Positions 1 through 64,000 of a stretch of DNA of 64,000 bases are shown in pieces; the first letter of the stretch is position 1, and each line of letters begins with the position of its first letter. Made by a program: the position numbers and the translations under genes. The notes under the pieces are model-generated. The model was not told the origin of the DNA. It saw nothing but the letters and a program-made list of their open reading frames with translations, and did no database searches. Source of the stretch: Roseococcus sp. SYP-B2431 (lineage in GTDB: Bacteria; Pseudomonadota; Alphaproteobacteria; Acetobacterales; Acetobacteraceae); NCBI RefSeq assembly GCF_004336745.1, contig NZ_SJXD01000022.1, positions 434,001 to 498,000 on the forward strand, given 5' to 3'.

Positions 1-647
1 ATATGCGGCAGGTAGGTGGGCAGCGTGTCGAAGGCGATGTCGATGCGGCCGGCCAGGATCTCCGTCACGGCCTGGCCGGTGCCGCGGAAGGGCACATGGG
101 TCATGCGCAGCCCGGCCTGGACCGAGAGCAGCTCGGCCGCCAGGTGCTGCTGCGTCGCGACGCCGGAGGAGGAGTAGTTCAAGGCGCCGGGATTGGCGCG
201 GGCATGGGCCAGGAAACCGTCGAAATCCTGCGCGGGCGAACTCAGCGGCACCACGCCCACCAGCGGCACCGTGCCGGCCAGCACCACGGCCGTCTGGTCG
301 CGGTAGATGTCGTAGGGCGGCGGGTTGAGCAGCGGCGGCACCACGGCCGAGGCGCTGACCGTCGTCATGAGCATCGTGTAGCCGTCCGGCCGCGCGCGGG
401 AGAGCTGGGCCACGGCCAGCGTGCCCGAGGCGCCGGGCCGGTTCTCCATGGCGATGGCCTGGCCGTTCAGCTCCTCCTGCAAGGTCGGCTGCAGGGCGCG
501 GGCGATGATGTCCGTGCCGCCGCCGGGCGCGAAGGGGATGAGAAAGGAGATGCTGCGGTTGGGATAGCCGCCCTGCGCCTGCGCGCCGCGCACGAAAGCG
601 GGCGCGGCCAGGGCGCCGAGCAGCAGGCCGCGGCGTGGGGTGTTCAT
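1..647 (-). CDS. Bug/TctC-family periplasmic solute-binding protein, partial
   Basis: Extracytoplasmic solute receptor of the Bug/TctC family, which delivers carboxylates or similar small organic acids to a tripartite transporter or acts as a stand-alone sensor. The reading frame runs off the left edge, so the C-terminus is missing (about 215 residues present). The start at 647 is preceded by GGAGG with a 7-nt gap; an ATG 6 nt upstream would sit on the Shine-Dalgarno sequence. It begins MNTPRRGLLLGALAAPAFV, a Tat-like/Sec signal with twin Arg, followed by the family hallmarks IPFAPGGGTD and MENRPGASG. The next gene on the same strand is an enoyl-CoA hydratase 41 nt upstream, suggesting joint use of a carboxylate substrate. 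No transporter membrane subunits are in the window. The substrate cannot be read from sequence. Confidence 0.9.
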   Translation of the reverse strand, partial: MNTPRRGLLLGALAAPAFVRGAQAQGGYPNRSISFLIPFAPGGGTDIIARALQPTLQEELNGQAIAMENRPGASGTLAVAQLSRARPDGYTMLMTTVSASAVVPPLLNPPPYDIYRDQTAVVLAGTVPLVGVVPLSSPAQDFDGFLAHARANPGALNYSSSGVATQQHLAAELLSVQAGLRMTHVPFRGTGQAVTEILAGRIDIAFDTLPTYLPH

Positions 648-688
648 GGGCATTCCTCCGGTCGTTGCGGAGGAGCCTAGCCCCCGCT

Positions 689-1468
689 TTAGCTGCCCGT
701 CCATTTCGCCGGACGGCGGGCGAGGAAGCTTTCCACGCCCTCGGCGAAATCCCGGCTCGTGAAGCACATCTCCACGAGGTCGTCCCCCTGGATCTCGCGC
801 AGCGGCGCGCGCAGGCGGCGCATCGCCTCCTTGGTCGCGCGCATGGTGAGCGGCGCATGGGTCATGAGGATCCGCGCCAGCTCCTCCGCCCGCGCCTGGA
901 GGGCGGCGTGGTCGGGCAGGATCTCGCTGAGAAGTCCCACGGACTTCATCTCCTCCGCGCCCAGCAGACGCGCCGTGTAGACGAGGTCCATCACGCGCGC
1001 CGGCCCCATCATCACCGCGAGCCGCGCGTAATTGGCCATGGAGAGGCAGTTCCCCAGCGTCTTGGCGATCGGAAAGCCGAAACGCGCATTGGCCGCGCCG
1101 ATCCGCAGGTCGCAGACGCTCGCGATCGCCGCGCCGCCGCCCGTGGCCGCGCCGGCGATGGCGGCGATGGTCGGCTTCTGGCAGTTCTCCAGCGCCGTCA
1201 TGATGCGGTCGATCTTCTCCTCATAGACGAGGGCGTCGGCGGCGGTCCGGAAATTGGTGAACTGGCTGATGTCGGTCCCGGCCGCGAAGGCCTTCTCGCC
1301 CGCCCCGGTGATGACGATCACCTTGACGGCATCATCCGTGTTGGCCTCGATCGCGACCTTGTAAAGGCCCTCATACATCGGGAAGGTCATGGCGTTGCGC
1401 GCCTGGGGGCGGTTGAGCGTCACGAAGACGATCCCGTCGCGCTTCTCGATCAGCAATTCGTCGGACAT
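689..1468 (-). CDS. enoyl-CoA hydratase/isomerase family protein
   Basis: Crotonase-fold enzyme of 259 residues, the normal family length, acting on an acyl-CoA thioester in the cytoplasm. The oxyanion-hole motifs are visible: AAGTDISQF near residue 62 and an AGAATGGGAAIAS stretch near residue 105 ahead of CDLRIG. The start at 1468 follows GGAGG with a suitable gap. It is divergent from the CoA-transferase at 1553, leaving an 84-bp region for both promoters, and reads toward the Bug protein. The first catalytic Glu position and the exact substrate cannot be assigned with certainty; hydratase, isomerase or lyase activity are all possible for this family. Confidence 0.88.
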   Translation of the reverse strand: MSDELLIEKRDGIVFVTLNRPQARNAMTFPMYEGLYKVAIEANTDDAVKVIVITGAGEKAFAAGTDISQFTNFRTAADALVYEEKIDRIMTALENCQKPTIAAIAGAATGGGAAIASVCDLRIGAANARFGFPIAKTLGNCLSMANYARLAVMMGPARVMDLVYTARLLGAEEMKSVGLLSEILPDHAALQARAEELARILMTHAPLTMRATKEAMRRLRAPLREIQGDDLVEMCFTSRDFAEGVESFLARRPAKWTGS

Positions 1469-1552
1469 GGGGCTTCCTCCATTTCCGGGTCAGGGTTGCA
1501 GCGATCCGGCTGCGGTGGAAGATGCGCGCCACGTTCCAGGAGAACTCCCGCC

Positions 1553-2725
1553 ATGATGCCCTTGTCCCGCTTCACCGTGCTCGACCTCACCCGCGTCCGT
1601 TCGGGCCCGACCTGCGTGCGCCAGCTCGCCGACTGGGGCGCCAATGTCATCAAGATCGAGGCCACGGACGAGATGGACACCGGCAAGGGCCTCGGCGGCG
1701 AGCGCGACGGGCCGGACTTCCAGCACGTCCACCGCAACAAGCGGGCCATGACGCTGAACCTGAAGTCGCCCGAGGGCCTGGCCGTCCTCAAGAAGCTGGT
1801 CGAGAAGGCCGATGTGGTCGTCGAGAACTTCCGGCCCGACGTGAAGACCCGCCTGGGCATCGACTACGAGGCGCTGGCCGCGGTGAACCCGCGCATCATC
1901 CTGGGCTCCATCTCCGGCTTCGGGCAGGACGGCCCCTATGCCCGCCGCCCCGGCTTCGACCAGATCGCCCAGGGCATGGGCGGGCTCATGTCGGTGACCG
2001 GCCTGCCCGGCCAGGGCCCGGTGCGCGCCGGCATCCCCGTCGCCGACCTGACGGCCGGCCTCTACTGCGCGCTCGGCATCATGGTGGCGCTGCTGGAGCG
2101 CGAGCAGACCGGCAAGGGCCGCTGGGTCCATGTCAGCCTGCTCGAGGCCATGATCGCCATGATGGACTTCCAGGCCACCCGCTGGACCATGAAGGGCGAC
2201 GTGCCGAAGCAGGCGGGCAACGACCATCCGACGACCATCCCGACCGGGTTGTTCAGGACCTCCGACGGCGTGATGAACATCGCCGGCGGCGGCCAGGTGA
2301 TGTGGGAGCGGATCGTGAAGGTGCTGGGCATCCAGGAGGAGGCGAAGGATCCGGACATTGCCACCGACAAGCTGCGCAGCCAGAACCGCCAGAAGGTCAA
2401 TGCGATCCTGGAGAAGGTGACGCAGACCGACACCTCGGCCAACTGGGTGGCCAAGTTCAACAAGGAAGGCGTGCCCTGCGGCCCGGTCTATTCCATGGAC
2501 CAGGTCTTCGCCGACGAGCAGGTGAAGCATCTCGGCCTGGAGATGACGCTGCCCCATCCGCGCCTGGGCGACGTGAACGTGGTGCGCGCGCCCATGCAGA
2601 TCGCCGGCGTCGAATGCGCCAGGAAGCCCACGCCGGACCGCGGCCAGCACACCGACGAGGTGCTCGCCGAATTCGGCTACTCAACCGGCGAGATCGCCGC
2701 CCTGCGCGCCTCCAAGGCGATCTGA
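1553..2725 (+). CDS. CaiB/BaiF-family (class III) CoA-transferase
   Basis: Formyl-CoA-transferase-like enzyme of 390 residues that moves CoA between carboxylic acids. It starts MMPLSRFTVLDLTRVRSGPT; the frame is open much further upstream, but AGGAG lies 10 nt before the ATG at 1553. Family features include GANVIKIE, NKRAMTLNLKSPEG, VVENFRPDV and the glycine-rich SISGFGQDGPY. At the position where formyl-CoA transferase and relatives usually carry the nucleophilic Asp, this protein reads SLLEAM (Glu). The tartrate-dehydratase-like gene follows 4 nt downstream, so the two are almost certainly co-transcribed. The acid substrate is unknown; a C4 hydroxy- or dicarboxylate would fit the context. 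Confidence 0.88.
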   Translation: MMPLSRFTVLDLTRVRSGPTCVRQLADWGANVIKIEATDEMDTGKGLGGERDGPDFQHVHRNKRAMTLNLKSPEGLAVLKKLVEKADVVVENFRPDVKTRLGIDYEALAAVNPRIILGSISGFGQDGPYARRPGFDQIAQGMGGLMSVTGLPGQGPVRAGIPVADLTAGLYCALGIMVALLEREQTGKGRWVHVSLLEAMIAMMDFQATRWTMKGDVPKQAGNDHPTTIPTGLFRTSDGVMNIAGGGQVMWERIVKVLGIQEEAKDPDIATDKLRSQNRQKVNAILEKVTQTDTSANWVAKFNKEGVPCGPVYSMDQVFADEQVKHLGLEMTLPHPRLGDVNVVRAPMQIAGVECARKPTPDRGQHTDEVLAEFGYSTGEIAALRASKAI

Positions 2726-2729
2726 CATC

Positions 2730-3905
2730 ATGAAAATAACCTCCATCCGCCAGGGCGTGGTGCCGATCGCGAGCGACATCGCCAACGCCTATATCGACTT
2801 CTCGAAGATGACGGCGAGCGTCGTCGCCGTCACCGTGGAGTCGGGCGACGGCCGCAAGGCGACCGGCTACGGCTTCAACAGCAACGGCCGCTACGCGCAG
2901 CCGGGGCTGCTGTCCGAACGCTTCGTCCCGCGGCTGGAGGCGGCCGGAGAGCTGCCCGGCCATGCGGACGGCGGTTTCGACCCCATCCCCGCCTGGACGG
3001 CGATGATGAAGAACGAGAAGCCCGGCGGCCATGGCGAGCGCTCCGTCGCCGTCGGCGTGCTCGACATGGCGCTGTGGGACGCGGCGGCGAAGCTGGCGGG
3101 ACTGCCGCTCTGGAAGCTGCTGGCCAACCGCTACAACGGCGGAAAATCCGACGAGGCCGCCTGGGTCTATGCCGCGGGCGGCTACTACCACCCGGGCAAG
3201 GACATCGAGGGCCTGGTCGAGGAGATGAAGCGCTACCTCGGCATGGGCTATTCCACCGTGAAGATGAAGATCGGCGGCTCGCCAGGCATGTCCGTGCGCG
3301 AGGCCCTGTTGCTCGACATCGGCCGCATCGAGGCGGTGCTGAAGCTGCTGGACGGCGACGGCTCGCGGCTTTGCGTGGACGTGAACGGCCGCTTCGGCCT
3401 GCATGCCGCGCTCAGCTACGCCGCCGCCATCCAGGGCTTGGGCCTGCGCTGGTACGAGGAGCCGCTGGACCCGCTGGACTACAGCACCCATGCGACACTC
3501 GCCGAGCAATACGTCCCGCCCATCGCGACCGGCGAGAACCTGTTCAGCATGGTCGATGCGCGCAACCTCATCCGCCATGGCGGGCTGCGGCCGGACCGCG
3601 ACATTCTGCAGATGGACCCGGCGCTCTCCTACGGGCTCGTGGAATACCTACGCACCCTCCAGATGCTGCGCGAGCACGGCTGGAGCGCGCGGCGCTGCGT
3701 GCCGCATGGCGGGCACCAGTTCGCGCTCAACATCGCGGTGGGCCTCGGGCTCGGCGGCAACGAAAGCTATCCGGAGGTCTTCGCGCCCTTCGGCGGCTTC
3801 GCCTCCGGCGTGCCGGTCCAGGACAGCCGGGTGAGGATGCCGGATGTCCCGGGCGTCGGCTTCGAGGCCAAGAACGAGCTTTGGGCCGTGCTGAAGGATC
3901 TTTAG
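2730..3905 (+). CDS. tarD: D(-)-tartrate dehydratase-like enolase-superfamily enzyme
   Basis: Mandelate-racemase/enolase superfamily protein of 391 residues. From memory it resembles the Bradyrhizobium D(-)-tartrate dehydratase along its length: AYIDFSKMT near 21, GFNSNGRY near 48, NEKPGGHGERS near 95, YAAGGYY near 147, VKMKIGG with the catalytic K178/K180 pair, metal ligands D217, E243/E244 and E269, and VPHGGHQ with a catalytic His near 326, then LGLGGNESYP. The expected reaction is dehydration of D-tartrate to oxaloacetate. It follows the CoA-transferase by 4 nt. The start ATG at 2730 is clear. The family call is firm; the substrate is an inference from overall resemblance. Confidence 0.85.
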   Translation: MKITSIRQGVVPIASDIANAYIDFSKMTASVVAVTVESGDGRKATGYGFNSNGRYAQPGLLSERFVPRLEAAGELPGHADGGFDPIPAWTAMMKNEKPGGHGERSVAVGVLDMALWDAAAKLAGLPLWKLLANRYNGGKSDEAAWVYAAGGYYHPGKDIEGLVEEMKRYLGMGYSTVKMKIGGSPGMSVREALLLDIGRIEAVLKLLDGDGSRLCVDVNGRFGLHAALSYAAAIQGLGLRWYEEPLDPLDYSTHATLAEQYVPPIATGENLFSMVDARNLIRHGGLRPDRDILQMDPALSYGLVEYLRTLQMLREHGWSARRCVPHGGHQFALNIAVGLGLGGNESYPEVFAPFGGFASGVPVQDSRVRMPDVPGVGFEAKNELWAVLKDL

Positions 3906-4044
3906 TCCCCGGAGGGGCGCCTGCCGGGCCCTCATTCCGACGCGGCATCAATCGCGGGGGAGTCGCTTGCATCCCGCGCGGAACTGCGCAGATCATGAAA
4001 CCGGCCCGAGTCGCGGCCGTTACAGGGACCTGCCAGAAAGCCCG

Positions 4045-5121
4045 ATGGTGCCGCTCTCCTCCCCCCATGTCAGCCGCCGGCGCGCTCTGCTCGGCGGGCT
4101 CATGCTGCCCCCCGTCCTCGCCGGCTGCGGCACGTCCGCCATCGCCCAGCGCGGCGCCGCCTTCGATTTCGCCGATGTCGCCGAGCGCGTCCTTCCGGCC
4201 GTGGTCAACATCGCCGTCTCCGGCGAGCAGAGCGTCCAGCCCCCCGCCGAATTCCGCGGCACGCCCTTCGAGCGCTACTTCCGCGGCCGCCGCGAGCGCG
4301 TGCAGGGCGCCGGCTCCGGCTTCGTCATCGATCCGGCGGGCTATGTCGTCACCAACAACCACGTGGTCGGCAATGCCCAGCGCGTGACCATCTCGATCCA
4401 GGGCGGGCAGGAGCTCCAGGCCCGCGTGGTCGGCGGCGACGAACTGGCCGACCTGGCCCTGCTCCGTGTGGAAAGCCGCACCCCGCTGGTCGCCGTCGCC
4501 TGGGGCAGCAGCGCCTCCATGCGGGTCGGCCAGTGGGTGATGGCGGCGGGCAATCCCTTCGGCCTGGGCGGCAGCGTGACCTCGGGCATCCTCTCCGCTC
4601 GCGGCCGCGACATCGGCGCCGGCCCCTTCGACGACTTCCTGCAGACCGACGCGGCCATCAACCCCGGCAATTCGGGTGGCCCGCTCTTCAACCTGGCGGG
4701 CGAGGTCATCGGCATCAACACGGCGATCTACTCGCCCTCCGGCGCCAATGCCGGAATCGGCTTCGCGACCCCCTCCGACCTTGCTCGTCCCGTGATCGAA
4801 ACGTTGCGGCGGGACGGAAAGGTGGAGCGCGGATGGCTTGGCGTTCAGGTTCAGGATCTCGTCGCCGAGGATCCGCGATCGGGCCGCCGCGCGGTGCTCA
4901 TCGCGGGCGTGGAACGCGTGGGGCCCGCGGGCCGCGGCGGTTTGCGCGTGGGTGACGTGGTTCTCGCGATCAACGGCGAACGCACCGAAACCTCCCGCAG
5001 CCTGGTGCGCAGCATCGCCGCGGTGACCCCCGGACAGACCGTCCGCTTGACGGTTCTGCGGGACGGACGCACGCAGGATGTCAGCCTCCAGGTGGGACGC
5101 CGGCCTCCCGGGCCTGGATGA
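4045..5121 (+). CDS. DegP/HtrA-like trypsin-type serine protease lipoprotein with PDZ domain
   Basis: Periplasmic S1C protease of 358 residues. A TTG start at 3967 is possible, but ATG 4045 gives a clean signal with a twin-Arg/hydrophobic region and lipobox VLAGC (Cys28), so the mature protein is probably lipid-anchored. The catalytic triad is intact: H106 in NNHVVG, D136 in LADLALL and S210 in NPGNSGG. One PDZ domain follows (about residues 265-355). Only one PDZ makes it DegS/HtrA-like rather than full DegP. It lies 36 nt ahead of an OmpR-type regulator and sensor kinase on the same strand, a layout typical of envelope-stress control where the protease is a target or modulator of the two-component system. 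Confidence 0.92.
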   Translation: MVPLSSPHVSRRRALLGGLMLPPVLAGCGTSAIAQRGAAFDFADVAERVLPAVVNIAVSGEQSVQPPAEFRGTPFERYFRGRRERVQGAGSGFVIDPAGYVVTNNHVVGNAQRVTISIQGGQELQARVVGGDELADLALLRVESRTPLVAVAWGSSASMRVGQWVMAAGNPFGLGGSVTSGILSARGRDIGAGPFDDFLQTDAAINPGNSGGPLFNLAGEVIGINTAIYSPSGANAGIGFATPSDLARPVIETLRRDGKVERGWLGVQVQDLVAEDPRSGRRAVLIAGVERVGPAGRGGLRVGDVVLAINGERTETSRSLVRSIAAVTPGQTVRLTVLRDGRTQDVSLQVGRRPPGPG

Positions 5122-5157
5122 CAGTTCGGCCGGTCCGGATGGAAGGACCCAAGTGAC

Positions 5158-5841
5158 ATGATGCGCATCCTTCTGGTGGAGGACGACGTCGAGGTCGCCC
5201 GCTTCGTGAAGAAGGGGTTGCAGGAGGCCGGCCATACGGTGGAGCACGCGCCCAACGGGCGGGACGGGCTCTTCCTCGCGGCCTCCGAATCCTTCGACAT
5301 GCTGGTGCTGGACCGGATGCTTCCTGGCGGCGTCGACGGGGTGCGCCTCGTCGAGACGCTGCGGCAGCAGGGCAACCGGACGCCGGTGCTCTTCCTCTCG
5401 GCGCTTTCCGCCGTGGACGAGCGGGTAAAGGGCCTCAAGGCCGGCGGCGACGACTACCTGGTGAAGCCCTTCGCCTTCGCCGAGCTGCTGGCCCGCGTCG
5501 AGGCCCTGGGCCGCCGCCCCTCCTCCGAGGCGCCGGTGACCAAGCTGAAGGTGGCCGACCTGGAGATCGATCTGCTCTCCCGCACGGTCACGCGCGGCGG
5601 CCGCAAGATCGATGTCCAGCCGCGCGAGTTCCGCCTGCTGGAGCATCTGATGCGCCATGCCGGCCAGGTGGTGACGCGCACCATGCTGCTCGAGAAGGTG
5701 TGGGACTACCATTTCGACCCGCAGACCAACGTGATCGACGTGCATGTGAGCCGGCTGCGCCAGAAGCTGGACAAGGGCTTCGAGAAGCCGCTGATCCACA
5801 CGGTGCGCAACGCCGGCTACATGATCCGGGCCGAGGTTTGA
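5158..5841 (+). CDS. OmpR/PhoB-family response regulator
   Basis: DNA-binding response regulator of 227 residues: receiver domain about 1-118 with acidic pocket E8/D9/D10, phosphoacceptor D52 in LVLDRMLPGG and conserved K103 in LVKPFAF; winged-helix effector about 130-225 with VWDYHFDPQTNVIDVHVSRLR, the recognition region of this family. Start ATG 5158, with GGAAGGA 10 nt upstream. It lies between the DegP-like protease and its presumed sensor kinase, from which it is separated by 156 bp containing a dispersed repeat. It probably controls envelope genes including its own operon; targets cannot be read here. Confidence 0.94.
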   Translation: MMRILLVEDDVEVARFVKKGLQEAGHTVEHAPNGRDGLFLAASESFDMLVLDRMLPGGVDGVRLVETLRQQGNRTPVLFLSALSAVDERVKGLKAGGDDYLVKPFAFAELLARVEALGRRPSSEAPVTKLKVADLEIDLLSRTVTRGGRKIDVQPREFRLLEHLMRHAGQVVTRTMLLEKVWDYHFDPQTNVIDVHVSRLRQKLDKGFEKPLIHTVRNAGYMIRAEV

Positions 5842-5885
5842 CGGCAGCCGCCATCTCGATCGAGCCCGGGACCACCCAGCAGGAA

Positions 5886-5996
5886 TCCGGCCGCGACTGC
5901 GGCCGGCGCCGCCCAGCTAACACCCGGTCCGGGTGCTCCGGCGGCGCGGCGAAGCCAAGCCGCCGGAGGCGGCGCCCGGCGTTTGATGGCAAAGAC
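5886..5996 (+). repeat. dispersed intergenic repeat, copy A
   Basis: One of four copies in the window of an element of about 110 bp (others at 15040-15121, 19445-19553 and reversed at 57841-57948). It opens with a hairpin CCGGCCGC/GCGGCCGG, continues GCGCCGCCC, has a variable centre, then GCGGCGCGGCGAAGCCAAGC and ends with GCGCCCGGCGTTTGATGGCA. This copy separates the response regulator from the kinase and its right end reaches the kinase start region. The function is unknown; structured mRNA spacer or REP-like element are both possible. Confidence 0.75.
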
Positions 5997-5997
5997 A

Positions 5998-7401
5998 ATG
6001 TCTGAGCGGCCGCGTGTCGCCGCCAGGCCCGCGGCGCCCCGTCTTCTCCAATCCGCCGGCTTCCGCTTCGCCCTGCTCTTCGTGGCGATCTTCTCGGTCG
6101 CAGCCGGCTTCCTGGTGGCCGTGCTCTGGTGGGCGACGGCCGGCGCGCTGGACCGGCAGACCATCGCCGCCATCCGCACCGACGCCACCTCCCTCGTCGA
6201 GCGCTACCGCGAGCAGGGCAGCACCGGGCTGGCCGAGGCCATCGAGGAACGCCTGGCCCTCGATGCCCAGAACGAGACCATCTACCTGCTGGTCGACGGC
6301 GAGGGACGCCGCCTCGCGGGCAACCTGCGCGACTGGCCGACCGCCATCGGCGAGGACGGCGCCTGGTTCCGCACCCGCATCCAGCATGACGGCGCCGTGG
6401 CCGAGGCGCGCGTGCATCGCCGCGACCTGCCCGGCCTGCGCCTGCTGGTCGGCCGCGACGAAAGCGAGCGCGTGCAGCTCCGCCTGCTGCTGACCGAGGG
6501 CGTCGCCTGGTCGCTCGGCACGGTGCTGCTCTTCGCCGGCGTGGGCGCGGCGCTGATCCGCCGCGCGCTGCAGGTCCGCATGCGGCCGGCGGTGGCGACC
6601 GCGCTCGGCATCGCGGGCGGCGACCTCACCCACCGCGTGCCGATTTCCCCCCAGGGCGACGAGTTCGACCGGCTCGGCGCCAGCATGAACGACATGCTGG
6701 ACCGCATCGCCGCGCTCATGAGCGGGCTGCGCGGCGTCTCCGACGCCATCGCGCACGACCTGCGAACGCCCATCGCCCGCGCCCGCGCCAAGCTGGAGGA
6801 GAGCCTCAACACCGCCGCCGGCGAGGCGGAGCTGCGCGCGGCGATGGAGGAGGGCATCGCCGACCTCGACAACATCACCCGCGTCTTCCAGGCCCTGCTG
6901 CGCATCGCGGAGGCCGAAGCCGGCGCGCGCCGCGCCGCCTTCGCGCCGCTGGACCTGCCCGAGGTGCTGCGCGACGCGGCCGAGTTCTACGAGGCCATGG
7001 CCGAGGCGCGGGAGCAGCGGCTGGTGACGTCCCTGCCCGAGCACCTGCGCCTGGTCGGCGACCGCGACCTGCTGCTCCAGGCCGTGGCCAATCTGCTGGA
7101 CAATGCCATCAAGTTCACGCCCCAGGGCGGGGTGATCCGGCTCGCCGCGCGCGAGACGGAGACGCTGATCGAGATCTCCGTGAGCGATTCGGGCCCCGGC
7201 CTGTCGCCGCGGGACCGGGCGCATGCGCTGGAGCGCTTCTTCCGCGCCGACTCCTCGCGCCAGATGCCGGGCTCCGGACTCGGCCTCTCGCTGGTGCGAG
7301 CGGTGGCGCAGCTCCATGCCGGCGAGGCGCTGCTGCTGGACGCGAATCCGGGCGCCGACCCGCCGGGGCTGCGAGTCGTGCTCCGCCTGCCGAAGCCCTG
7401 A
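5998..7401 (+). CDS. HAMP-domain sensor histidine kinase
   Basis: Membrane sensor kinase of 467 residues from ATG 5998. TTG 5983 and ATG 5986 are also in frame but lie inside the dispersed repeat, so I prefer 5998; there is no good Shine-Dalgarno for any of them. Transmembrane helices are at about 23-46 and 168-188, flanking a periplasmic sensor of about 120 residues, then HAMP (190-242), dimerisation/phosphoacceptor H253 in IAHDLRTP, and the ATPase domain with NLLDNAIKF, SDSGPGL and GSGLGLSLV. The partner is the regulator just upstream. The stimulus is unknown; the DegP-like protease in the same block suggests envelope stress. Confidence 0.92.
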   Translation: MSERPRVAARPAAPRLLQSAGFRFALLFVAIFSVAAGFLVAVLWWATAGALDRQTIAAIRTDATSLVERYREQGSTGLAEAIEERLALDAQNETIYLLVDGEGRRLAGNLRDWPTAIGEDGAWFRTRIQHDGAVAEARVHRRDLPGLRLLVGRDESERVQLRLLLTEGVAWSLGTVLLFAGVGAALIRRALQVRMRPAVATALGIAGGDLTHRVPISPQGDEFDRLGASMNDMLDRIAALMSGLRGVSDAIAHDLRTPIARARAKLEESLNTAAGEAELRAAMEEGIADLDNITRVFQALLRIAEAEAGARRAAFAPLDLPEVLRDAAEFYEAMAEAREQRLVTSLPEHLRLVGDRDLLLQAVANLLDNAIKFTPQGGVIRLAARETETLIEISVSDSGPGLSPRDRAHALERFFRADSSRQMPGSGLGLSLVRAVAQLHAGEALLLDANPGADPPGLRVVLRLPKP

Positions 7402-7470
7402 GATCCCGTATGGACAAGGCTTCACGGCCGGCCCATCGGGGGGTGACCCCGGCCGGCGCATTCAGGCGCC

Positions 7471-7737
7471 ATGCGTTGGCTGCTCGTCCTGCCGGTGTCC
7501 GCGATCGCCGTCCTCCCCATCCAGTCGGACCGGCCGCTCCGGATGACGACGGAGAGCGCCGAGTATTGCCGCACGCTCGCGGCGCGCCTGGCGGAGACGC
7601 CGCAGGCCACGGCCGAGCTGCCGCGCGGACTGGGCGAGGAGGGCCGGCATCTGTGCTCGATCGGCCATTACCGCTCCGGCATCGCCAGGCTGCGCCGCGC
7701 CATCCGCGCCGCGCAGGCGGAGCCGCGCAGGAGCTGA
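7471..7737 (+). CDS. small secreted hypothetical protein with two cysteines
   Basis: 88 residues beginning MRWLLVLPVSAIAVLP, a short hydrophobic leader that looks like a signal peptide. The mature part has two Cys (33 and 62) that could form a disulfide, and a basic C-terminal helix GIARLRRAIRAAQ. High third-position GC supports coding. It lies 69 nt after the kinase on the same strand and 58 nt before an MFS gene. I do not recognise a named family; no function is proposed. Confidence 0.6.
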   Translation: MRWLLVLPVSAIAVLPIQSDRPLRMTTESAEYCRTLAARLAETPQATAELPRGLGEEGRHLCSIGHYRSGIARLRRAIRAAQAEPRRS

Positions 7738-7795
7738 GGGCCTTCGGCCGGCCCCCGACTCCCCAAATTCCCGGGCCTGGCGCAGGCTGGCCGGG

Positions 7796-8923
7796 ATGTC
7801 CGCCCGAAACTCCCTGACCGCCGCCTTCGCCGGAGCGGCGGCCACCTGCGCGGGCAACGGGCTGGCGCGCTTCGCCTTCGTGCCGCTCTTTCCCGCGCTC
7901 GTGACGGCCGGCTGGGTCACCGGCGCCGAGGCGGGCGCGCTGGGGGCGGCCAATCTCGCGGGATACCTGCTCGGGGCGCTGGGCGCGCAGGCGGCCGGGC
8001 GCCGCCTCGGCACGCGGCCGGCGCTGGGGGCCGGCATGGCGGGTCTGGTGGCATCGCTGCTGCTCTGCGCGATCCCGGGCGGCGTCGCCTGGCTGCTGCC
8101 CTGGCGCTTCCTCGCGGGCGTCGGCGCCGGCGTGCTGATGTCGCTGGCGGGGCCGGCGGCGCAGCGGGCCGCGCCGCCCTCGCTGCGCGGCACGGCCTCG
8201 GGCATCGTGATAGGCGGCGTGGGCCTGGGCATCGCGGCCGGCGCGCTTGCCGTGCCCGCGCTGCTGCTGGTGGGGCCGAGCACGGCCTGGCTCGGCCTCG
8301 CCGCGCTCGTTGCCGGACTCTGGATCTTCGCCCAGCCGCGCTTCCCCGCCGATCCCGGCGGCCGGACGGAAGGCGGGCGACCGCCCCTCATGCCCTTCCT
8401 GCTCCTGGCCTATGCGCTCTCGGGCGCCGGGCTGGTGCCGCACATGATCTATCTGGCGGATTTCGCGGCGCGCGGCTTCGGCCTGGGCGTGACGGCGGGC
8501 AGCGGCATCTGGCTGATCTTCGGCCTGGGCGGGCTGGCCGGCACCATGCTGGGCGGCCGGGCGGCGGACCGGATCGGCGGGCCGGTGGCGGCGCGCATCT
8601 GGCTCGGCGTCCAGGTCGCGGCGCTGGCGCTGGCGCTGGCGCCCTGGTGGCCGGCGCTGCTGCTCTCCGCGCTGGCCGGAGGCTTCGCGGCCGTGGGCAT
8701 CTCGGCCGTGACGCTCGCCTGGGCCCGCGAGGTTGCCGGCCCGGCGGCCGGCGCGCTCTGGGTCCGGGCGACGGTGGGTTTCGCGGTGACGCAGGCGGCC
8801 ATGGGCTTTGGCTTCGCCGCCCTCTTCGGCGCGACGGGGGAGAGCCACCACGCGGTCTTCCTCGGCGGACTGCTCTTCTCCGCGATGGGCTTCGCCGCGA
8901 CGCTGGCGCCGCATCGGGCCTGA
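7796..8923 (+). CDS. MFS transporter, YbfB/YjiJ type
   Basis: Twelve-helix major facilitator of 375 residues, compact for the superfamily, with no long N-terminal tail: helix 1 begins near residue 5. Motifs include GNGLARFAFVPLFPAL in helix 1 (characteristic of the YbfB/YjiJ group), repeated glycine-rich helices, and GGRAADRIGG as the loop between helices 8 and 9. Cytoplasmic-membrane exporter or importer; the substrate is unknown. ATG 7796 is the first start in frame after the small secreted gene, and there are 107 bp to the following SDR gene. Confidence 0.85.
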   Translation: MSARNSLTAAFAGAAATCAGNGLARFAFVPLFPALVTAGWVTGAEAGALGAANLAGYLLGALGAQAAGRRLGTRPALGAGMAGLVASLLLCAIPGGVAWLLPWRFLAGVGAGVLMSLAGPAAQRAAPPSLRGTASGIVIGGVGLGIAAGALAVPALLLVGPSTAWLGLAALVAGLWIFAQPRFPADPGGRTEGGRPPLMPFLLLAYALSGAGLVPHMIYLADFAARGFGLGVTAGSGIWLIFGLGGLAGTMLGGRAADRIGGPVAARIWLGVQVAALALALAPWWPALLLSALAGGFAAVGISAVTLAWAREVAGPAAGALWVRATVGFAVTQAAMGFGFAALFGATGESHHAVFLGGLLFSAMGFAATLAPHRA

Positions 8924-9030
8924 GCCGGAAGGGGAAGTCCCGGCGGCGCGGGATCCGCGATGGTCCGGCCCGGATTGCCGGCGCCGCGCGCCCTGTGCAG
9001 GCTGGCGCAGATTTTCCACGGAACCGATTC

Positions 9031-9789
9031 ATGCCCGAAGCTTCCCGCGTCATCCTCGTCACCGGCGCCGCCTCGGGCATCGGCGCCGCCTGCTGCCGCG
9101 CCATGGCCGGGCCCGGGACCTCCCTTCTGATCCATACGCGCAGCAATGCCGCGGGCGCCGAGGGCGTGGCCGGCGAGGTGCGCGCCAAGGGCGCCGCGGC
9201 CGAGGTCATCCTCGGCGACATCGGCGCGCCCAACGTCCCGGCCGAGTTGGTCGCGCGCGCGCAGCGGGCCTTCGGCGGGCTGGACGTGGTCGTCGCCAAT
9301 GCGGGATTCGCGGACAAGACGCCGCTCGCCCAGTCGGACGACGCGGTCTTCGCCCGCAGCATCGACACCATCCTCTGGGGCTTCACGCGGCTGTCGCGCG
9401 CGGCGCTGCCGGCGATGGCGGGGCGGGGCTCGCCGCGGATCATCGCCATCTCCTCCTTCGTGGCGCATGTCTTCCGCATGGGCGTCACGACCTTCCCGGC
9501 CAGCGCCGCGGCCAAGGCCGGCGTCGAGGCGCTGGTGCGGGCGCTCGCCGTCGAGGTCGGGCCGCAGGGCATCACGATCAATGCCGTGGCGCCGGGATTC
9601 ACGCGCAAGGATCCGGGTGCGCATGCCGCCTACAGCGAGGAGCAATGGCGGCAGGTGGTGGCCAATATCCCGCTCGGCCGCCTCGGCACGCCGGACGACG
9701 TGGCGGCCATGGTCGCCTTCCTCGCTTCACCGGCCGCGGACTACGTGACCGGCCAGGTGATCCACGTGAATGGCGGGCTGGTGGGCTGA
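9031..9789 (+). CDS. short-chain dehydrogenase/reductase
   Basis: Classical SDR of 252 residues: TGAASGIGA cofactor loop at the N-terminus, NAG (here VVANAG) near residue 90, catalytic Ser in ISSF near 146, then a C-terminal GQVIHVNGGLVG tail. Notably the usual YxxxK motif reads SAAAKAG in this region: the Lys is kept but the Tyr position is Ser (TFPASAAAKAG), so classical catalysis is doubtful or uses another residue. The frame is open upstream, but ATG 9031 starts the Rossmann fold directly. The downstream gene is convergent. Confidence 0.82.
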   Translation: MPEASRVILVTGAASGIGAACCRAMAGPGTSLLIHTRSNAAGAEGVAGEVRAKGAAAEVILGDIGAPNVPAELVARAQRAFGGLDVVVANAGFADKTPLAQSDDAVFARSIDTILWGFTRLSRAALPAMAGRGSPRIIAISSFVAHVFRMGVTTFPASAAAKAGVEALVRALAVEVGPQGITINAVAPGFTRKDPGAHAAYSEEQWRQVVANIPLGRLGTPDDVAAMVAFLASPAADYVTGQVIHVNGGLVG

Positions 9790-9860
9790 TCCGGCCGCTT
9801 CCGGGGAACTGCCGGCGCGGGTGGCCTGTGTCCGGTGACCCGAAGCGGGGCGATCGGATC

Positions 9861-9892
9861 GCGCGCCAGGACGAAAGACCGGATCATGATCC
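9861..9892 (+). repeat. 32-bp dispersed repeat with CCGGATCATGATCCGG palindrome, copy 1
   Basis: Starts GCGCGCCAGG, continues ACGAAAGACC, and runs into the palindrome GGATCATGATCC. The same 32-bp block with three substitutions is at 32841-32872 on the other strand. In this copy the palindrome is perfect over 20 bp (9877-9896). It lies in the 113-bp gap between the convergent SDR and ptsI genes, where it could act as a bidirectional hairpin terminator, although no T-tract follows. Confidence 0.6.
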
Positions 9893-9902
9893 GGTCCGGC
9901 CC

Positions 9903-11744
9903 TCAGTCGGCCTTCCGGCCGAAGCGCTCCACCAGCTGCGCGATCCGCGCCGGATCGCTCTGCTCCATCACGCGCCGCGCGAAACGCGCGCAATCGTCGA
10001 TGTCGAGGCTGCGCACGGCCTGCTTTACCCGCGGGATGGAGCTGGCATTCATCGACAGGCTGCGAAGCCCGAGGCCCAGCAGCAGCGGCACGAGCTTCGG
10101 ATTGCCCGCCATCTCGCCGCAGACGCTGACCGGCATGCGCAGGCGCAGCGCGGCCTCGGTGGCGAACTGCATCAGCCGCAGCACCGCCGGGTGCAGCGGG
10201 TCGTAGAGATGCGCCACGTCGATCTCGGCGCGGTCCACGGCCAGCGTGTACATGGCGAGGTCGTTGGTGCCGATGGCGAAGAAATCGGCCTCCAGCGCGA
10301 TCGCATCGGCGGCGAGCGCGGCCCCCGGCGTCTCGATCATGGCGCCGAGGGGCGGCAGCTTCTCGGGCAGCGTCTCGCCGCGGCGGCGCAGGCGGCGCGC
10401 CACGCGCTCGTAGATCTCGCGCGCCTGGGCGACCTCCTTGGGCACCGTCACCATCGGCAGCAGGATGCGCACATTGCCGAGATGGGCCACCCGCAGGATG
10501 GCGGCGAACTGTTCCTCCAGCAGCTCCGGCTTCTTGAGCAGCAGCCGGATGCCGCGCAGGCCGAGCGCCGGGTTGGGGCCGGTGGGCACGGGCACGCCCT
10601 GGGCCAGCGCCTCCATGTCCTTCTCGCCGCCCCAGTCGAGCACGCGGATGGTCACGGGATCCTGGCCCATGGCCTCCACGATCCTGCGGTAGGCCTCGAC
10701 TTGCGCGTCCTCGTCCGGAAGATCCTCCCGGTTCATGAAGAGGAACTCGGTCCGCAGCAGCCCGATGCCCTGCGCGCCGGCATTGGCGATGAGCGGCAGC
10801 TCCGCCGGAATCTCGAGATTGGCCTGCAGCTCGACCTGTTGGCCGTCGGTGGTCTCCGCCGGCAGCCGCCGCAGCTTTCCCAGCCGCGCGCGCTCCTTGG
10901 CCTGGGCGGCGAGGCCCTCCTTCGCGGCGGCCAGCGCCTCAGCGCCCGGATGCAGCGTGATGCGGCCGGCGCCGCCGTCGAGCACGGCCTGGTCGCCGCG
11001 CCGCGCGGCGGTCGTCAGCCCCGGGCAGCCCAGCACGGCCGGGATGCCGAGGGCGCGCAGCATGATGGCCGTGTGGCCGTCGGCGCCCCCCTCCTCGGTC
11101 GCGACCGCGGCGACCCGGCCCGGCTCCAGCAGGGCGGCATCGGCCGGCGTGAGCTCGTCGGAGATGAGGATGGCCCCGGCCGGGACGCCCTTCAGGCTGC
11201 GGAAGGGTGTGGCCGTCAGGTTGCGCACCAGGCGCCGGGCGATCTCGCGCACCTCGCCGGCGCGGCGGTTCAGCCCGGCCTTGTCGTCGTCCTTCGCGGC
11301 CAGGATCAGGGCGGCGATGGCCTCCGCCTCGTCCTGCACGGCGGTCTCGGCTGAGAGCAGCTCGTCGCCGATGCGCTTGCGGGCGCCGCGCAGCAGCCGC
11401 GAATTGCCGAGCATGAGGATATAGGCGTCGAGCAGCGGCTCGAGCTCCTCCTGCGCCTCCTCGGGCAGGACGGAGAGGCGTGTCTTAAGCTTGGAGACCT
11501 GCTTGCGGGAGAAGGCCGCGGCATCGGTCAGCCGGGTGCGCTCGGCCTCGACCCTGTCGTCGGTGACGCTGCGGCGGGGCACCTCGGCCGGCGCCTGGGT
11601 GGTGTCGTGGATCTGCCCGATGACGATGCCGGGCGAGACCGCGATGCCGCTGAGCCGCTGCTCCGCGGCGCGGTGCGTGCGGGCAGCGCGGCCCGTGGCT
11701 TCGGCGGGCCGGGCGGCGGGCTTGCCGGGCCCCTCAGTCTTCAT
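9903..11744 (-). CDS. ptsI: phosphoenolpyruvate-protein phosphotransferase (enzyme I)
   Basis: Cytoplasmic enzyme I of 613 residues that transfers phosphate from PEP to HPr. Visible parts: N-terminal RLSGIAVSPGIVIG, phospho-His in GGADGHTAIML, PEP-binding LRTEFLFMNRE and NPALGLRGIR, and C-terminal SVCGEMAGN with ATG-type active-site Cys. ATG 11744 overlaps the HPr gene by 11 nt; the longer frame to 11777 would overlap more and adds a non-conserved tail. It is the last gene of hprK-rapZ-EIIA-ptsH-ptsI, with no EIIB/EIIC, so the phosphorelay is expected to regulate rather than transport. There is no GAF domain, so this is PtsI-like, not PtsP. Confidence 0.94.
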   Translation of the reverse strand: MKTEGPGKPAARPAEATGRAARTHRAAEQRLSGIAVSPGIVIGQIHDTTQAPAEVPRRSVTDDRVEAERTRLTDAAAFSRKQVSKLKTRLSVLPEEAQEELEPLLDAYILMLGNSRLLRGARKRIGDELLSAETAVQDEAEAIAALILAAKDDDKAGLNRRAGEVREIARRLVRNLTATPFRSLKGVPAGAILISDELTPADAALLEPGRVAAVATEEGGADGHTAIMLRALGIPAVLGCPGLTTAARRGDQAVLDGGAGRITLHPGAEALAAAKEGLAAQAKERARLGKLRRLPAETTDGQQVELQANLEIPAELPLIANAGAQGIGLLRTEFLFMNREDLPDEDAQVEAYRRIVEAMGQDPVTIRVLDWGGEKDMEALAQGVPVPTGPNPALGLRGIRLLLKKPELLEEQFAAILRVAHLGNVRILLPMVTVPKEVAQAREIYERVARRLRRRGETLPEKLPPLGAMIETPGAALAADAIALEADFFAIGTNDLAMYTLAVDRAEIDVAHLYDPLHPAVLRLMQFATEAALRLRMPVSVCGEMAGNPKLVPLLLGLGLRSLSMNASSIPRVKQAVRSLDIDDCARFARRVMEQSDPARIAQLVERFGRKAD

Positions 11745-12099
11745 GGAAGCCGGCTTCGATGAGCCCGGCCACCGCATCCAGCGCCTCGCGCGCGTCCCAG
11801 CCCTCGGCCTCCAGCACCACTTCGCTGCCCTGGCCGGCGCCCAGCATCATCAGCCCCATGATGGAGCAGGCCGGCACCGTCTGGCCGCAGCGGCTGAGGC
11901 TGAGGCAGGCGGAGTAGCGCTCGGCCAGCGCGACCAGCTTCGCGGCGGCACGGGCGTGCAGGCCCCGGCTGTTCACGATCTTGATCGAGCGCTTCAGCAC
12001 CATGCCGCCTCCGCAGCCGCAATCGGCGCCGACCGGCGACGCCTCGGCCGCGGAGGGGACATGCGGCGCGGCGTCGGATTCCGTGGGCCATTCGTTCAT
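11734..12099 (-). CDS. ptsH: HPr phosphocarrier protein with N-terminal extension
   Basis: HPr domain with H48 (SRGLHARAA), the site phosphorylated by enzyme I, and S79 (ACSIMGLM), the HprK target. The chain is 121 residues, about 30 longer than usual, because of an N-terminal tail containing CGCGGG. An internal ATG at residue 33 would give a standard-length HPr, but the start at 12099 overlaps the EIIA stop as ATGA, the same coupling used throughout this operon, so I prefer it. It accepts phosphate from PtsI and passes it to EIIA-Man; serine phosphorylation by HprK would gate this flow. Confidence 0.92.
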   Translation of the reverse strand: MNEWPTESDAAPHVPSAAEASPVGADCGCGGGMVLKRSIKIVNSRGLHARAAAKLVALAERYSACLSLSRCGQTVPACSIMGLMMLGAGQGSEVVLEAEGWDAREALDAVAGLIEAGFHED

Positions 12100-12554
12100 G
12101 ACGATTCACTCTCGGGGGGGTTGGACGGCCCAGATGGGGGGATCTGGGCGCCATTCAGGCCGGTGGGAAGGTCGCTGGCCGCCGTGATGTACTTGCGGCC
12201 GGCCTTGGCGGCATGGTCCACCGCCTCGGCCAAGGGCTCGGAGCCGCGGATCTTCGCGAGCTTCACCAGCAGCGGCAGGTTCACGCCGGCGATGACTTCC
12301 ACTTTCTTCGGGTCCGAGAGCGAGAAGGCGAGGTTGGAGGGCGTGCCGCCGGCGATGTCGGTCAGCAGCACGACGCCGTCGCCCTGGTCCACCTCGGCGA
12401 TGCGGGCGCGGATATCGGCGCGGCGATTCTCCAGATCGTCCTCGGGGCCGATGCAGACGGTCGCGACGGCGCGCTGGGGGCCGACGACATGCTCCATGGC
12501 GTGGCGCATCTCGAGCGCCAGCCGGCCATGGGTCACGATCACGAGGCCGATCAT
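12096..12554 (-). CDS. PTS EIIA, mannose family
   Basis: EIIA-Man-like protein of 152 residues. It begins MIGLVIVTHG, with active-site H9, and contains VVLLTDIAGGTPSN, the family signature. The last 25 residues are a Pro/Ser-rich tail. The start overlaps the rapZ stop as ATGA and its own stop overlaps ptsH as ATGA. In alphaproteobacteria such stand-alone EIIA-Man proteins are terminal phosphoacceptors of a regulatory PTS; no sugar permease is encoded nearby. Confidence 0.92.
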   Translation of the reverse strand: MIGLVIVTHGRLALEMRHAMEHVVGPQRAVATVCIGPEDDLENRRADIRARIAEVDQGDGVVLLTDIAGGTPSNLAFSLSDPKKVEVIAGVNLPLLVKLAKIRGSEPLAEAVDHAAKAGRKYITAASDLPTGLNGAQIPPSGPSNPPESESS

Positions 12555-13567
12555 GATTCGCAGTTCACAGGCATAGTCATGGTCTTGGAGGAGCAGGGGG
12601 ACATGGAAGGGCTGGGGGCCGCCTTTTCGGAAGCAGTCGAGGGTTCGGGTCCGCCGGCTGTCTGGGGGGCGCCGGCGGTCGTCGGGGCGGATATATCGTG
12701 CGTCTGGCCCAATTCCCGATGCGCCAGATCCACACGCCAGCCCTGCTGCCGGAGGTGGGCTGCCAGCTTCTCGGCCACGAAGACGGAACGATGCCGCCCG
12801 CCCGTGCATCCCACGGCGATGGTGAGATATTTCTTGCCCTCCGCGACATAGCGGGGCAGCAGCGGCTCGATGAAGCCGGTCAGCCGCGTCCAGAAGCCCG
12901 GGAAATCCGGGTCGGCGGCGACATGTTCGGCCACGGCAGCGTCCCGCCCGGTCAGCGGCTTTAGCGCGGGCACATAGTGCGGATTGGCCAGGAAGCGCAG
13001 GTCGAAGACCAGGTCCGCCTCGCGCGGCAGGCCCTTGGGGAAGGCGAAGGACTGGATGTGGAGCGAGAGGCCGGGCGCTCCATCGGGCCGGAAGCGGGAT
13101 TCGATCAGCCGGCGCAGCTCCGGCAACGGCAGCGCGGAGGTGTCGAGCAGCAGGTCCGCGGCGTCGCGCAGCGGCGTCAGCAGAGCGGCCTCCATGCGGA
13201 TGCCGTCCAGCACGCGGGCGCCGAGCGGTCCGCCGGGCGCCAGCGGATGGCGGCGCCGGGTCTCGGTGTAGCGGCGCAGCAGCACCTCCTCCTCGGCGAT
13301 CGCGAAGACGAGTGTGGGCGCGAGGCCGGCGCGCTCGCGCATCCGCTGCAGGGCGGCCAGCACCTCGGCCGCGTCGAAGCCGCGGGTGCGGGCGTCGATG
13401 CCGGCGGCGAGCGGGCCCTCGCCGTCCTGCACGAGGGAGTCGAGGATGGCGAGCGGCGGGTTGTCCACCGTCTCGAAGCCCAGATCCTCCAAGACACGGA
13501 GGATGGACGCCTTCCCGGCGCCCGAGAGTCCGGTGACGAGCACGAAGGGCCGGGCGGGGTTGCTCAC
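12551..13567 (-). CDS. rapZ: RapZ/YvcJ-like nucleotide-binding protein
   Basis: P-loop protein of 338 residues. GTG 13567 is chosen because it overlaps the hprK stop as GTGA and is followed at once by FVLVTGLSGAGKAS, the Walker A (about 13-20). Conserved RapZ parts are ETVDNPPLAILDSL, SFAFPKGLPREAD, DLRFLANPHY, TIAVGCTGGRHRSV and WRVDLAHREL. The family is usually about 285-300 residues; this one has an extra C-terminal tail of about 50 residues rich in Pro, Ser and Thr. In enterobacteria RapZ controls GlmZ RNA; in alphaproteobacteria it sits in the PTS operon with an undefined role. Confidence 0.92.
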   Translation of the reverse strand: MSNPARPFVLVTGLSGAGKASILRVLEDLGFETVDNPPLAILDSLVQDGEGPLAAGIDARTRGFDAAEVLAALQRMRERAGLAPTLVFAIAEEEVLLRRYTETRRRHPLAPGGPLGARVLDGIRMEAALLTPLRDAADLLLDTSALPLPELRRLIESRFRPDGAPGLSLHIQSFAFPKGLPREADLVFDLRFLANPHYVPALKPLTGRDAAVAEHVAADPDFPGFWTRLTGFIEPLLPRYVAEGKKYLTIAVGCTGGRHRSVFVAEKLAAHLRQQGWRVDLAHRELGQTHDISAPTTAGAPQTAGGPEPSTASEKAAPSPSMSPCSSKTMTMPVNCES

Positions 13568-14010
13568 GCCGCGAAGGCTCCGCAGGTGAGGGTGTGCTTC
13601 TTCGCCAGCGCGCCCATGGCGCAGGCCAGCACATCCGGCGCGGAGACGGCGGCGCCGTTCAGCTCCAGCAACGGCAGCGCAAGGCCGAGGGATTCCCATT
13701 GCTGCGGGGCGGGAAGGCGCCGGACCTCCTCGCGCCGGACGAGCCGGGCGGCGAGGCGCAGCGGCGCCGATCGCCATCGCAGGCCGTCGACGAGGCCGAG
13801 CCCGAAGACCTCCATCCGCCCCGCCAGCTTTGGGGGAGGCGAAGCCTGCAGACGCCCATCGACGGCCTTCAGAACCAATTGGTCATCCGCCACCAGGTCC
13901 CAGCCGCGTCCCATCAGACGCAGCAGCAGGTCCGACTTGCCGCCGCCCGGAGGGGCGAGAATCACCACCGCCTCGCCTTCCAAAGCCGCACAGCTTGCGT
14001 GCAGGAGCAT
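13564..14010 (-). CDS. hprK: HPr kinase/phosphorylase, short alphaproteobacterial form
   Basis: 148 residues corresponding to the catalytic C-terminal domain of HprK; the N-terminal domain of Firmicutes enzymes is absent, as is usual in alphaproteobacteria. Walker A is PPGGGKSD (about 20-27); VADDQLVL follows, then the conserved PPKLAGRMEVFGLGL. It phosphorylates HPr on serine. A stop codon lies shortly upstream of ATG 14010 in frame, fixing the start within a few codons. It is divergent from the PLP dehydratase gene, leaving 85 bp for the operon promoter. Confidence 0.92.
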   Translation of the reverse strand: MLLHASCAALEGEAVVILAPPGGGKSDLLLRLMGRGWDLVADDQLVLKAVDGRLQASPPPKLAGRMEVFGLGLVDGLRWRSAPLRLAARLVRREEVRRLPAPQQWESLGLALPLLELNGAAVSAPDVLACAMGALAKKHTLTCGAFAA

Positions 14011-14095
14011 CCCGGCTGCCAGAATGTTTCAACAGATTACTTTATGGCAGGATTGGGGCTGGCCTGAAAGGGCGGACGGGTAACGGGGAATATGC

Positions 14096-15019
14096 ATGCC
14101 ATTCGATAGATCAGCCATCGCCGCCGCTGCCCGCCGCATCGCCGGGGATATCCGCCGGACGCCCCAGCTGGCCATGCCCGGCTGGGGCGTGCTGAAGCTG
14201 GAGATGCTGCAGCTGGGCGGCAGCTTCAAGCCGCGGGGCGCCTTCAACCGGATGCGCGCCGCGGGCGCAGGGGATGCGGGGGTGATCGCCGCTTCGGGCG
14301 GCAACCACGGCGTGGCGGTCGCCGCGGCGGCGCAGTCGCTGGGGCTGCGGGCGGAGATCTTCGTCCCGGAAATTGCCGCCGAGGCGAAGCGGGCGCGCAT
14401 CCGGTCCTTCGGCGCGAGGCTCGTGGTCGGCGGCGCGGGCTACGACGAGGCGCGGCAGGCCAGCGAGGCCCGCGCCGCCGGGACCGGCGCCCTGGTGGTC
14501 CATGCCTATGACCAGCCGGAGGTGCTGGCCGGCCAGGGCACCGTCGCGCTGGAATGGGAGGAGCAGGCGCCGGAGCTCACGCATCTGCTGGTGGCCGTGG
14601 GCGGCGGCGGGTTGATCGGCGGGATCGCGGCCTGGCACCGCGCGAGCGGCGTGACCCTTGTGGCCGTCGAGCCGGAGGGCTGCCCGGCTCTGCACGAGGC
14701 GCTGGCGGCGGGCCGGCCGGTGCCGGCGCCGGTCGGGGGCCTGGCGGCGGACAGCCTCGGCGCGCGGCAGGTGGGCGGGCTGATGTTTCCGCTCGCGGCA
14801 GAGCTGCAGGCAGCGGGGCGGCTCGCGCCCGTGCTGGTGACCGACGGCGCGATCCGCAACGCGCAGCGGGCGCTCTGGGAGAATGCCCGGCTGGTGGCGG
14901 AGCCGGGCGGCGCGACGGCACTGGCCGCGCTGCTCAGCGGCGCCTGGACGCCGCCCGTGGGGGCGAAGGTCGGCGTGCTCGTCTGCGGCGCGAACACGGA
15001 TCCGGCCTCAGCCGCCTGA
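14096..15019 (+). CDS. PLP-dependent threonine/serine dehydratase-like protein
   Basis: Fold-type II PLP enzyme of 307 residues. The Schiff-base Lys is K45 in GGSFKPRGAFNR; SGGNHGVAVA contacts the cofactor, VAVGGGGLIGG binds its phosphate and the C-terminal EPGGATALAAL is conserved. It lacks the ACT domain of biosynthetic IlvA, so it is the catabolic/short type (serine or threonine dehydratase, or a hydroxyaspartate lyase). Divergent from hprK. Followed by dispersed repeat copy B. Confidence 0.88.
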   Translation: MPFDRSAIAAAARRIAGDIRRTPQLAMPGWGVLKLEMLQLGGSFKPRGAFNRMRAAGAGDAGVIAASGGNHGVAVAAAAQSLGLRAEIFVPEIAAEAKRARIRSFGARLVVGGAGYDEARQASEARAAGTGALVVHAYDQPEVLAGQGTVALEWEEQAPELTHLLVAVGGGGLIGGIAAWHRASGVTLVAVEPEGCPALHEALAAGRPVPAPVGGLAADSLGARQVGGLMFPLAAELQAAGRLAPVLVTDGAIRNAQRALWENARLVAEPGGATALAALLSGAWTPPVGAKVGVLVCGANTDPASAA

Positions 15020-15039
15020 AACCTGTCCCGTCGGCAGCA

Positions 15040-15121
15040 TCCGGCCGCAACGCGGCCGGCGCCGCCCCACCAACCTCACATCTGGCGGGCCAGGCGCCCG
15101 GCGCCTGAGGGCAAAAAAGAC
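15040..15121 (+). repeat. dispersed intergenic repeat, copy B (shortened)
   Basis: Has the opening hairpin CCGGCCGC/GCGGCCGG, GCGCCGCCC and the closing CAGGCGCCCGGCGCCTGAGG, but lacks about 28 bp of the central part present in copies A, C and D. It fills the gap between two convergent genes, starting 21 bp after the dehydratase stop codon. Here it could serve as a bidirectional terminator; ends with an A-run GCAAAAAAGAC. Confidence 0.7.
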
Positions 15122-15139
15122 TCCCGATCCTATCGGCTT

Positions 15140-15923
15140 TCAGCGGATGAGGATCGGCGTCAGCCCGTGCTTCGCCGCGGCCCGCGCCAGCGTCCCATCC
15201 GCGCGGATGGCCCCCAGGAAATTGTTCACCTCCCCCATCCAGGCCGGGTCGTTCATCGGCAGCGCCCAGGCGTAGAGCGTCTCGCCGAAGCGGTCGGGCG
15301 GCTCGATCACCCGCGCCCAGTCGTGCATCAGCAGCATGCGCCGCGTATAGGCGAAGTCGCTCATGAAGACGTCCGCCCGGCCGGACTGGATCTCGGCCTC
15401 CCGCGAGCGCGGCGGCGCCACCACCAGCATCTCGGCCCGCCGCAGGCTCCGGCCCATCAGCGGCTCCTGGATCGTGCCCGCCGCCACCGCGACCACCGTG
15501 CCGGGCGTGTCGATATCCGCCCAGTTCCGGATGCGCGTGTTGTCCCGCGTCGTCACGGCATAGACGGGGCTGGCGAGATAGGGCCGGCTGAAGGCGACGC
15601 GCTGGGCCCGGGCCGGCGTGATGCCCACCGCCATCATCGCGATGTCGCAATCCCCCGCGTCGATCCGGTCCATGAAGGCCACGAAGTTGGTTTCGACGAA
15701 GCCGAGCCGCATGGAGAGACGCCCCGCCAGCGCGCGGGCCAGGTCGACGTCGAGGCCCTCGAGCTCGCTGTTCCGGGAGTTCCGATAGGAGATGGCAAAA
15801 TAGTCAGGCCAGATGCAGACTCGCAGTTCGCCGCGTGACCGGATCGCGTCCAGCCTGGGGGGAAGAGAAATTTGCGCCCATGCCTCGCAAATTGGGACGA
15901 GTCCTGCAATAACAGCCAAAGCC

Positions 15924-15952
<29 letters not shown>
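15140..15952 (-). CDS. amino-acid-type ABC transporter substrate-binding protein
   Basis: Periplasmic binding protein of family 3 (SBP_bac_3), 270 residues. ATG 15952 is preceded by AAGGAG with a 6-nt gap and gives a signal peptide [19 protein letters not shown] ending near WAQ. Conserved elements are [43 protein letters not shown] and FSRPYL. No permease or ATPase is nearby. Its 5' end overlaps head-to-head with the hybrid kinase gene by about 29 bp, so one possibility is that it is a periplasmic partner of that kinase rather than a transporter part. Confidence 0.88.
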
Positions 15953-18536
<2,584 letters not shown>

Positions 18537-18581
18537 TCCAGGATGCCGGTCGCGGGCCGATCCCACGACCGGCCAGGATGC

Positions 18582-19355
18582 TCAGACCTTCCAGACCTGC
18601 TCCGGCCTGGTCCAGAGCGCCGGATCCTTCATCGCGGCCGCGAGGTTCTTCGCCACAGCGTCGATCATCGCCTGCCCCTTCCCGGCCGTCGCCGCGCGCG
18701 GATCGCCCTTCACCCCCGTGCGCGGCGCGCGCTCGGCGAAGCTGTAGAAGCGCGAATAGCCGGCGGGCGATGGCGTGCCGGCATTGCCGCCGGCCGCCTC
18801 CTCGATCTTGTCCTTGCGGACCTGGCCCTCGTCGAGGGCGAGCCACATCGCCGTCTCGCCCTCGCAGGCATGCATGATGCCGGGCTGGGTGGTCAGGGTC
18901 CTGGCGATCTCCGCGGGGGCGACATTCGGCCACGTCGTGGTCACGACCGGCATGCCGAATTCATGCGCGAGCTCGCGCACCGACACGGCCAGCGGATCGA
19001 TGTTGCCGCCATGTCCGTTCACGATGAGCAGCCGCGTGAAGTCCTGGGCCTGCAGGCTGCGGACGATGCAGCGCAAGAGGGCGTGCAGCGTCGCGTGATC
19101 GATGGTGATGGTGCCGCCGAAGGGCAGGTGGTGCTCGGAGAGCCCGGTCCAGAGCGGCGGCAGCACGATGGCGGGGATGTCGGTCGCGAGCTTCGCCGCG
19201 GCCACGCTCAGCGCGTGGGAAATGAAGCTGTCGGTCCAGACCGGCAGATGCGGTCCGTGCTGCTCCAGGCTGCCGATCGGCAGGACGGGCAGCGCGCCCT
19301 TCTCGGCCAGGGCCTTCAGTTCCGGCCCCGTGCAACGTTCCCAGCGGACTTCCAT
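18582..19355 (-). CDS. creatininase-family amidohydrolase
   Basis: 257-residue metal-dependent hydrolase of the creatininase/MftE fold. Metal-binding residues are visible: SLEQHGPHLP (E31, H33), D42, NGHGGN and EGETAMW. The family includes creatinine amidohydrolase and enzymes acting on formamidopyrimidines or peptide precursors; the substrate cannot be told. ATG 19355 is chosen over 19361 because AAGGAG is 7 nt upstream of it but touches the earlier ATG. That Shine-Dalgarno lies in the 3' arm of a perfect hairpin (19357-19387). Confidence 0.87.
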   Translation of the reverse strand: MEVRWERCTGPELKALAEKGALPVLPIGSLEQHGPHLPVWTDSFISHALSVAAAKLATDIPAIVLPPLWTGLSEHHLPFGGTITIDHATLHALLRCIVRSLQAQDFTRLLIVNGHGGNIDPLAVSVRELAHEFGMPVVTTTWPNVAPAEIARTLTTQPGIMHACEGETAMWLALDEGQVRKDKIEEAAGGNAGTPSPAGYSRFYSFAERAPRTGVKGDPRAATAGKGQAMIDAVAKNLAAAMKDPALWTRPEQVWKV

Positions 19356-19356
19356 C

Positions 19357-19387
19357 GGCATGCTCCTTCATATGGGAGGAGCATGCC
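19357..19387 (-). promoter_or_regulatory. inverted repeat that can hide the creatininase ribosome-binding site
   Basis: Perfect 11-bp inverted repeat GGCATGCTCCT / AGGAGCATGCC separated by 9 nt. In the mRNA the 3' arm contains the AGGAG Shine-Dalgarno and ends 1 nt before the start codon, so folding would block ribosome entry. Alternatively the DNA form may be an operator. No sensor domain resembling a known riboswitch is visible. Confidence 0.55.
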
Positions 19388-19444
19388 GGTGTTGGGAATC
19401 AGATCAACTGCTCAGGCTCAAGGTATCGGAGCCACCGCGAAGCT

Positions 19445-19553
19445 TCCGGCCGCAAAGCGGCCGGCGCCGCCCACTCAACCTGCCGGCCTGGCACTCCAGC
19501 GGCGCGGCGAAGGCAAGCGCGCGGAGCGCGCGCCCGCCGTCTGAGGTCAAGAA
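19445..19553 (+). repeat. dispersed intergenic repeat, copy C
   Basis: Full-length copy: hairpin CCGGCCGC/GCGGCCGG, GCGCCGCCC, then GCGGCGCGGCGAAGGCAAGC, a second hairpin CGCGCGGAGCGCGCG and the end CGCCCGCCGTCTGAGGTCAA. It abuts the asd stop codon exactly (asd ends at 19554 on the minus strand) and separates asd from the creatininase gene. Confidence 0.75.
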
Positions 19554-20561
19554 CTAAGCGACCACGCCGATCTTCATCTTCTCGGCGATCTGCACCGCGT
19601 TCAGGGCCGCGCCCTTGAGTAGCTGGTCGCCGCAGAGGAAGAGGTCCAGCCCGCAATCGCCGAAGACGGGATTCGCGCGGATGCGCCCGGCCTCGACATC
19701 GTCCTGGCCCGTGGCCGTGATCGGCATCGGATATTGCTGCGTCGCCGGATCGTCCACGAGCTTGACGCCGGCCGCCCTCGCCAGCACAGCGCGCGCGGCC
19801 TCCGGCGTCACGGGGCGCTTGGTCTCGATCGTCACCGCCTCGCCATGGACGCGGTAGGTCGGGATGCGGATGGCCGTGCAGGAGACCGGCAGATCGGGCA
19901 TGCCCATGATCTTCCGGCTTTCCCAGGCGACCTTCATCTCCTCGCGCGTGTAGCCGTTCGGCTGGAAGGAATCGATCTGCGGGATCACGTTGAAGGCGAG
20001 CGGATGCGCGAAGACCTCGTTCCGGGCCGGCTGGCCCTCGACCAGGACGCGCCGCGTCTCGCGCTCCAGCTCCGCCATGCCCTCGGCGCCGGCGCCGCTC
20101 GCGGCCTGGTAGGTCGAGACGATGACGCGCCTGAGGCCGAATTCCCGCCGCAGCGGCTCGAGCGCGACCACGAGGATCGCCGTCGTGCAGTTCGGGTTGG
20201 CGATGAGGCGGTGGTCGCCGATGGCCTCCGCATTCACCTCCGGCACCACCAGCGGCACGTCGGCCTCCAGGCGGAAGGCCGAGGAATTGTCGACGACGGC
20301 GACCCCCTCGGCGGCCAGCGCGCGAGCATGGGCCTTGGCGAAGTCGCCCGAAACGGCGAGCAGCGCGAGGTCGAGATGGCGGGCCGCCTCGAGGCTATAG
20401 GCCTCGATGATGATCTCGCCGAAGGGCGTCTTGGTTTTCGTGCCGGCGCTGCGCGTCGAGGCGAAGAGCTTGAGCTCCGTCACCGGAAAGCGCCGCCTGG
20501 CGAGCACTTCCACAATTTCCTTACCGACCGCGCCCGTGGCGCCGATCACGCCGACCCGCAT
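19554..20561 (-). CDS. asd: aspartate-semialdehyde dehydrogenase
   Basis: Reduces aspartyl phosphate to aspartate semialdehyde for lysine, threonine and methionine synthesis. 335 residues, normal length. NADP loop GVIGATGAVG at 4-13, catalytic C125 in ANPNCTTA, QAASGAG and a catalytic His in YRVHGEA near 240. The frame is open for 140 further codons upstream, but ATG 20561 starts the Rossmann fold at once and has AAGGG 9 nt before it. Followed directly by dispersed repeat copy C. Confidence 0.95.
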   Translation of the reverse strand: MRVGVIGATGAVGKEIVEVLARRRFPVTELKLFASTRSAGTKTKTPFGEIIIEAYSLEAARHLDLALLAVSGDFAKAHARALAAEGVAVVDNSSAFRLEADVPLVVPEVNAEAIGDHRLIANPNCTTAILVVALEPLRREFGLRRVIVSTYQAASGAGAEGMAELERETRRVLVEGQPARNEVFAHPLAFNVIPQIDSFQPNGYTREEMKVAWESRKIMGMPDLPVSCTAIRIPTYRVHGEAVTIETKRPVTPEAARAVLARAAGVKLVDDPATQQYPMPITATGQDDVEAGRIRANPVFGDCGLDLFLCGDQLLKGAALNAVQIAEKMKIGVVA

Positions 20562-20746
20562 GTGCAGGATCCCTTCGAGTTGAGAAACGGGGTCGTTTAG
20601 CGCGCGGGGCTCCGCGAATCCAATGCCCGCAGCGCGGGGGTGGATGTCGTTTTCCGCTGCCTGGACGGCAGAGGTTCCGGGCGGCGCGGTAACGCGAGCC
20701 CCCGCGCCGCGTTCCCTCAGGCAAGGCCAACCGAAGAGAGGACCAC

Positions 20747-21076
20747 ATGAACGCCACCACCCTCCGGGCCGCCGCGGCCGCCCTCGCCTGTGCCCTGGCG
20801 GCATCGCCGGGCGGCGCCCAGGCGCAGAATGCCGACCGCCAGCCCACGGCCACCCAGCAGGGGGGCAGCTCCTCCGGCGGCACGCCCACCGGCAATGTGC
20901 CGACGACGCCGGGCGTCGCCCCATCGACCTCCCATCCGGGCCAGGCCGGATCGGGGGCTTCGCAGGCCCCCGAACAGGCACCGCAATCGGGCACCGGCAT
21001 GCCCCGGCCCGGAACGCCGCGCGGCAATCCTCCCGGGACGGAACGCAGCGGCCCCGGCGAAGGGCGCGGCCGCTAG
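20747..21076 (+). CDS. small secreted Gly/Pro/Ser-rich protein
   Basis: 109 residues: a signal peptide of about 26 residues (MNATTLRAAAAALACALA, cleavage near AQAQ) and a low-complexity mature part rich in Gly, Pro, Ser, Thr and Gln without cysteine. Start at 20747 is backed by AGAGGA. Predicted disordered and exported; function unknown. Its stop codon overlaps that of the convergent NHL-repeat gene within CTAG. Confidence 0.65.
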   Translation: MNATTLRAAAAALACALAASPGGAQAQNADRQPTATQQGGSSSGGTPTGNVPTTPGVAPSTSHPGQAGSGASQAPEQAPQSGTGMPRPGTPRGNPPGTERSGPGEGRGR

Positions 21077-21909
21077 ATCGGCACCAGCCGGGTCAGCCGC
21101 GAGGGATTCATCTCCGCCAGCAGCACGCTGCCGTCCGGGTGCAGGGCCAGGCCGTGCGCGCCGTTCAGCACTGCCCGGGCGCGGGACAGGAGCGCGCCTT
21201 CGCGGGAGAAGACGGACAGGCGCGGCACCTGGTCCGTCACCCACCAGTTCCCCTCGGCGTCGGAGACGATGTCCATCGGCTTGTGGACGTCGGTGATCTC
21301 GCGCAGGAAGCCGCCCCCGGAGGTGAAGATCTGGACCCGGCTGTTGTCGCGGTCGCAGACCGCGACCTCGCCGGCCAGGTTCATCCAGACCGCGTGCGGC
21401 GTGCAGAACTGGCCGGGGCCACGCCCCGGCTCGCCCCAGCCGCCGTCGGGCGTGCCGTCCGGCCGGAAGCGGTGCACGCGCGAGGCCGCGTAGCCGTCGC
21501 CCACGAAGGCGCTGCCGTCGGGCGCGAAGCAGATGTCGCAGGGGCTGTTGAAGGGCTCGCCGGCCCAATGCCGCTGGCCGAGCGCGCCGAGCTTCAGCCC
21601 GTCGGCGGCGAAGCGGGTGATCTCGTGCGCGTCGCGGTCGACCACATGGATGCTGCCGTCCGGTGCCGCGGCGAGCATGTGGCCGTCCATGACGCCCTCG
21701 CCCCAGAGGTCGAGCCGCATGCCCTCGGCATCGAGCACGGCGACCGTCGGCGCCGGCACGCCGTCGTAGGAATCCGCGCGCAGGAGCACGAAGATCCGTC
21801 CGGCCGCGTCCACCGCCACGTCGCTGACGCGGCCCGGCCCTGCCGGCACGTCGCCCCAGGGCCGTTGGATCCGGTAGCGGCGCGCGCCGAGCGTGACGTG
21901 GAGGAGCAT
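21073..21909 (-). CDS. NHL-repeat beta-propeller protein
   Basis: 278 residues made of repeating strands characteristic of NHL/6-bladed propellers: VSDVAVDAAGRIFVL, AAAPDGSIHVVDRD, DICFAPDGSAFVGDGY, AVWMNLAGEVAVCDRDN, DIVSDAEGNWWVTD and LALHPDGSVLLAEM. Related to peptidylglycine-lyase-like and SMP-30-like propellers from general resemblance only. No signal peptide is seen at ATG 21909, so it is probably cytoplasmic. A longer frame reaches 22056 but adds only basic low-complexity residues. Confidence 0.8.
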   Translation of the reverse strand: MLLHVTLGARRYRIQRPWGDVPAGPGRVSDVAVDAAGRIFVLLRADSYDGVPAPTVAVLDAEGMRLDLWGEGVMDGHMLAAAPDGSIHVVDRDAHEITRFAADGLKLGALGQRHWAGEPFNSPCDICFAPDGSAFVGDGYAASRVHRFRPDGTPDGGWGEPGRGPGQFCTPHAVWMNLAGEVAVCDRDNSRVQIFTSGGGFLREITDVHKPMDIVSDAEGNWWVTDQVPRLSVFSREGALLSRARAVLNGAHGLALHPDGSVLLAEMNPSRLTRLVPI

Positions 21910-22010
21910 GCGGCAAGCTTGCCATGGACGTAGCGACCCGGCCACAGGCCAGATGCTTCTCGAATGTGAACAGAGGCGGCGGCGGCGCGTTACGCCGGAC
22001 CGAGAGGAGA

Positions 22011-22201
22011 ATGCCGATGCCCGCCAAGCGAGTTCTGATCGATACGGGGCCGACAAGCGCTACGTCCGGCGCGACGAGCAGGGCCGCTTCCAGGAGGTGG
22101 AGGATGTCGGCCGGTCCCTGGCCGCCGACCAGCGGCGGAAGGCGAAGACGGCCGCCAGGCTCGGCCAGGGCGACAAGGGCGATCGCGCCCGGAAGAGCTG
22201 A
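22011..22201 (+). pseudogene. small conserved protein gene with apparent frameshift
   Basis: A good Shine-Dalgarno (GAGGAG) precedes ATG 22011/22017, which reads MPMPAKR in one frame, while the convincing coding sequence continues in another: SSDRYGADKRYVRRDEQGRF then DVGRSLAADQRRKAKT to a stop at 22201. From memory this resembles a family of about 60-residue proteins with RYVRRDExGRF and DVGRSL motifs. One missing base near 22030 would join the two halves. It could be a real mutation or a sequencing error; alternatively the second frame is translated from GTG 21893. Function unknown. Confidence 0.5.
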
Positions 22202-22266
22202 CCCGTTCCACGATTCCTGAGCGGCCCCCTCGTGACGGGAGCGCAAGTCCCATAGGCTCGCCCCCG

Positions 22267-23088
22267 ATGGGCGATGCGGCCAAGGATGGGAAAGCTCCCG
22301 CGCGCCACCAGCGCGGGATGGGCGCGGCTTCGCTGGAAGTGACGGCGCGAGGCCTGGCGCGGCTGCATCAGGCGGCGCCGCTGCGCATCCTCTTTCCGGC
22401 GCCCGATCCGGGCCAGCCCCTGGAGGCCGTGCTGGTGAACGTCGCCGGCGGGCTGGCGGGCGGCGACGTGCTGGAGGCGCGGGTGACCTTGCGCGAGGGC
22501 GCGCGGGCGCTGGTGACCACGCCCGCGGCGGAGAAGGTCTATCGCAGCCTGGGCGAGGACTCCCGCATCACCCTGCGGATCAAGGTCGCGGAAGGCGCCG
22601 CGCTGGAATACCTGCCGCAGGAGGCCATCCTCTTCGACGAGGCACGCCTGCGCCGGTCCATGGACGCCCAGGTCGCGGCGGGCGGCACGCTGCTGGCGGC
22701 GGAATCCGTCGTGCTCGGCCGCATCGCGCGTGGCGAGGCCTGGCGGAGCGGCGCCCTTCACGATTCCTGGCGGCTGCGGCAGGGCGGGCGCCTCGTCTGG
22801 GCGGATGCGCTGGCGCTCGAAGCGGCCCGGCGGGATGCGCCCTTCGGCCTCGACGGCGCCGATTCGCTCGGGACGATCCTGCTGCTCGCGGAAGACGCCG
22901 CGCGCCATCGCGAGCTCGCGCGCGAGCTGACACAGGGCGCCGCGAGCCTGGTGCGCCCCGGCCTGCTGCTCCTGCGCTTCCTCGGCACGGCCGGCGGCGT
23001 GCGTGGCGCCATGGCCACGGCGATCATGGAGATGCGTGCGGCGGCGCTGGGCCGGCCACGCTCCCTGCCAAGACTGTGGACGTGCTGA
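22267..23088 (+). CDS. ureD: urease accessory protein UreD
   Basis: UreD/UreH scaffold of 273 residues that binds apo-urease and, with UreF and UreG, delivers nickel. Typical stretches: VNVAGGLAGGD near 60, TPAAEKVYRS near 85, LEYLPQEAILFDEA near 115. First gene of ureDABCEFG. An internal ATG at residue 18 is an alternative start; ATG 22267 lacks a strong Shine-Dalgarno. Confidence 0.93.
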   Translation: MGDAAKDGKAPARHQRGMGAASLEVTARGLARLHQAAPLRILFPAPDPGQPLEAVLVNVAGGLAGGDVLEARVTLREGARALVTTPAAEKVYRSLGEDSRITLRIKVAEGAALEYLPQEAILFDEARLRRSMDAQVAAGGTLLAAESVVLGRIARGEAWRSGALHDSWRLRQGGRLVWADALALEAARRDAPFGLDGADSLGTILLLAEDAARHRELARELTQGAASLVRPGLLLLRFLGTAGGVRGAMATAIMEMRAAALGRPRSLPRLWTC

Positions 23089-23112
23089 GGTGCCCCGCGC
23101 CATGATGCTGCA

Positions 23113-23415
23113 ATGCAACTGACGCCCCGCGAGAAAGACAAGCTGCTCATCGCCATGGCCGCGCAGGTGGCGCGGCGGCGGCTGGAGCGCGGCGTGAAGC
23201 TGAACCATCCCGAGGCCATCGCGCTCATCAGCGACTTCGTGGTGGAGGGCGCGCGGGACGGCCGCAGCGTGGCCGAGCTCATGGCGGCCGGCGGCGAGGT
23301 CGTCTCGCGGGCCCAGGTCATGGAGGGCGTGGCCGAGATGATCCACGACATCCAGGTCGAGGCCACCTTCCCGGACGGCACCAAGCTCGTCACCGTCCAC
23401 AACCCGATCCGATAG
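23113..23415 (+). CDS. ureA: urease gamma subunit
   Basis: 100 residues, the normal gamma length. It starts [17 protein letters not shown] and contains [19 protein letters not shown] and [18 protein letters not shown], all family-typical. Structural subunit of cytoplasmic urease, separate from beta as in most proteobacteria. 24 nt after ureD and 9 nt before ureB. Confidence 0.97.
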
Positions 23416-23424
23416 GGCAGCCAG

Positions 23425-23730
23425 ATGATCCCCGGCGAAGTCGTCTGCGCCCCTGGCGAGATCGAGCTGAACGCGGGCCAGCCCGTGACGGAGCTGGAGG
23501 TCGCGAACACGGGCGACCGGCCGATCCAGGTCGGCAGCCACTACCACTTCTTCGAGACCAATGCCGCGCTGTCCTTCGACCGCGAGGCGGCGCGGGGCCA
23601 GCGGCTCGACATCGCGGCCGGCACGGCGGTGCGGTTCGAGCCGGGGCAGATGCGGACGGTGAAGCTGATCCCGCTGCTGGGCCGCCGCGTGGTGCACGGC
23701 TTCCGCGGCCTCATCGAGGGCGAGCTTTGA
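23425..23730 (+). CDS. ureB: urease beta subunit
   Basis: 101 residues: [16 protein letters not shown] at the start, [17 protein letters not shown] in the middle, and [13 protein letters not shown] at the end, all hallmarks of UreB. The stop TGA at 23728-23730 overlaps the ATG of a micro-ORF (TGATG), which in turn overlaps ureC, so translation could pass through three coupled frames. Confidence 0.97.
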
Positions 23731-23905
23731 TGCGCGGCCTGCTGATCGCCTTCGGGCTTCGCCCTCAGTCGGCAGGACGCGGTGATTCGCTGCGCGGCCT
23801 GCTGATCGCCTTCGGGCTTCGCCCTCAGTCGGCAGGACGCGGTGATTCGCTGCGCGGCCTGCTGATCGCCTTCGGGCTTCGCCCTCAGTCGGCAGGACGC
23901 GTCTG

Positions 23906-23906
<1 letters not shown>
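23730..23906 (+). CDS. coupled micro-ORF of three 20-residue repeats between ureB and ureC
   Basis: 58-codon frame that opens with an ATG overlapping the ureB stop and closes with a TGA overlapping the ureC ATG (TGATG at both ends). It encodes nearly three copies of [20 protein letters not shown], because a 60-bp unit is repeated in phase. Each unit has a hydrophobic half (GLLIAFGL) and a polar basic half. There is no Shine-Dalgarno of its own; coupling from ureB would supply ribosomes. I know of no standard urease component matching it. It may be a real peptide or merely a translatable spacer that keeps ribosomes moving to ureC. Confidence 0.55.
23731..23901 (+). repeat. 60-bp tandem repeat, 2.85 copies
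   Basis: Units at 23731-23790, 23791-23850 and a 51-bp partial at 23851-23901, identical as far as they go. Each begins TGCGCGGCCTGCTGATCGCC and ends GGTGATTCGC. The unit length is a multiple of three, so copy number can change without breaking the micro-ORF frame. Perfect identity suggests recent expansion or active homogenisation. An assembly artefact should be excluded. Confidence 0.95.
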
Positions 23907-25615
<1,709 letters not shown>

Positions 25616-25627
25616 GCGGAGGTTCCC

Positions 25628-26194
25628 ATGCACGACACCCTCCCACGCGCCACGAAGGTGCTCCCCGCCGGCAGCTTCACCGCCGATGCCGAGGTCATGC
25701 TCGACTTCGACGACCGCTTCCGCCGCCGCAAGCGCTACGAGACGGCCGGGGGCATTCCCTTCGTGCTCGACCTTGCCGAGGCGCAGGTGCTGCGCGACGG
25801 CGACGGGCTGCTGCTCGACGACGGCCGCGCCGTGCTGGTCCGCGCGGCGGAGGAGACGCTGGTGGAGGTCCGCGCCAGCAGCGCCTCGCATCTCGTCCGC
25901 CTTGCCTGGCATATCGGCAACCGGCATTTGCCGGCGGAGCTCCAGGCCGACCGGATCCTGATCCGCGAGGATCACGTGATCGAGGCCATGCTGCGCGGCC
26001 TCGGCGCGACGGTGACCAAGGTCCGCGCGCCCTTCAATCCCGAGGGCGGCGCCTATGGCGAGCACAACCGCAGCTCGCACCAGCATTTCCGCGAGCATGG
26101 CCACGATCACGGGCACGGGCACGGGCACGGGCACGGCCACGATCACAGCCATGATCATGGGCATGGACACGGGCATCATCACCCTGGTGACTGA
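25628..26194 (+). CDS. ureE: urease accessory nickel-binding protein UreE
   Basis: 188 residues: N-terminal peptide-binding domain with LDFDDRFRRRKRYET and a metal-binding domain with AWHIGNRHLPAE, then a C-terminal tail of about 30 residues in which His alternates with Gly/Asp (GHGHGHGHGHDHSHDH), a nickel store. The tail is encoded by short GGGCAC-type DNA repeats that could expand or contract. 12 nt after ureC, with GGAGG before the ATG. Confidence 0.96.
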   Translation: MHDTLPRATKVLPAGSFTADAEVMLDFDDRFRRRKRYETAGGIPFVLDLAEAQVLRDGDGLLLDDGRAVLVRAAEETLVEVRASSASHLVRLAWHIGNRHLPAELQADRILIREDHVIEAMLRGLGATVTKVRAPFNPEGGAYGEHNRSSHQHFREHGHDHGHGHGHGHGHDHSHDHGHGHGHHHPGD

Positions 26195-26858
26195 CGACGA
26201 TCTCTTCCGCCTGATGGCCTGGACCTCGCCCGCCTATCCGGTGGGAGGCTTCAGCTACAGCCACGGGATCGAGATGGCGGTGGAGGAAGGACGCATCCCC
26301 GACCGGCACGCGCTCCTCCGCTACATCGAGGCGGTGCTGCGCCATGGCGCCGGCCATGTGGATTCCGTTCTCTTCGCCCAGGCGCATCGCGCGCCGGATG
26401 ACGCGGCGCTCGACGACATCGCCGAGCTTGCCGCCGCCTGGCGCGGCACGGCCGAGACGGCGCTCGAATCCACCCAGCAGGGCGGCAGCTTCGCGAGCGT
26501 GACCGCCGCCACCTGGCCCGATGCGCGCTTCGCCGGCTTCGCGAAGCGCCATCGGGGGCGGCTCGCGCATGCGGTGGCCTTCGGCGCGGCGGCGGGGATG
26601 GCCGGGATGCCGTTGCGCCCTTCGTTGCTCGCCTATCTGCAGGGCTTCTGCGCGAATCTCGTCAGCGCCGGCGTGCGGCTGGTCCCGCTCGGCCAGACCG
26701 ACGGGCAGAATGCGACGGCCGCGCTTTTGCCCATCGTCGCGGAATGCGCGACCATCGCGGAAAGCGCATCCCTCGACGACATCGGCACCGCGGTGCCGCT
26801 GCTCGACATGCTCTCCATGCGCCACGAAACCCAGTACACGAGGCTGTTCCGCTCATGA
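26163..26858 (+). CDS. ureF: urease accessory protein UreF
   Basis: UreF, which with UreD and UreG forms the nickel-insertion complex. The core begins [26 protein letters not shown] and continues with a largely helical domain to [11 protein letters not shown]. The true start is uncertain: in-frame ATGs at 26151, 26157 and 26163 and GTG at 26187 all overlap the ureE His-tail, and none has a clear Shine-Dalgarno. About 224-235 residues, the expected length. Stop overlaps ureG as ATGA. Confidence 0.93.
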
Positions 26859-27490
26859 GCACAGGTCCCTTCCGCGTCGGCGTCGGCGGCCCTGTCGGTT
26901 CCGGAAAGACGGCGCTGGTGGAGCGGCTGTGCAAGCTGCTCCGCCGCACGCACGACATCGCCGCCATCACCAACGACATCTACACCAAGGAGGATGCCGA
27001 GTTCCTCACCCGCGCCGGCGCGCTGGAGCCCGAGCGCATCATGGGCGTGGAGACCGGCGGCTGCCCGCACACCGCCATCCGCGAGGACGCCTCCATCAAC
27101 CTCGCCGCCGTGGAGGAGATGGCGGAGCGCTTCCCGAACCTCGAGGTGCTCTTCATCGAGAGTGGCGGCGACAATCTCGCCGCCACCTTCAGCCCCGAGC
27201 TGGCGGACCTGACGATCTACGTCATCGACGTCTCGGCCGGCGACAAGATCCCGCGCAAGGGCGGGCCCGGCATCACGCGCTCGGACATGCTGGCGATCAA
27301 CAAGATCGACCTCGCGCCGCTGGTGGGCGCTGATCTCTCCGTCATGGACCGCGACGCAAGGCGCATGCGCGGCGTGCGGCCTTTCATCTTCTCGAATCTG
27401 AAGGTGGATCTCGGCGTGGCCGAGATCGCCGACTTCATCCTGGAGCAGGGTGGGCTGGCCTCACGGGAAGCGCGGCTCGCGGTGGCCTGA
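26855..27490 (+). CDS. ureG: urease accessory GTPase UreG
   Basis: 211-residue SIMIBI-class GTPase powering nickel insertion. P-loop GPVGSGKT at 12-19, [13 protein letters not shown], metal-binding CPH in [30 protein letters not shown], and guanine-specificity [11 protein letters not shown] 26855 overlaps the ureF stop. Last gene of the operon; an IS1595-family element has inserted 17 bp after its stop codon. Confidence 0.97.
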
Positions 27491-27507
27491 AGTCATAGGA
27501 TCCAGGG

Positions 27508-27516
27508 ATTTGTAAT
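27508..27516 (+). repeat. 9-bp target-site duplication, left copy
   Basis: ATTTGTAAT directly before the left inverted terminus; the identical 9 bp follows the right terminus at 31392-31400. IS1595-family elements usually duplicate 8 bp, so one outer base may be fortuitous. Removing the element and one copy restores a palindrome (CCAGGGATT, TGT, AATCCCTGG). Confidence 0.85.
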
Positions 27517-27541
27517 GGCGATTATGCACTTCCCAAACACG
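27517..27541 (+). repeat. left terminal inverted repeat of the IS1595-family element
   Basis: Reads GGCGATTATGCA, then CTTCC, then CAAACACG; the complement of the right end reads GGCGATTATGCA, TTTGA, CAAACACG. 22 of 25 positions match. Confidence 0.88.
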
Positions 27542-27636
27542 GCGTTCTGAGGGGGTGAAGCCCACTGGTGGTCTGGTGGCTCAGATCGGCTCCGATTCGC
27601 TCAAATTGCCGATTCATTTGAGTCACTTAGAATTTC

Positions 27637-27664
27637 TTGCATAACCTGCTGATTCTGCTATATT
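27637..27664 (+). promoter_or_regulatory. candidate sigma-70 promoter of the cargo methyltransferase
   Basis: TTGCAT at 27637-27642 and TATATT at 27659-27664 with a 16-nt spacer, in an AT-rich stretch. The expected transcription start falls at or beside the ATG at 27671, and there is no Shine-Dalgarno, so the mRNA is probably leaderless. Confidence 0.6.
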
Positions 27665-27670
27665 TTTCTT

Positions 27671-28273
27671 ATGGATGCGACCTATAACCTCAACGGCGGG
27701 CTCAAGCCGACCCTCAAGCGGTTCGCTGACCTCAACGGTCCGGACTTCTTCCCGACGCCAGCATGGGCCACCTATGCCCTGATTGATAACGAGGCGTTTA
27801 AGGGCGAGATTTGGGAAAGCGCCTGCGGCAATGGCGCGATGTCGAAAGTCCTAGAGCAGACCGGGCAGCCGGTGGTCAGCTCGGACTTGTTCGACCGAGG
27901 CTACGGGACGCCTGGACAAGATTTTCTGGCGCCGACGCGGAGCACTGCGAACGTAGTGACCAACCCCCCCTACAACGCGGCAGAGGGGTTCGTGCATGCC
28001 GGCCTGAAATCCGCGCAGAAGAAGGTTGCTTTGCTGCTGCGCCTAGCCTTCCTTGAAGGAGCCAATCGGCAGCGCACGATTTTCACTGATGCGGCGCCTT
28101 CTAGGGTTTGGGTGTTCAGCGAGCGGATCACGTTCTACCCGGCCGGAGCGGTTCAGCAGGGCTCCGGCACCACAGCCTACGCGTGGTTTGTATGGGACAA
28201 GGACGCCCCCGGCAGGACCGAGATGAAGTGGCTCAAACCCGGCTACAAGGCGCGCTATTCGTCTGGCACCTGA
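27671..28273 (+). CDS. small N6-adenine-type DNA methyltransferase (IS cargo)
   Basis: 200 residues. SAM-binding motif I region IWESACGNGAMSKVL (about 47-61), an acidic SSDLFDRG (motif II-like, about 70-77) and catalytic NPPY at 98-101 in the order of phage-type adenine methyltransferases. There is no obvious target-recognition domain and no restriction endonuclease beside it, so it is an orphan, perhaps protecting the element or its excision intermediates. Its 3' end overlaps the convergent 105-residue gene by 19 bp. Confidence 0.8.
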   Translation: MDATYNLNGGLKPTLKRFADLNGPDFFPTPAWATYALIDNEAFKGEIWESACGNGAMSKVLEQTGQPVVSSDLFDRGYGTPGQDFLAPTRSTANVVTNPPYNAAEGFVHAGLKSAQKKVALLLRLAFLEGANRQRTIFTDAAPSRVWVFSERITFYPAGAVQQGSGTTAYAWFVWDKDAPGRTEMKWLKPGYKARYSSGT

Positions 28274-28572
28274 GCCAAGAATGCCCGACCAGCGTCCGTG
28301 ATCGTGATGGTCTCGTTTCCTGGCGAATGGACCGCATAGCCCTTATTAAACATACTGGTGCTCGATGCCTTGTGCGACACGAGGTTCCGCACCTTCTGAC
28401 TGAAATATGTATCGTGCCTGCCGTCCAGGATATCGGCATCCTGCCCGTCAGGGGCGAATTCGTCGGCCAGGACTGCGATCAATTCGGTGGTTGTGATCAT
28501 CCCTCCCGGCCTGGATGCGGCGGCGCGTAAAGCCGGGATGATCAGGTCTCTTTCACGTATTCTGCCGGCCAT
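28255..28572 (-). CDS. small hypothetical protein, probable winged helix (IS cargo)
   Basis: 105 residues with a predicted helix-turn-helix-like pattern: RDLIIPALRAAASRPGGMI, TTTELIAVLADEF, FSQKVRNLVSHK and a beta-hairpin around HSPGNETITITDAGRAFL. The form resembles the N-terminal winged-helix module of Mrr-type proteins, but that is only an impression. AAGGGG precedes ATG 28572 at a good distance. Could be a regulator of the cargo or a DNA-binding partner of the methyltransferase. Confidence 0.65.
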   Translation of the reverse strand: MAGRIRERDLIIPALRAAASRPGGMITTTELIAVLADEFAPDGQDADILDGRHDTYFSQKVRNLVSHKASSTSMFNKGYAVHSPGNETITITDAGRAFLAQVPDE

Positions 28573-28646
28573 GTGACGTTCCCCTTGTTATGAGGGGGCA
28601 CGCTCGCATACCGCAGCCAAACTGTGATCTACGTAGAATCCCGCGG

Positions 28647-28826
28647 CTACTCGCCTTTCTTCGCCTTCGGCTCGCCCTCTGGCTTGTGCCGCGCGATCGC
28701 GGCCAGCTTCTCACGGAACGCGGCTTCGGACTCGTCCGCGCCTAGAGCGCGGGCGGCTTCGGCGAACCGCTCAACTTGAGCTGGCGCCCTGTCGCTTGGC
28801 GAGTGTGTAACCTTTTTTCGAGTCAT
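28647..28826 (-). CDS. 59-residue protein overlapping the AlbA/Schlafen gene (IS cargo)
   Basis: Begins MTRKKVTHSPSDRAPAQ and continues ERFAEAARALGADESEAAF, then REKLAAIARHKPEGEPKAKK, a helical, charged protein with a Lys-rich end. The start region overlaps the last 56 bp of the AlbA_2-type gene in another frame. Codon use is coherent and from memory similar short proteins (EAARxLGxDExE motif) occur widely in alphaproteobacterial plasmids and phages. GCGGAAA precedes the ATG. Function unknown. Confidence 0.6.
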   Translation of the reverse strand: MTRKKVTHSPSDRAPAQVERFAEAARALGADESEAAFREKLAAIARHKPEGEPKAKKGE

Positions 28827-30333
28827 GCTTTTTCCGCCCCGCGGTGGAGATTACCAGAATTCCTCTGTGCACTAGTCCCAGAACGAACTTTTGAGCAGTT
28901 GGCCAAGATCTACCAGTTATGAGGGATGCTGTGGTAATGTTTATATTCGGTGCCACAACCAGGAAGTCCAAAATCTGCTTTTCTTCATCGGACATGGCAT
29001 GATATTCAGTGGCGCTGATGCCGAACATATTTTCGGAAGTATTATCATAGCGTCGAAAGGCGACATTATTTTCCAATACAACGTGAACTTGGTGGATTTG
29101 AGCTTCAATCTGTCTGAACCGAGGCTCCGGCAGCCCAGCTGCGCGCATAGCATTGCGCATACGCCGAGTTCCTTCGAAACCATTGAACGTCAATTCTAGA
29201 TGCATCATCGCTTCCATGAGATATGGATTGCGTGGGTTATGAGCATCGTAAACTGTCTGAGCAGTAGTAGGCGGCACAAAACCACCGGGACTTTCAACTA
29301 CAAAATGATCGTCGAAGATTTTAACAAATATATTCTGAGTTCTTAGGTTATATGACCGATGCGCAACGGCATTCACTATCGCTTCAAACCACACCTCTTC
29401 TGGGTATTCTTGTTGAATAATTAGGCGTCCTGTCGCGTCATAACGCTGGAAAGATCGCATCTGAGATGCGATGACAGATTTTGCATGGAAAAGAATTTTA
29501 GCTATATTCCCATCAACATATTCAGAGAATACACGGTTCAGTTCGGTGCCGAATTTCTCTTCCGTCCCATCGTACTTAATTACTCTTATGCGCGCGCCGG
29601 GGATAATCTCCCTAGGATCATTCCCAAAAAGAAGTGCGCAAGCTAAGTTAGGCTGAAAGATATTATCAACGCGCTTTCCCAGCTTTGCTAGCTCTAGAAT
29701 TTCCGCAATAGATTTTTGCTGTTGAAACTTGCGTGTCGTGCTGAAAATTTTACAAAACTTCTGAACCTCAGGCATATCGAAGTCAGCCGGAAATCGAAGG
29801 CCAACGCCTTCAAGTTCGTGATGAATTTCCCGTTTTGCAATGCGGATTTCTCTCTTTACCACTTCATTTAATTCGCTGCGCTTATCTCCTTCTCTGATGA
29901 AAGCCTTTCCGGCAGTTGTTTCGACAAGTTTGTCAGCATGATATTTCACATAGAATATCAATAAATAATCATTCTCATCGCGGAAGTTTTTGACGGAGAT
30001 TTTCTTTGTTTCGAATTTGGCGTCAGGGCACATAATGCCGCAACTCTCCAAATCATTCAAATGACTTTCCTGACCTTTACAGCCAACGATGCGTCCTTGG
30101 TCGTCAATTCCAACTATAATTAATCCGCCGTGAGGCTGTGTGTTCGACCACATTGACAGATATTCTGCCAGAGACTTCGCTTGTACATTAGTGCTTTTTC
30201 GCTCGACTCTGCGGTCTTCAATGAAATGATGAATATTATCGCTATCGATCTGTTCAAAGATCTGCGCAGAGGTCCACAGCTGGACGAGCCCCGGGGGAGG
30301 CAGCCTCAGGAGAAGGGATAACTGCTCCGCCAT
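28771..30333 (-). CDS. AlbA_2/Schlafen-type putative DNA-binding protein (IS cargo)
   Basis: 520 residues. N-terminal AlbA_2 domain (about 35-160): VERKSTNVQAKSLAEYLSMW, GGLIIVGIDDQGRIVG. The middle and C-terminal parts match RecG-like/ATPase proteins that follow AlbA_2: FEAIVNAVAHRSYN, VESPGGFVPPTTA, HNPRNPYLMEAMMHL, EGTRRMRNAM, then a winged-helix end. Such proteins act as transcription regulators or in phage defence. The coding sequence is notably AT-rich and uses codons unlike the host genes, showing foreign origin. It lies 63 nt downstream of the transposase on the same strand and may be co-transcribed. Confidence 0.8.
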   Translation of the reverse strand: MAEQLSLLLRLPPPGLVQLWTSAQIFEQIDSDNIHHFIEDRRVERKSTNVQAKSLAEYLSMWSNTQPHGGLIIVGIDDQGRIVGCKGQESHLNDLESCGIMCPDAKFETKKISVKNFRDENDYLLIFYVKYHADKLVETTAGKAFIREGDKRSELNEVVKREIRIAKREIHHELEGVGLRFPADFDMPEVQKFCKIFSTTRKFQQQKSIAEILELAKLGKRVDNIFQPNLACALLFGNDPREIIPGARIRVIKYDGTEEKFGTELNRVFSEYVDGNIAKILFHAKSVIASQMRSFQRYDATGRLIIQQEYPEEVWFEAIVNAVAHRSYNLRTQNIFVKIFDDHFVVESPGGFVPPTTAQTVYDAHNPRNPYLMEAMMHLELTFNGFEGTRRMRNAMRAAGLPEPRFRQIEAQIHQVHVVLENNVAFRRYDNTSENMFGISATEYHAMSDEEKQILDFLVVAPNINITTASLITGRSWPTAQKFVLGLVHRGILVISTAGRKKHDSKKGYTLAKRQGASSS

Positions 30334-30396
30334 TTCACTCTCAACTCACTCTAAACCGCCTTTTAGACTGACACTAAAACGCAACGCGAGGCTCAT

Positions 30397-31329
30397 TTAC
30401 GCCGGATAAGCTGACCGGTAGGTCAGGCGCTTCCCAACGATGCCTTTGAGGGCTGTCACGGTGCGCTGCTCATCGTCCATACCCAGCTTCGCGCGGTTGC
30501 TGTAGCGGAAATCGAACTCCGCCACGTAGCGATGAAGGTGCTTCTTGGAGCAGTGCTGGTAGATGCCCTTCATGCCGCGCTTGAAGATGGAGAAAGCGCC
30601 TTCGATCGTGTTGGTGTGGATTGTCGGATTGCTGCGGCTGACGTACTCGCCGGCCGTGTGACGCGTGAACTCATGGCTCGCGAAATGCGCGCCAATGCCG
30701 CGATAGTAGGGCGCCTCATCGGTCATGATGTGCGCCTCGGCCGCGATGTTCGCCTTGAGGATCGCGGCAACGTCCGTCGCCTTAAGGCTGTCCACCACCA
30801 TGGATTGCTTGCGGCCCGTGGTGCGGTCCACCAGGGACAGCACCTTGTGCTTATGACCGACGCCGCGAACCTTCTTGTCGCCATGCGGCTTGATGCTGCG
30901 ATCCGTGCCGATGAACGTCTCGTCCACTTCAACGATGCCGCCGCCAGAACCGAACGGCGCGAGGTCGCCGGAGCGCATCGCCTCGCGAATGCGATGGCTC
31001 ATGAACCAAGCGGTCCGGTACTGCACGTCCAGCACGCGCATGAGCTGGTGGCTGCTGATGCCCTTCTTGCTGGAGCACATCAGGAAAACTGCCTGGAGCC
31101 AAAGGTTCAGCGGCACGTGGCTCGCCTCGAAAACCGTACCCACCGTGACCGTGAATTGGCGCTTGCAGGGCCCGCAGCGATACAGGCCGGCACGACCACC
31201 CTTAACCGCCGTGATGCGCTCCTTGCCAGCGCAGCGCGGGCACACAGGACCAGCCGGCCAAAGGGTCCGCTCAAGCTCCACGCGGGCCGCGTCGGCATCG
31301 TGGAAGTAGGGGGCGGAAAGGACGGACAT
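30397..31329 (-). CDS. IS1595-family (ISXO2-like) transposase
   Basis: 310 residues from ATG 31329, which has AAGGAG 8 nt upstream; the longer frame from 31350 is less likely. N-terminal zinc ribbon CPRC...CGPC (about 26-50), helical domain, and the DDE-type catalytic core: VEVDETFIG, MTDEAPYY and NTIEGAFSIFKRG with the Asn/Glu region. Length and motifs are complete, with no frameshift, so it is probably active. Its 5' end lies 62 bp inside the right terminus. Confidence 0.95.
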   Translation of the reverse strand: MSVLSAPYFHDADAARVELERTLWPAGPVCPRCAGKERITAVKGGRAGLYRCGPCKRQFTVTVGTVFEASHVPLNLWLQAVFLMCSSKKGISSHQLMRVLDVQYRTAWFMSHRIREAMRSGDLAPFGSGGGIVEVDETFIGTDRSIKPHGDKKVRGVGHKHKVLSLVDRTTGRKQSMVVDSLKATDVAAILKANIAAEAHIMTDEAPYYRGIGAHFASHEFTRHTAGEYVSRSNPTIHTNTIEGAFSIFKRGMKGIYQHCSKKHLHRYVAEFDFRYSNRAKLGMDDEQRTVTALKGIVGKRLTYRSAYPA

Positions 31330-31366
31330 GGGGGCTTCTCCTTGCCCCATTCCTATGCGGTCATGG

Positions 31367-31391
31367 CGTGTTTGTCAAATGCATAATCGCC
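31367..31391 (-). repeat. right terminal inverted repeat of the IS1595-family element
   Basis: Complement of the left terminus with 22 of 25 matches; on the plus strand it ends TGCATAATCGCC. Followed immediately by the second 9-bp target duplication at 31392-31400. Confidence 0.88.
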
Positions 31392-31400
31392 ATTTGTAAT
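31392..31400 (+). repeat. 9-bp target-site duplication, right copy
   Basis: ATTTGTAAT, identical to 27508-27516. The following CCCTGG is the complement of the CCAGGG that precedes the left copy, so the insertion split a hairpin-forming palindrome. Confidence 0.85.
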
Positions 31401-31440
31401 CCCTGGTGGGGGAGCGCGAGGGGGCGAAGCCCTCTCGCAT

Positions 31441-32775
31441 TCATCGCCTGGACAGACTGGCCACGCCCGACATCACCGCCAGCACCGAGCCGCAGAGAAA
31501 GGCCAGCCAAGGCCCCGCCAGGGTGAAGCAGGCGGCCGCCACGGTCGCGCCGAAGGCCTGGCCCAGCACCCGCGCCGTGGATTGCAGCCCGCCCGCGCCA
31601 CCGGCCCGTGCGCGGGGCGCGTTCACGATGATCGCTCGGTTGTTCGGCGCCTGGAAGAAGCCGAAGCCGATGCCGGCCAGCAGCAGGGTCGGGCAGATCA
31701 GCTCCGGCCGCTCCGGCGGCAGCAAGGCCAGCAGCACCATCGCGCAGGCGAGCATCCCGCCCCCGATGGCGCAGGGAATGGCCGAGGGCAGCCGGTCCGA
31801 CAGCCGCCCGGCGATGGGCGCCAGCAGCCCGATCGCGATCGGGTAGGGCGTGATGATCAGCCCGATCTGCACCGGGGTGAATCCCGCCGCGGACAGGTGG
31901 AAGGGCATGTTGATCGCGACCAGGATATGCACCGCGAACATGCAGCTGGACGCGACCACTGCGAGGCGGATCGGCCGGACGCGCAGGAGGTCGAGCGGCA
32001 GCAGCGGCGTCTGGCGCGACATCTCCCGCCAGACCAGCGCCGCGCCGCAGACGATGCCCGAGACCAGCAGCATCGCGCCGGCGGAAGGCCGGTGCAGCAG
32101 CAGGTCGAGCCCGAGGAAGGCGAGGCCGAAGGCGGCCAGGTTGAGGGCCGCGGAGAGGATATCGAAGGGACGCCGGTGCGGCGGGACGTCGGGCAGGTGC
32201 CGCACGCCGAAGACCAGCGCCGCGATGCCAATCGGCACATGCGCCGCGAAGACGAAGGGCCAGGGCGCCACGGCCAGCACCGCCGCGCCGATCGACGGCC
32301 CCGCGGCCGAGCAGAGCGCCACGACCATCGCATTGTTGCCGATGGCCCGGCCCAGATGCGACGCCGGGTGGCTGTGACGGATCAGCGCGGAGAGCAGGCT
32401 CATCACCGCCGCCGCCCCGAACCCCTGGACCACCCGCGTCGCCAGCAGCACGCCGAAGCTCGGCGCCAGCGCGGAGCCGATCGCGCCGACGAGGAAGAGC
32501 GACAGGCCGAAGCTCCAGACGCGCCTGAAGCCCAGGATCTCGCCCAGCGAGGAGAAGGGGATCAGCATCCCCACCACGGTGATCTGGAATGCGTTGACCA
32601 CCCAGATCACCTCGGCCGGCGTCAGTTCCAGCGAGCGCGCGGCCGAAGGCAGCGCGATATTGACCATGCTCGCATCAAGCACCGCGATGGCGATGCCGGC
32701 GCCCATGCAGAGCGTGGCATAGGTCCGGCGCGGCTGCGGCAGACCATCGGCTTCGGCCCTGGCCGATTCGGACAT
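31441..32775 (-). CDS. MFS transporter, DHA2-like drug exporter
   Basis: 444 residues with about 14 helices, typical of the DHA2 multidrug:H+ antiporter group: ASMVNIALPSAARSL in helix 1, WVVNAFQITVVGMLIPF in helix 2, LGFRRVWSFGLSLFL and VQGFGAAAVMSLLSALI. Cytoplasmic membrane exporter; substrates unknown. It lies 50 bp beyond the right end of the IS element and is convergent with ureG. Divergent promoter region is not needed since nthA upstream is on the same strand, 171 bp away. Confidence 0.87.
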   Translation of the reverse strand: MSESARAEADGLPQPRRTYATLCMGAGIAIAVLDASMVNIALPSAARSLELTPAEVIWVVNAFQITVVGMLIPFSSLGEILGFRRVWSFGLSLFLVGAIGSALAPSFGVLLATRVVQGFGAAAVMSLLSALIRHSHPASHLGRAIGNNAMVVALCSAAGPSIGAAVLAVAPWPFVFAAHVPIGIAALVFGVRHLPDVPPHRRPFDILSAALNLAAFGLAFLGLDLLLHRPSAGAMLLVSGIVCGAALVWREMSRQTPLLPLDLLRVRPIRLAVVASSCMFAVHILVAINMPFHLSAAGFTPVQIGLIITPYPIAIGLLAPIAGRLSDRLPSAIPCAIGGGMLACAMVLLALLPPERPELICPTLLLAGIGFGFFQAPNNRAIIVNAPRARAGGAGGLQSTARVLGQAFGATVAAACFTLAGPWLAFLCGSVLAVMSGVASLSRR

Positions 32776-32840
32776 TCTAAGCCTTGGCCCCGCTGCGAGA
32801 ATTCATGACCCCGGATCACGACGGGTTCGGGTTCGCTCAC

Positions 32841-32872
32841 GGGTCATGATCCGGTCTTCCGCCCTGGCGCGC
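32841..32872 (-). repeat. 32-bp dispersed repeat, copy 2
   Basis: On the minus strand it reads GCGCGCCAGG, GCGGAAGACC, GGATCATGACCC: the same block as at 9861-9892 with three substitutions. Here the palindrome is imperfect, but TCATGACCC at 32803-32811 offers a partner for a longer stem. It lies between nthA and the MFS gene on the minus strand. Confidence 0.6.
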
Positions 32873-32946
32873 GGGCCGCGTCGCCGCGCGCCGAAGTCAC
32901 CGCGAGACGCCTCCGGGGGAAACGGCCGCCGCCTCAGCCCGGCGGA

Positions 32947-33555
32947 TCACGCGGCGCGCGAGGCCTTTCCGCCGGCATCCGGCAGCGAGACGCCCACGAG
33001 GTGGTCGCGCGTGACGAGCGCCGTGAGCTGGTCCTCGGTCCAGCCCTCGGTGCCCTCGGGGCGCATCGGCAGGACCATCCAGCGGAAGTCCGCCGTGCTG
33101 TCCACGACGCGCACCTGGATGCCGGCCGGCAGCACCGTGCCGAACTCGGCCAGCACGGCGCGCGGCTCGCGCACGGCGCGGCTGCGGTAGGCCGCCGATT
33201 TGTACCAGTGGGGCGGATAGCCGATGATCGCGCGCGGGTAGCAGCTGCACAGGGTGCAGACGACGAGGTGGTGCACCTTCGCCGTGTCCTCCAGCACGCC
33301 CAGCGGCGGATTGCCACGCATGGAGATCCCCATGGCTTCGGCGGCGGCGGTGCCGTCGCGGAGCAGCAGGGCGCGCCATTCCGGATCGGTCCAGGCGCGC
33401 GCGACCATGCGGGCGCCGGTCATCGGATTGGCGCGGTCGGCGGAGGCCTGCTTCTGGGCGATCTCCTCCTCGCTGACGATGCCGCGGCGCTTCAGCGCGG
33501 TCACCAGCTTGTCGAGCAGGGCGAGGCTTTCGGCACGGGGGGGTTGGGTGGCCAT
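32947..33555 (-). CDS. nthA: nitrile hydratase alpha subunit, cobalt type
   Basis: 202 residues carrying the metal claw VCTLCSC (C100, T101, C103, S104, C105). Thr at the second place marks the Co(III) type; Fe enzymes have Ser. Converts nitriles to amides, or in the related thiocyanate hydrolase gamma chain hydrolyses thiocyanate. WDPEW-like and GTVLPAGIQVRVVDSTADFR regions are conserved. Its ATG overlaps the stop of the beta-C gene (TAATG). The usual cobalt chaperone/activator gene is not found downstream within the window. Confidence 0.92.
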   Translation of the reverse strand: MATQPPRAESLALLDKLVTALKRRGIVSEEEIAQKQASADRANPMTGARMVARAWTDPEWRALLLRDGTAAAEAMGISMRGNPPLGVLEDTAKVHHLVVCTLCSCYPRAIIGYPPHWYKSAAYRSRAVREPRAVLAEFGTVLPAGIQVRVVDSTADFRWMVLPMRPEGTEGWTEDQLTALVTRDHLVGVSLPDAGGKASRAA

Positions 33556-33866
33556 TACGCTTCCTCCAGCCAGTGTTCGAAGAGCTCGATGAGCAGGGTG
33601 TCGCCTTGCTGGCCCTCGCCCCAGACGGGCGGCTGGTCGAACAGCACGTGGTAGAGCACGCGCGGCTCGGCCGGCCGGTTGAAGGCGATGTCCTCGGGGT
33701 TCGGGAAGGTGCCCAGCACGCGCTCCACGCGGCCGATGCGGCCGCGCGCGTAATGCGGGGTCCGCAGGTGCAGGCGCGCCACCTGCTCCGGCTTCGAATC
33801 CTTCACGCGCACGGCCTGGCCCGCCGAGAAGCGCGCCGAGCCGACCTCTCTGGCGCCGAGGCTCAC
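33555..33866 (-). CDS. nitrile hydratase beta, C-terminal (SH3-like) half as separate gene
   Basis: 103 residues: ARFSAGQAVRVKDSKPEQVA, THYARGRIG-type HYARGRIGRVERVLGTF, then EPRVLYHVLFDQPPVWGEG, which is the barrel domain of NHase beta. GTG 33866 overlaps the stop of the N-terminal-half gene as GTGA, and its own stop overlaps nthA. In ordinary NHase this is the C-terminus of a ~220-residue beta chain; here it is a separate protein, as in thiocyanate hydrolase and the toyocamycin nitrile hydratase. Confidence 0.85.
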   Translation of the reverse strand: MSLGAREVGSARFSAGQAVRVKDSKPEQVARLHLRTPHYARGRIGRVERVLGTFPNPEDIAFNRPAEPRVLYHVLFDQPPVWGEGQQGDTLLIELFEHWLEEA

Positions 33867-34165
33867 TGGAGATCCTCCCAGGACACGACGCCCTTGGCGA
33901 TCATGACCGCAGCCACGGCGCGCAGCCATTTCTCGTAATAGGTGAGGTCGAAATACTCGGCCTCGGGCAGGCTTTCGATGTTGAAGCGCTGCTCGTCGGT
34001 GGTGATCAAGCCGCGGTCGCGCAGCACCGCGCGCAGCGCATCCACCCGCTTGCCGAAATCGTCCGGCGGAGCGTTCTCGTCGGTCTCGACGGGCGTGCAG
34101 CGGAAGCGGGGGTTTCCGCCGAGATCGTGCTGCGCCGGGAAGGGCGCGAGGTTGGGCGTGTCCAT
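33863..34165 (-). CDS. nitrile hydratase beta, N-terminal half as separate gene
   Basis: 100 residues, helical: FRCTPVETDENAPPDDFGKR, VDALRAVLRDRGLITTDEQR, YFDLTYYEKWLRAVAAVMIAKG, which matches the helical domain that in NHase beta contacts alpha. No catalytic residues. The start codon at 34165 lies in a perfect 12-bp hairpin and has no Shine-Dalgarno. It is 42 nt downstream of the wza-like gene on the same strand, so read-through from capsule-export genes is possible. Confidence 0.82.
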   Translation of the reverse strand: MDTPNLAPFPAQHDLGGNPRFRCTPVETDENAPPDDFGKRVDALRAVLRDRGLITTDEQRFNIESLPEAEYFDLTYYEKWLRAVAAVMIAKGVVSWEDLQ

Positions 34166-34189
34166 GCGGCGAGGCTACGCCGCATGGAC
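34160..34189 (-). promoter_or_regulatory. hairpin over the start codon of the split nitrile hydratase operon
   Basis: Perfect 12-bp inverted repeat GTCCATGCGGCG / CGCCGCATGGAC with a 6-nt loop. In the minus-strand mRNA the 3' arm contains the ATG and second codon of the first NHase gene. It could be the wza-like transcript terminator, a translation block, or an operator. No T-tract follows. Confidence 0.5.
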
Positions 34190-34207
34190 AGGTCGGGGCA
34201 ACCTCGG

Positions 34208-35989
34208 TCAGTTCGTGAAGACGCGCGCCGCCAGGGCCGCCTGGAACAGCACCTGCATGATGTCCGTCGCGAGCTGGAGGTAGCGCCCGTCCAGCCGCGG
34301 CAGGGCGATGACCTCGTCGCCGGGCCGCAGCGGCGCGCTCGGATCGAGCACCACCTCGCCCGAAGCCCGGCGGATCATGATGTTGCTCAGGCTGCCGCGC
34401 GCGGTCAGCCCGCCGGCCTCGCTCACGAGCCGCTCCACCGTCATCCCGGGGCGCCAGACGACGGCGCGCGGCGAGCCGATCTCGCCCGCCACCAGGATGG
34501 TGTCGCGCCGCTCGGGGATGACGACGGTGTCGCCGTCCAGGAGGCGGACGCCGGAGCACTGGCCGTTGCTGAAGACCACGACGCGGCCCTCGGGCTGGAT
34601 GCGCCGGGCGCGCTGCAGGTAGGTCGAGACCATGCTGGCCTCGGCGGAGCGGATGGCGGCCACGCCCTGGGTCGGCGAGACGGTGAGGAAGAGGGCGCGC
34701 TCGAGCCGGTCGGCCGCCTCGTTCAGCGACCGCGTCTGCTGCGCCGCGACGCTCGGCCGCAGCAGGTAGATGCTGGAGGTGTCCGCGAGGACCGGATCGA
34801 CCGCGATGTAGTCGAGCAGGTCGCAGAGCTGCACGTCCCGGTCGACGACCAGCACGGAGGGGCCGATGCGGCTGCCTTCCACCGACACCTGAACCGTCTG
34901 CGCGGGCCGGTCCGTGATGAAGGTCACGACGTCCTGGTCGCCGAGCGTGATGCCCGGCAGCTCGGCCAGGGTCGCGTAGCGCGAATAGGGCCGCCCGCCC
35001 CGGCTGCCCTGGATGACCGCGTTCGTGGCGCTCGGCAGCGGGCGCGCATATTCGATGATCTCCCGCCCGCTCATCACGCGGTTGGGCACTTCGAAGAGGA
35101 AGTTGTTGCGCACGGCGCCGCTGGCGCCCACGAGCGCGCGCTGCCGGCCGACGACCAGCGTGTCGCCCTCCTGCATGCGGATGGCCGGGAGGCGGCCGTC
35201 CAGCAGGAAGTTGTAGAGGTCGACATTCACCACCTGGCGGCCGCCGCGGAGGAGCCAGATCTCCCGGTAGCTGCCGCGCGAGGGATCCACGCCGCCCGCG
35301 CGCACCAGGAAGTCGAGCGCGCTGTCCGAAGCGCTCCCGGCGAAGCGGCCCGGCGTGCGCACGAATCCCGTCACGAAGACGCCGATCCGCTGGGTGGACA
35401 GCAGCACCGAATAGACCTGGACCTGCTGGTTGTAGACGCGGCCCACCTCGGCCTGCACGCGGGATTGCAGGTCGCCCGACCGGGTGCCGGCCAGGGCGAT
35501 CGGGCCGAGATTGGGGATGAAGAAGTTGCCCGAGGGATCGACGACGCCGGTGGCCTCGGAATCCATCGCGCCCCAGACGCGGACGGAGAGCCGGTCGCCC
35601 GGCGCGATGATGTAGTTCGGGTTGACCGCTTCCGAGGTCGTGTCCGCGGCCCGCGTGAAGAGCGCCGCGCCGAAGACGGCCGTGGGCCTGCCGGCCGTGC
35701 GGATGCCGGCCTCGCCGAGGGGCGTCACGACGGTGGCGCCCGCCTCCGCCTCGGTGGTCGAGCCGAGGCGGTTCGTGCCGGGATCGCCCGGGGTCGATGC
35801 CGTCGCGCCGCCGCCCGAGGAGGCGGGAGGGACCGCCGGCGCCGTATTGCCGCCCAGCCCCATGGAGCGCAGGCCCAGGACGTTCTGCGCCTGCGCGCCC
35901 CTGGCGCCGATCAGGCCGGAGGCTGCCAGGACAGGGGCTGCCAGGACAAAGGCCGTCAGGGCGGCCCGAAGAAGCGTGTCAGCGCGCAT
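34208..35989 (-). CDS. polysaccharide export outer-membrane protein (Wza/KpsD-like)
   Basis: 593 residues with a Sec signal (about 1-34, cleavage near AQAQ), a Poly_export domain beginning YIIAPGDRLSVRVWGAM, FFIPNLGPIALAGT, and repeated SLBB domains (LVRAGGVDPSRGSYREIWLL; LVSEAGGLTARGSLSNIMIRR). Longer than Wza (about 380) and close to KpsD (about 560). Forms the outer-membrane exit pore for capsule. The gene overlaps the upstream inner-membrane component by 11 nt. Confidence 0.9.
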   Translation of the reverse strand: MRADTLLRAALTAFVLAAPVLAASGLIGARGAQAQNVLGLRSMGLGGNTAPAVPPASSGGGATASTPGDPGTNRLGSTTEAEAGATVVTPLGEAGIRTAGRPTAVFGAALFTRAADTTSEAVNPNYIIAPGDRLSVRVWGAMDSEATGVVDPSGNFFIPNLGPIALAGTRSGDLQSRVQAEVGRVYNQQVQVYSVLLSTQRIGVFVTGFVRTPGRFAGSASDSALDFLVRAGGVDPSRGSYREIWLLRGGRQVVNVDLYNFLLDGRLPAIRMQEGDTLVVGRQRALVGASGAVRNNFLFEVPNRVMSGREIIEYARPLPSATNAVIQGSRGGRPYSRYATLAELPGITLGDQDVVTFITDRPAQTVQVSVEGSRIGPSVLVVDRDVQLCDLLDYIAVDPVLADTSSIYLLRPSVAAQQTRSLNEAADRLERALFLTVSPTQGVAAIRSAEASMVSTYLQRARRIQPEGRVVVFSNGQCSGVRLLDGDTVVIPERRDTILVAGEIGSPRAVVWRPGMTVERLVSEAGGLTARGSLSNIMIRRASGEVVLDPSAPLRPGDEVIALPRLDGRYLQLATDIMQVLFQAALAARVFTN

Positions 35990-37262
35990 GTTCCCTCATA
36001 CCGGCCAGCATCAGCCAAGCCAGAGCATACAGCAGGCTCAGCGACAGGAATACGTAGAGCGTCGCCCAATAGGGCAGCGGGAAGAGGGACCGCTCGGCCA
36101 GGTTGGGCTCGACCACCCGCAGCAGGAAGATCTGCTGCCGCTGGGCGTCGCCGGCCGCGCGATCGGAGCTCACCCGCGCGGCGGAGAGCTGCTGCGTCGC
36201 CAGCTCCACCTCGGACTGCAGGCGCGTATAGGTCGCGAGCTGCTCGGTGATGCCCGTGCCGGCGGCCGCGAGCCGCCGCCGCTCCTCCACGGCCTGGGAG
36301 TCGAGCGCGGCGATCCGGTTGCGGAGGTTCTGGACCTGCGGGCTGTTGGACCGCGAGAAGGCCAGCAGAGTCTGCAGCTCGCTGCGCGCCCGGGCCGCAT
36401 CCGCCTCGAGCTGGCCGATGGTGCTCACGGCGATGTTGCTCGATTGCCCCGGATCGAGGGACTGCGAGGTCTGCCGGAACAGGGTCACCGCCGTCTGCGC
36501 GTTCACCAGCCGCTCCTCGGCGCGCTGGAGCTCGTTGCGCGAGGCGCGCAACGCCTCCTCGCGGATGTTGAAGTTCATCTCGTTCACCAGCTCCTCGCCC
36601 AGCGACAGCAGCCGGCGCGAGATCTCCTGGCTGTCCGTCGGCCTGAAGCTCCAGACGCGAAGGTTGGTGATCATCGTGGAGGCATCGATGTCGGCCGTGA
36701 CCTGCCAGCGGAAGTACATCCGGAGGCGTTCCGCGGTGGGCTGCGCCCACCAGAGCCGGAAGACGGGATCGGCGAAGGAGGGGCGGAAGACCTCCAGCAG
36801 GTCGATCTGCTCGCGCACGCGTCGGATGGAATCGTAGGAGAGCAGGAAATCCCTCACCGCGGCGATGTTCTCGGGCGAGGTGATGAAGCCGGCGGAACCG
36901 AGGATTTCGCCGCCGACGTTGTTGGAGGCCGCCCTGGGCATCTGCGAGCGGACCGTGAAGCGGGACTCGCTCAGGTATTGCGGGCTCGCGACCAGGAACA
37001 GGTAGAGCCCGGCCAGCAGGGTCGGGAACAGCACCCAGCAGGTATAGGGATGCTCCCGCAGCCAGTCGCCGAGCGTGCGGCGGCGGCGCATCCCGTCGCC
37101 GATCGAGCCCAGCAGCGGCCGCTCCGGCGAGCGCTCGCGCAGCGCCTTCTCCCGCACATGGGCGAGGGAGGAGGCGGGCGCGGCCGCGGGCGACGCGCCC
37201 GGCGCGGCGACGGTCCGGCTAGAGGAGCTTGTATTCGGCGAAAGCCTGGTCCAGATCTTCAT
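35979..37262 (-). CDS. kpsE: capsule polysaccharide export inner-membrane protein (KpsE/CtrB-like)
   Basis: 427 residues. One helix at about 72-92 (YTCWVLFPTLLAGLYLFLVA), a long periplasmic coiled-coil region (about 195-370) and a second helix near 400-420, the PCP-3 layout that bridges inner-membrane transporter and outer-membrane pore. The N-terminal 60 residues are a disordered Ala/Pro/Ser tail and overlap the kpsT 3' end by 44 nt; GGAAGG precedes ATG 37262. The gene lies between kpsT and the Wza/KpsD-like gene. Confidence 0.88.
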   Translation of the reverse strand: MKIWTRLSPNTSSSSRTVAAPGASPAAAPASSLAHVREKALRERSPERPLLGSIGDGMRRRRTLGDWLREHPYTCWVLFPTLLAGLYLFLVASPQYLSESRFTVRSQMPRAASNNVGGEILGSAGFITSPENIAAVRDFLLSYDSIRRVREQIDLLEVFRPSFADPVFRLWWAQPTAERLRMYFRWQVTADIDASTMITNLRVWSFRPTDSQEISRRLLSLGEELVNEMNFNIREEALRASRNELQRAEERLVNAQTAVTLFRQTSQSLDPGQSSNIAVSTIGQLEADAARARSELQTLLAFSRSNSPQVQNLRNRIAALDSQAVEERRRLAAAGTGITEQLATYTRLQSEVELATQQLSAARVSSDRAAGDAQRQQIFLLRVVEPNLAERSLFPLPYWATLYVFLSLSLLYALAWLMLAGMREHAR

Positions 37263-37866
37263 GGAATTTCAGCCTTCCATCGCTCAGAATCGCCGCATGC
37301 GTGCAGAGCGCGCGCACCGTCTCGACCTGGTGGGACACCAGGATCAGCGCGCTCCGGCCGCGGCGCGAGAGCAGCGACTGCCGGCACCGCTCCGCGAAGC
37401 GGGCATCGCCGGCGGCGATCACCTCGTCGATCAGATAGCAGTCGAAGTCCACCGCCATGGAGAGCGCGAAGATGAGGCGCGCCCGCATGCCGGCCGAATA
37501 GGTCTTCACGGGCTGGCGGAACTGCTCGCCGATCTCGGAATATTCCTGGACGAAGCTTTCCACCCAGTCGATGCGCCGGTCGTAGAGCCGCGCGATGAAG
37601 CGGGCGTTGTCCGCGCCCGAGAGCGCGCTGTGCACCGCGCCGTCGTAGCCCATCGGCCAGGAGATGCTCATCCGCCGCCGGACGCTGCCGGAGGTGGGGT
37701 GCTCCACCCCGGCCATGATCCGGATGAGGGTGCTCTTGCCCGACCCGTTCCGCCCGAGGATGCCCACCGCGTCCCCCGGCCAGAAGGTCGCGTCGATCCC
37801 CTTCAGCACCTCGCGGGTGATGCCGTTCCGCTTGAAGCTCTTGCGGACGCCGCTCAGCTCCAGCAT
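37219..37866 (-). CDS. kpsT: capsule export ABC transporter ATP-binding protein
   Basis: 215 residues, the length of KpsT/CtrD/BexA. Walker A GRNGSGKST (about 38-46), signature TYSAGMRARL, Walker B DCYLIDEVIAAGD, and switch His in LVSHQ. Drives capsule glycan export with the permease upstream. GAGG about 11 nt before ATG 37866. Confidence 0.94.
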   Translation of the reverse strand: MLELSGVRKSFKRNGITREVLKGIDATFWPGDAVGILGRNGSGKSTLIRIMAGVEHPTSGSVRRRMSISWPMGYDGAVHSALSGADNARFIARLYDRRIDWVESFVQEYSEIGEQFRQPVKTYSAGMRARLIFALSMAVDFDCYLIDEVIAAGDARFAERCRQSLLSRRGRSALILVSHQVETVRALCTHAAILSDGRLKFHEDLDQAFAEYKLL

Positions 37867-37872
37867 CGCGGA

Positions 37873-38685
37873 TCATACCTCGAGATGCGGCTTGGCCGCC
37901 TTGAGGGCGCAGAGCCCCAGGAAGTTCACACAGAAGATCCAGGTCAGGATGTAGCCGATGTCGTAGTTGTAAGGCACGCCCAAGCCGAATTGCCCCTCGC
38001 GCATGAATTCCATGACGTGGACCAGCGGGATCCACAACAGCACTTCCTGATAAGCGCCCGGCATCCACCAGACCATATAGAACATGCCAGAGAATGGTAA
38101 CATCAGATAGGTGAAGGGATGGACGAGCCGGTCCACCAGCTGCGATCCCATCGCCGTCGTCGAGAGGATGAGCAGGCTCAGGCCATGCGCCAGGCCGAGC
38201 ATCATCAGGATGCCCGCGGCCATCTGCAGCGGATCCGATGGCCACTCGGTCTCGAAGAGGCCGATCAACACGCAAAAGACGGCCGCGCACACCATCACCG
38301 CGGCGGTGTCCAGCAGGCTGCGGGCCAGCATGACGGCCTCGATCGTGACCTTCGAGTGGTAGAAGAGCTGGAAGTTGGCCTCGATCCCGTGCGGCGAGCG
38401 GTTCACCAGCGTGCGGAAGAGATAGAAGACGATATAGCCCACGATGAAGAAGGAGAACTTGTTCATGCCCCCGGGCATGGATGAATCGCCCCCGGCCAGG
38501 CTCCGCCAGAGGGCCACGCCCAGGCCCAGCATCGCCGGCTCGACGAAGAGCCAGATGTAGCCGAGGTTCTCGCGCCCGAAGCGCGTGTGGATCTCGCGCA
38601 GGATGAGGGCGCCGATGACCCGGCAGCGCGCCCGGATGGCATGGAAGAAACCGACCTCATGCGGGATGTACCGCATGGAACTCAT
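37873..38685 (-). CDS. kpsM: capsule export ABC transporter permease
   Basis: 270-residue ABC-2-type permease with six predicted helices and an amphipathic N-terminus containing LILREIHTRFGRENLGYIW, a conserved stretch of KpsM/CtrC. Its ATG abuts the stop codon of the upstream lipoprotein gene (TAG then ATG), and kpsT follows after 6 nt, so the five genes from 39078 to 34208 form one transcription unit. Glycan synthesis genes are not in this window. Confidence 0.92.
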   Translation of the reverse strand: MSSMRYIPHEVGFFHAIRARCRVIGALILREIHTRFGRENLGYIWLFVEPAMLGLGVALWRSLAGGDSSMPGGMNKFSFFIVGYIVFYLFRTLVNRSPHGIEANFQLFYHSKVTIEAVMLARSLLDTAAVMVCAAVFCVLIGLFETEWPSDPLQMAAGILMMLGLAHGLSLLILSTTAMGSQLVDRLVHPFTYLMLPFSGMFYMVWWMPGAYQEVLLWIPLVHVMEFMREGQFGLGVPYNYDIGYILTWIFCVNFLGLCALKAAKPHLEV

Positions 38686-39078
38686 CTAGCGGAGGGATCC
38701 GCGCAGCAGCGGCCGCGACGCGGCGAAGGTGCCGTCGGGCCTGCGGCAGGCCACCGCCACCCGCTCGTTGCCGCCGTAGCCGAGCGTGATCTCCCGGCAC
38801 TCCCGCCCGCTCGCGGCGTTGTAGGAGCGGGTGTAGCGCGCCGATTCGCCGTTCACCGTCCCGGTCTGGCCCGGGGCGGCCGAGGCCGCGAAATCGCCGA
38901 GCGCATCGGAGCCGCGCGGCAGGGACGCCATCTGCGCCGCCGGATCCGCGATGGGGCCGGAGCCGGCGGAGGCGCCCGGCACGAGGGAGGACATGCTCGG
39001 CATCTCCATTCCGCACCCGGCCAGAGCCAGGGGGAGGAGGATCAGAACCATCCGCGTCAGACGCATCAAAGGCGACAT
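38686..39078 (-). CDS. small lipoprotein heading the capsule-export operon
   Basis: 130 residues with lipobox LALAGC (Cys near 22). The mature part ends with ASGRECREITLGYGGNERVAVACRR, resembling the C-terminal domain of surface-antigen-like lipoproteins with paired Cys, by memory only. It abuts kpsM, so it may help capsule export or anchoring. A start at 39066 is also possible. Confidence 0.75.
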   Translation of the reverse strand: MSPLMRLTRMVLILLPLALAGCGMEMPSMSSLVPGASAGSGPIADPAAQMASLPRGSDALGDFAASAAPGQTGTVNGESARYTRSYNAASGRECREITLGYGGNERVAVACRRPDGTFAASRPLLRGSLR

Positions 39079-39230
39079 CCCTCTTCACTCTCCGGGCAGC
39101 GGTCCGAGCGGCGCCCACAGGCTGCCCTTCTATCGTGTCTGCCCCGCCTCAACAAACGATTGTCAAATCCGCCGAATGCCGGCTTTCGTGCCGGGGATCG
39201 CAGCCCGACCAGAACCTCACCGGACCGGCC

Positions 39231-40001
39231 ATGAAGCACCGCTCGATCCTCGTCACCGGCGCCTCGCGCGGTCTCGGCGCCGCCCTGGCGCGGCGCTTCG
39301 CCGGCCCCGGGGTGCGCCTGCGCCTGGTGGCGCGCGACGCGGCGGCCCTGGCCGCCACGGCCGCCGCCTGCGCCGCCAGGGGCGCCCTCGCCGAGACCGC
39401 CGCGCTCGACGTGCGCGATGCCGCGCCCCTGGCCGCGCAGCTCCTCGCCTGGGACGATGCCGCGCCGTTCGACCTTGCCATCGCCAATGCCGGCGTGACC
39501 GGCGGCACGCCGTCCGGCGGCGGGCTGGAGGACTGGGCGGGCGCCGACCGCGTGCTGGGGGTGAACCTGCTGGGCGCCGTGAACACCATGGCGCCGCTGC
39601 TGCCGCGCTTCGTCGCCCGGCGCGGGGGGCGGCTGGCCTTCATCGCCTCGGTGGCCGGCTTCCGCGGCCTGCCGGACAGCCCGGCCTATTGCGCTTCCAA
39701 GGCCGGGCTCTGGGCCTATGGCGAGAGCCTGCGGGCCCGGCTCGCGCCGGAGGGCGTGGGCGTCACGGTCTGCGCCCCCGGCTTCTTCGCGAGCGACATG
39801 AGCCGGCGGTTCAGCGGCCGCCATCCCTTCGAGCTGAGCGCGGAGGCGATGGCGGAACGGCTGGTCCAGGCCATCGAGGCCGGTCGCGGGCGGGCCATCG
39901 TCCCGCGCCGGATGGGCTGGCCGCTCCGGCTGCTGGAGCTGCTGCCGGCGCGGTGGGCGGATGGCGCGACCCGCCGCTTCCGCTTCACGATCGCGGACTA
40001 G
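39231..40001 (+). CDS. short-chain dehydrogenase/reductase
   Basis: 256 residues with TGASRGLG cofactor loop, NAGVTGG, catalytic Ser in IASVAG and YCASKAG (Tyr-x-x-x-Lys) intact. A C-terminal region IVPRRMGWPLRLLELLPARW is typical of SDRs near lipid or glycan modification enzymes. Divergent from the capsule-export operon with a 152-bp shared upstream region; start ATG 39231 begins the Rossmann fold. Confidence 0.85.
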   Translation: MKHRSILVTGASRGLGAALARRFAGPGVRLRLVARDAAALAATAAACAARGALAETAALDVRDAAPLAAQLLAWDDAAPFDLAIANAGVTGGTPSGGGLEDWAGADRVLGVNLLGAVNTMAPLLPRFVARRGGRLAFIASVAGFRGLPDSPAYCASKAGLWAYGESLRARLAPEGVGVTVCAPGFFASDMSRRFSGRHPFELSAEAMAERLVQAIEAGRGRAIVPRRMGWPLRLLELLPARWADGATRRFRFTIAD

Positions 40002-40008
40002 GGGCATT

Positions 40009-40947
40009 ATGCAGAACCGCTACGTCGGCGACATCGGAGACTATATGAAGCTAGCGTTGCTCCGCACGCTCCTTCCCGACCGATCGCTGGGTGTGGCGTG
40101 GTGGCTGTATCCAGACGAGAATCACAACTCGGACGGCCGACACATCAGCTATCTCGATCAGCCCTTGCTCTGGCGCAGTTTGGACCCGCCTCTGTTCGAT
40201 CATCTCAAGGCTGTCGTTGCATCCGGGATGCGCCAAGTAGCTGCGCTAGAACACGAAGCGCTACTGCCGGGCGCCAGATTCTTCAGCGAGCCGATGCCTA
40301 CCGTGGGTTCGCGCGCCCAGCGGAGAGAAGCGCGCTTGGCGTGGTTCGAACGACTGCAGCATACCCTTGAGGATTGCGATCTTCTTTTTCTCGATCCAGA
40401 CAATGGACTGGAAACGAAGAATTTCGATCTCGGCGCTCCCTTGTCGGGAAAAAGCGTTGCACTTTCTGAACTCCGGTCGTTGCGCCGACCTGGACGAACC
40501 CTCATCTCTTATCACCATCAAACCAGAAGGCCCGGCGGGCACGCGGTCGAGCTCGATCATTGGGGAGCGCGACTCCGGGCCGTCGGCTTCGCCGAGGTGG
40601 ATGCGGTGCGTGCAGGAGCTTATTCCCCCCGCGCATTCTTCTTACTCGATGCCGACGTCGAACTCCGCGATCGTGCCTCCGGTCTGGTCGAGCGTGGGGG
40701 CAAGTCCCTTTCCTGGCACCCGAAGCTCAGCCCCCGTTCGAGCGGTAAAGAGCTCGAAGGCGCGATTCTGTTGGAAAAGCGGTCTCTCGACCAAGCGACG
40801 AGCACACGCCACACCATTAGTCTGTGTGCCAAGGCGGCGGCAACGCCTGACCTGCCAGAGCGCGGCCGATTCATTAAGGCAGCGCTTCTCTGGTACGAGA
40901 AAGCAGCGGCGTTTGCGCGGCGTGTTATGATAAGGAGCAGGGACTGA
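40009..40947 (+). CDS. conserved hypothetical protein (MQNRYVGDIGD family) with fused C-terminal tail
   Basis: 312 residues. It begins MQNRYVGDIGDYMKLALLR and has LGVAWWLYPDE, DLLFLDPDNGLE and ISYHHQ, which I recall as a family of about 220-residue Rossmann-like proteins of unknown function often found in variable genome regions. The last ~45 residues (CAKAAATPDLPERGRF and WYEKAAAFA) look like a separate helical module known from small alphaproteobacterial proteins. G+C is visibly lower than in neighbours, so recent transfer is likely. No Shine-Dalgarno is obvious; starts 8 nt after the SDR stop. Confidence 0.7.
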   Translation: MQNRYVGDIGDYMKLALLRTLLPDRSLGVAWWLYPDENHNSDGRHISYLDQPLLWRSLDPPLFDHLKAVVASGMRQVAALEHEALLPGARFFSEPMPTVGSRAQRREARLAWFERLQHTLEDCDLLFLDPDNGLETKNFDLGAPLSGKSVALSELRSLRRPGRTLISYHHQTRRPGGHAVELDHWGARLRAVGFAEVDAVRAGAYSPRAFFLLDADVELRDRASGLVERGGKSLSWHPKLSPRSSGKELEGAILLEKRSLDQATSTRHTISLCAKAAATPDLPERGRFIKAALLWYEKAAAFARRVMIRSRD

Positions 40948-40955
40948 GTGCGAGC

Positions 40956-42299
40956 CTAACGGTACGCCCGCGCCGCCTTGGCATAGCCCACGCGCCGCTC
41001 GGGCGGCGTCGGCCAGCGGCCTGCCACGCGCTCCAGCAGCATCTGCGCGTCCGGGGCCATCCCGGCCTCGATCGCGCAGTCGAGGAAGAGCTGCTCCAGC
41101 ACGTCCTGCTGGGCATGGCTGCCGCCGAGCTCGTAGAGCCCCCCGATGGCGGGGCGCATGGCCCGCACCGCCTCGGCAGGCTGGCCGCGGGCCCGGAGCA
41201 GCAGCGCCTCGCAGCAGGGCAGCGCCGCGTCGCGCACGATTCGGGCGTTCTCGCCGGCATTGGCGCGGCCGTAGTCGCGCATCGCCTCCAGCATGCGCTC
41301 GGCGGCGTCGAAGCGGCCGTCGGCGGTCAGCGCCATCATCCAGTGCGGCAGGGTGAAGGCGGAGAGGCAGTCGCCGATCCGCGCCTCGGCCTTCTCCGCC
41401 AGCTCCCGCCAGCGCTCGCCCACCTTCACGCCCTGGCGCTCCAGCCGGAACAGCATGGAGGCGGCGTTCTGGCAGTCGATGTAGAGGTCCGGCTGCATCT
41501 GCGTGATCGGGCTGTCCAGGTCGCGGAAGCCGGTGTCGTAGAGGCGCAGCACCTCGTCGAACTCGCCGCGCTCCATGTGGAACATGGCCTGGTGCCAGGA
41601 GAGGTGGTGCAGCAGGTTGTTGCCGCCGTCGAAATTCTGCGAGAGCCCGGTGATCCAGCCGATCCCCTCGGCGCGGCGGCCCTGCATCTCCAGCACATGC
41701 GCCACGGCATGCGCGGCCCAGAGATCGGCCGGGTCGCGGCGGATGGCCTCGCGGCCGGCGGCCTCGGCGACGACGAGGCTGCCGCATTCCTCATGCGCGA
41801 AGGCCCGGCAGGCGAGCAGCGAGCCGTAGCCCGGCACCTCGCCGTCCCAATGCGGCAGGGCGCGTTCGACCGAGGCCATCATCTCCGGCGCCTTGCCCAT
41901 CCAGAAGGCGGCGAAGTGGTGCAGGCGGAAGGCGAGGATGTCGCGCGGATGCTCGGCGAGCAGATGCTCCCAGATGGCGATGGCGCGGTCCTGCCCGCCC
42001 TCGGCCCAGGCGCCGAGCGCGGCCATGTGCATCTGCTCGCGCGGATTCCCTCCGAAGCCTCGGGCCACGTCCAGCGCGGCCCTCGCGGCGGGCACATGGG
42101 CCGACTTGTAGGCCAGCATGGCGAAGGCCGCCTTCATGGCGTGCAGCATCGGCGCCTCGCCGTCGAGCTTCAGCGCGGCCTTGAGGCGCAGCGGCGTGTC
42201 GGCGCGGTACTTCAGGAAGCCCTCGATCGTGTGGTCGAAGGCGCGCGCGGCCTCCTCGGAGGCGAAGCTCGCGCGGTTGCCCTGGGCGTCATGGGCCAT
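40956..42299 (-). CDS. TPR-repeat protein
   Basis: 447 residues of helical repeats with TPR character: RAIAIWEHLLAEHPRDILAF, AAGREAIRRDPADLWAAHAVAHVLEMQGR, EVLRLYDTGFRDL and AERMLEAMRDYGRA. No signal peptide; cytoplasmic, possibly a scaffold. It resembles proteins annotated only as tetratricopeptide repeat proteins beside CoA-transferases. It starts 2 nt after the CoA-transferase stop codon, so the two are co-transcribed. Activity unknown. Confidence 0.85.
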   Translation of the reverse strand: MAHDAQGNRASFASEEAARAFDHTIEGFLKYRADTPLRLKAALKLDGEAPMLHAMKAAFAMLAYKSAHVPAARAALDVARGFGGNPREQMHMAALGAWAEGGQDRAIAIWEHLLAEHPRDILAFRLHHFAAFWMGKAPEMMASVERALPHWDGEVPGYGSLLACRAFAHEECGSLVVAEAAGREAIRRDPADLWAAHAVAHVLEMQGRRAEGIGWITGLSQNFDGGNNLLHHLSWHQAMFHMERGEFDEVLRLYDTGFRDLDSPITQMQPDLYIDCQNAASMLFRLERQGVKVGERWRELAEKAEARIGDCLSAFTLPHWMMALTADGRFDAAERMLEAMRDYGRANAGENARIVRDAALPCCEALLLRARGQPAEAVRAMRPAIGGLYELGGSHAQQDVLEQLFLDCAIEAGMAPDAQMLLERVAGRWPTPPERRVGYAKAARAYR

Positions 42300-42301
42300 G
42301 G

Positions 42302-43420
42302 TCAGACTCCGAATTCGGCGAGGATGGCGGCGGTGTCCTGCCCGAGCGCGGGCGCCGGTGGCTCCCAGGCGCCGAGGCCCGGGATCGCGGGGAAGGGCAG
42401 CGGCCCGAGGCCCGGCTGGTCCAGCAGGGGCGCGGCGCGGATCGCCTGGACATGGGGCTCGGCCAGGTATTCGAGCGGGGTGTTCACCCGGTCGCAGAGC
42501 AGCCGCGCGGCCTGCATCAGCCCGAGCCATTCCGACGAGGTCTTGGTGAGGAACACCTCGCGCAGAATGGCGACCAGCGCCGGCTTGTTGGCGAAACGCG
42601 TGGGGAAATCGCTGAAGCGCGGGTCCTGCGGCAGGTCGGGCCGGCCGATCACGTCGCAGAGCGTCACCCATTCCTGCTCGCGCACCAGGGCGAACATGAC
42701 CGAGACGCCGTCCTTCGCCGGATAGGCTCCGGCCGGGGTGTTCACCTCGTCCGGCATGCGGCCGAGCAGGCCGGATTCCGCGATGGGCAGCACCAGCATC
42801 GAGGCCGCGCCCTGCATCAGGGAGATGTCGAGGTGCCGCCGCCTGGGCGGCGCGCCGGAAGCGCGGTCGCGCGCCTGCTCGGCCAAGGCGGCCTGGCAGG
42901 CGGCGAAGGCGGAAAGGCCGGTGAAGACGTCCACGATCTGCGTGCCCACGCGATGCGGCAGCCCATCCATGCCCGGATTGATCGCGACTACGCCGCAATA
43001 GGCCTGCGCCACGCTGTCGGTGCAGGGACGCTCGCTGTGTGGGCCCTGCTGGCCGAAGCCGGAGACGGAGATGCAGACCGCGTCGGCCTTGGCGCTCTCG
43101 GGGCCCAGGCCGATGCGGCGCGCCACCCCGGGCCGGAACGCCTCGATCAGCACGTCGGCCTTGGCCGCCAGCCTCGCCGACTTCGCGCGATCGCCCTCGT
43201 CCGCCAGGTCCAGCACGATGGCGCGCTTGCCGCGGTTGAAGGCGGTGTGCATGACGCTGTGGCTCTCGGCCCGCGTGCTCAGCCCGCGCGACCAGTCGCC
43301 CTTGGGCGGCTCCAGCTTCACGACATCGGCGCCGCATTGCGCCAGCAGCATCCCGCAATAAGGGCCCGCGATGCCCTGCGCGGCGTCGAGAACGAACAGT
43401 CCCTCGTAGGGCTTCAGCAT
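42302..43420 (-). CDS. CaiB/BaiF-family CoA-transferase
   Basis: 372 residues. GIAGPYCGMLLAQCGADVVKLEPP at the start, NRGKRAIVLDL, IEAFRPGVARRIGLG and SVSGFGQQGP are family-typical. Where the nucleophilic Asp is usual, the sequence reads SLMQGAASM (Gln), so the chemistry may differ from formyl-CoA transferase. ATG 43420 follows GGAGGA. Divergent from a Bug-type binding-protein gene with about 320 bp between them; substrate unknown. Confidence 0.88.
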   Translation of the reverse strand: MLKPYEGLFVLDAAQGIAGPYCGMLLAQCGADVVKLEPPKGDWSRGLSTRAESHSVMHTAFNRGKRAIVLDLADEGDRAKSARLAAKADVLIEAFRPGVARRIGLGPESAKADAVCISVSGFGQQGPHSERPCTDSVAQAYCGVVAINPGMDGLPHRVGTQIVDVFTGLSAFAACQAALAEQARDRASGAPPRRRHLDISLMQGAASMLVLPIAESGLLGRMPDEVNTPAGAYPAKDGVSVMFALVREQEWVTLCDVIGRPDLPQDPRFSDFPTRFANKPALVAILREVFLTKTSSEWLGLMQAARLLCDRVNTPLEYLAEPHVQAIRAAPLLDQPGLGPLPFPAIPGLGAWEPPAPALGQDTAAILAEFGV

Positions 43421-43500
43421 CGCTTCCTCCTGGTCGCCGGCATCATCGCGGAAAATCACGGCCGGGCGAAGGCCACCTGCTTTTCGTGGGCGCCGCATCC

Positions 43501-43680
43501 ATGGACGGCTGCATCCTCGTCGGCAGCTGGCGCCGGCATGGGCGCCTTGATCGCCAATTCCGGCGAGACCTATGTGCGCTGCACGCGAAGCTCTCCGAGG
43601 CACGGATCCGGCACCCGCCGAAGCTGCTCTTCGACAGGGTCCGGCCGGGCCCCGGCCAGACCGAGACCCTCCCCGGCTGA
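43501..43680 (+). CDS. possible 59-residue hypothetical protein in a 319-bp gap
   Basis: The gap 43421-43739 between divergent genes contains one frame with high third-position GC: it starts MDGCILVGSWRRHGRLDRQF and ends at TGA 43678-43680. There is no Shine-Dalgarno and no recognised homology, and the same DNA must hold promoters for both flanking genes, so this may be chance. No hairpin or other element stood out. Confidence 0.3.
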   Translation: MDGCILVGSWRRHGRLDRQFRRDLCALHAKLSEARIRHPPKLLFDRVRPGPGQTETLPG

Positions 43681-43739
43681 GCCCAGATGGCCGGACCCGG
43701 CGGTTGCGCTATCATCGGCGCAACCACGAAGGAACGTCC

Positions 43740-44711
43740 ATGACCGCCACCCGCCGCGCCCTGCTGGGCGCCGCCCTCGCCGCGCCCGCCATTGCCGCAC
43801 CCGTCCGGGCGCAGGACTGGCCGGGACGCCCCGTGCGCGTGATCGTCCCCTATCCGCCGGGCGGGCCGACCGACATCGTGGGCCGCGTGACGGCGGCGGG
43901 CCTCCAGGCCGAGCTCGGCTCGCCCTTCGTGGTCGAGAACCGGGCGGGCGCCGGCGGCTCCATCGGCGCGGGCGAGGCCTCCCGGGCCGCGCCCGACGGC
44001 GCGACCGTCCTGGTGAACGCCTCGGCGCATGTCATCACGCCGCATCTCATGCGCGGCCTGCCCTTCGACGCGCTGGCCGATTTCACGCCCGTCACCGAGA
44101 TCGTGAAGGTGCCGCTCATCCTCGTCGTCAACGATGCCGTGCCGGTGCGCAGCGTGCAGGACCTGATCGACCTGGCGAAGGCGCAGCCGGGGCGCATCTC
44201 CTACGCCTCCTCCTCCATCGGCGGCGCGCCGCACCTGGCGGGGGAGCTGTTCAAGCTCATGACGCGGACCGACCTGACCCACATTCCCTATCGCGGCTCG
44301 GGCCCGGCCCTGCAGGATCTGCTGGGCGGCACGGTGCAGGTCATGTTCGACAGCCTGGCCTCCTCGGCCGAGCATGTCCGCTCCGGCCGGCTGCGCGCCA
44401 TCGCGGTGACGACGACGCAGCGGCTGCCGGGCCATCCGGATCTGCCGACCATCGCCGAGGCCGGCGTGCCGGGCTACGAGATGACCACCTGGTACGCCAT
44501 GTGGGGGCCGAAGAACCTGCCGCCGGCCATCGCCGCGCGCATGCAGCAGGCGGTGGCGCGGGTCTGCCGACGCGAGGATGCGCGGGCCCGCTTCGCCTCG
44601 ATGGGCGCCGATCCGATCGCCAGCACGCCGGCCGACTTTTCCCGGTTTTCGGCGAGCGAGTACGAGCGCTTCGGCCGGCTCGTCCGCGACGCCGAGATCA
44701 AGGGGGAATGA
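43740..44711 (+). CDS. Bug/TctC-family periplasmic solute-binding protein
   Basis: 323 residues, complete. Signal peptide MTATRRALLGAALAAPAIA with cleavage near RAQ, then VIVPYPPGGPTDIVGR, VVENRAGAGGSIGA, ISYASSSIGGAPHLAGELF and HIPYRGSGPAL, all family hallmarks. GAAGGA precedes the start. Co-transcribed with the quinone reductase-like gene, whose ATG overlaps its stop codon. Ligand unknown, probably a carboxylate. Confidence 0.93.
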   Translation: MTATRRALLGAALAAPAIAAPVRAQDWPGRPVRVIVPYPPGGPTDIVGRVTAAGLQAELGSPFVVENRAGAGGSIGAGEASRAAPDGATVLVNASAHVITPHLMRGLPFDALADFTPVTEIVKVPLILVVNDAVPVRSVQDLIDLAKAQPGRISYASSSIGGAPHLAGELFKLMTRTDLTHIPYRGSGPALQDLLGGTVQVMFDSLASSAEHVRSGRLRAIAVTTTQRLPGHPDLPTIAEAGVPGYEMTTWYAMWGPKNLPPAIAARMQQAVARVCRREDARARFASMGADPIASTPADFSRFSASEYERFGRLVRDAEIKGE

Positions 44712-45688
44712 TGCGCGCTCTGGTCTGCGAGTCCTGGCGGGGCTTCGACGAACTCGAGATCAAGGACATCCCACCGCCGCCGATGCGGCCCGGCGCGGTG
44801 CGCATCAAGGTCGAGGCCGTAGGCGTCTCCTTCGCCGTGCAGCTCGTCGTGGCCGGGAAGTACCAGCGCAAGCCGCCCCTGCCCTTCGTGCCCGGTACCG
44901 AGGTCGCGGGCACGGTGCTGGACGGGCCGCTGCCCAAGGGAACGCGCGTCTTCGCCGTGCTGGACTGGGGTGGCTTCGCGGAGGAGGCCGTGGCCGATGC
45001 GATCCATGTCACGCCCATTCCGGACGGGCTGCCGCTGGCGCCGGCGGTGGCCTTCCCGATCAGCTATCCGACCGCGGGCTCGGCGCTCCTGTGGCGCGGC
45101 CATGTCAAGGCGGGTGACTGGGTGCTGGTGCATGGCGCGGCGGGGGGCGTGGGCCTCGCGGGCGTCGAGATCGTGAAGGCGCTGGGCGGGCGCGTCATCG
45201 CCCGCGCGGGCGCCGCCAAGCATGCGATGCTGCATGCACGCGGCGCGGATGCGGTGCTCGACAGCGCCGCGCCCTTCCGCGAGCAGGTGCGCGAGATCAC
45301 GGGCGGCGCGGGCGTGTCTTGCGTGCTCGACACGCTGGGCGGCGACATCTTTGACGATTCGCTGCGCTGCCTGGGCGACGGCGGCACGCTGGTGACGGTG
45401 GGCTATGCCGCCGGCGGCATCCCGACCGTGCCGGCGAATATCCTGCTGCTGAAGAACATCGCCGTCGCGGGGCTGAACTGGGGCACCTATGTCGGCTGGT
45501 CGCCGGGAGATAACCGCGAGGTCCATGCGCCCCGCGCCCGCGCTCTTTGGGACCAGCTCATGAGCTGGTGGGCCGCCGGCAAGCTGCGGCCCGAGGTGCA
45601 TGCGAGCTATCCGCTGACGCAGTTCCGCGAAGCCATGGCCGAGGTGCGCGAGCGGCGCTCGGCCGGACGCGTCGTGCTGGTGCCCTGA
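44711..45688 (+). CDS. zinc-independent quinone oxidoreductase-like MDR protein
   Basis: 325 residues of the medium-chain dehydrogenase family: VEAVGVSFAVQLVVAGKY, PFVPGTEVAGTVL, VHGAAGGVGLAGVEIVKALGG (NADPH fold) and LTQFREAMAEVRERRSAGRVVLVP. Catalytic zinc ligands are absent, as in quinone oxidoreductases. ATG 44711 overlaps the previous stop (TGATG); ATG 44708 is in frame too. Substrate unknown. Confidence 0.88.
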   Translation: MRALVCESWRGFDELEIKDIPPPPMRPGAVRIKVEAVGVSFAVQLVVAGKYQRKPPLPFVPGTEVAGTVLDGPLPKGTRVFAVLDWGGFAEEAVADAIHVTPIPDGLPLAPAVAFPISYPTAGSALLWRGHVKAGDWVLVHGAAGGVGLAGVEIVKALGGRVIARAGAAKHAMLHARGADAVLDSAAPFREQVREITGGAGVSCVLDTLGGDIFDDSLRCLGDGGTLVTVGYAAGGIPTVPANILLLKNIAVAGLNWGTYVGWSPGDNREVHAPRARALWDQLMSWWAAGKLRPEVHASYPLTQFREAMAEVRERRSAGRVVLVP

Positions 45689-45694
45689 GCGGGA

Positions 45695-46813
45695 TCAGGC
45701 CAGCGGCTGCGTGCGGAACAGCGTCACGCGCAGCCCGCCATGCGGGACCGGCGGCTCGGTCGGCAGGAAGGGCAGCCGGGTCGCGCGCGCCAGGGACGGA
45801 TCGCTGGCGATCAGGCCGACGCGCCAGCCGGTGAAGTGGCTCGTCAGCCTCTGGCCGAGGGCGTTGTACAGGGCGGCCAGCTTCTGCTTGTCCCCGATCC
45901 GCGAGCCATAGGGCGGATTGACGATCACCAGGCCCGGGGGCCCTTCCGGCGGGACGATCTCGCTGATCGTGGCCTGCCGGAACTCCGTGCAATCCGTCAC
46001 GCCCGCGCGCTCCGCATTCGCGCGACACATCTCGATCGCCCCGGCATCGCGGTCGCTGCCATGGAACCGTGCCGCGGGGACGCGCCGGCTCTTCACCTCG
46101 CGCATGGTCTGCCAGGCCTCGGGATCGAAATTCGCGAGCTGCTCGAAGGCGAAATGGCGGAACCGGCCGGGATTGAGCCGGCTTGCGATCTCGGCCGCCT
46201 CGATGACGAACGTGCCGGACCCGCACATCGGGTCGAGCACGGGCTCCGTGCCGTCGAAGCCGCATTGCTGCAGGAAGAGCGCGGCCATGGTCTCGCGCAT
46301 CGGCGCCCGGTTCACCGCCTCCTTGTAGCCGCGCTTGTGCAGCGGCTCGCCCGAGGTATCGAGGCTGATGGTGCAGACATCGTGGTCGATCCGGACCATG
46401 ACCGTGACCTCGGCCTCCTCCACATGCGGCGCGCCGACGGTCTTCTTGATGGCGGTCACGATGCGCTCGGCCGCCGCGCCCGAATGATAGATGCGCGAGG
46501 CGGAGCAGCTGGCCTCGACCCGGAAGGGCACGTCCGGGCGCAGCACCTCCGCCCAGGGCACGTGGCGCGCGCGGGCATCGAGCTCCCGCAGATGCTGGAC
46601 GCGGAAGCTGTCGATGCGCGCCAGCACCCGCCCGGCGCCCCGGATCCAGAGATTCGCCCGCCAGACCTCCGGCCAGCCGCCCCGGATGGTGACGCCGCCG
46701 GGCACCGCCTTGGCCAGCTTGAAGCCCTTGCCCCGCACCTCGGCGAAGAGGGCGGGCTCAAGGCCCGGAAGGGCGGCGAGGAAGATCTCGAAACTGGCGG
46801 TGGGGCGAAGCAT
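45695..46813 (-). CDS. THUMP-domain 23S rRNA G2445 methyltransferase-like (RlmL N-terminal type)
   Basis: 372 residues. THUMP domain about 50-160, then a Rossmann methyltransferase with DPMCGSGTFVIEAAEIA and catalytic NPPYGSRIG. Corresponds to the N-terminal half of E. coli RlmKL; the RlmK half is absent. Acts on the large ribosomal RNA. Convergent with the quinone reductase gene, 6 bp apart. Confidence 0.9.
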   Translation of the reverse strand: MLRPTASFEIFLAALPGLEPALFAEVRGKGFKLAKAVPGGVTIRGGWPEVWRANLWIRGAGRVLARIDSFRVQHLRELDARARHVPWAEVLRPDVPFRVEASCSASRIYHSGAAAERIVTAIKKTVGAPHVEEAEVTVMVRIDHDVCTISLDTSGEPLHKRGYKEAVNRAPMRETMAALFLQQCGFDGTEPVLDPMCGSGTFVIEAAEIASRLNPGRFRHFAFEQLANFDPEAWQTMREVKSRRVPAARFHGSDRDAGAIEMCRANAERAGVTDCTEFRQATISEIVPPEGPPGLVIVNPPYGSRIGDKQKLAALYNALGQRLTSHFTGWRVGLIASDPSLARATRLPFLPTEPPVPHGGLRVTLFRTQPLA

Positions 46814-46856
46814 CGCCCGTGCCTATCACCCCCGGAGAGGGCCGGCCATCGCCGCC

Positions 46857-47603
46857 CTATTTCTTCAGGAAGCTGGCGAAGATGGCTTGCGCCTCGGGGG
46901 TGCGGAGCTGCGCGGCGAAGGAGACGCGTTCCGCCGCCATGGCCTCCGCCACCATCGCCGCATGCGGCGCCTTGATGAGCCGCTTGGTCTCGGCCACGGC
47001 GCCGGGCGGCAGGGCGGCGAGGGTCCTGGCCATCTCCATCGCCACGGGCTCGACCTCGTCGTCGGGCACGGCGCGCGAGGCCAGGCCGGCGGCGGCGGCC
47101 TCGGCACCCGAGATGGGCGAGCCGGAGAGGAACCACCAATTCGCCCGCGCCGGGCCGACGCGCGCCGGCAGCAGCACCGAGGAGCCGGCCTCCGGCACCA
47201 GGGCGAGCTTGGTGAAGGGCATCTGCAGCCGCGCGGTCTCGCTGGCCACCACCACGTCGCAATGGAGCAGCATGGTCGTGCCGATGCCGACCGCATAGCC
47301 GCGCACCGCCGCCACCACCGGCTTGGGGAAGCCGACGATGTTCTCCAGGAAGTTGAAGGCGGCGCCGGGCTCCGTCGCCGGCCGGTCGCCCACCGCGGCG
47401 AAATCCTTGATGTCGTTGCCGGCGGTGAAATCCGTGCCGCCGGCGAGCATCACCACGCGCACGCTGTCGTCGACCGCGGCCAGGCTCAGCGCCTCGCCCA
47501 TGGCATTGTACATGGCCCGCGTCAGCGCGTTCTTCTTGTCCGCCCGGTTGAGGCGGATGGTGAGCACGGCGTCGTGGCGTTCGGTCAGCACGTGTTCGGA
47601 CAT
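46857..47603 (-). CDS. enoyl-CoA hydratase/isomerase family protein
   Basis: 248 residues with GTDFTAGNDIKDF and AVRGYAVGIGTTMLLHCDVVVAS as oxyanion-hole motifs; ends with a helical FAAQLRTPEAQAIFASFLKK as in many isomerases. The frame is open far upstream but ATG 47603 has GGGGGAG ahead of it. Located between mobB and the rRNA methyltransferase on the same strand; substrate unknown. Confidence 0.88.
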   Translation of the reverse strand: MSEHVLTERHDAVLTIRLNRADKKNALTRAMYNAMGEALSLAAVDDSVRVVMLAGGTDFTAGNDIKDFAAVGDRPATEPGAAFNFLENIVGFPKPVVAAVRGYAVGIGTTMLLHCDVVVASETARLQMPFTKLALVPEAGSSVLLPARVGPARANWWFLSGSPISGAEAAAAGLASRAVPDDEVEPVAMEMARTLAALPPGAVAETKRLIKAPHAAMVAEAMAAERVSFAAQLRTPEAQAIFASFLKK

Positions 47604-47632
47604 GGCTTTCTCCCCCGTTCCCCCCAAGTAGA

Positions 47633-48130
47633 TCAGAAGTTTTCCGCGTGGCGTAGGGCTGCCTCGGCGATGGCCTCGGTGTCGTCGAGGGGCAGGGAGG
47701 GCGGCGCGCCCTCCAGCACCTTCCCATCCGAGGCGACGGCGCGGATCAGCGGATCCCCGGGATAGAGGTAAGGCTTGCCGTTGGCGGCGCGGAAGATCTC
47801 GATCTTCGGCACCGGCTCGCGCTTGAAGCCCTCGACCAGCACGAGATCCACCGGGTTCAGCCGCGCCAGCAGCTCCGCCAGCCCCGGCTCCGGCGCGCCG
47901 CGATGCTCGGTCATCAGCGCCCATCGATGGGCGGAGGCGACCAGCACCTGCGCGGCGCCCGCCTGGCGGTGCTCGTAACTGTCCTTGCCGGGCTGATCGA
48001 CGTCGAAATGATGATGCGCGTGCTTCACCGTGGAGACCGAGACGCCGCGCGCGATCAGCGCGGGGATGAGGCGCATGACGAGCGTCGTCTTGCCTGCGCC
48101 GCTCCATCCCGCCAGTCCGATCACTTTCAT
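47633..48130 (-). CDS. mobB: molybdopterin-guanine dinucleotide biosynthesis protein MobB
   Basis: 165-residue P-loop GTPase adapter for molybdenum cofactor maturation: Walker A GWSGAGKTTL at 8-17, SVSTVKHAHHHFDVDQPGKDS, and LVEGFKREPVPKIEIF. Normal length and separate from MobA, which is not nearby. The MFS gene ends 10 nt upstream, so both are in one unit. Confidence 0.94.
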   Translation of the reverse strand: MKVIGLAGWSGAGKTTLVMRLIPALIARGVSVSTVKHAHHHFDVDQPGKDSYEHRQAGAAQVLVASAHRWALMTEHRGAPEPGLAELLARLNPVDLVLVEGFKREPVPKIEIFRAANGKPYLYPGDPLIRAVASDGKVLEGAPPSLPLDDTEAIAEAALRHAENF

Positions 48131-48139
48131 GGGGCGAGC

Positions 48140-49336
48140 CTAGCGCCGGTCCAGCCGCCAGGACACCATCCAGATCGCGAGGCCGCCGAGAGCCAGGCCC
48201 GCGCCCACCCAGCCCGTCGAGGTCCAGCCATAGCCGGCCGAGATCGCCAGCCCGCCCAGCCAGGGCCCCAGCGCATTGGCAGTGTTGAAGGCCGAATGGT
48301 TCAGCGCCGCCGCCAGGGTCTGCGCGTCGCCGGCCACGTCCATCAGGCGCGTCTGCAGGATGGCGCCCAGACCGCCGCCCATGCCGATCAGCAGCAGCAC
48401 CGGCAGCAGGGTCCAGAGGTTCTGCGCCGCCCAGCCGTAGAGCGCGAGCATCACGGCCGCGAAGAGGAGCGTGAGGGCCGCCGCCGGCATCTGCGCGCGA
48501 TCGGCCGCCCAGGCGCAGGCCAGGTTCCCCAGCGTCAGCCCGATCCCCAGCACGGCCAGCGCCGGCGGCACCATGGCCGGCGAGACGCCCGTGACCTCGA
48601 CCAAGGTCGTGGCGAGGTAGGTATAGACCGCGAAGAGGCCGCCGAAGCCGATCGCGCCCGTGCCCAGCGCCAGCCAGACCTGGGGGCGGCGCAGCGCGCC
48701 GAGCTCGCGCAGGGGGCTTGCATTCCGGTCGCCCGGTTCATGCGGCACGAAGGCGAGGAGCAGCGCCGCCGTCGCCGTCGCGAGGAGCGCCACCAGCCCG
48801 AAGCCCCAGCGCCACCCCAGGAGCTGGCCGATACCATTGGCCAGCGGCACGCCCACGACCGTCGCGAGGGTCAGCCCCAGCATCATGCGGGATACGGCCT
48901 GAGCGCGCCGCTCGCGCGGAACCAGCGAGGCGGCGACCAGCGCGCCCACGCCGAAGAAGGCGCCATGCGGCAGGCCGCTCAGGACGCGGAAGGCCAGCAT
49001 CCAGCCATAATCCGGCGCCAGGGCGGAGAGGCCGTTGCCCAGGGCAAAGACCGCCATCAGGCCCACCAGCAGGGAGCGCCGCGGCAGCCGCGCGCCCAGC
49101 ACCGCGATCAGCGGCGCGCCCACGACGACCCCCAGCGCATAGGCGCTGATGACATGGCCGGCCATCGGCTCGTCCACGCCGAGCGCCGGGGCGAATTGCG
49201 GCAGCAGGCTCATCGTCGCGAATTCGGTCGTGCCGATGGAGAAGCCGCCCATGGCAAGCGCCAGCAGGATGAGGCCCGGGCCGGCAATGGAACGCCCGAC
49301 AGGCAGGGCGCTGGAAAGGGTGGCGGGCTGGTTCAA
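48140..49336 (-). CDS. MFS transporter, AraJ/YdhP-type
   Basis: 398 residues with 12 helices: ALAMGGFSIGTTEFATMSLLPQ in helix 1, GHVISAYALGVVVGAPLIAVLG, FRVLSGLPHGAFFGVGALVA, all typical of the DHA1 arabinose/chloramphenicol-resistance exporters. Substrate unknown. Upstream of it is a 252-bp region (49337-49588) without a recognised gene; it contains a short hairpin CGGCCGC/GCGGCCG at 49357-49374. Confidence 0.88.
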   Translation of the reverse strand: MNQPATLSSALPVGRSIAGPGLILLALAMGGFSIGTTEFATMSLLPQFAPALGVDEPMAGHVISAYALGVVVGAPLIAVLGARLPRRSLLVGLMAVFALGNGLSALAPDYGWMLAFRVLSGLPHGAFFGVGALVAASLVPRERRAQAVSRMMLGLTLATVVGVPLANGIGQLLGWRWGFGLVALLATATAALLLAFVPHEPGDRNASPLRELGALRRPQVWLALGTGAIGFGGLFAVYTYLATTLVEVTGVSPAMVPPALAVLGIGLTLGNLACAWAADRAQMPAAALTLLFAAVMLALYGWAAQNLWTLLPVLLLIGMGGGLGAILQTRLMDVAGDAQTLAAALNHSAFNTANALGPWLGGLAISAGYGWTSTGWVGAGLALGGLAIWMVSWRLDRR

Positions 49337-49588
49337 GGCGTTACGGACCTCGGCGGCGGCCGCAAGAGCGGCCGTCGATCAGACGGTTTCATGTCCTGGA
49401 GGTCGCATCCCCGGGCAGCTCTCGGCCCCCGGCGTTTCCCGTGGGCCATCTTCCTCCCTCCGGGGATCAGGTTCAACCGTGGAGCGGACCGCCTCGCGCC
49501 CTGGGCAGCCTGGGCCCGGCCGATTCCTGTGTATTTTCGAAGTGCGATCCCGAATAATGGCCGCCAATTCGGGCGGAGATCTCCAGTG

Positions 49589-50065
49589 ATGCTCATGCGC
49601 CTATGGGCTGCGCCGGCCGGCGTGTTCGGCGCCGCCCTCCTCTTCGGGACCGCCACGGCCCAGAACCTGGACCCCCGTGTCGCGGGGCCGCTGATGCAGA
49701 TGATCCAGGGGGCCGGCCTGCAGTGCCAGGCGGGCAATCCCCAGGCCTGCGGCGCCGTGCAGCAGTTCCAGAACATGGGCAGCCAGTTGATGCAGGCGCA
49801 GAATGCCTGCCAGCAGGGCCACATGCAGGCCTGCCAGGTGTTCAACGCCGGCGCGCAACAGGTGCTGGCGCTTTATCAGCAGCAGATGCCCCAGGCGCCG
49901 ATGGCCCCCGCCCAAGGATATTCGACCAATCAGATGACCCAGGATCACAACCAGCGCATGCAGCAGCAGCGCATGCAGGCCCAGCAGTTCCAGAACCAGC
50001 AGGCGCAGCAGCGCGCGATCAACGACGCGGCCCATCAGCGCTTCATGGAACAGCTGCGGCGTTAG
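49589..50065 (+). CDS. small secreted Gln/Met-rich protein
   Basis: 158 residues: signal peptide about 1-24 (cleavage near ATAQ), then NLDPRVAGPLMQMIQGAGLQ, four Cys in two CxxxxxxxCG/C-type pairs near GLQCQAGNPQAC and NACQQGHMQACQ, and a Gln-rich, His/Met-containing tail (RMQQQRMQAQQFQNQQ). Secreted; possibly coiled-coil or metal-interacting at the tail. I recognise no named family. Confidence 0.7.
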   Translation: MLMRLWAAPAGVFGAALLFGTATAQNLDPRVAGPLMQMIQGAGLQCQAGNPQACGAVQQFQNMGSQLMQAQNACQQGHMQACQVFNAGAQQVLALYQQQMPQAPMAPAQGYSTNQMTQDHNQRMQQQRMQAQQFQNQQAQQRAINDAAHQRFMEQLRR

Positions 50066-50144
50066 ACGGCGATCCGTTCCGGCGGCATCGCCGAGCGGCG
50101 CCTCCCCAACCCGCCTGCCTCTTGCGGGCGAACGCGGGGCAGGA

Positions 50145-52061
50145 TCAGGCGTCGCAATGCTCCATGAGCACCTGCATGTCCCGCTCGGCATGCAGGGCGA
50201 CGTAGCGGCCAATCGCCCGGGGCTCGGGTAGGGTTTGCAGCCCCGTATCGGCATAGATGCGCAGATAGGCCGGCCCCACATCCACGAAGGCCGCACGCGC
50301 CCCGTTCCGCTCGCAAAGGTCGCGGAAGCGCCAGATGGCCGAGACGGCGTCGCGCATGTCGCCCGCCGGATCGCCATGGCCGATCCAGATGTCGCCGGCC
50401 TTGGTGAAGGGGAAGCCGGCGAGGCCGCCCTCGCCCCAAAGCACGCCATCGGCCGTCGCGGGAAGGGTGGCGCCCAGCGAGGTCAGCGAGGCGCGTTGCG
50501 TGTCGTCATACGGGAGCGGGCGGATGCGCGCCGGCCGCAGCAGACGGAACAGCCCCGCCAGCAGCAGCAGCGCCGTGACCCCGACGGCGAAGCGCAGCTG
50601 GATCGGGGCGCCCGGCGAAAGCACCACCTCCCACCAGTAGTCGTCCTGCAGGCGGCTCGCATTGGCGAAGAGGGCGAGGGCCATGCCGCTGATCGCGACG
50701 GCGGCGAACGGCAGCAGCATCTCCTGCGAGAGCGGCTCCGCCCGCAGGCGGCTGTTGCGGTAGAAGGACGGGCGCATGGTGGCCAGTACGGCGGTGACCA
50801 GCAGGAAGATGCCCCAGGTCCACCAGGCTTCGTTGCGCAGCCAGGTGATGAACGCGCCCGCGCCGAGCAGCACCAGCGCGGCGCCCCAGGCGATGTTGAG
50901 CCGCCGCGCCAGCCCGAAGGCCATCACCATCAGCAGCGAGCCCACCAGGGAGGCGGCGAATTGCGAGGCGATCGCGGCCTCGTAGCCGGCCCATTCCTTC
51001 AGCTCGTCCACCGGCAGGGAGCCCAGGAAGATCAGCAGCGCGCCGCCCAGCGCCACCAGGCCGGACAGCACCGGCACCTCCAGCGGCATGGCGCCGGAGC
51101 CGAGCGCGCTGAAGCGCGCCAGCGTCCCGCGCCGCTGGCTGATCTCGAAGCCCGCGAAGAGCAGGCCCGAGATGAAGAGCGGCACGATGTAGTAGTAGAG
51201 CCGGAAGACCAGCAGCGCCCCCACCACCTCGGCCGCGCCCATATAGGGTGCCAGGCCGATGACGATCGCCGCGTCGAAGACGCCGAGGCCGCCCGGCACG
51301 CTCGCCACGATTCCCGCCGCATAGGAGGCGAGGTAGATGCCGACGAAGCGGACGAAGGTCAGCCCCTCCACCGGCGGCAGCAGCACGTAGAAGATCGCCG
51401 CCGTCACCGCCACGTCCACCGTCGCGAGCAGGCTCTGCGCGATGGCCATGGACGTGCCCGGCAGCTCCACTACATGGCCGAAAAGGGTGACGGTGCGGCG
51501 GAAGCGGCTCAGCAGGATGTAGGAGAGCACCACGCCGAAGAGCGGGATCGCCAGCGACTGCAGCGCCCAGTGCGGCAGATGCGTGCCGAGCCAGGGCAGC
51601 ACCTCCGGCTCCAGGATCAGCACCCAGCCGCCCAGCGCCATGCCGCCCAGGCCGAAGGTCAGCGAGGTGAAGCCGATCACCTTGCCGATCTCCAGCGTCG
51701 AATAGCCCCAGGCCGAATAGAGCCGGTAGCGCACCGCTGCGCCCGAGACCGCCGCGAAGCCGAGATTGTGGGCGAGCGCGTAGCCGCAGAAGGAGGCGAC
51801 CAGCGCCCGCCCCCAGCTGGAGGGCCGCCCGGCGTAGCGCGCGCCCAGCCAGTCATAGGCCGCCAGCACCAGATAGGCCGCGACCGTCAGCCCCGCGCCC
51901 TGCCAGAGCGCGGCAACCGGGATCTCGCCCATCGCCCGCGTCACGTCGGCGAGGGAGAGATTGCGGAACTCGCGCTGCACGACCCAGATGGCCGCCACGA
52001 GAAGCATCAGCCCGAAGACGGTGGCGCCGTGGCGTTTCAGCAGCGGCAGCAGCGCTTTCAC
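50145..52061 (-). CDS. MprF-like membrane protein with shortened C-terminal transferase domain
   Basis: 638 residues. The first ~540 form about 14 helices: the flippase part (AHNLGFAAVSGAAVRYRLYSAW, GGLGVFDAAIVIGLAPYM, FRLYYYIVPLFISGL are MprF-typical) plus further helices. The C-terminus starts the DUF2156 lysyl/alanyl-transferase fold (GHGDPAGDMRDAVSAIWRFRDLCERNGARAAFVDV) but stops after about 90 residues, against ~300 in MprF, so the acyl-transfer site is missing. GTG 52061 overlaps the lysK stop as GTGA. No continuation in another frame is possible before the next gene at 50065. Confidence 0.82.
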   Translation of the reverse strand: MKALLPLLKRHGATVFGLMLLVAAIWVVQREFRNLSLADVTRAMGEIPVAALWQGAGLTVAAYLVLAAYDWLGARYAGRPSSWGRALVASFCGYALAHNLGFAAVSGAAVRYRLYSAWGYSTLEIGKVIGFTSLTFGLGGMALGGWVLILEPEVLPWLGTHLPHWALQSLAIPLFGVVLSYILLSRFRRTVTLFGHVVELPGTSMAIAQSLLATVDVAVTAAIFYVLLPPVEGLTFVRFVGIYLASYAAGIVASVPGGLGVFDAAIVIGLAPYMGAAEVVGALLVFRLYYYIVPLFISGLLFAGFEISQRRGTLARFSALGSGAMPLEVPVLSGLVALGGALLIFLGSLPVDELKEWAGYEAAIASQFAASLVGSLLMVMAFGLARRLNIAWGAALVLLGAGAFITWLRNEAWWTWGIFLLVTAVLATMRPSFYRNSRLRAEPLSQEMLLPFAAVAISGMALALFANASRLQDDYWWEVVLSPGAPIQLRFAVGVTALLLLAGLFRLLRPARIRPLPYDDTQRASLTSLGATLPATADGVLWGEGGLAGFPFTKAGDIWIGHGDPAGDMRDAVSAIWRFRDLCERNGARAAFVDVGPAYLRIYADTGLQTLPEPRAIGRYVALHAERDMQVLMEHCDA

Positions 52062-53686
52062 GCCGTGGCGCTTTCCCGTGCCAGGGCGTTCTCGATCAGC
52101 GCGCAGGCCTCGACGACGCCCATGACGGCGATGGTGCCGCCGAAGCGCGGCCCCTCCGACTTGCCGAGCAGCACCTCGTAGAGCGCGCTGAACCAGGCGC
52201 GTCCCACGCCGGGGCGGCCGCCATCCTTGGCGGGGGTCTGGAAGGCGGGGAACTCGCGGCCGGCATCGTAGACGGCCTCCTGCATCGCGGCCTCGCGCGG
52301 CGGGCCGGCGGGGAGCGCCTCGAATTCCGGCGCGCGGTCGCGCAGGATCTCGACGAGCCGGCGCATGGCCGCGGCCTCCTCCGCCGTCGCCTCGCGGAAC
52401 CTCCGCTCCGGCGCGATGAAGTCCCGCCAGAAGGCGCAGGCGTTGCGGACCATGCGGTCGAGCACCGGCTCGGCCTCCGGCGCCAGCCCCGGATGGTACC
52501 TCCGCAGATAGGCCCAGAGCCGGTCGGGATCGTCGGTGTTGGCGATGCCGGCGAGGTTCAGCAGCGTCGCGTAGGAAACCGGCGGCGGGGCGAAGTTCGG
52601 CGCCTGGCCGCGATGGATGTGCCAGGCGGGGTTCGCCGGGTCGGGGTTGTCGCGCAGCTTCCCGAGGCCCGCCAGCCAGTCGTCCACGGCGCGCGGGATC
52701 ACCTCCTTGTGCAGCCGCTTCGCGCTCCCCGGCGAGGCGAACATGAACCAGGCGAGGCTCTCGGGCGGGCCGTATTCCAGCCATTGCTCGATGGTGAGCC
52801 CGTTGCCCTTGCTCTTGCTGATCTTCTGGCCCTGGGCGTCGTTGAACAGCTCGTAGGTGAAGGAGACCGGCGGCTCGCTGCCCAGCACCTTGCAGATCTT
52901 CGAGGAGAGCTTGACGCTGTCGATCAGGTCCTTCCCCGACATCTCGTAATCGACACCCAGCGCGTGCCAGCGCAGCGCCCAGTCGGCCTTCCACTGCGCC
53001 TTGCAGGCGCCGCCGGTGACGGGAGTCTCGAAAACCTCGCCGCTGTCCGGGTCGCGCCAGACGATGGTGCCGGCCTCCGGGCGGGTCTCCTCCACCGGCA
53101 CCTGCATCACGATGCCGGTCTTCGGGTGGATGGGCAGGAAGGGCGAATAGGTGGCCCGGCGGTCGGGGCCGAGCGTGGGCAGGATCACCTGCCGGACCTC
53201 CTCGTGCAGCGAGAGCATGCGCAGCAGCGCCGCGTCGAAGCGGCCGGAGGCGTAGTAGTCGGTGCTGGAGGCGAACTCGTAGGCGAAGCCGAATTCGTCG
53301 AGGAAGCTGCGCAGCCGCGCGTTGTTGTGCTGGCCGAAGCTGGGGTGGGTGCCGAAGGGATCGGGGATGCGCGTCAGCGGCTTGCCGAGATTCGCGGCCA
53401 GCAGCTCCTTGTTCGGCACATTGTCCGGCACCTTGCGCAGCCCGTCCATGTCGTCGCTGAAGGCCAGCAGGCGGGACGGCAGCCCGGTCAGCTCGGTGAA
53501 GGCCTTCCGCACCCAGCTGGTCCGCGCGACCTCGCCGAAGGTGCCGATATGCGGCAGGCCCGAGGGGCCGTAGCCCGTCTCGAAGAGCGCCTCTTTTTTC
53601 CCGGTCGCGGTCATGCGGTCGGCGAGCTTGGCGGCTTCCTCGAAGGGCCAGGCGCGGACGGTGCGGAGCGATGGATCGGCGGACAT
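52058..53686 (-). CDS. lysK: lysyl-tRNA synthetase, class I
   Basis: 542 residues of the archaeal/alphaproteobacterial class I type, unlike the class II enzyme of E. coli. HIGH-type motif PHIGTFGE near 45-52, KMSKS-type KISKSKGNG at 288-296, and TYELFNDAQGQ. ATG 53686 follows GAGG closely; the longer frame to 53737 is less likely. Charges tRNA-Lys and is translationally coupled to the MprF-like gene, whose family uses Lys-tRNA as donor. Confidence 0.94.
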   Translation of the reverse strand: MSADPSLRTVRAWPFEEAAKLADRMTATGKKEALFETGYGPSGLPHIGTFGEVARTSWVRKAFTELTGLPSRLLAFSDDMDGLRKVPDNVPNKELLAANLGKPLTRIPDPFGTHPSFGQHNNARLRSFLDEFGFAYEFASSTDYYASGRFDAALLRMLSLHEEVRQVILPTLGPDRRATYSPFLPIHPKTGIVMQVPVEETRPEAGTIVWRDPDSGEVFETPVTGGACKAQWKADWALRWHALGVDYEMSGKDLIDSVKLSSKICKVLGSEPPVSFTYELFNDAQGQKISKSKGNGLTIEQWLEYGPPESLAWFMFASPGSAKRLHKEVIPRAVDDWLAGLGKLRDNPDPANPAWHIHRGQAPNFAPPPVSYATLLNLAGIANTDDPDRLWAYLRRYHPGLAPEAEPVLDRMVRNACAFWRDFIAPERRFREATAEEAAAMRRLVEILRDRAPEFEALPAGPPREAAMQEAVYDAGREFPAFQTPAKDGGRPGVGRAWFSALYEVLLGKSEGPRFGGTIAVMGVVEACALIENALARESATA

Positions 53687-53858
53687 GGGCCTCGGGATGG
53701 CAGGGGGCGGACCCGTGGTCAATGCGCCACTGCCCATTGCGGCGGCAAGCCTGCCATCTCAAAGCGCAGGGGATGCCCGGTCGCGGCGCGGGGAGGGCCG
53801 ATTGCACCTTCCTTCGCGGGCCGGCTTCGGGCCCCAATCGGGCTGGAGGGACCAGCCC

Positions 53859-54053
53859 ATGTCCGATTTCGACCTCGCCACCTACGCGCCGCAGGTCGCC
53901 GCCGCCCTCGGGCTGCCGCTGCAAGAGGCGCATCTGCCCGGCGTGCTGATGAACCTGGCGCTGGCCAGGCGCATGGCCGCTCTCGTGGAGAGCGTCCCGC
54001 TCACGCCGCAGGACGAGCCGGCGCCGGTCTTCGTCGCGGGGCCGGCGAAGTGA
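53859..54053 (+). CDS. atzG: AtzG-like subunit (DUF4089)
   Basis: 64-residue helical protein: SDFDLATYAPQVAAALGLPL, HLPGVLMNLALARRMAALVE. Matches in size and order the AtzG partner that forms a heterotetramer with AtzE amidase. Good Shine-Dalgarno (GGAGGGA). Its stop overlaps the atzE GTG start as GTGA. Confidence 0.83.
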   Translation: MSDFDLATYAPQVAAALGLPLQEAHLPGVLMNLALARRMAALVESVPLTPQDEPAPVFVAGPAK

Positions 54054-55441
54054 GCGTCGCCGCCCTCGCCGCCGCGATCCGCTCGGGGAAGCGCAAAGCC
54101 ATCGAGGTCACCGAGGAGCGGCTGGCCGACATCGCCGCGCGCGACCCGCTCCACAACTGCTTCACCGAGGTCACCGCCGCCCGCGCCCGGGCCGAGGCCG
54201 CGGCGGTGGACGCCCGGGTCGCGGCCGGCATCGACCCGGGCCCGCTGGCGGGGGTGCCGGTGGCGGTGAAGAACCTCTTCGACCTGGAGGGGACCGCCAC
54301 CCTCGCGGGCTCCAAGATCGAGCGCGACAGCCCGCCCGCCGCCCGCGACGGCTTCCTGGTCCGGAAGCTGACGGAGGCCGGCGCCGTCATGCTCGGCGCG
54401 CTGAACATGGACGAATACGCCTATGGCTTCTCCACCGAGAACGCGCATGACGGCCCCACCCGCAACCCGCACGACACCACCCGCATCGCCGGCGGCTCCT
54501 CGGGCGGAAGCGCGGCGGCGGTGGCGGCGGGGCTGGTGCCGATCGCGCTGGGCAGCGACACCAACGGCTCCATCCGCGTGCCGGCCTCGCTCTGCGGCAT
54601 CTGGGGGGTGAAGCCGACCTATGGCCGGCTCTCGCGGCACGGCAGCTTTCCCTTCGTCGGCGCCTTCGACCATCTCGGGCCCTTCGCGCGGGAGCTGTCC
54701 GACCTCGCTTTGGCCTACAACATCCTCCAGGGCGAGGATGCCGAGGATCCGGCCCAGGCCTTCCCCGGAATCCAGCCAGCAAGGCTCGACGCGGAGATCG
54801 GCGGGCTGCGGATCGCCGTCGCGGACGGGCATTTCGCCAGGGGCGGCCATCCCGAGGCCTTCGCGGCCGTCGCCGTCGTCGCACGCGCGCTCGGCGCCAC
54901 CCGCACCGTCACCATTCCCCATGCGGCGGAGGGCCGGGCCGCCGCCTTCCTCATCACCATGGCGGAGGGCGCCAATCTGCACATGGCGAACCTGTGCGCC
55001 CGCCCGCAGGACTTCGACTTCGCCACGCGCGACCGCTTCCTGGCCGGCGCCCTGCTGCCAGCCCATTGGGTGCAGCAGGCGCAGCGGCTGCGCGCCCGCT
55101 ACCGCGCCGAGGTGCTGAAGCTCTTCGCCGAGGTGGACGTGATCCTCGCCCCGGCCACCCCCTTCGTGGCGCCGAAGATCGGCCAGGCGCTGATCGAGGT
55201 CGATGGCGAGGACATCCCGGTTCGCCCCAATCTCGGCATCTACACCCAGCCCATCTCCTGCATCGGCCTGCCGGTGGTCGCGGCGCCCCTCGCCGATCCG
55301 GTGGCGCTGGGCACGCCGGGCGGCCTGCCCATCGGCGTGCAGCTCATCGGCGCGCCCTGGGCGGAGGCGACCCTCTTCCGCGTGGCCGCCGCGCTGGAGA
55401 AGATGGGGGTCTGCGCCGCGCCTCCCGTGAGGAAGAACTGA
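54050..55441 (+). CDS. atzE: AtzE-like amidase (1-carboxybiuret hydrolase family)
   Basis: 463 residues of the amidase-signature family. Catalytic Lys K74 in [11 protein letters not shown], cis-Ser in [15 protein letters not shown] (about 147-161) and nucleophile S174 in [13 protein letters not shown]. In the cyanuric-acid pathway AtzE deaminates 1-carboxybiuret to 1,3-dicarboxyurea. Order atzG-E-H supports the assignment; AtzD and AtzF are not in the window. GTG start is fixed by the overlap with atzG. Confidence 0.85.
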
Positions 55442-55830
55442 TGCACGAGATCAACATCCCCGAGGTCCATGCGGAGGTCACAGCGGCCTTCAACCGCTAC
55501 GAACAGGCGCTGGTGAGCAACGACGTGGCCGTGCTGGACGAGCTCTTCTGGAAGAACGAGCACACGCTGCGCTTCGGCGCGACCGAGAACCTGTTCTCCT
55601 ACGCCGAGATCGCCGAATTCCGCGCCAGCCGCCCCTCGCAGGGGCTGGCGCGACGGCTGCTCCGCACCGTGATCACCACCTATGGGCGAGACTTCGGCAC
55701 GGCCAATACCACTTTCGTCCGCGAGGGCTCCGACCGGGTCGGCCGGCAGAGCCACACCTGGCTGCGCAGGCCGGAGGGCTGGCGGATCGTCGCCGCCCAT
55801 GTGTCGCTGCTGCCGCCGGGCCTTGGCTAG
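55441..55830 (+). CDS. atzH: AtzH-like protein (DUF3225, SnoaL-like)
   Basis: 129 residues with a cystatin/NTF2-like pattern: [40 protein letters not shown], and [21 protein letters not shown]. AtzH hydrolyses 1,3-dicarboxyurea to allophanate in the biuret/cyanurate route. ATG overlaps the atzE stop (TGATG). The allophanate hydrolase needed next is not in the window; a urease operon 28 kb away is an alternative nitrogen route. Confidence 0.82.
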
Positions 55831-55937
55831 CCCGACGGAGGGCGCCCGATCCGGCCGCGAAATTTTGTAACCGCCGCTCCTGCGCCACGTTTGCCGATCT
55901 ATATGCCCTCCGCTCAATTCGGCTGACGAGGACCGCC

Positions 55938-56543
55938 ATGAAGAAAGCAATTCTCCTGGGATTTGCGGGCCTTGGCCTGGCGGCCTGCACCGTTGCGCCG
56001 CCATCCGGGCCGACCATCATGGCCCTGCCGCCCCAGGGCAAGGACTACGCGCAGTTCCAGCGCGAGGACGCGACCTGCCAGCAGAATGCCGCCGCCAGCA
56101 TCGGCTACGCCAACCCCTCGGCCGCGGCGACGAATGCGGCGGTGGGCAGCGCGGCCGTGGGCACGGCGGTGGGCGCGGCCGCGGGCGCGCTGATCGGTGC
56201 GGCGGCGGGCAATCCGGGCGCGGGGGCCGCCATCGGCGCGGGCGCCGGCCTCGTCACCGGCGGGGCGGTCGGGGCCAATGCCGCGGCCGGCACGGGCTAC
56301 GAGATGCAGGGCCGCTTCGACACGGTCTATGCCCAGTGCATGACGGCCTATGGCAACACGATCCAGGCCGCGCCGGCGACGCCGCCCTCGGTGCCCTACT
56401 ACGCGGCGCCCTATTACCCCTACGCCTACCCGTACAGCCCCTACCCCTATTATTATGGCCCCCGCGTCGGCTTCTACGGCGGATACGGCTATTGGGGCTA
56501 TCGCGGCGGATACTGGGGACGGCCTTACTATCGGCGCTGGTAG
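55938..56543 (+). CDS. glycine-zipper lipoprotein with Tyr/Pro-rich tail
   Basis: 201 residues: lipobox LGLAAC (Cys near 17), a region with Cys pairs (ATCQQN; AQCM), a glycine zipper of about 60 residues (VGTAVGAAAGALIGAAAG), and a C-terminal tail of Tyr/Pro/Gly repeats (YYAAPYYPYAYPYSPYPYYY). Outer-membrane lipoprotein similar to YMGG-type surface proteins. Monocistronic between atzH and the convergent rsmB. Confidence 0.8.
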   Translation: MKKAILLGFAGLGLAACTVAPPSGPTIMALPPQGKDYAQFQREDATCQQNAAASIGYANPSAAATNAAVGSAAVGTAVGAAAGALIGAAAGNPGAGAAIGAGAGLVTGGAVGANAAAGTGYEMQGRFDTVYAQCMTAYGNTIQAAPATPPSVPYYAAPYYPYAYPYSPYPYYYGPRVGFYGGYGYWGYRGGYWGRPYYRRW

Positions 56544-56544
56544 G

Positions 56545-57768
56545 TCAGCCCTTCACCAGGCGGACGGCGAAGAACCCGTCCATCCCGCCCCGGTCGGACC
56601 AGAGGTCGGGCCGGGTGCGCAGCGTGCCCCGCGGGGTCGCGCCGATCTCCGGGACCTCCTCGTCGCGGATGGGGTCGATCCGCAGCCCTTCCGGCAGCTG
56701 CGCCAGATGCGCCTCCCCCTCCTCGGCCTGCAGCGAGCAGGTCGCGAAGACCAGCCGGCCGCCCGGCCCCAGCAGCCTCGCCGCCGCTTCCAGCAATTGC
56801 CGCTGCTGACCGGCGAGCTTCGCGACGTCTTTGGACTGCTTGAGATAGGGCAGGTCCGGATGCCGGCGGATGGTCCCGGTGGCGGTGCAGGGCGCGTCCA
56901 GCAGGATCGCGTCGAAGGCGCCGTCCGGCCGCCATTTCAGCACATCGGCATTCACCAGCTCCGGCGCGAGCTTCAGGCGCACCATGTTCTCGCGCAGCCG
57001 GCCCATGCGGCCTGAATCGCGCTCCACCGCCACGACCTCGGCGCCCAGCGCCGCCAGCTGCGCCGTCTTGCCGCCTGGCGCGGCGCAGAGATCGGCCACG
57101 CGCTCGCCCGGCCGGACGTTCAGGAGCTTCGCCGGCAGGGCCGCCGCCGCGTCCTGCGCCCAGAAATCCCCCTCGGCGAAGCCCGGCAGCTCGGTGATCC
57201 GCGTCCCGGCCGGCAGCCGCGCCGTGCCGTTGGGGAGCATCACCGCCCCCTCGGGGGCCGCCGCGCCCGGCTTCAGCGAGAGATCCAGCGGCGCCTCGAG
57301 CCGGTGCGCCGCGGCGATTGCCCGCACCGCGGCGCCATGCGCCGCATGCCAGCTCGTCCAGAGCCAGGCCGGCGTGTCGAGCCGGGCGTCCAGCTCCTCC
57401 AGCGCCGCGGCACCGGCCTCGGCCACCCGCCGCAGCACCGCGTTCACCAGCCCGGCCAGGGGCTTGGGGGCCAGCGAGACGGCCGCGGACACGGCCGCAT
57501 GCGGGGGCGTGCCGAGCAGCAGCAGCTCCGCCGCCCCGATCCGCAGCGCGCGCTGGGCCGGCTTGGGCGGCGCGCGGCGCAGCCAGGGCTCCATCACCGC
57601 GTCGAGGCTGCCCATCCGGCGCAGCACGGCCGCCGCGATGCGATGGCCCGCCGCCTTGTCCCGCCCCTCGATATTCGAGGGGATGGCGTCCAGCGCCTCC
57701 TCCATCGCGCGGTGCTGCTCCAGCACGGATTCCAGCAGCAGGGAGGCGACGCGACGGCCAGGGGACAT
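56545..57768 (-). CDS. rsmB: 16S rRNA m5C methyltransferase RsmB
   Basis: NusB-like RNA-binding domain (about 1-120) and a class I methyltransferase domain: DLCAAPGGKTAQLAALG, LLDAPCTATGTIRRHPDL and FATCSLQAEEGE with the two catalytic Cys. About 407 residues from ATG 57768; in-frame ATGs at 57786 and 57816 are alternatives. The stop is 2 bp from the convergent lipoprotein stop. Confidence 0.92.
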   Translation of the reverse strand: MSPGRRVASLLLESVLEQHRAMEEALDAIPSNIEGRDKAAGHRIAAAVLRRMGSLDAVMEPWLRRAPPKPAQRALRIGAAELLLLGTPPHAAVSAAVSLAPKPLAGLVNAVLRRVAEAGAAALEELDARLDTPAWLWTSWHAAHGAAVRAIAAAHRLEAPLDLSLKPGAAAPEGAVMLPNGTARLPAGTRITELPGFAEGDFWAQDAAAALPAKLLNVRPGERVADLCAAPGGKTAQLAALGAEVVAVERDSGRMGRLRENMVRLKLAPELVNADVLKWRPDGAFDAILLDAPCTATGTIRRHPDLPYLKQSKDVAKLAGQQRQLLEAAARLLGPGGRLVFATCSLQAEEGEAHLAQLPEGLRIDPIRDEEVPEIGATPRGTLRTRPDLWSDRGGMDGFFAVRLVKG

Positions 57769-57840
57769 GCCAATGGAGATGCTCATCCGGCGGTTTATGG
57801 CCGCGCGCCCTGCCACATGCTAGACGCGCCGCCATGCATA

Positions 57841-57948
57841 TGCCGCCCTCATACGCCGGGTGCCCGCGCTGCGGGCTTGGCTCCGCCGCGCGGCTGATGC
57901 GCCGGCGGCGCTGTCTGTCGGGCGGCGCCGGCCGCTTTGCGGCCGGGT
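57841..57948 (-). repeat. dispersed intergenic repeat, copy D (reverse orientation)
   Basis: On the minus strand it starts with the same hairpin CCGGCCGC/GCGGCCGG and GCGCCGCCC, has a diverged centre, then GCGGCGGAGCCAAGCC and the end CACCCGGCGTATGAGGGC. It lies in the upstream region shared by divergent rsmB and the ArnT-like gene, unlike copies B and C, which follow stop codons. Confidence 0.7.
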
Positions 57949-57976
57949 TCTCCGCGCGCAGTTCCCTCTGGATCAC

Positions 57977-59680
57977 ATGACCGCGACGCGGCTGGACTCC
58001 TGGCTCGACACGGCGAGCGGGGCGGCGCAGCGCTGGCCCCGGCTGGTGCTGGTGCTGCTCTGCCTGGCGCTGCACCTGCCCGGCTTCTTCACCATCCCCG
58101 CCACCGACCGCGACGAGAGCCGCTTCGCCCAGGCCACGCGGCAGATGGTCGAGACCGGCGACTACGTGCAGATCCGCGTCGGCGAGGAGGAGCGGAACAA
58201 GAAGCCCATCGGCATCCACTGGGCCCAGGCCGCCAGCGTCCATATGGCGGAGCTGACCGGCCTCGGCGACCGCCGCGGGATCTGGGCCTACCGCATCCCC
58301 TCGCTGCTGGGCGCCATCCTGGCGGTCCTCGCCACCTTCCAGTTCGGCCGCGGGCTGGTGGGCCGGCGCACCGCGATGCTCGCCGCCGCCATGCTGGCGG
58401 GCTGCATGGTGCTGATGGTCGAGGCGCATATCGCCAAGACGGATGCGGCCCTGCTCGCCACCATCACCGCTGCCATGGGCCTCTTCGGCTCGGCCTATCT
58501 CCGGCCGGACCATTTTACCGCGCTCAAGGCCGCGGCCTTCTGGGTGATCCTCGGCATCGGCGTCCTGCTGAAGGGCCCGATCGCGCCCATGGTGCCGCTG
58601 CTGACCGGGCTGACCCTGGCCTTCTGCGACCGCCGCGCCGGCGGCGGCTGGCTGCATGCCCCCTGGCTGCGCCCGCTGCGCCTCCCCTGGGGCATCCCGC
58701 TGATGCTGCTCCTCGTGCTGCCCTGGATGACCGCCATCGGCATCGCCACCGAGGGCCGCTTCTTCTCCCAGGCCATCGGCGGCGACATGCTGGGCAAGGT
58801 CGGCTCCGGCGACGAGAAGCACTGGGGCCCGCCCGGCTACTATCTCCTGACCTTCCTGATCTCCGCCTTCCCGGCCGGGTTCGTGGTGGTCCTGGCGCTG
58901 CGCCAGAGCTGGGCCGAGCGGCGCAAGCCCGCCACCCGCTTCCTGCTGGCCTGGATCGTGCCGACCTGGCTGGTCTTCGAGGCGGTGGCGACGAAGCTGC
59001 CGCACTACACCCTGCCCGCCTTCCCGGCCCTGATGCTGCTGGGCGCCGCCTGGGCCATGGACCCGCTGCGCCGCGAGCCGCCGCGCTGGCTGCGCTGGGC
59101 CGCGAAGCTCGCCGTGGCGGGCGTGGCGCTGGGCCTCGCGCTGGTGGCCGTGGCGCTGACCTGGGCCGTCACGGGGCATGAGCCCCTCGGCGCGCTGCTC
59201 GCCTTGCCGGCGGCGGCGCTGCTGATCTGGCTCGCCTGGCGGGAGATGAGCCGGGCGAGTTGGGCGCGCAGCGCGGCCCTCGCCGTCGTCGCCGCCATCC
59301 CCGTCTATGTGAGCGTGATGGAGCTGACCTTCCCACGCATCGAGGCGCTGTGGATCGCGCCGCGGATCGAGGCGCTGCTGGCCGAGCGCACGCCCGGCCT
59401 GCCCTCGCAAAAATTCGGCATCACCGGCCATGCCGAGCCCTCGACGCTGTTCCATGTCGGCGGCGGGCTGCAGCTGCTGCGCCGGGGCGAGGATGCGGCC
59501 ATATTCCTGGCGGCCGATGCGGGCAGGGTGGTTGCGGTGGGTGATCGTGCCGAGGCGGATTTCCGCCGCGAGGCCGCGCGGCTGGGGCTGCGCCTGGAGG
59601 AGATGGGTTCCGTGGATGGTCTGAACTACACGCGCGGTCGCCGCGTGACGCTGCGCTTCTACCGGGTGGCCGCGCCATGA
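57977..59680 (+). CDS. ArnT/PMT-like membrane glycosyltransferase
   Basis: 567 residues, about 12 helices. Catalytic-loop Asp residues in TDRDESRFAQATRQM near 43, EERNKKPIGIHWAQA near 75 and EAHIAKTDAAL near 155 match the 4-amino-4-deoxyarabinose transferase family (GT83). Transfers a sugar from a polyprenyl carrier to lipid A or another acceptor at the periplasmic face. Frame open upstream to 57860; ATG 57977 starts just before the first helix. Coupled to dedA by ATGA. Confidence 0.87.
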   Translation: MTATRLDSWLDTASGAAQRWPRLVLVLLCLALHLPGFFTIPATDRDESRFAQATRQMVETGDYVQIRVGEEERNKKPIGIHWAQAASVHMAELTGLGDRRGIWAYRIPSLLGAILAVLATFQFGRGLVGRRTAMLAAAMLAGCMVLMVEAHIAKTDAALLATITAAMGLFGSAYLRPDHFTALKAAAFWVILGIGVLLKGPIAPMVPLLTGLTLAFCDRRAGGGWLHAPWLRPLRLPWGIPLMLLLVLPWMTAIGIATEGRFFSQAIGGDMLGKVGSGDEKHWGPPGYYLLTFLISAFPAGFVVVLALRQSWAERRKPATRFLLAWIVPTWLVFEAVATKLPHYTLPAFPALMLLGAAWAMDPLRREPPRWLRWAAKLAVAGVALGLALVAVALTWAVTGHEPLGALLALPAAALLIWLAWREMSRASWARSAALAVVAAIPVYVSVMELTFPRIEALWIAPRIEALLAERTPGLPSQKFGITGHAEPSTLFHVGGGLQLLRRGEDAAIFLAADAGRVVAVGDRAEADFRREAARLGLRLEEMGSVDGLNYTRGRRVTLRFYRVAAP

Positions 59681-60285
59681 TGGACCTCGTCACGAGCTGG
59701 GTCGCGGCCGCGGGCTATGTCGGCGTCTTCGGGCTGATGTTCCTGGAGAACCTGTTCCCGCCGATCCCCTCCGAGCTCATCATGCCCTTCGCCGGCTTCG
59801 CCGCCGCGCGCGGGCAGCTCTCGGTCACGCTGGTGATCCTGGCCGGAATCGCGGGCACGATCGTCGGCAACATGTTCTGGTACGAATTCGCGCGCGCCTT
59901 CGGCGTGACCCGCACCCGGGGCCTGTGCGAGAAGTACGGCCGCTGGATCGGCGTGAATGCGGCCGACCTCGACAAGGCGGAGGAGACGCTGCGCCGCTGG
60001 GGCCCGCTGGCGGTGTTCCTGGGCCGCATCATGCCCGGCATCCGCACGGTGATCTCGATCCCGGCCGGCCTCATCGAGATGCCGCGCAGAACCTTCTATG
60101 CCTGGACGACGGCGGGCACGGCCATCTGGGTCGGCGCGCTGACCATGGTCGGCTACATCCTGGAGGAGGGCTACAACCAGCTCGAGCCCTGGATCGACCC
60201 GATCGGCAAGGGACTGATCCTGCTGGTGGGCGTGCTGTTCCTCTGGCAGCTCTGGCGCATCTGGCGGCGGAAGAAGGAAGGCTGA
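59677..60285 (+). CDS. DedA-family membrane protein
   Basis: 202 residues: FLENLFPPIPSELIMPFAGFAA near 23-45, GRIMPGIRTVISIPAGLIEMP near 112 (the conserved DedA/VTT signature) and a C-terminal helix. DedA proteins are undecaprenyl-phosphate or phospholipid flippases. ATG 59677 overlaps the transferase stop. Carrier recycling is consistent with the partner being a polyprenyl-dependent transferase. Confidence 0.92.
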   Translation: MMDLVTSWVAAAGYVGVFGLMFLENLFPPIPSELIMPFAGFAAARGQLSVTLVILAGIAGTIVGNMFWYEFARAFGVTRTRGLCEKYGRWIGVNAADLDKAEETLRRWGPLAVFLGRIMPGIRTVISIPAGLIEMPRRTFYAWTTAGTAIWVGALTMVGYILEEGYNQLEPWIDPIGKGLILLVGVLFLWQLWRIWRRKKEG

Positions 60286-60320
60286 TTGACGCCGGCGCGG
60301 CCTTGGCGTTCATTGACCCC

Positions 60321-60371
60321 GTGACGAAGATCCTTCCCCTCTCCGGGCTGTATTACGCGCCGCTGTCCTAG
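60321..60371 (+). CDS. candidate 16-residue leader peptide with tandem Tyr codons
   Basis: GTG-initiated frame reading MTKILPLSGLYYAPLS, then TAG, 97 nt before tyrA. Two adjacent Tyr codons precede the stop, and an 11-bp hairpin begins 24 nt after the stop. A TTGACG/TTCATT pair with 17-nt spacing at 60286-60314 would start transcription near the GTG. The frame is open further upstream (TTG 60303). Pattern matches attenuation; the peptide has no Shine-Dalgarno, so this stays an inference. Confidence 0.4.
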   Translation: MTKILPLSGLYYAPLS

Positions 60372-60394
60372 CGGCGGGGTGATCCGTGTCATCC

Positions 60395-60422
60395 ATCAAC
60401 CGCTGCCTCGCCAGCGGTTGAT
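60395..60422 (+). terminator. hairpin in the tyrA leader, possible attenuator
   Basis: Perfect 11-bp stem ATCAACCGCTG / CAGCGGTTGAT with a 6-nt loop, 45 nt before the tyrA start. No T-run follows, so termination, if any, is not classical. AGCGG at 60370-60374, covering the leader stop codon, can pair with CCGCT in the 5' arm and would compete with the hairpin. Confidence 0.45.
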
Positions 60423-60467
60423 CCCACGACATGCCGCTGGCCATGCAGCTTCTGCAGAGGGCCTGAC

Positions 60468-61199
60468 GTGCTTCAGAACAACGATATCGGCATCATCGGC
60501 TTCGGCGCCTTCGGGCGGCTGACGGCCCGGCATCTCGCGCCGCATTTCTCCCTCTGCGCCTACGACCCCGCGCCGGGCTCTGAAATGGAGGGCGTGGCGC
60601 GGGTCGATCTTCCGGCCGCCGCCTCCTGCCCGATCGTGATCCTCGCCGCGCCCGTCGGCGCCGTCGCGGAGACGGTCCGCGCCGTCGGGCCGCATCTGCG
60701 GCAGGGCGCGCTGGTCCTGGACGTGGGCTCGGTGAAGGTGGTCCCGGCCGAGGCGATGCGTCTCGGCCTGCCCGACCATGCCGAGATCGTGGCGACCCAC
60801 CCGCTCTTCGGGCCGCAAAGCGCCCGCGACGGAATCCGCGGCCTCAAGATCGCCGTCTGCCCGGTCCGGGGCCGGAACGGGCCGCGCGTGGCCGCCTTCC
60901 TGCGGAAGGTGCTGGGCCTCGACGTCATCCTGACCACGCCCGAGGCGCATGACCGGGAGGCCGCGATGGTCCAGGGCCTGACCCACCTCATCGCCAAGGT
61001 GCTCGTGCAGATGGAGCCCCTGCCGACGCGGATGACCACCCGCAGCTTCGAGCTGATCCGGCAGGCCGTGGCCATGGTGCGCGACGACGCGCCCGAGGTC
61101 TTCCAGGCCATCGAGCGCAGCAATCCGCACGCGCCCGAAGTCCGCCGGCGCTTCTTCGACCTCGCCTCCGCGCTGGACGCCGAGCTCGCCGGTGGTTGA
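60468..61199 (+). CDS. tyrA: prephenate/arogenate dehydrogenase-like protein
   Basis: 243 residues, a compact TyrA without chorismate mutase or ACT domain. NAD loop GIIGFGAFGR at 8-17, VGSVKVVPAEAM, ATHPLFGPQSA with the catalytic His, and EAHDREAAMVQGLTHLI. Converts prephenate or arogenate toward tyrosine. GTG 60468 is the only usable start, preceded by GAGGG. It lies after a 180-bp leader region with a possible Tyr attenuator. Confidence 0.88.
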   Translation: MLQNNDIGIIGFGAFGRLTARHLAPHFSLCAYDPAPGSEMEGVARVDLPAAASCPIVILAAPVGAVAETVRAVGPHLRQGALVLDVGSVKVVPAEAMRLGLPDHAEIVATHPLFGPQSARDGIRGLKIAVCPVRGRNGPRVAAFLRKVLGLDVILTTPEAHDREAAMVQGLTHLIAKVLVQMEPLPTRMTTRSFELIRQAVAMVRDDAPEVFQAIERSNPHAPEVRRRFFDLASALDAELAGG

Positions 61200-61262
61200 C
61201 GCCGCGCCGCTCCCGCGCGGAAGCTGCCCGCAACAAGGCCGAATGAAGCTGGGGAGGGACAC

Positions 61263-62012
61263 ATGGCTGGACGTCTGGCAGGCAAGCGGGCCTTCGTGAC
61301 CGCGGCGGGGCAGGGGATCGGGCGCGCCAGCGCCATCGCCATGGCGGCCGAGGGCGCGACGGTGATCGCGACCGACCGGGATGGGGCCAAGCTCGCAGGC
61401 CTCGACGCCCATGGCATCGCCACGAAGGCGCTCGACGTGCTCGACGACAAGGCGGTCGAGGCCGCCATCACCGGCGCCGGCACGCTCGACATCCTCTTCA
61501 ACTGCGCCGGCTTCGTGCACCAGAACACGGCGCTGACCTGCACCGAGGACGAGTGGGACTTCGCCTTCAACCTGAATGTGCGCGCCATGTGGCGCTGCCT
61601 GCGCGCGGCGCTGCCGGGCATGCTGGCGGCCGGGCATGGCAGCATCATCAACATGGCCTCGGCGGCCTCGAGCATCAAAGGCGCGCCCAACCGCTTCGTC
61701 TACGGCACGACCAAGGCCGCCGTGGTGGGCATGACACGCGCCGTCGCGGCCGATACGGTGACGCAGGGCGTGCGCTGCAACTGCCTGGCCCCCGGCACCG
61801 TGGACACGCCGAGCCTCGGCGACCGCATCGCGGCCAATGCCTCGGCGGCGGGCGGGCTGGAAGCGTCCCGCGCCGCCTTCATCGCGCGGCAGGCGATGGG
61901 GCGGCTGGCGACGGCCGAGGAGATGGCGGCGCTCGTCGTCTACCTCGCCAGCGACGAGAGCACCTTCGTCACGGGGCAGGCCATGGTGATCGACGGGGGA
62001 TGGACCCTCTGA
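61263..62012 (+). CDS. SDR oxidoreductase, 3-hydroxybutyrate dehydrogenase type 2-like
   Basis: 249 residues: TAAGQGIGRASA cofactor loop, LFNCAGF, NMASAAS, YGTTKAA (Tyr-x-x-x-Lys intact) and TGQAMVIDGGWTL. Resembles the BDH2/DHRS6 group and 2-keto-3-deoxy-fuconate dehydrogenases by the TAAGQGIG and ATDRD stretches. GGGGAGGG precedes ATG 61263. Independent unit. Confidence 0.85.
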   Translation: MAGRLAGKRAFVTAAGQGIGRASAIAMAAEGATVIATDRDGAKLAGLDAHGIATKALDVLDDKAVEAAITGAGTLDILFNCAGFVHQNTALTCTEDEWDFAFNLNVRAMWRCLRAALPGMLAAGHGSIINMASAASSIKGAPNRFVYGTTKAAVVGMTRAVAADTVTQGVRCNCLAPGTVDTPSLGDRIAANASAAGGLEASRAAFIARQAMGRLATAEEMAALVVYLASDESTFVTGQAMVIDGGWTL

Positions 62013-62029
62013 CGCGGTGAAGGTCAGAG

Positions 62030-62072
62030 AAATGCAACCTTAAGTTGCGCAATATAACCTTGGGTTGCATTT
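62030..62072 (+). promoter_or_regulatory. tandem imperfect palindromes before the papain-like gene
   Basis: Two copies of AACCTTRRGTTGC starting at 62036 and 62056, 20 bp apart, i.e. on the same DNA face. The outer bases AAATGCAACC (62030-62039) and GGTTGCATTT (62063-62072) also form a perfect 10-bp inverted repeat, and TTGCGCAA lies between. The arrangement looks like a double operator for a helix-turn-helix regulator. Confidence 0.6.
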
Positions 62073-62118
62073 CCAGGATCGAGGTGGTGCAGTGCTCCCA
62101 CCATGCCGGGGCGACGCC

Positions 62119-62754
62119 ATGTCTGATTCCATTCGCAATGATCTTGGCGACCTGAATAACGGCTGGGGCATATGCGGCTTCACCAGCACCTTCTACGCCA
62201 TGAGCAGCCTGCAACACGGCACGCGGGGCGCACTCATCAACGCCTCCCGGCCTTTTAACGTCCTTGCCGAAATAAAGACCTTCCTGCGGATTTTGCAGGC
62301 GGGCGGCAAGCAGAAGGCCCTCTCGGACATCACCGCGTTCACGCGCTCCTTCGGCAAGCCCTATGACAAATTCACCATCGAAAATTACATCAGCCGCATC
62401 GACAATGCAGCGAGGGAGAATTTGAGCGACGACGAGATCAAAAAAAATCAGTTGTTCGGTGTTGCCGTTCCGCCTGATCAGGTGGTGGCTTACGTGGAGA
62501 ATATCTGGGGCCTGAAATGCTCGATCTCCAAGGGCGAAAATCAGGAAAATGGCATTATTGGCGTGAAGTCCAAGGGCATCAGCAATTTGTGGAAGCCCTA
62601 TAATGGCCTCGTTCACTATATGTACCGTCACAACCAGAAGATCTATAGCTGGGGGGAAGTCTATAATTCCATCAAGGACGCGCGCAAGAGCTTCGAGCTT
62701 GTCTTGACGATCCGGATTGATGGCGCCGGCAAGACCAACCCGAACTTCCGGTAA
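62119..62754 (+). CDS. orphan papain-like (putative cysteine peptidase) protein
   Basis: 211 residues from ATG 62119. NNGWGICGFTSTFYAMSS near the N-terminus has the Trp-x-x-Cys-Gly layout of papain-fold peptidases (candidate nucleophile C19), and GLVHYMYRH (H166) followed by a Trp near 178 gives a candidate catalytic His. No signal peptide, no membrane helix. Lower G+C and AAA/AAT-rich codons mark it as foreign to this region. It could be a toxin or secreted effector without a visible immunity gene; the family is not recognised. Confidence 0.6.
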   Translation: MSDSIRNDLGDLNNGWGICGFTSTFYAMSSLQHGTRGALINASRPFNVLAEIKTFLRILQAGGKQKALSDITAFTRSFGKPYDKFTIENYISRIDNAARENLSDDEIKKNQLFGVAVPPDQVVAYVENIWGLKCSISKGENQENGIIGVKSKGISNLWKPYNGLVHYMYRHNQKIYSWGEVYNSIKDARKSFELVLTIRIDGAGKTNPNFR

Positions 62755-62766
62755 TCGGCAGCGGAC

Positions 62767-62808
62767 GCGGAAAGGCCCCTGATATCCTCGGGGGTGCCGG
62801 CTTTCCGC
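62767..62808 (+). terminator. hairpin after the papain-like gene
   Basis: GCGGAAAGGCCCC pairs with GGGGTGCCGGCTTTCCGC across a 10-nt loop (outer arms GCGGAAAG/CTTTCCGC perfect, with a small bulge). It starts 12 nt after the stop codon. A T-tract is missing, as is common in high-GC genomes. Confidence 0.6.
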
Positions 62809-62898
62809 ATCTGGACGATCCGCCCAAGCTTCTTTAGTGCGGAAGCCGCTGATGGGCGTCCGAGGGGAAGAGCGAGCGCCTGTTCCTCGCGCCGGGAG

Positions 62899-63642
62899 AT
62901 GGCTCACCGCTTGCTCAGATCCCGCCTCTGGCTGCTCCTGCCATGGCTCGTCGGCGCTTGCGCGCTGCCGGTCAACACCGCGCTGCGCGACTGGTCGCGG
63001 CTGGCGGATACCGCCGTGGCTGGCCCGGCAGCCGCGCCCCCGGCCGAGGCCATGCAGCAGGCGCTCTCCCTCTATTTCCAGGCCCTCGGCGTGCTTTGGG
63101 ACGGCGCGCCCCTCACCTTCGACGCGCCGGGTTTCGCGGCCCTGGCGCGGCAGCTGCCCGACCCCGCGCCCGCCGGGGCGATCCTGGCCTTGGGCGAGGT
63201 GCTGCGCGCGGCGAGCGAGGAGGTGCCGCCCCGCTGGCTCCCCCGCGACAATTCCGGCCCCACCCCGGCCTATGAGGACCGGCGGCTCACCGCCCTGCTC
63301 CGCGGGGCGGAGGCGCCGATGCGGGTCCTTCTCCTTGCCCTCGCCGCCCCAGGCCGGGCCGAGGCGCCCGCCCCGCCCGCGCCCGGCGAGGCGACGAGCG
63401 ACCCAGCCCTGCGGCAGGCGCGCCTCGAGCAAGAGGCCGAGCGCCTGCGCCTCGCCGCCGAGGGACGGGCCGCGGGCGCGCAATATGTCGCGGTGCTGGA
63501 CCATGTCCTGGAGGGACAGGCCGTGCTGGCGGCCCATGCCGGCCGGATCAGGCAGAGGTCCACGGAGCTCCGGCTTCGCCTCGCCGAGGATCGTCTCCGC
63601 CGCATCCTGGATGGCCGCGACGTGGCGACGGCGGGTCCATGA
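62899..63642 (+). CDS. lipoprotein, first of two paralogues
   Basis: 247 residues: signal with lipobox LVGAC (Cys near 20), then LPVNTALRDWSRLADTAV, EAMQQALSLYFQALGVL and a long C-terminal coiled-coil-like region (RQARLEQEAERLRLAAEGRAA; RSTELRLRLAEDRLRRIL). Shares its layout with the next gene. Start ATG 62899 gives a clean signal peptide but a cramped GGGAG. Function unknown; membrane-anchored periplasmic helical protein. Confidence 0.75.
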   Translation: MAHRLLRSRLWLLLPWLVGACALPVNTALRDWSRLADTAVAGPAAAPPAEAMQQALSLYFQALGVLWDGAPLTFDAPGFAALARQLPDPAPAGAILALGEVLRAASEEVPPRWLPRDNSGPTPAYEDRRLTALLRGAEAPMRVLLLALAAPGRAEAPAPPAPGEATSDPALRQARLEQEAERLRLAAEGRAAGAQYVAVLDHVLEGQAVLAAHAGRIRQRSTELRLRLAEDRLRRILDGRDVATAGP

Positions 63643-64000
63643 TCGGCGGCCGGACAGCGGGGCACACCCATCGCATGCGCGTCACTCGTCTTCTCTGGAC
63701 CCTCCTGGCGCTGAGCGGCTGCAATGCGCCGGACTACACCCCCGTGCGTGACTGGGCGGCGACGGCGAGCCTGGCGGTGGACCATCCGCGCATCGCCGGC
63801 AGCCCCCTCGCCGGCAGCCCCGTCGCCCCGCCGCCCGGCGCGGAACCCGCCCAGCCCCAGCCACGCCGGGACGACAGCATCCTGGCCATGCAGGAGGCCC
63901 TGGCCACCTATCTCCAGGCGGTGGCGACGCTCGCCTCGGACGGCGTGCTGCCCTATCGCGAAAGCCCTTTCGTGGATCTCGCGGCGCGCGTCACGCCGGC
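63639..64000 (+). CDS. lipoprotein, second paralogue, partial
   Basis: Open to the right edge. ATG 63639 overlaps the previous stop as ATGA; ATG 63675 (MRVTRLLWTLLALSGC) gives a more standard signal peptide with lipobox LALSGC. After it come YTPVRDWAATASLAVD and AMQEALATYLQAVATLASDG, which line up with ALRDWSRLADTAV and AMQQALSLYFQALGVLWDG of the first gene, so the pair arose by duplication. A Pro/Ala/Gly linker differs between them. Confidence 0.72.
   Translation, partial: MIGGRTAGHTHRMRVTRLLWTLLALSGCNAPDYTPVRDWAATASLAVDHPRIAGSPLAGSPVAPPPGAEPAQPQPRRDDSILAMQEALATYLQAVATLASDGVLPYRESPFVDLAARVTP

Follow-up and report, generated by a model that had tools for sequence, protein, structure and literature searches.

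An IS1595-family transporter insertion sequence in Roseococcus sp. SYP-B2431 with a recurrent small protein and a mobile methyltransferase and winged-helix gene pair

Results

Anatomy of the element

The window analysed here, 64,000 nucleotides of Roseococcus sp. SYP-B2431 (contig NZ_SJXD01000022.1, 434,001 to 498,000), contains at 27517-31391 an intact, single-copy IS1595-family transporter IS that sits between ureG and an MFS gene. Our reading of this element, to which we give a probability of about 0.58, is a layered one: a core made of the transposase and a small protein (p59) predicted to be an accessory or regulator of transposition; a first passenger lying between these two, an AlbA_2/HATPase protein possibly of defence type; and, as second passenger on the far-terminus side of p59, a methyltransferase (MT) and a winged-helix protein (wH) encoded tail to tail, a pair that may regulate itself through GANTC sites. 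The features are as follows.

27508..27516, no strand: target-site duplication, left copy ATTTGTAAT (direct sequence reading)
27517..27541, plus: terminal inverted repeat, end far from the transposase gene (22/25 match to the other end)
27594..27655, plus: promoter region of MT, in which GANTC begins at 27594, 27611, 27620 and 27651 (four sites; motif reading)
27671..28273, plus: MT, 200-aa N6-adenine-type DNA methyltransferase with an NPPY motif, phrog_799 (profile and homology)
28255..28572, minus: wH, winged-helix protein of 105 aa with a weak likeness to Mrr_N; 19 bp at its 3' end are shared with MT
28647..28826, minus: p59, small protein of 59 aa that recurs among IS1595 elements (recurrence in related elements)
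28771..30333, minus: SLFN_AlbA_2/HATPase_c_4 protein, 520 aa, passenger between transposase and p59 (PF04326 2.4e-10, PF13749 4.1e-14)
30397..31350, minus: IS1595-family (ISXO2-like) transposase, 317 aa (profile matches)
31367..31391, minus: terminal inverted repeat, transposase end (22/25 match to the other end)
31392..31400, no strand: target-site duplication, right copy ATTTGTAAT (direct sequence reading)

The element proper is 3875 bp, the bounds first proposed for it (27508-31400) including the target duplication, and all five of its genes are open frames. The real flanks give 25 overlapping pairs at the 18/24 terminal-match level; 20 shuffles of the two flanks gave no pair of at least 18/24. 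The composition is foreign to the host (54% GC for the element and 45% for the AlbA gene, against mostly 67-76% per kb in the surroundings). The 31-contig genome holds one copy, and at all seven informative loci among the 16 congener loci compared the site is empty. The transposase matches DDE_Tnp_IS1595 (PF12762, 7.7e-33), the zinc ribbon PF12760 (3.8e-08) and NF033547 (2.9e-56); the DDE domain, the N-terminal position of the zinc ribbon and the terminal inverted repeats are traits of the IS1595 family, and the AlbA, MT and wH genes inside the termini are the trait of a transporter IS. The target duplication in this family is usually 8 bp according to the excerpt available of PMC8101967; it is 9 bp here, and of 35 delimited elements, that of the window included, our script assigned a duplication of 8 bp to 28 and of 9 bp to seven. 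One (L111) of the six other elements with a 9-bp duplication has doubtful ends. The target palindrome was considered as a repeated genomic element and rejected: GGGATTTGTAATCCC with at most two mismatches occurs at four places in the genome, two of which are the element's own flanks.

The original prediction had described 25-bp termini with 22 matches, a 9-bp duplication, an intact ISXO2-like transposase and internal genes unlike the host, and anatomy, profiles and composition bear all of this out. It had also looked to empty sites in relatives, which exist, and to termini bounding other copies; related termini do bound other elements. Its guesses at the genes (an adenine methyltransferase, a winged helix, an AlbA_2/RecG-like protein and a small protein) agree with our profile searches, in which MT and wH fall below the Pfam cut-off, MT being clear in PHROGs and the wH fold appearing in an AlphaFold2 model.

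The MT-wH pair

MT matches phrog_799 at E=5.6e-55, its Pfam match to Dam being merely 0.024 and below the cut-off, and it has no match at E≤1 to PF01555 (N6_N4_Mtase), the CcrM domain. It is 36-41% identical to methyltransferases of alphaproteobacterial phages, including phiLM21_p027 (36% over 85% of MT), and NPPY is present in its translation. The wH protein is predicted to be a winged helix by AlphaFold2; it has no match to PF07750 (GcrA). Its model best resembles generic MarR/PadR-type regulators and not a methyl-reader, which counts against a reader role. The best 50 rows of the fold comparison hold no DpnI-type chain, a result that proves nothing, and a sequence search of the PDB gave no credible match (best E 0.013, an antitoxin, followed by MHC chains).

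A convergent neighbour lies beside MT in all eight close relatives outside viral contigs, and the wH query recognises seven of them; in viral contigs, 16 of 20 close MT loci have a convergent wH-type neighbour, compared with none of 60 more distant ones. The pair is seen on plasmids, chromosomes and viral contigs. We examined 28 further loci that encode a close relative of MT; the fetched DNA contains an AlbA relative at none, p59 at one and an IS1595 transposase at four; MT-wH is a separate mobile tail-to-tail pair. It also occurs, in inverted order relative to the window, beside a transposase, p59 and one visible terminus at L259, where the contig begins at the transposase start codon; two-ended delimiting failed there, as it did for L248 and L250. 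Strict pairing is counted against by the class sample, in which three of nine wH matches are in genomes with no MT match, and counts of wH, like those of p59, may be low because the genome searches score part of the first-look candidates.

Pfam, PADLOC profiles and the AlphaFold2 model revealed no nuclease domain in wH. The Mrr catalytic domain is absent from its 105 residues, the weak Mrr_N match standing alone in Pfam, and the nuclease partner of a type II restriction-modification system was not found, the neighbour of MT being a single winged helix. Since wH has no nuclease domain that we could find, the pair looks more like a self-regulated methylation module than like restriction.

GANTC sites and a possible self-regulating switch

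GANTC is the signal of the host CcrM/GcrA system, and the timing of the alphaproteobacterial cell cycle depends on this site. The middle two sites of the MT promoter (27611 and 27620) form GANTC-N4-GANTC, and the last, at 27651, lies between a -35-like TTGCAT and a -10-like TATATT, both assigned by eye. At 28 loci (L242, nearly the same sequence as L241, was omitted) there are 67 GANTC upstream of MT against 15.4 in mononucleotide shuffles, ranking first among 16 gapped palindromes. Counted in 50-bp bins, the two preceding MT contain 37 and 20 against 2.6 per bin, and the two before wH (22 loci) contain 15 and 7 against 1.9. The sites differ in their middle base, and in 11 pairs of neighbours the spacing is N4. 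However, at eight of the 28 MT loci one upstream site at most is present, and five of these loci (L151, L152, L247, L256 and L269) have none; the wH promoter of the window has one GANTC only. Both observations count against the idea. As a control, 41 of 60 more distant phage MT loci were submitted, and the 40 with enough upstream sequence gave 11-13 sites, over three start placements, against about 19 expected, so upstream GANTC is not a feature that such genes generally share.

We suggest that MT would methylate GANTC, the site of the host CcrM, and that wH would bind or respond to these sites. With GANTC clustered in both promoters, methylation there could determine how strongly the two genes are expressed, so that the pair controls itself, perhaps active while its locus has just arrived or just been replicated and turned down later; the direction of this regulation, like any benefit to the element or the host, we infer. 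The specificity of MT can differ from that of the PhiLM21 enzyme since the two are only about 36% identical. A more ambitious proposal, which we put forward as tentative, would make MT-wH a mobile epigenetic switch complete in itself: MT would write GANTC methylation, the winged helix of wH would read the state of GANTC, and both promoters carry clusters of the site. Such a switch would parallel the logic of CcrM-GcrA by convergence and travel on IS, plasmids and virus-like contigs; its carrier here would belong to an IS1595 clade with p59 as its own unnamed accessory.

Of course, the enrichment could reflect use of the host CcrM/GcrA alone, the sites merely plugging MT and wH into host control while MT methylates some other site and wH acts as an ordinary regulator. 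Profile searches find both GcrA and a CcrM-type methyltransferase gene in the host (the GcrA call rests on its 120-bit score, since the profile matched the archaeal control Sulfolobus as well as Caulobacter), and GcrA binds promoters with methylated GANTC (excerpts of PMC3667746). The homologous phage enzyme PhiLM21_p027, however, methylates GANTC (excerpts of PMC5537653), and the absence of enrichment in distant phage relatives also speaks against this explanation, which we regard as rather unlikely.

The AlbA protein and the passengers of related elements

Residues 33-446 of the AlbA protein match the PADLOC pAgo model at 4.1e-45; the match covers positions 35-458 of the 1121 in the model, its N-terminal part, and Pfam finds no PIWI family in the 520 residues. 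At E≤1e-20, relatives are absent from 20 congeners and, among 195 relatives, occur in the window and in one genome only (G097, about 35%); a search of viral contigs that reaches close relatives only gave none. Judged from its profile matches, a defence role for this protein is plausible.

Related elements were delimited from 61 loci, the window included, of which L063 and L077 are the same place (60 distinct) and neither was delimited; the 35 kept have a terminus score of at least 17.5/24 and are under 6 kb. Whether homologous elements keep the same cargo had been raised by the original prediction; mostly they do not, few sharing passenger relatives (L104 and L106, for example). A hand-chosen sample of 49 frames from 31 of the 34 other elements (L085, L101 and L106 not sampled) was compared with Pfam, and most frames were without assignment; the remainder include genes for AccI-type restriction-modification, a type I-like methyltransferase, PIN and HEPN, making defence plausible for some passengers. 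AlbA, MT and wH are probably dispensable for transposition because they are absent from related elements.

Such restriction-type passengers and the pAgo match would suit a phage-defence or restriction cassette in which the AlbA protein and MT-wH act jointly, MT shielding self DNA. Against it, wH shows no nuclease domain, and an AlbA relative is found neither at the 28 further loci that encode close relatives of MT nor in the 34 other delimited elements; we consider the cassette improbable. The single four-gene defence cargo of the original prediction is the part that did not survive: p59 tracks the transposase, MT-wH moves separately and AlbA is missing from the other elements. We rejected one co-inherited set because the distributions of AlbA, MT-wH and p59 all differ.

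p59 and the transposase

The layered model assigns p59 to the core of the IS. It is found in 18 of the 35 delimited elements, whose passengers mostly differ; the 17 elements lacking it count against this assignment. In a tree of 32 transposases (L070, L099 and L101 were left out for split frames), 16 of the 17 members with p59 fall in one 99/97 clade of 19 rows, and the p59 labels require three changes against a shuffled mean of 11, none of 500 shuffles being as low. A class sample of 385 genomes gave 25 p59 places, 19 of them new and found without using the transposase; 16 of these have an IS1595 transposase in the fetched stretch and three do not. In 15 clear loci p59 is 3' of the transposase on the same strand, within 163 bp in seven; L214, whose degenerate pieces of p59 and transposase lie in reverse order, was excluded. 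In the set of 195 genomes, nine of 22 p59 places have no nearby IS1595 transposase, one of them (G043:C29) being cut by a contig end. We asked whether orphan p59 loci might be non-autonomous elements bounded by termini of their own and rejected this, there being no flanking repeat pair at the 13 p59 places tested.

p59 thus goes with the IS and its transposase rather than with the passengers. Since the passengers change and p59 stays with the transposase, we suggest that it is an accessory or regulator of transposition. The window protein has no Pfam match, and 17 members gave two stray ones (0.076 and 0.079); the literature searched, whose coverage leaves out most subscription journals, contains no description or name for such an IS1595 protein. 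That the element is a plain IS with p59 and passengers as neutral DNA trapped by chance between its ends would fit the changing passengers but is very improbable, as p59 keeps its protein core across diverged elements and tracks a transposase clade, and MT-wH turns up in many contexts, its promoters bearing GANTC.

Discussion

The transporter IS concept is that of Siguier et al. 2009, as cited in PMC11891212, excerpts of which name regulators (ISNha5, IS1595 family) and methyltransferases (an IS1380-family element) as passengers. Our element resembles IS1595 transporters in its transposase domains, inverted repeats and passenger genes unrelated to transposition; the 9-bp duplication, the recurrent p59 and two separate passenger sets, one of them MT-wH, set it apart. 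With the CcrM-mimicking phage methyltransferases (PhiLM21_p027 and kin, described in excerpts of PMC5537653), MT shares small size, m6A type, NPPY, about 36% identity and residence in alphaproteobacterial mobile DNA; unlike them, the MT clade has a convergent winged-helix partner and GANTC-rich promoters and is here borne by an IS, its activity being predicted. GANTC promoter sites and a proposed writer with a DNA-binding partner recall CcrM/GcrA (excerpts of PMC3667746), but neither protein matches the Pfam domain of its counterpart, and the pair is mobile, with its genes tail to tail. E. coli Mrr carries a winged helix at its N terminus and is triggered by M.HhaII, which makes G6mANTC (excerpts of PMC11037411 and PMC12707154); wH would share the winged helix with Mrr and with winged-helix 6mA readers, but has no nuclease domain that we found, and its Mrr_N match is below the Pfam cut-off.

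Should our reading hold, annotation has overlooked an accessory protein in an IS family, and a two-gene methylation switch directed at the alphaproteobacterial cell-cycle site is being spread by IS and by other mobile DNA. The pair would then be a small natural system for studying how methylation controls its own writer, and mobile elements would tap or imitate CcrM/GcrA signalling. Some IS1595 elements appear to be minimal vehicles for genes of restriction and toxin type.

An intact IS1595 element

The element between ureG and an MFS gene is a real, intact IS1595 transporter IS; the original prediction had proposed an intact IS1595-family element. Its 25-bp termini, which agree at 22 positions, enclose five genes:

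27517-31391, whole element
27671-28273 (+), MT, 200-aa N6-adenine-type methyltransferase
28255-28572 (-), wH, 105-aa winged-helix protein, tail-to-tail with MT
28647-28826 (-), p59, 59-aa small protein
28771-30333 (-), AlbA, 520-aa SLFN_AlbA_2/HATPase protein
30397-31350 (-), transposase

The direct duplication ATTTGTAAT stands on either flank, the transposase is intact and matches IS1595 domains in a profile search, and none of 20 shuffled flanks gave a terminal pair with 18/24 or more matches. The element is single copy in its own 4.7-Mb genome, where a search for the terminus pattern with up to three mismatches hits nothing but the element's two ends. Once joined, the flanks read CCAGGG-ATTTGTAAT-CCCTGG, a near-perfect palindrome; the joined target (window 27502-27516 plus 31392-31406) is CCAGGGATTTGTAATCCCTGG. 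The duplications of some related elements are palindromic too, AAATATTT (L075) and TAAATTTA (L109), a hint that symmetric targets are preferred.

The prediction had pointed to empty sites in related strains as a check, and these were found. ureG was matched in 17 of 21 genus members including the window's own genome (one match is weak), and both flanks were compared at the 16 other loci. The MFS gene adjoins ureG at seven of these, with roughly 15-130 bp between the two genes, and all seven are element-free; the remaining nine are uninformative, their fetched DNA having no MFS match. G005 is the sole member of the 20 congeners with a transposase match (34%), and searching all 20 for AlbA at E<=1e-20 gave no hit.

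Passengers and p59

Transposase relatives came from 195 related genomes (55 with a match) and from a genome-contig scan (20 loci). The 61 loci examined (60 distinct places) yielded 35 elements delimited by termini and an 8- or 9-bp duplication; these span 1.7 to 5.6 kb, while the transposase gene alone needs about 1 kb. Pfam was given 49 passenger frames (one twice) from 31 of the 34 other delimited elements, with 21 matching over a cut-off and 28 not, and PADLOC matched one of ten frames tried. Restriction-type and toxin-type genes recur among the passengers, though the majority of frames stay unassigned. Pfam identified AccI-type nuclease and Eco57I-type methyltransferase frames (L078), a type I-like methyltransferase (L073), an MT-A70 methyltransferase side by side with a divergent wH relative within the delimited element L083, PIN domains (L062, L075), HEPN barely above the cut-off (L088), an M78 peptidase (L068) and DUF3800 (L067, L069, L084); by annotation, plasmid elements L225 and L227 also carry PIN genes. 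L078 (G037:C14) is a 5636-bp element with termini matching at 24/24, a single IS holding restriction-modification genes. L062, L075, L225 and L227, four elements from different bacteria, share the order transposase, 250-290-aa protein, PIN-domain protein, p59 (in L075 the p59 portion is fused to a longer protein), with a probable toxin-antitoxin passenger. At L099 (G146:C1), another reading frame splits the IS1595 transposase and a DDE_Tnp_1 transposase is also present, apparently a nested insertion.

An iterative profile located a p59-like frame in 18 of the 35 delimited elements, where the other passengers are mostly dissimilar. About 35 residues make up the core, in which F, A, R and F hardly vary. 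In the 195-genome set, which includes the elements used to build the profile, p59 has 22 places: an IS1595 transposase is nearby at 13 (one weak) and absent at nine, of which three share one 7.6-kb contig and one is cut by a contig end. That contig (L176, G034:C105) has three p59-like genes in about 3 kb and no IS1595 transposase anywhere along it. The class sample of 385 genomes is the cleaner test: of its 25 places 19 are new, and for 16 of these the fetched 4.5-16 kb include an IS1595 transposase. The geometry is clear at 15 of the 16, and there p59 lies 3' of the transposase on the same strand, within 163 bp in seven. Mapped onto a 32-transposase tree, the p59 label requires 3 changes against 11 in shuffles (0/500 as low), and one 99/97 clade of 19 rows includes 16 of the 17 p59 rows. 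p59 is a recurrent small protein and probably an IS accessory, perhaps a co-factor, inhibitor or regulator; because it is kept within a transposase clade while the cargo turns over, it is most readily taken as belonging to the IS.

The MT-wH module

Close MT relatives outside viral contigs (at least 62% identity) were L066, L140-L144 and plasmids CP039461 (L151) and NC_019315 (L152). In all eight, a small convergent gene abuts or overlaps the MT 3' end; a search with the window wH picks it up in seven, and in L151 it shares a Q..RN..SH motif with wH by eye. On viral contigs, 20 loci reach 63% identity or more and wH neighbours MT at 16 of them, against 0 of the other 60; at L253, one of the misses, the contig stops at the MT 3' end. 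In a class sample, six of nine wH hits adjoin MT (at L327, one of the other three, the neighbour is by eye not a methyltransferase), and wH accompanies each of the six MT hits at 67% or above.

The fetched DNA of the 28 other close MT loci holds AlbA relatives at none, p59 at one and an IS1595 transposase at four. The L066 pair sits close to a delimited IS1595 element but beyond its end, some 0.9 kb away. L259 combines MT-wH with an IS1595 transposase (57%), p59 (39% over 38 residues) and one visible terminus, its MT-wH order relative to the transposase being the reverse of the window's; a terminase-like frame seen by eye at 3950-5284 adjoins this element, possibly from a gene transfer agent or prophage. 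At L248 and L250 a transposase is upstream of MT, and a search for termini around them found none.

Across the 150-bp stretches that precede 28 MT genes, GANTC, the site of the host CcrM/GcrA cell-cycle methylation system, occurs 67 times versus 15.4 in mononucleotide shuffles, a ratio (4.35) that tops 16 gapped palindromes (CTNAG is second, 1.68). The two 50-bp bins before MT hold 37 and 20 sites (2.6 expected in each), and those before wH 15 and 7 (1.9 expected; 22 loci). In the window itself four sites precede MT and a single one precedes wH; the 150 bp ahead of AlbA, the transposase and p59 contain none. In 40 loci of more distant phage MT relatives the enrichment is missing at any start placement (11 to 13 versus about 19 expected). 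Against the pattern, eight of the 28 MT loci have fewer than two upstream sites, five of these zero. Recent copying alone would not account for the sites: in the 13 loci where two GANTC sites stand N4 or N5 apart, the last 70 bp have a median ungapped identity of 29% (maximum 77%), all four middle bases are found upstream of MT, and N4 spacing separates neighbouring sites in 11 cases, which together argue for conservation of the sites themselves. Judged from sequence, MT-wH is a separable module of predicted activity with GANTC-bearing putative promoters.
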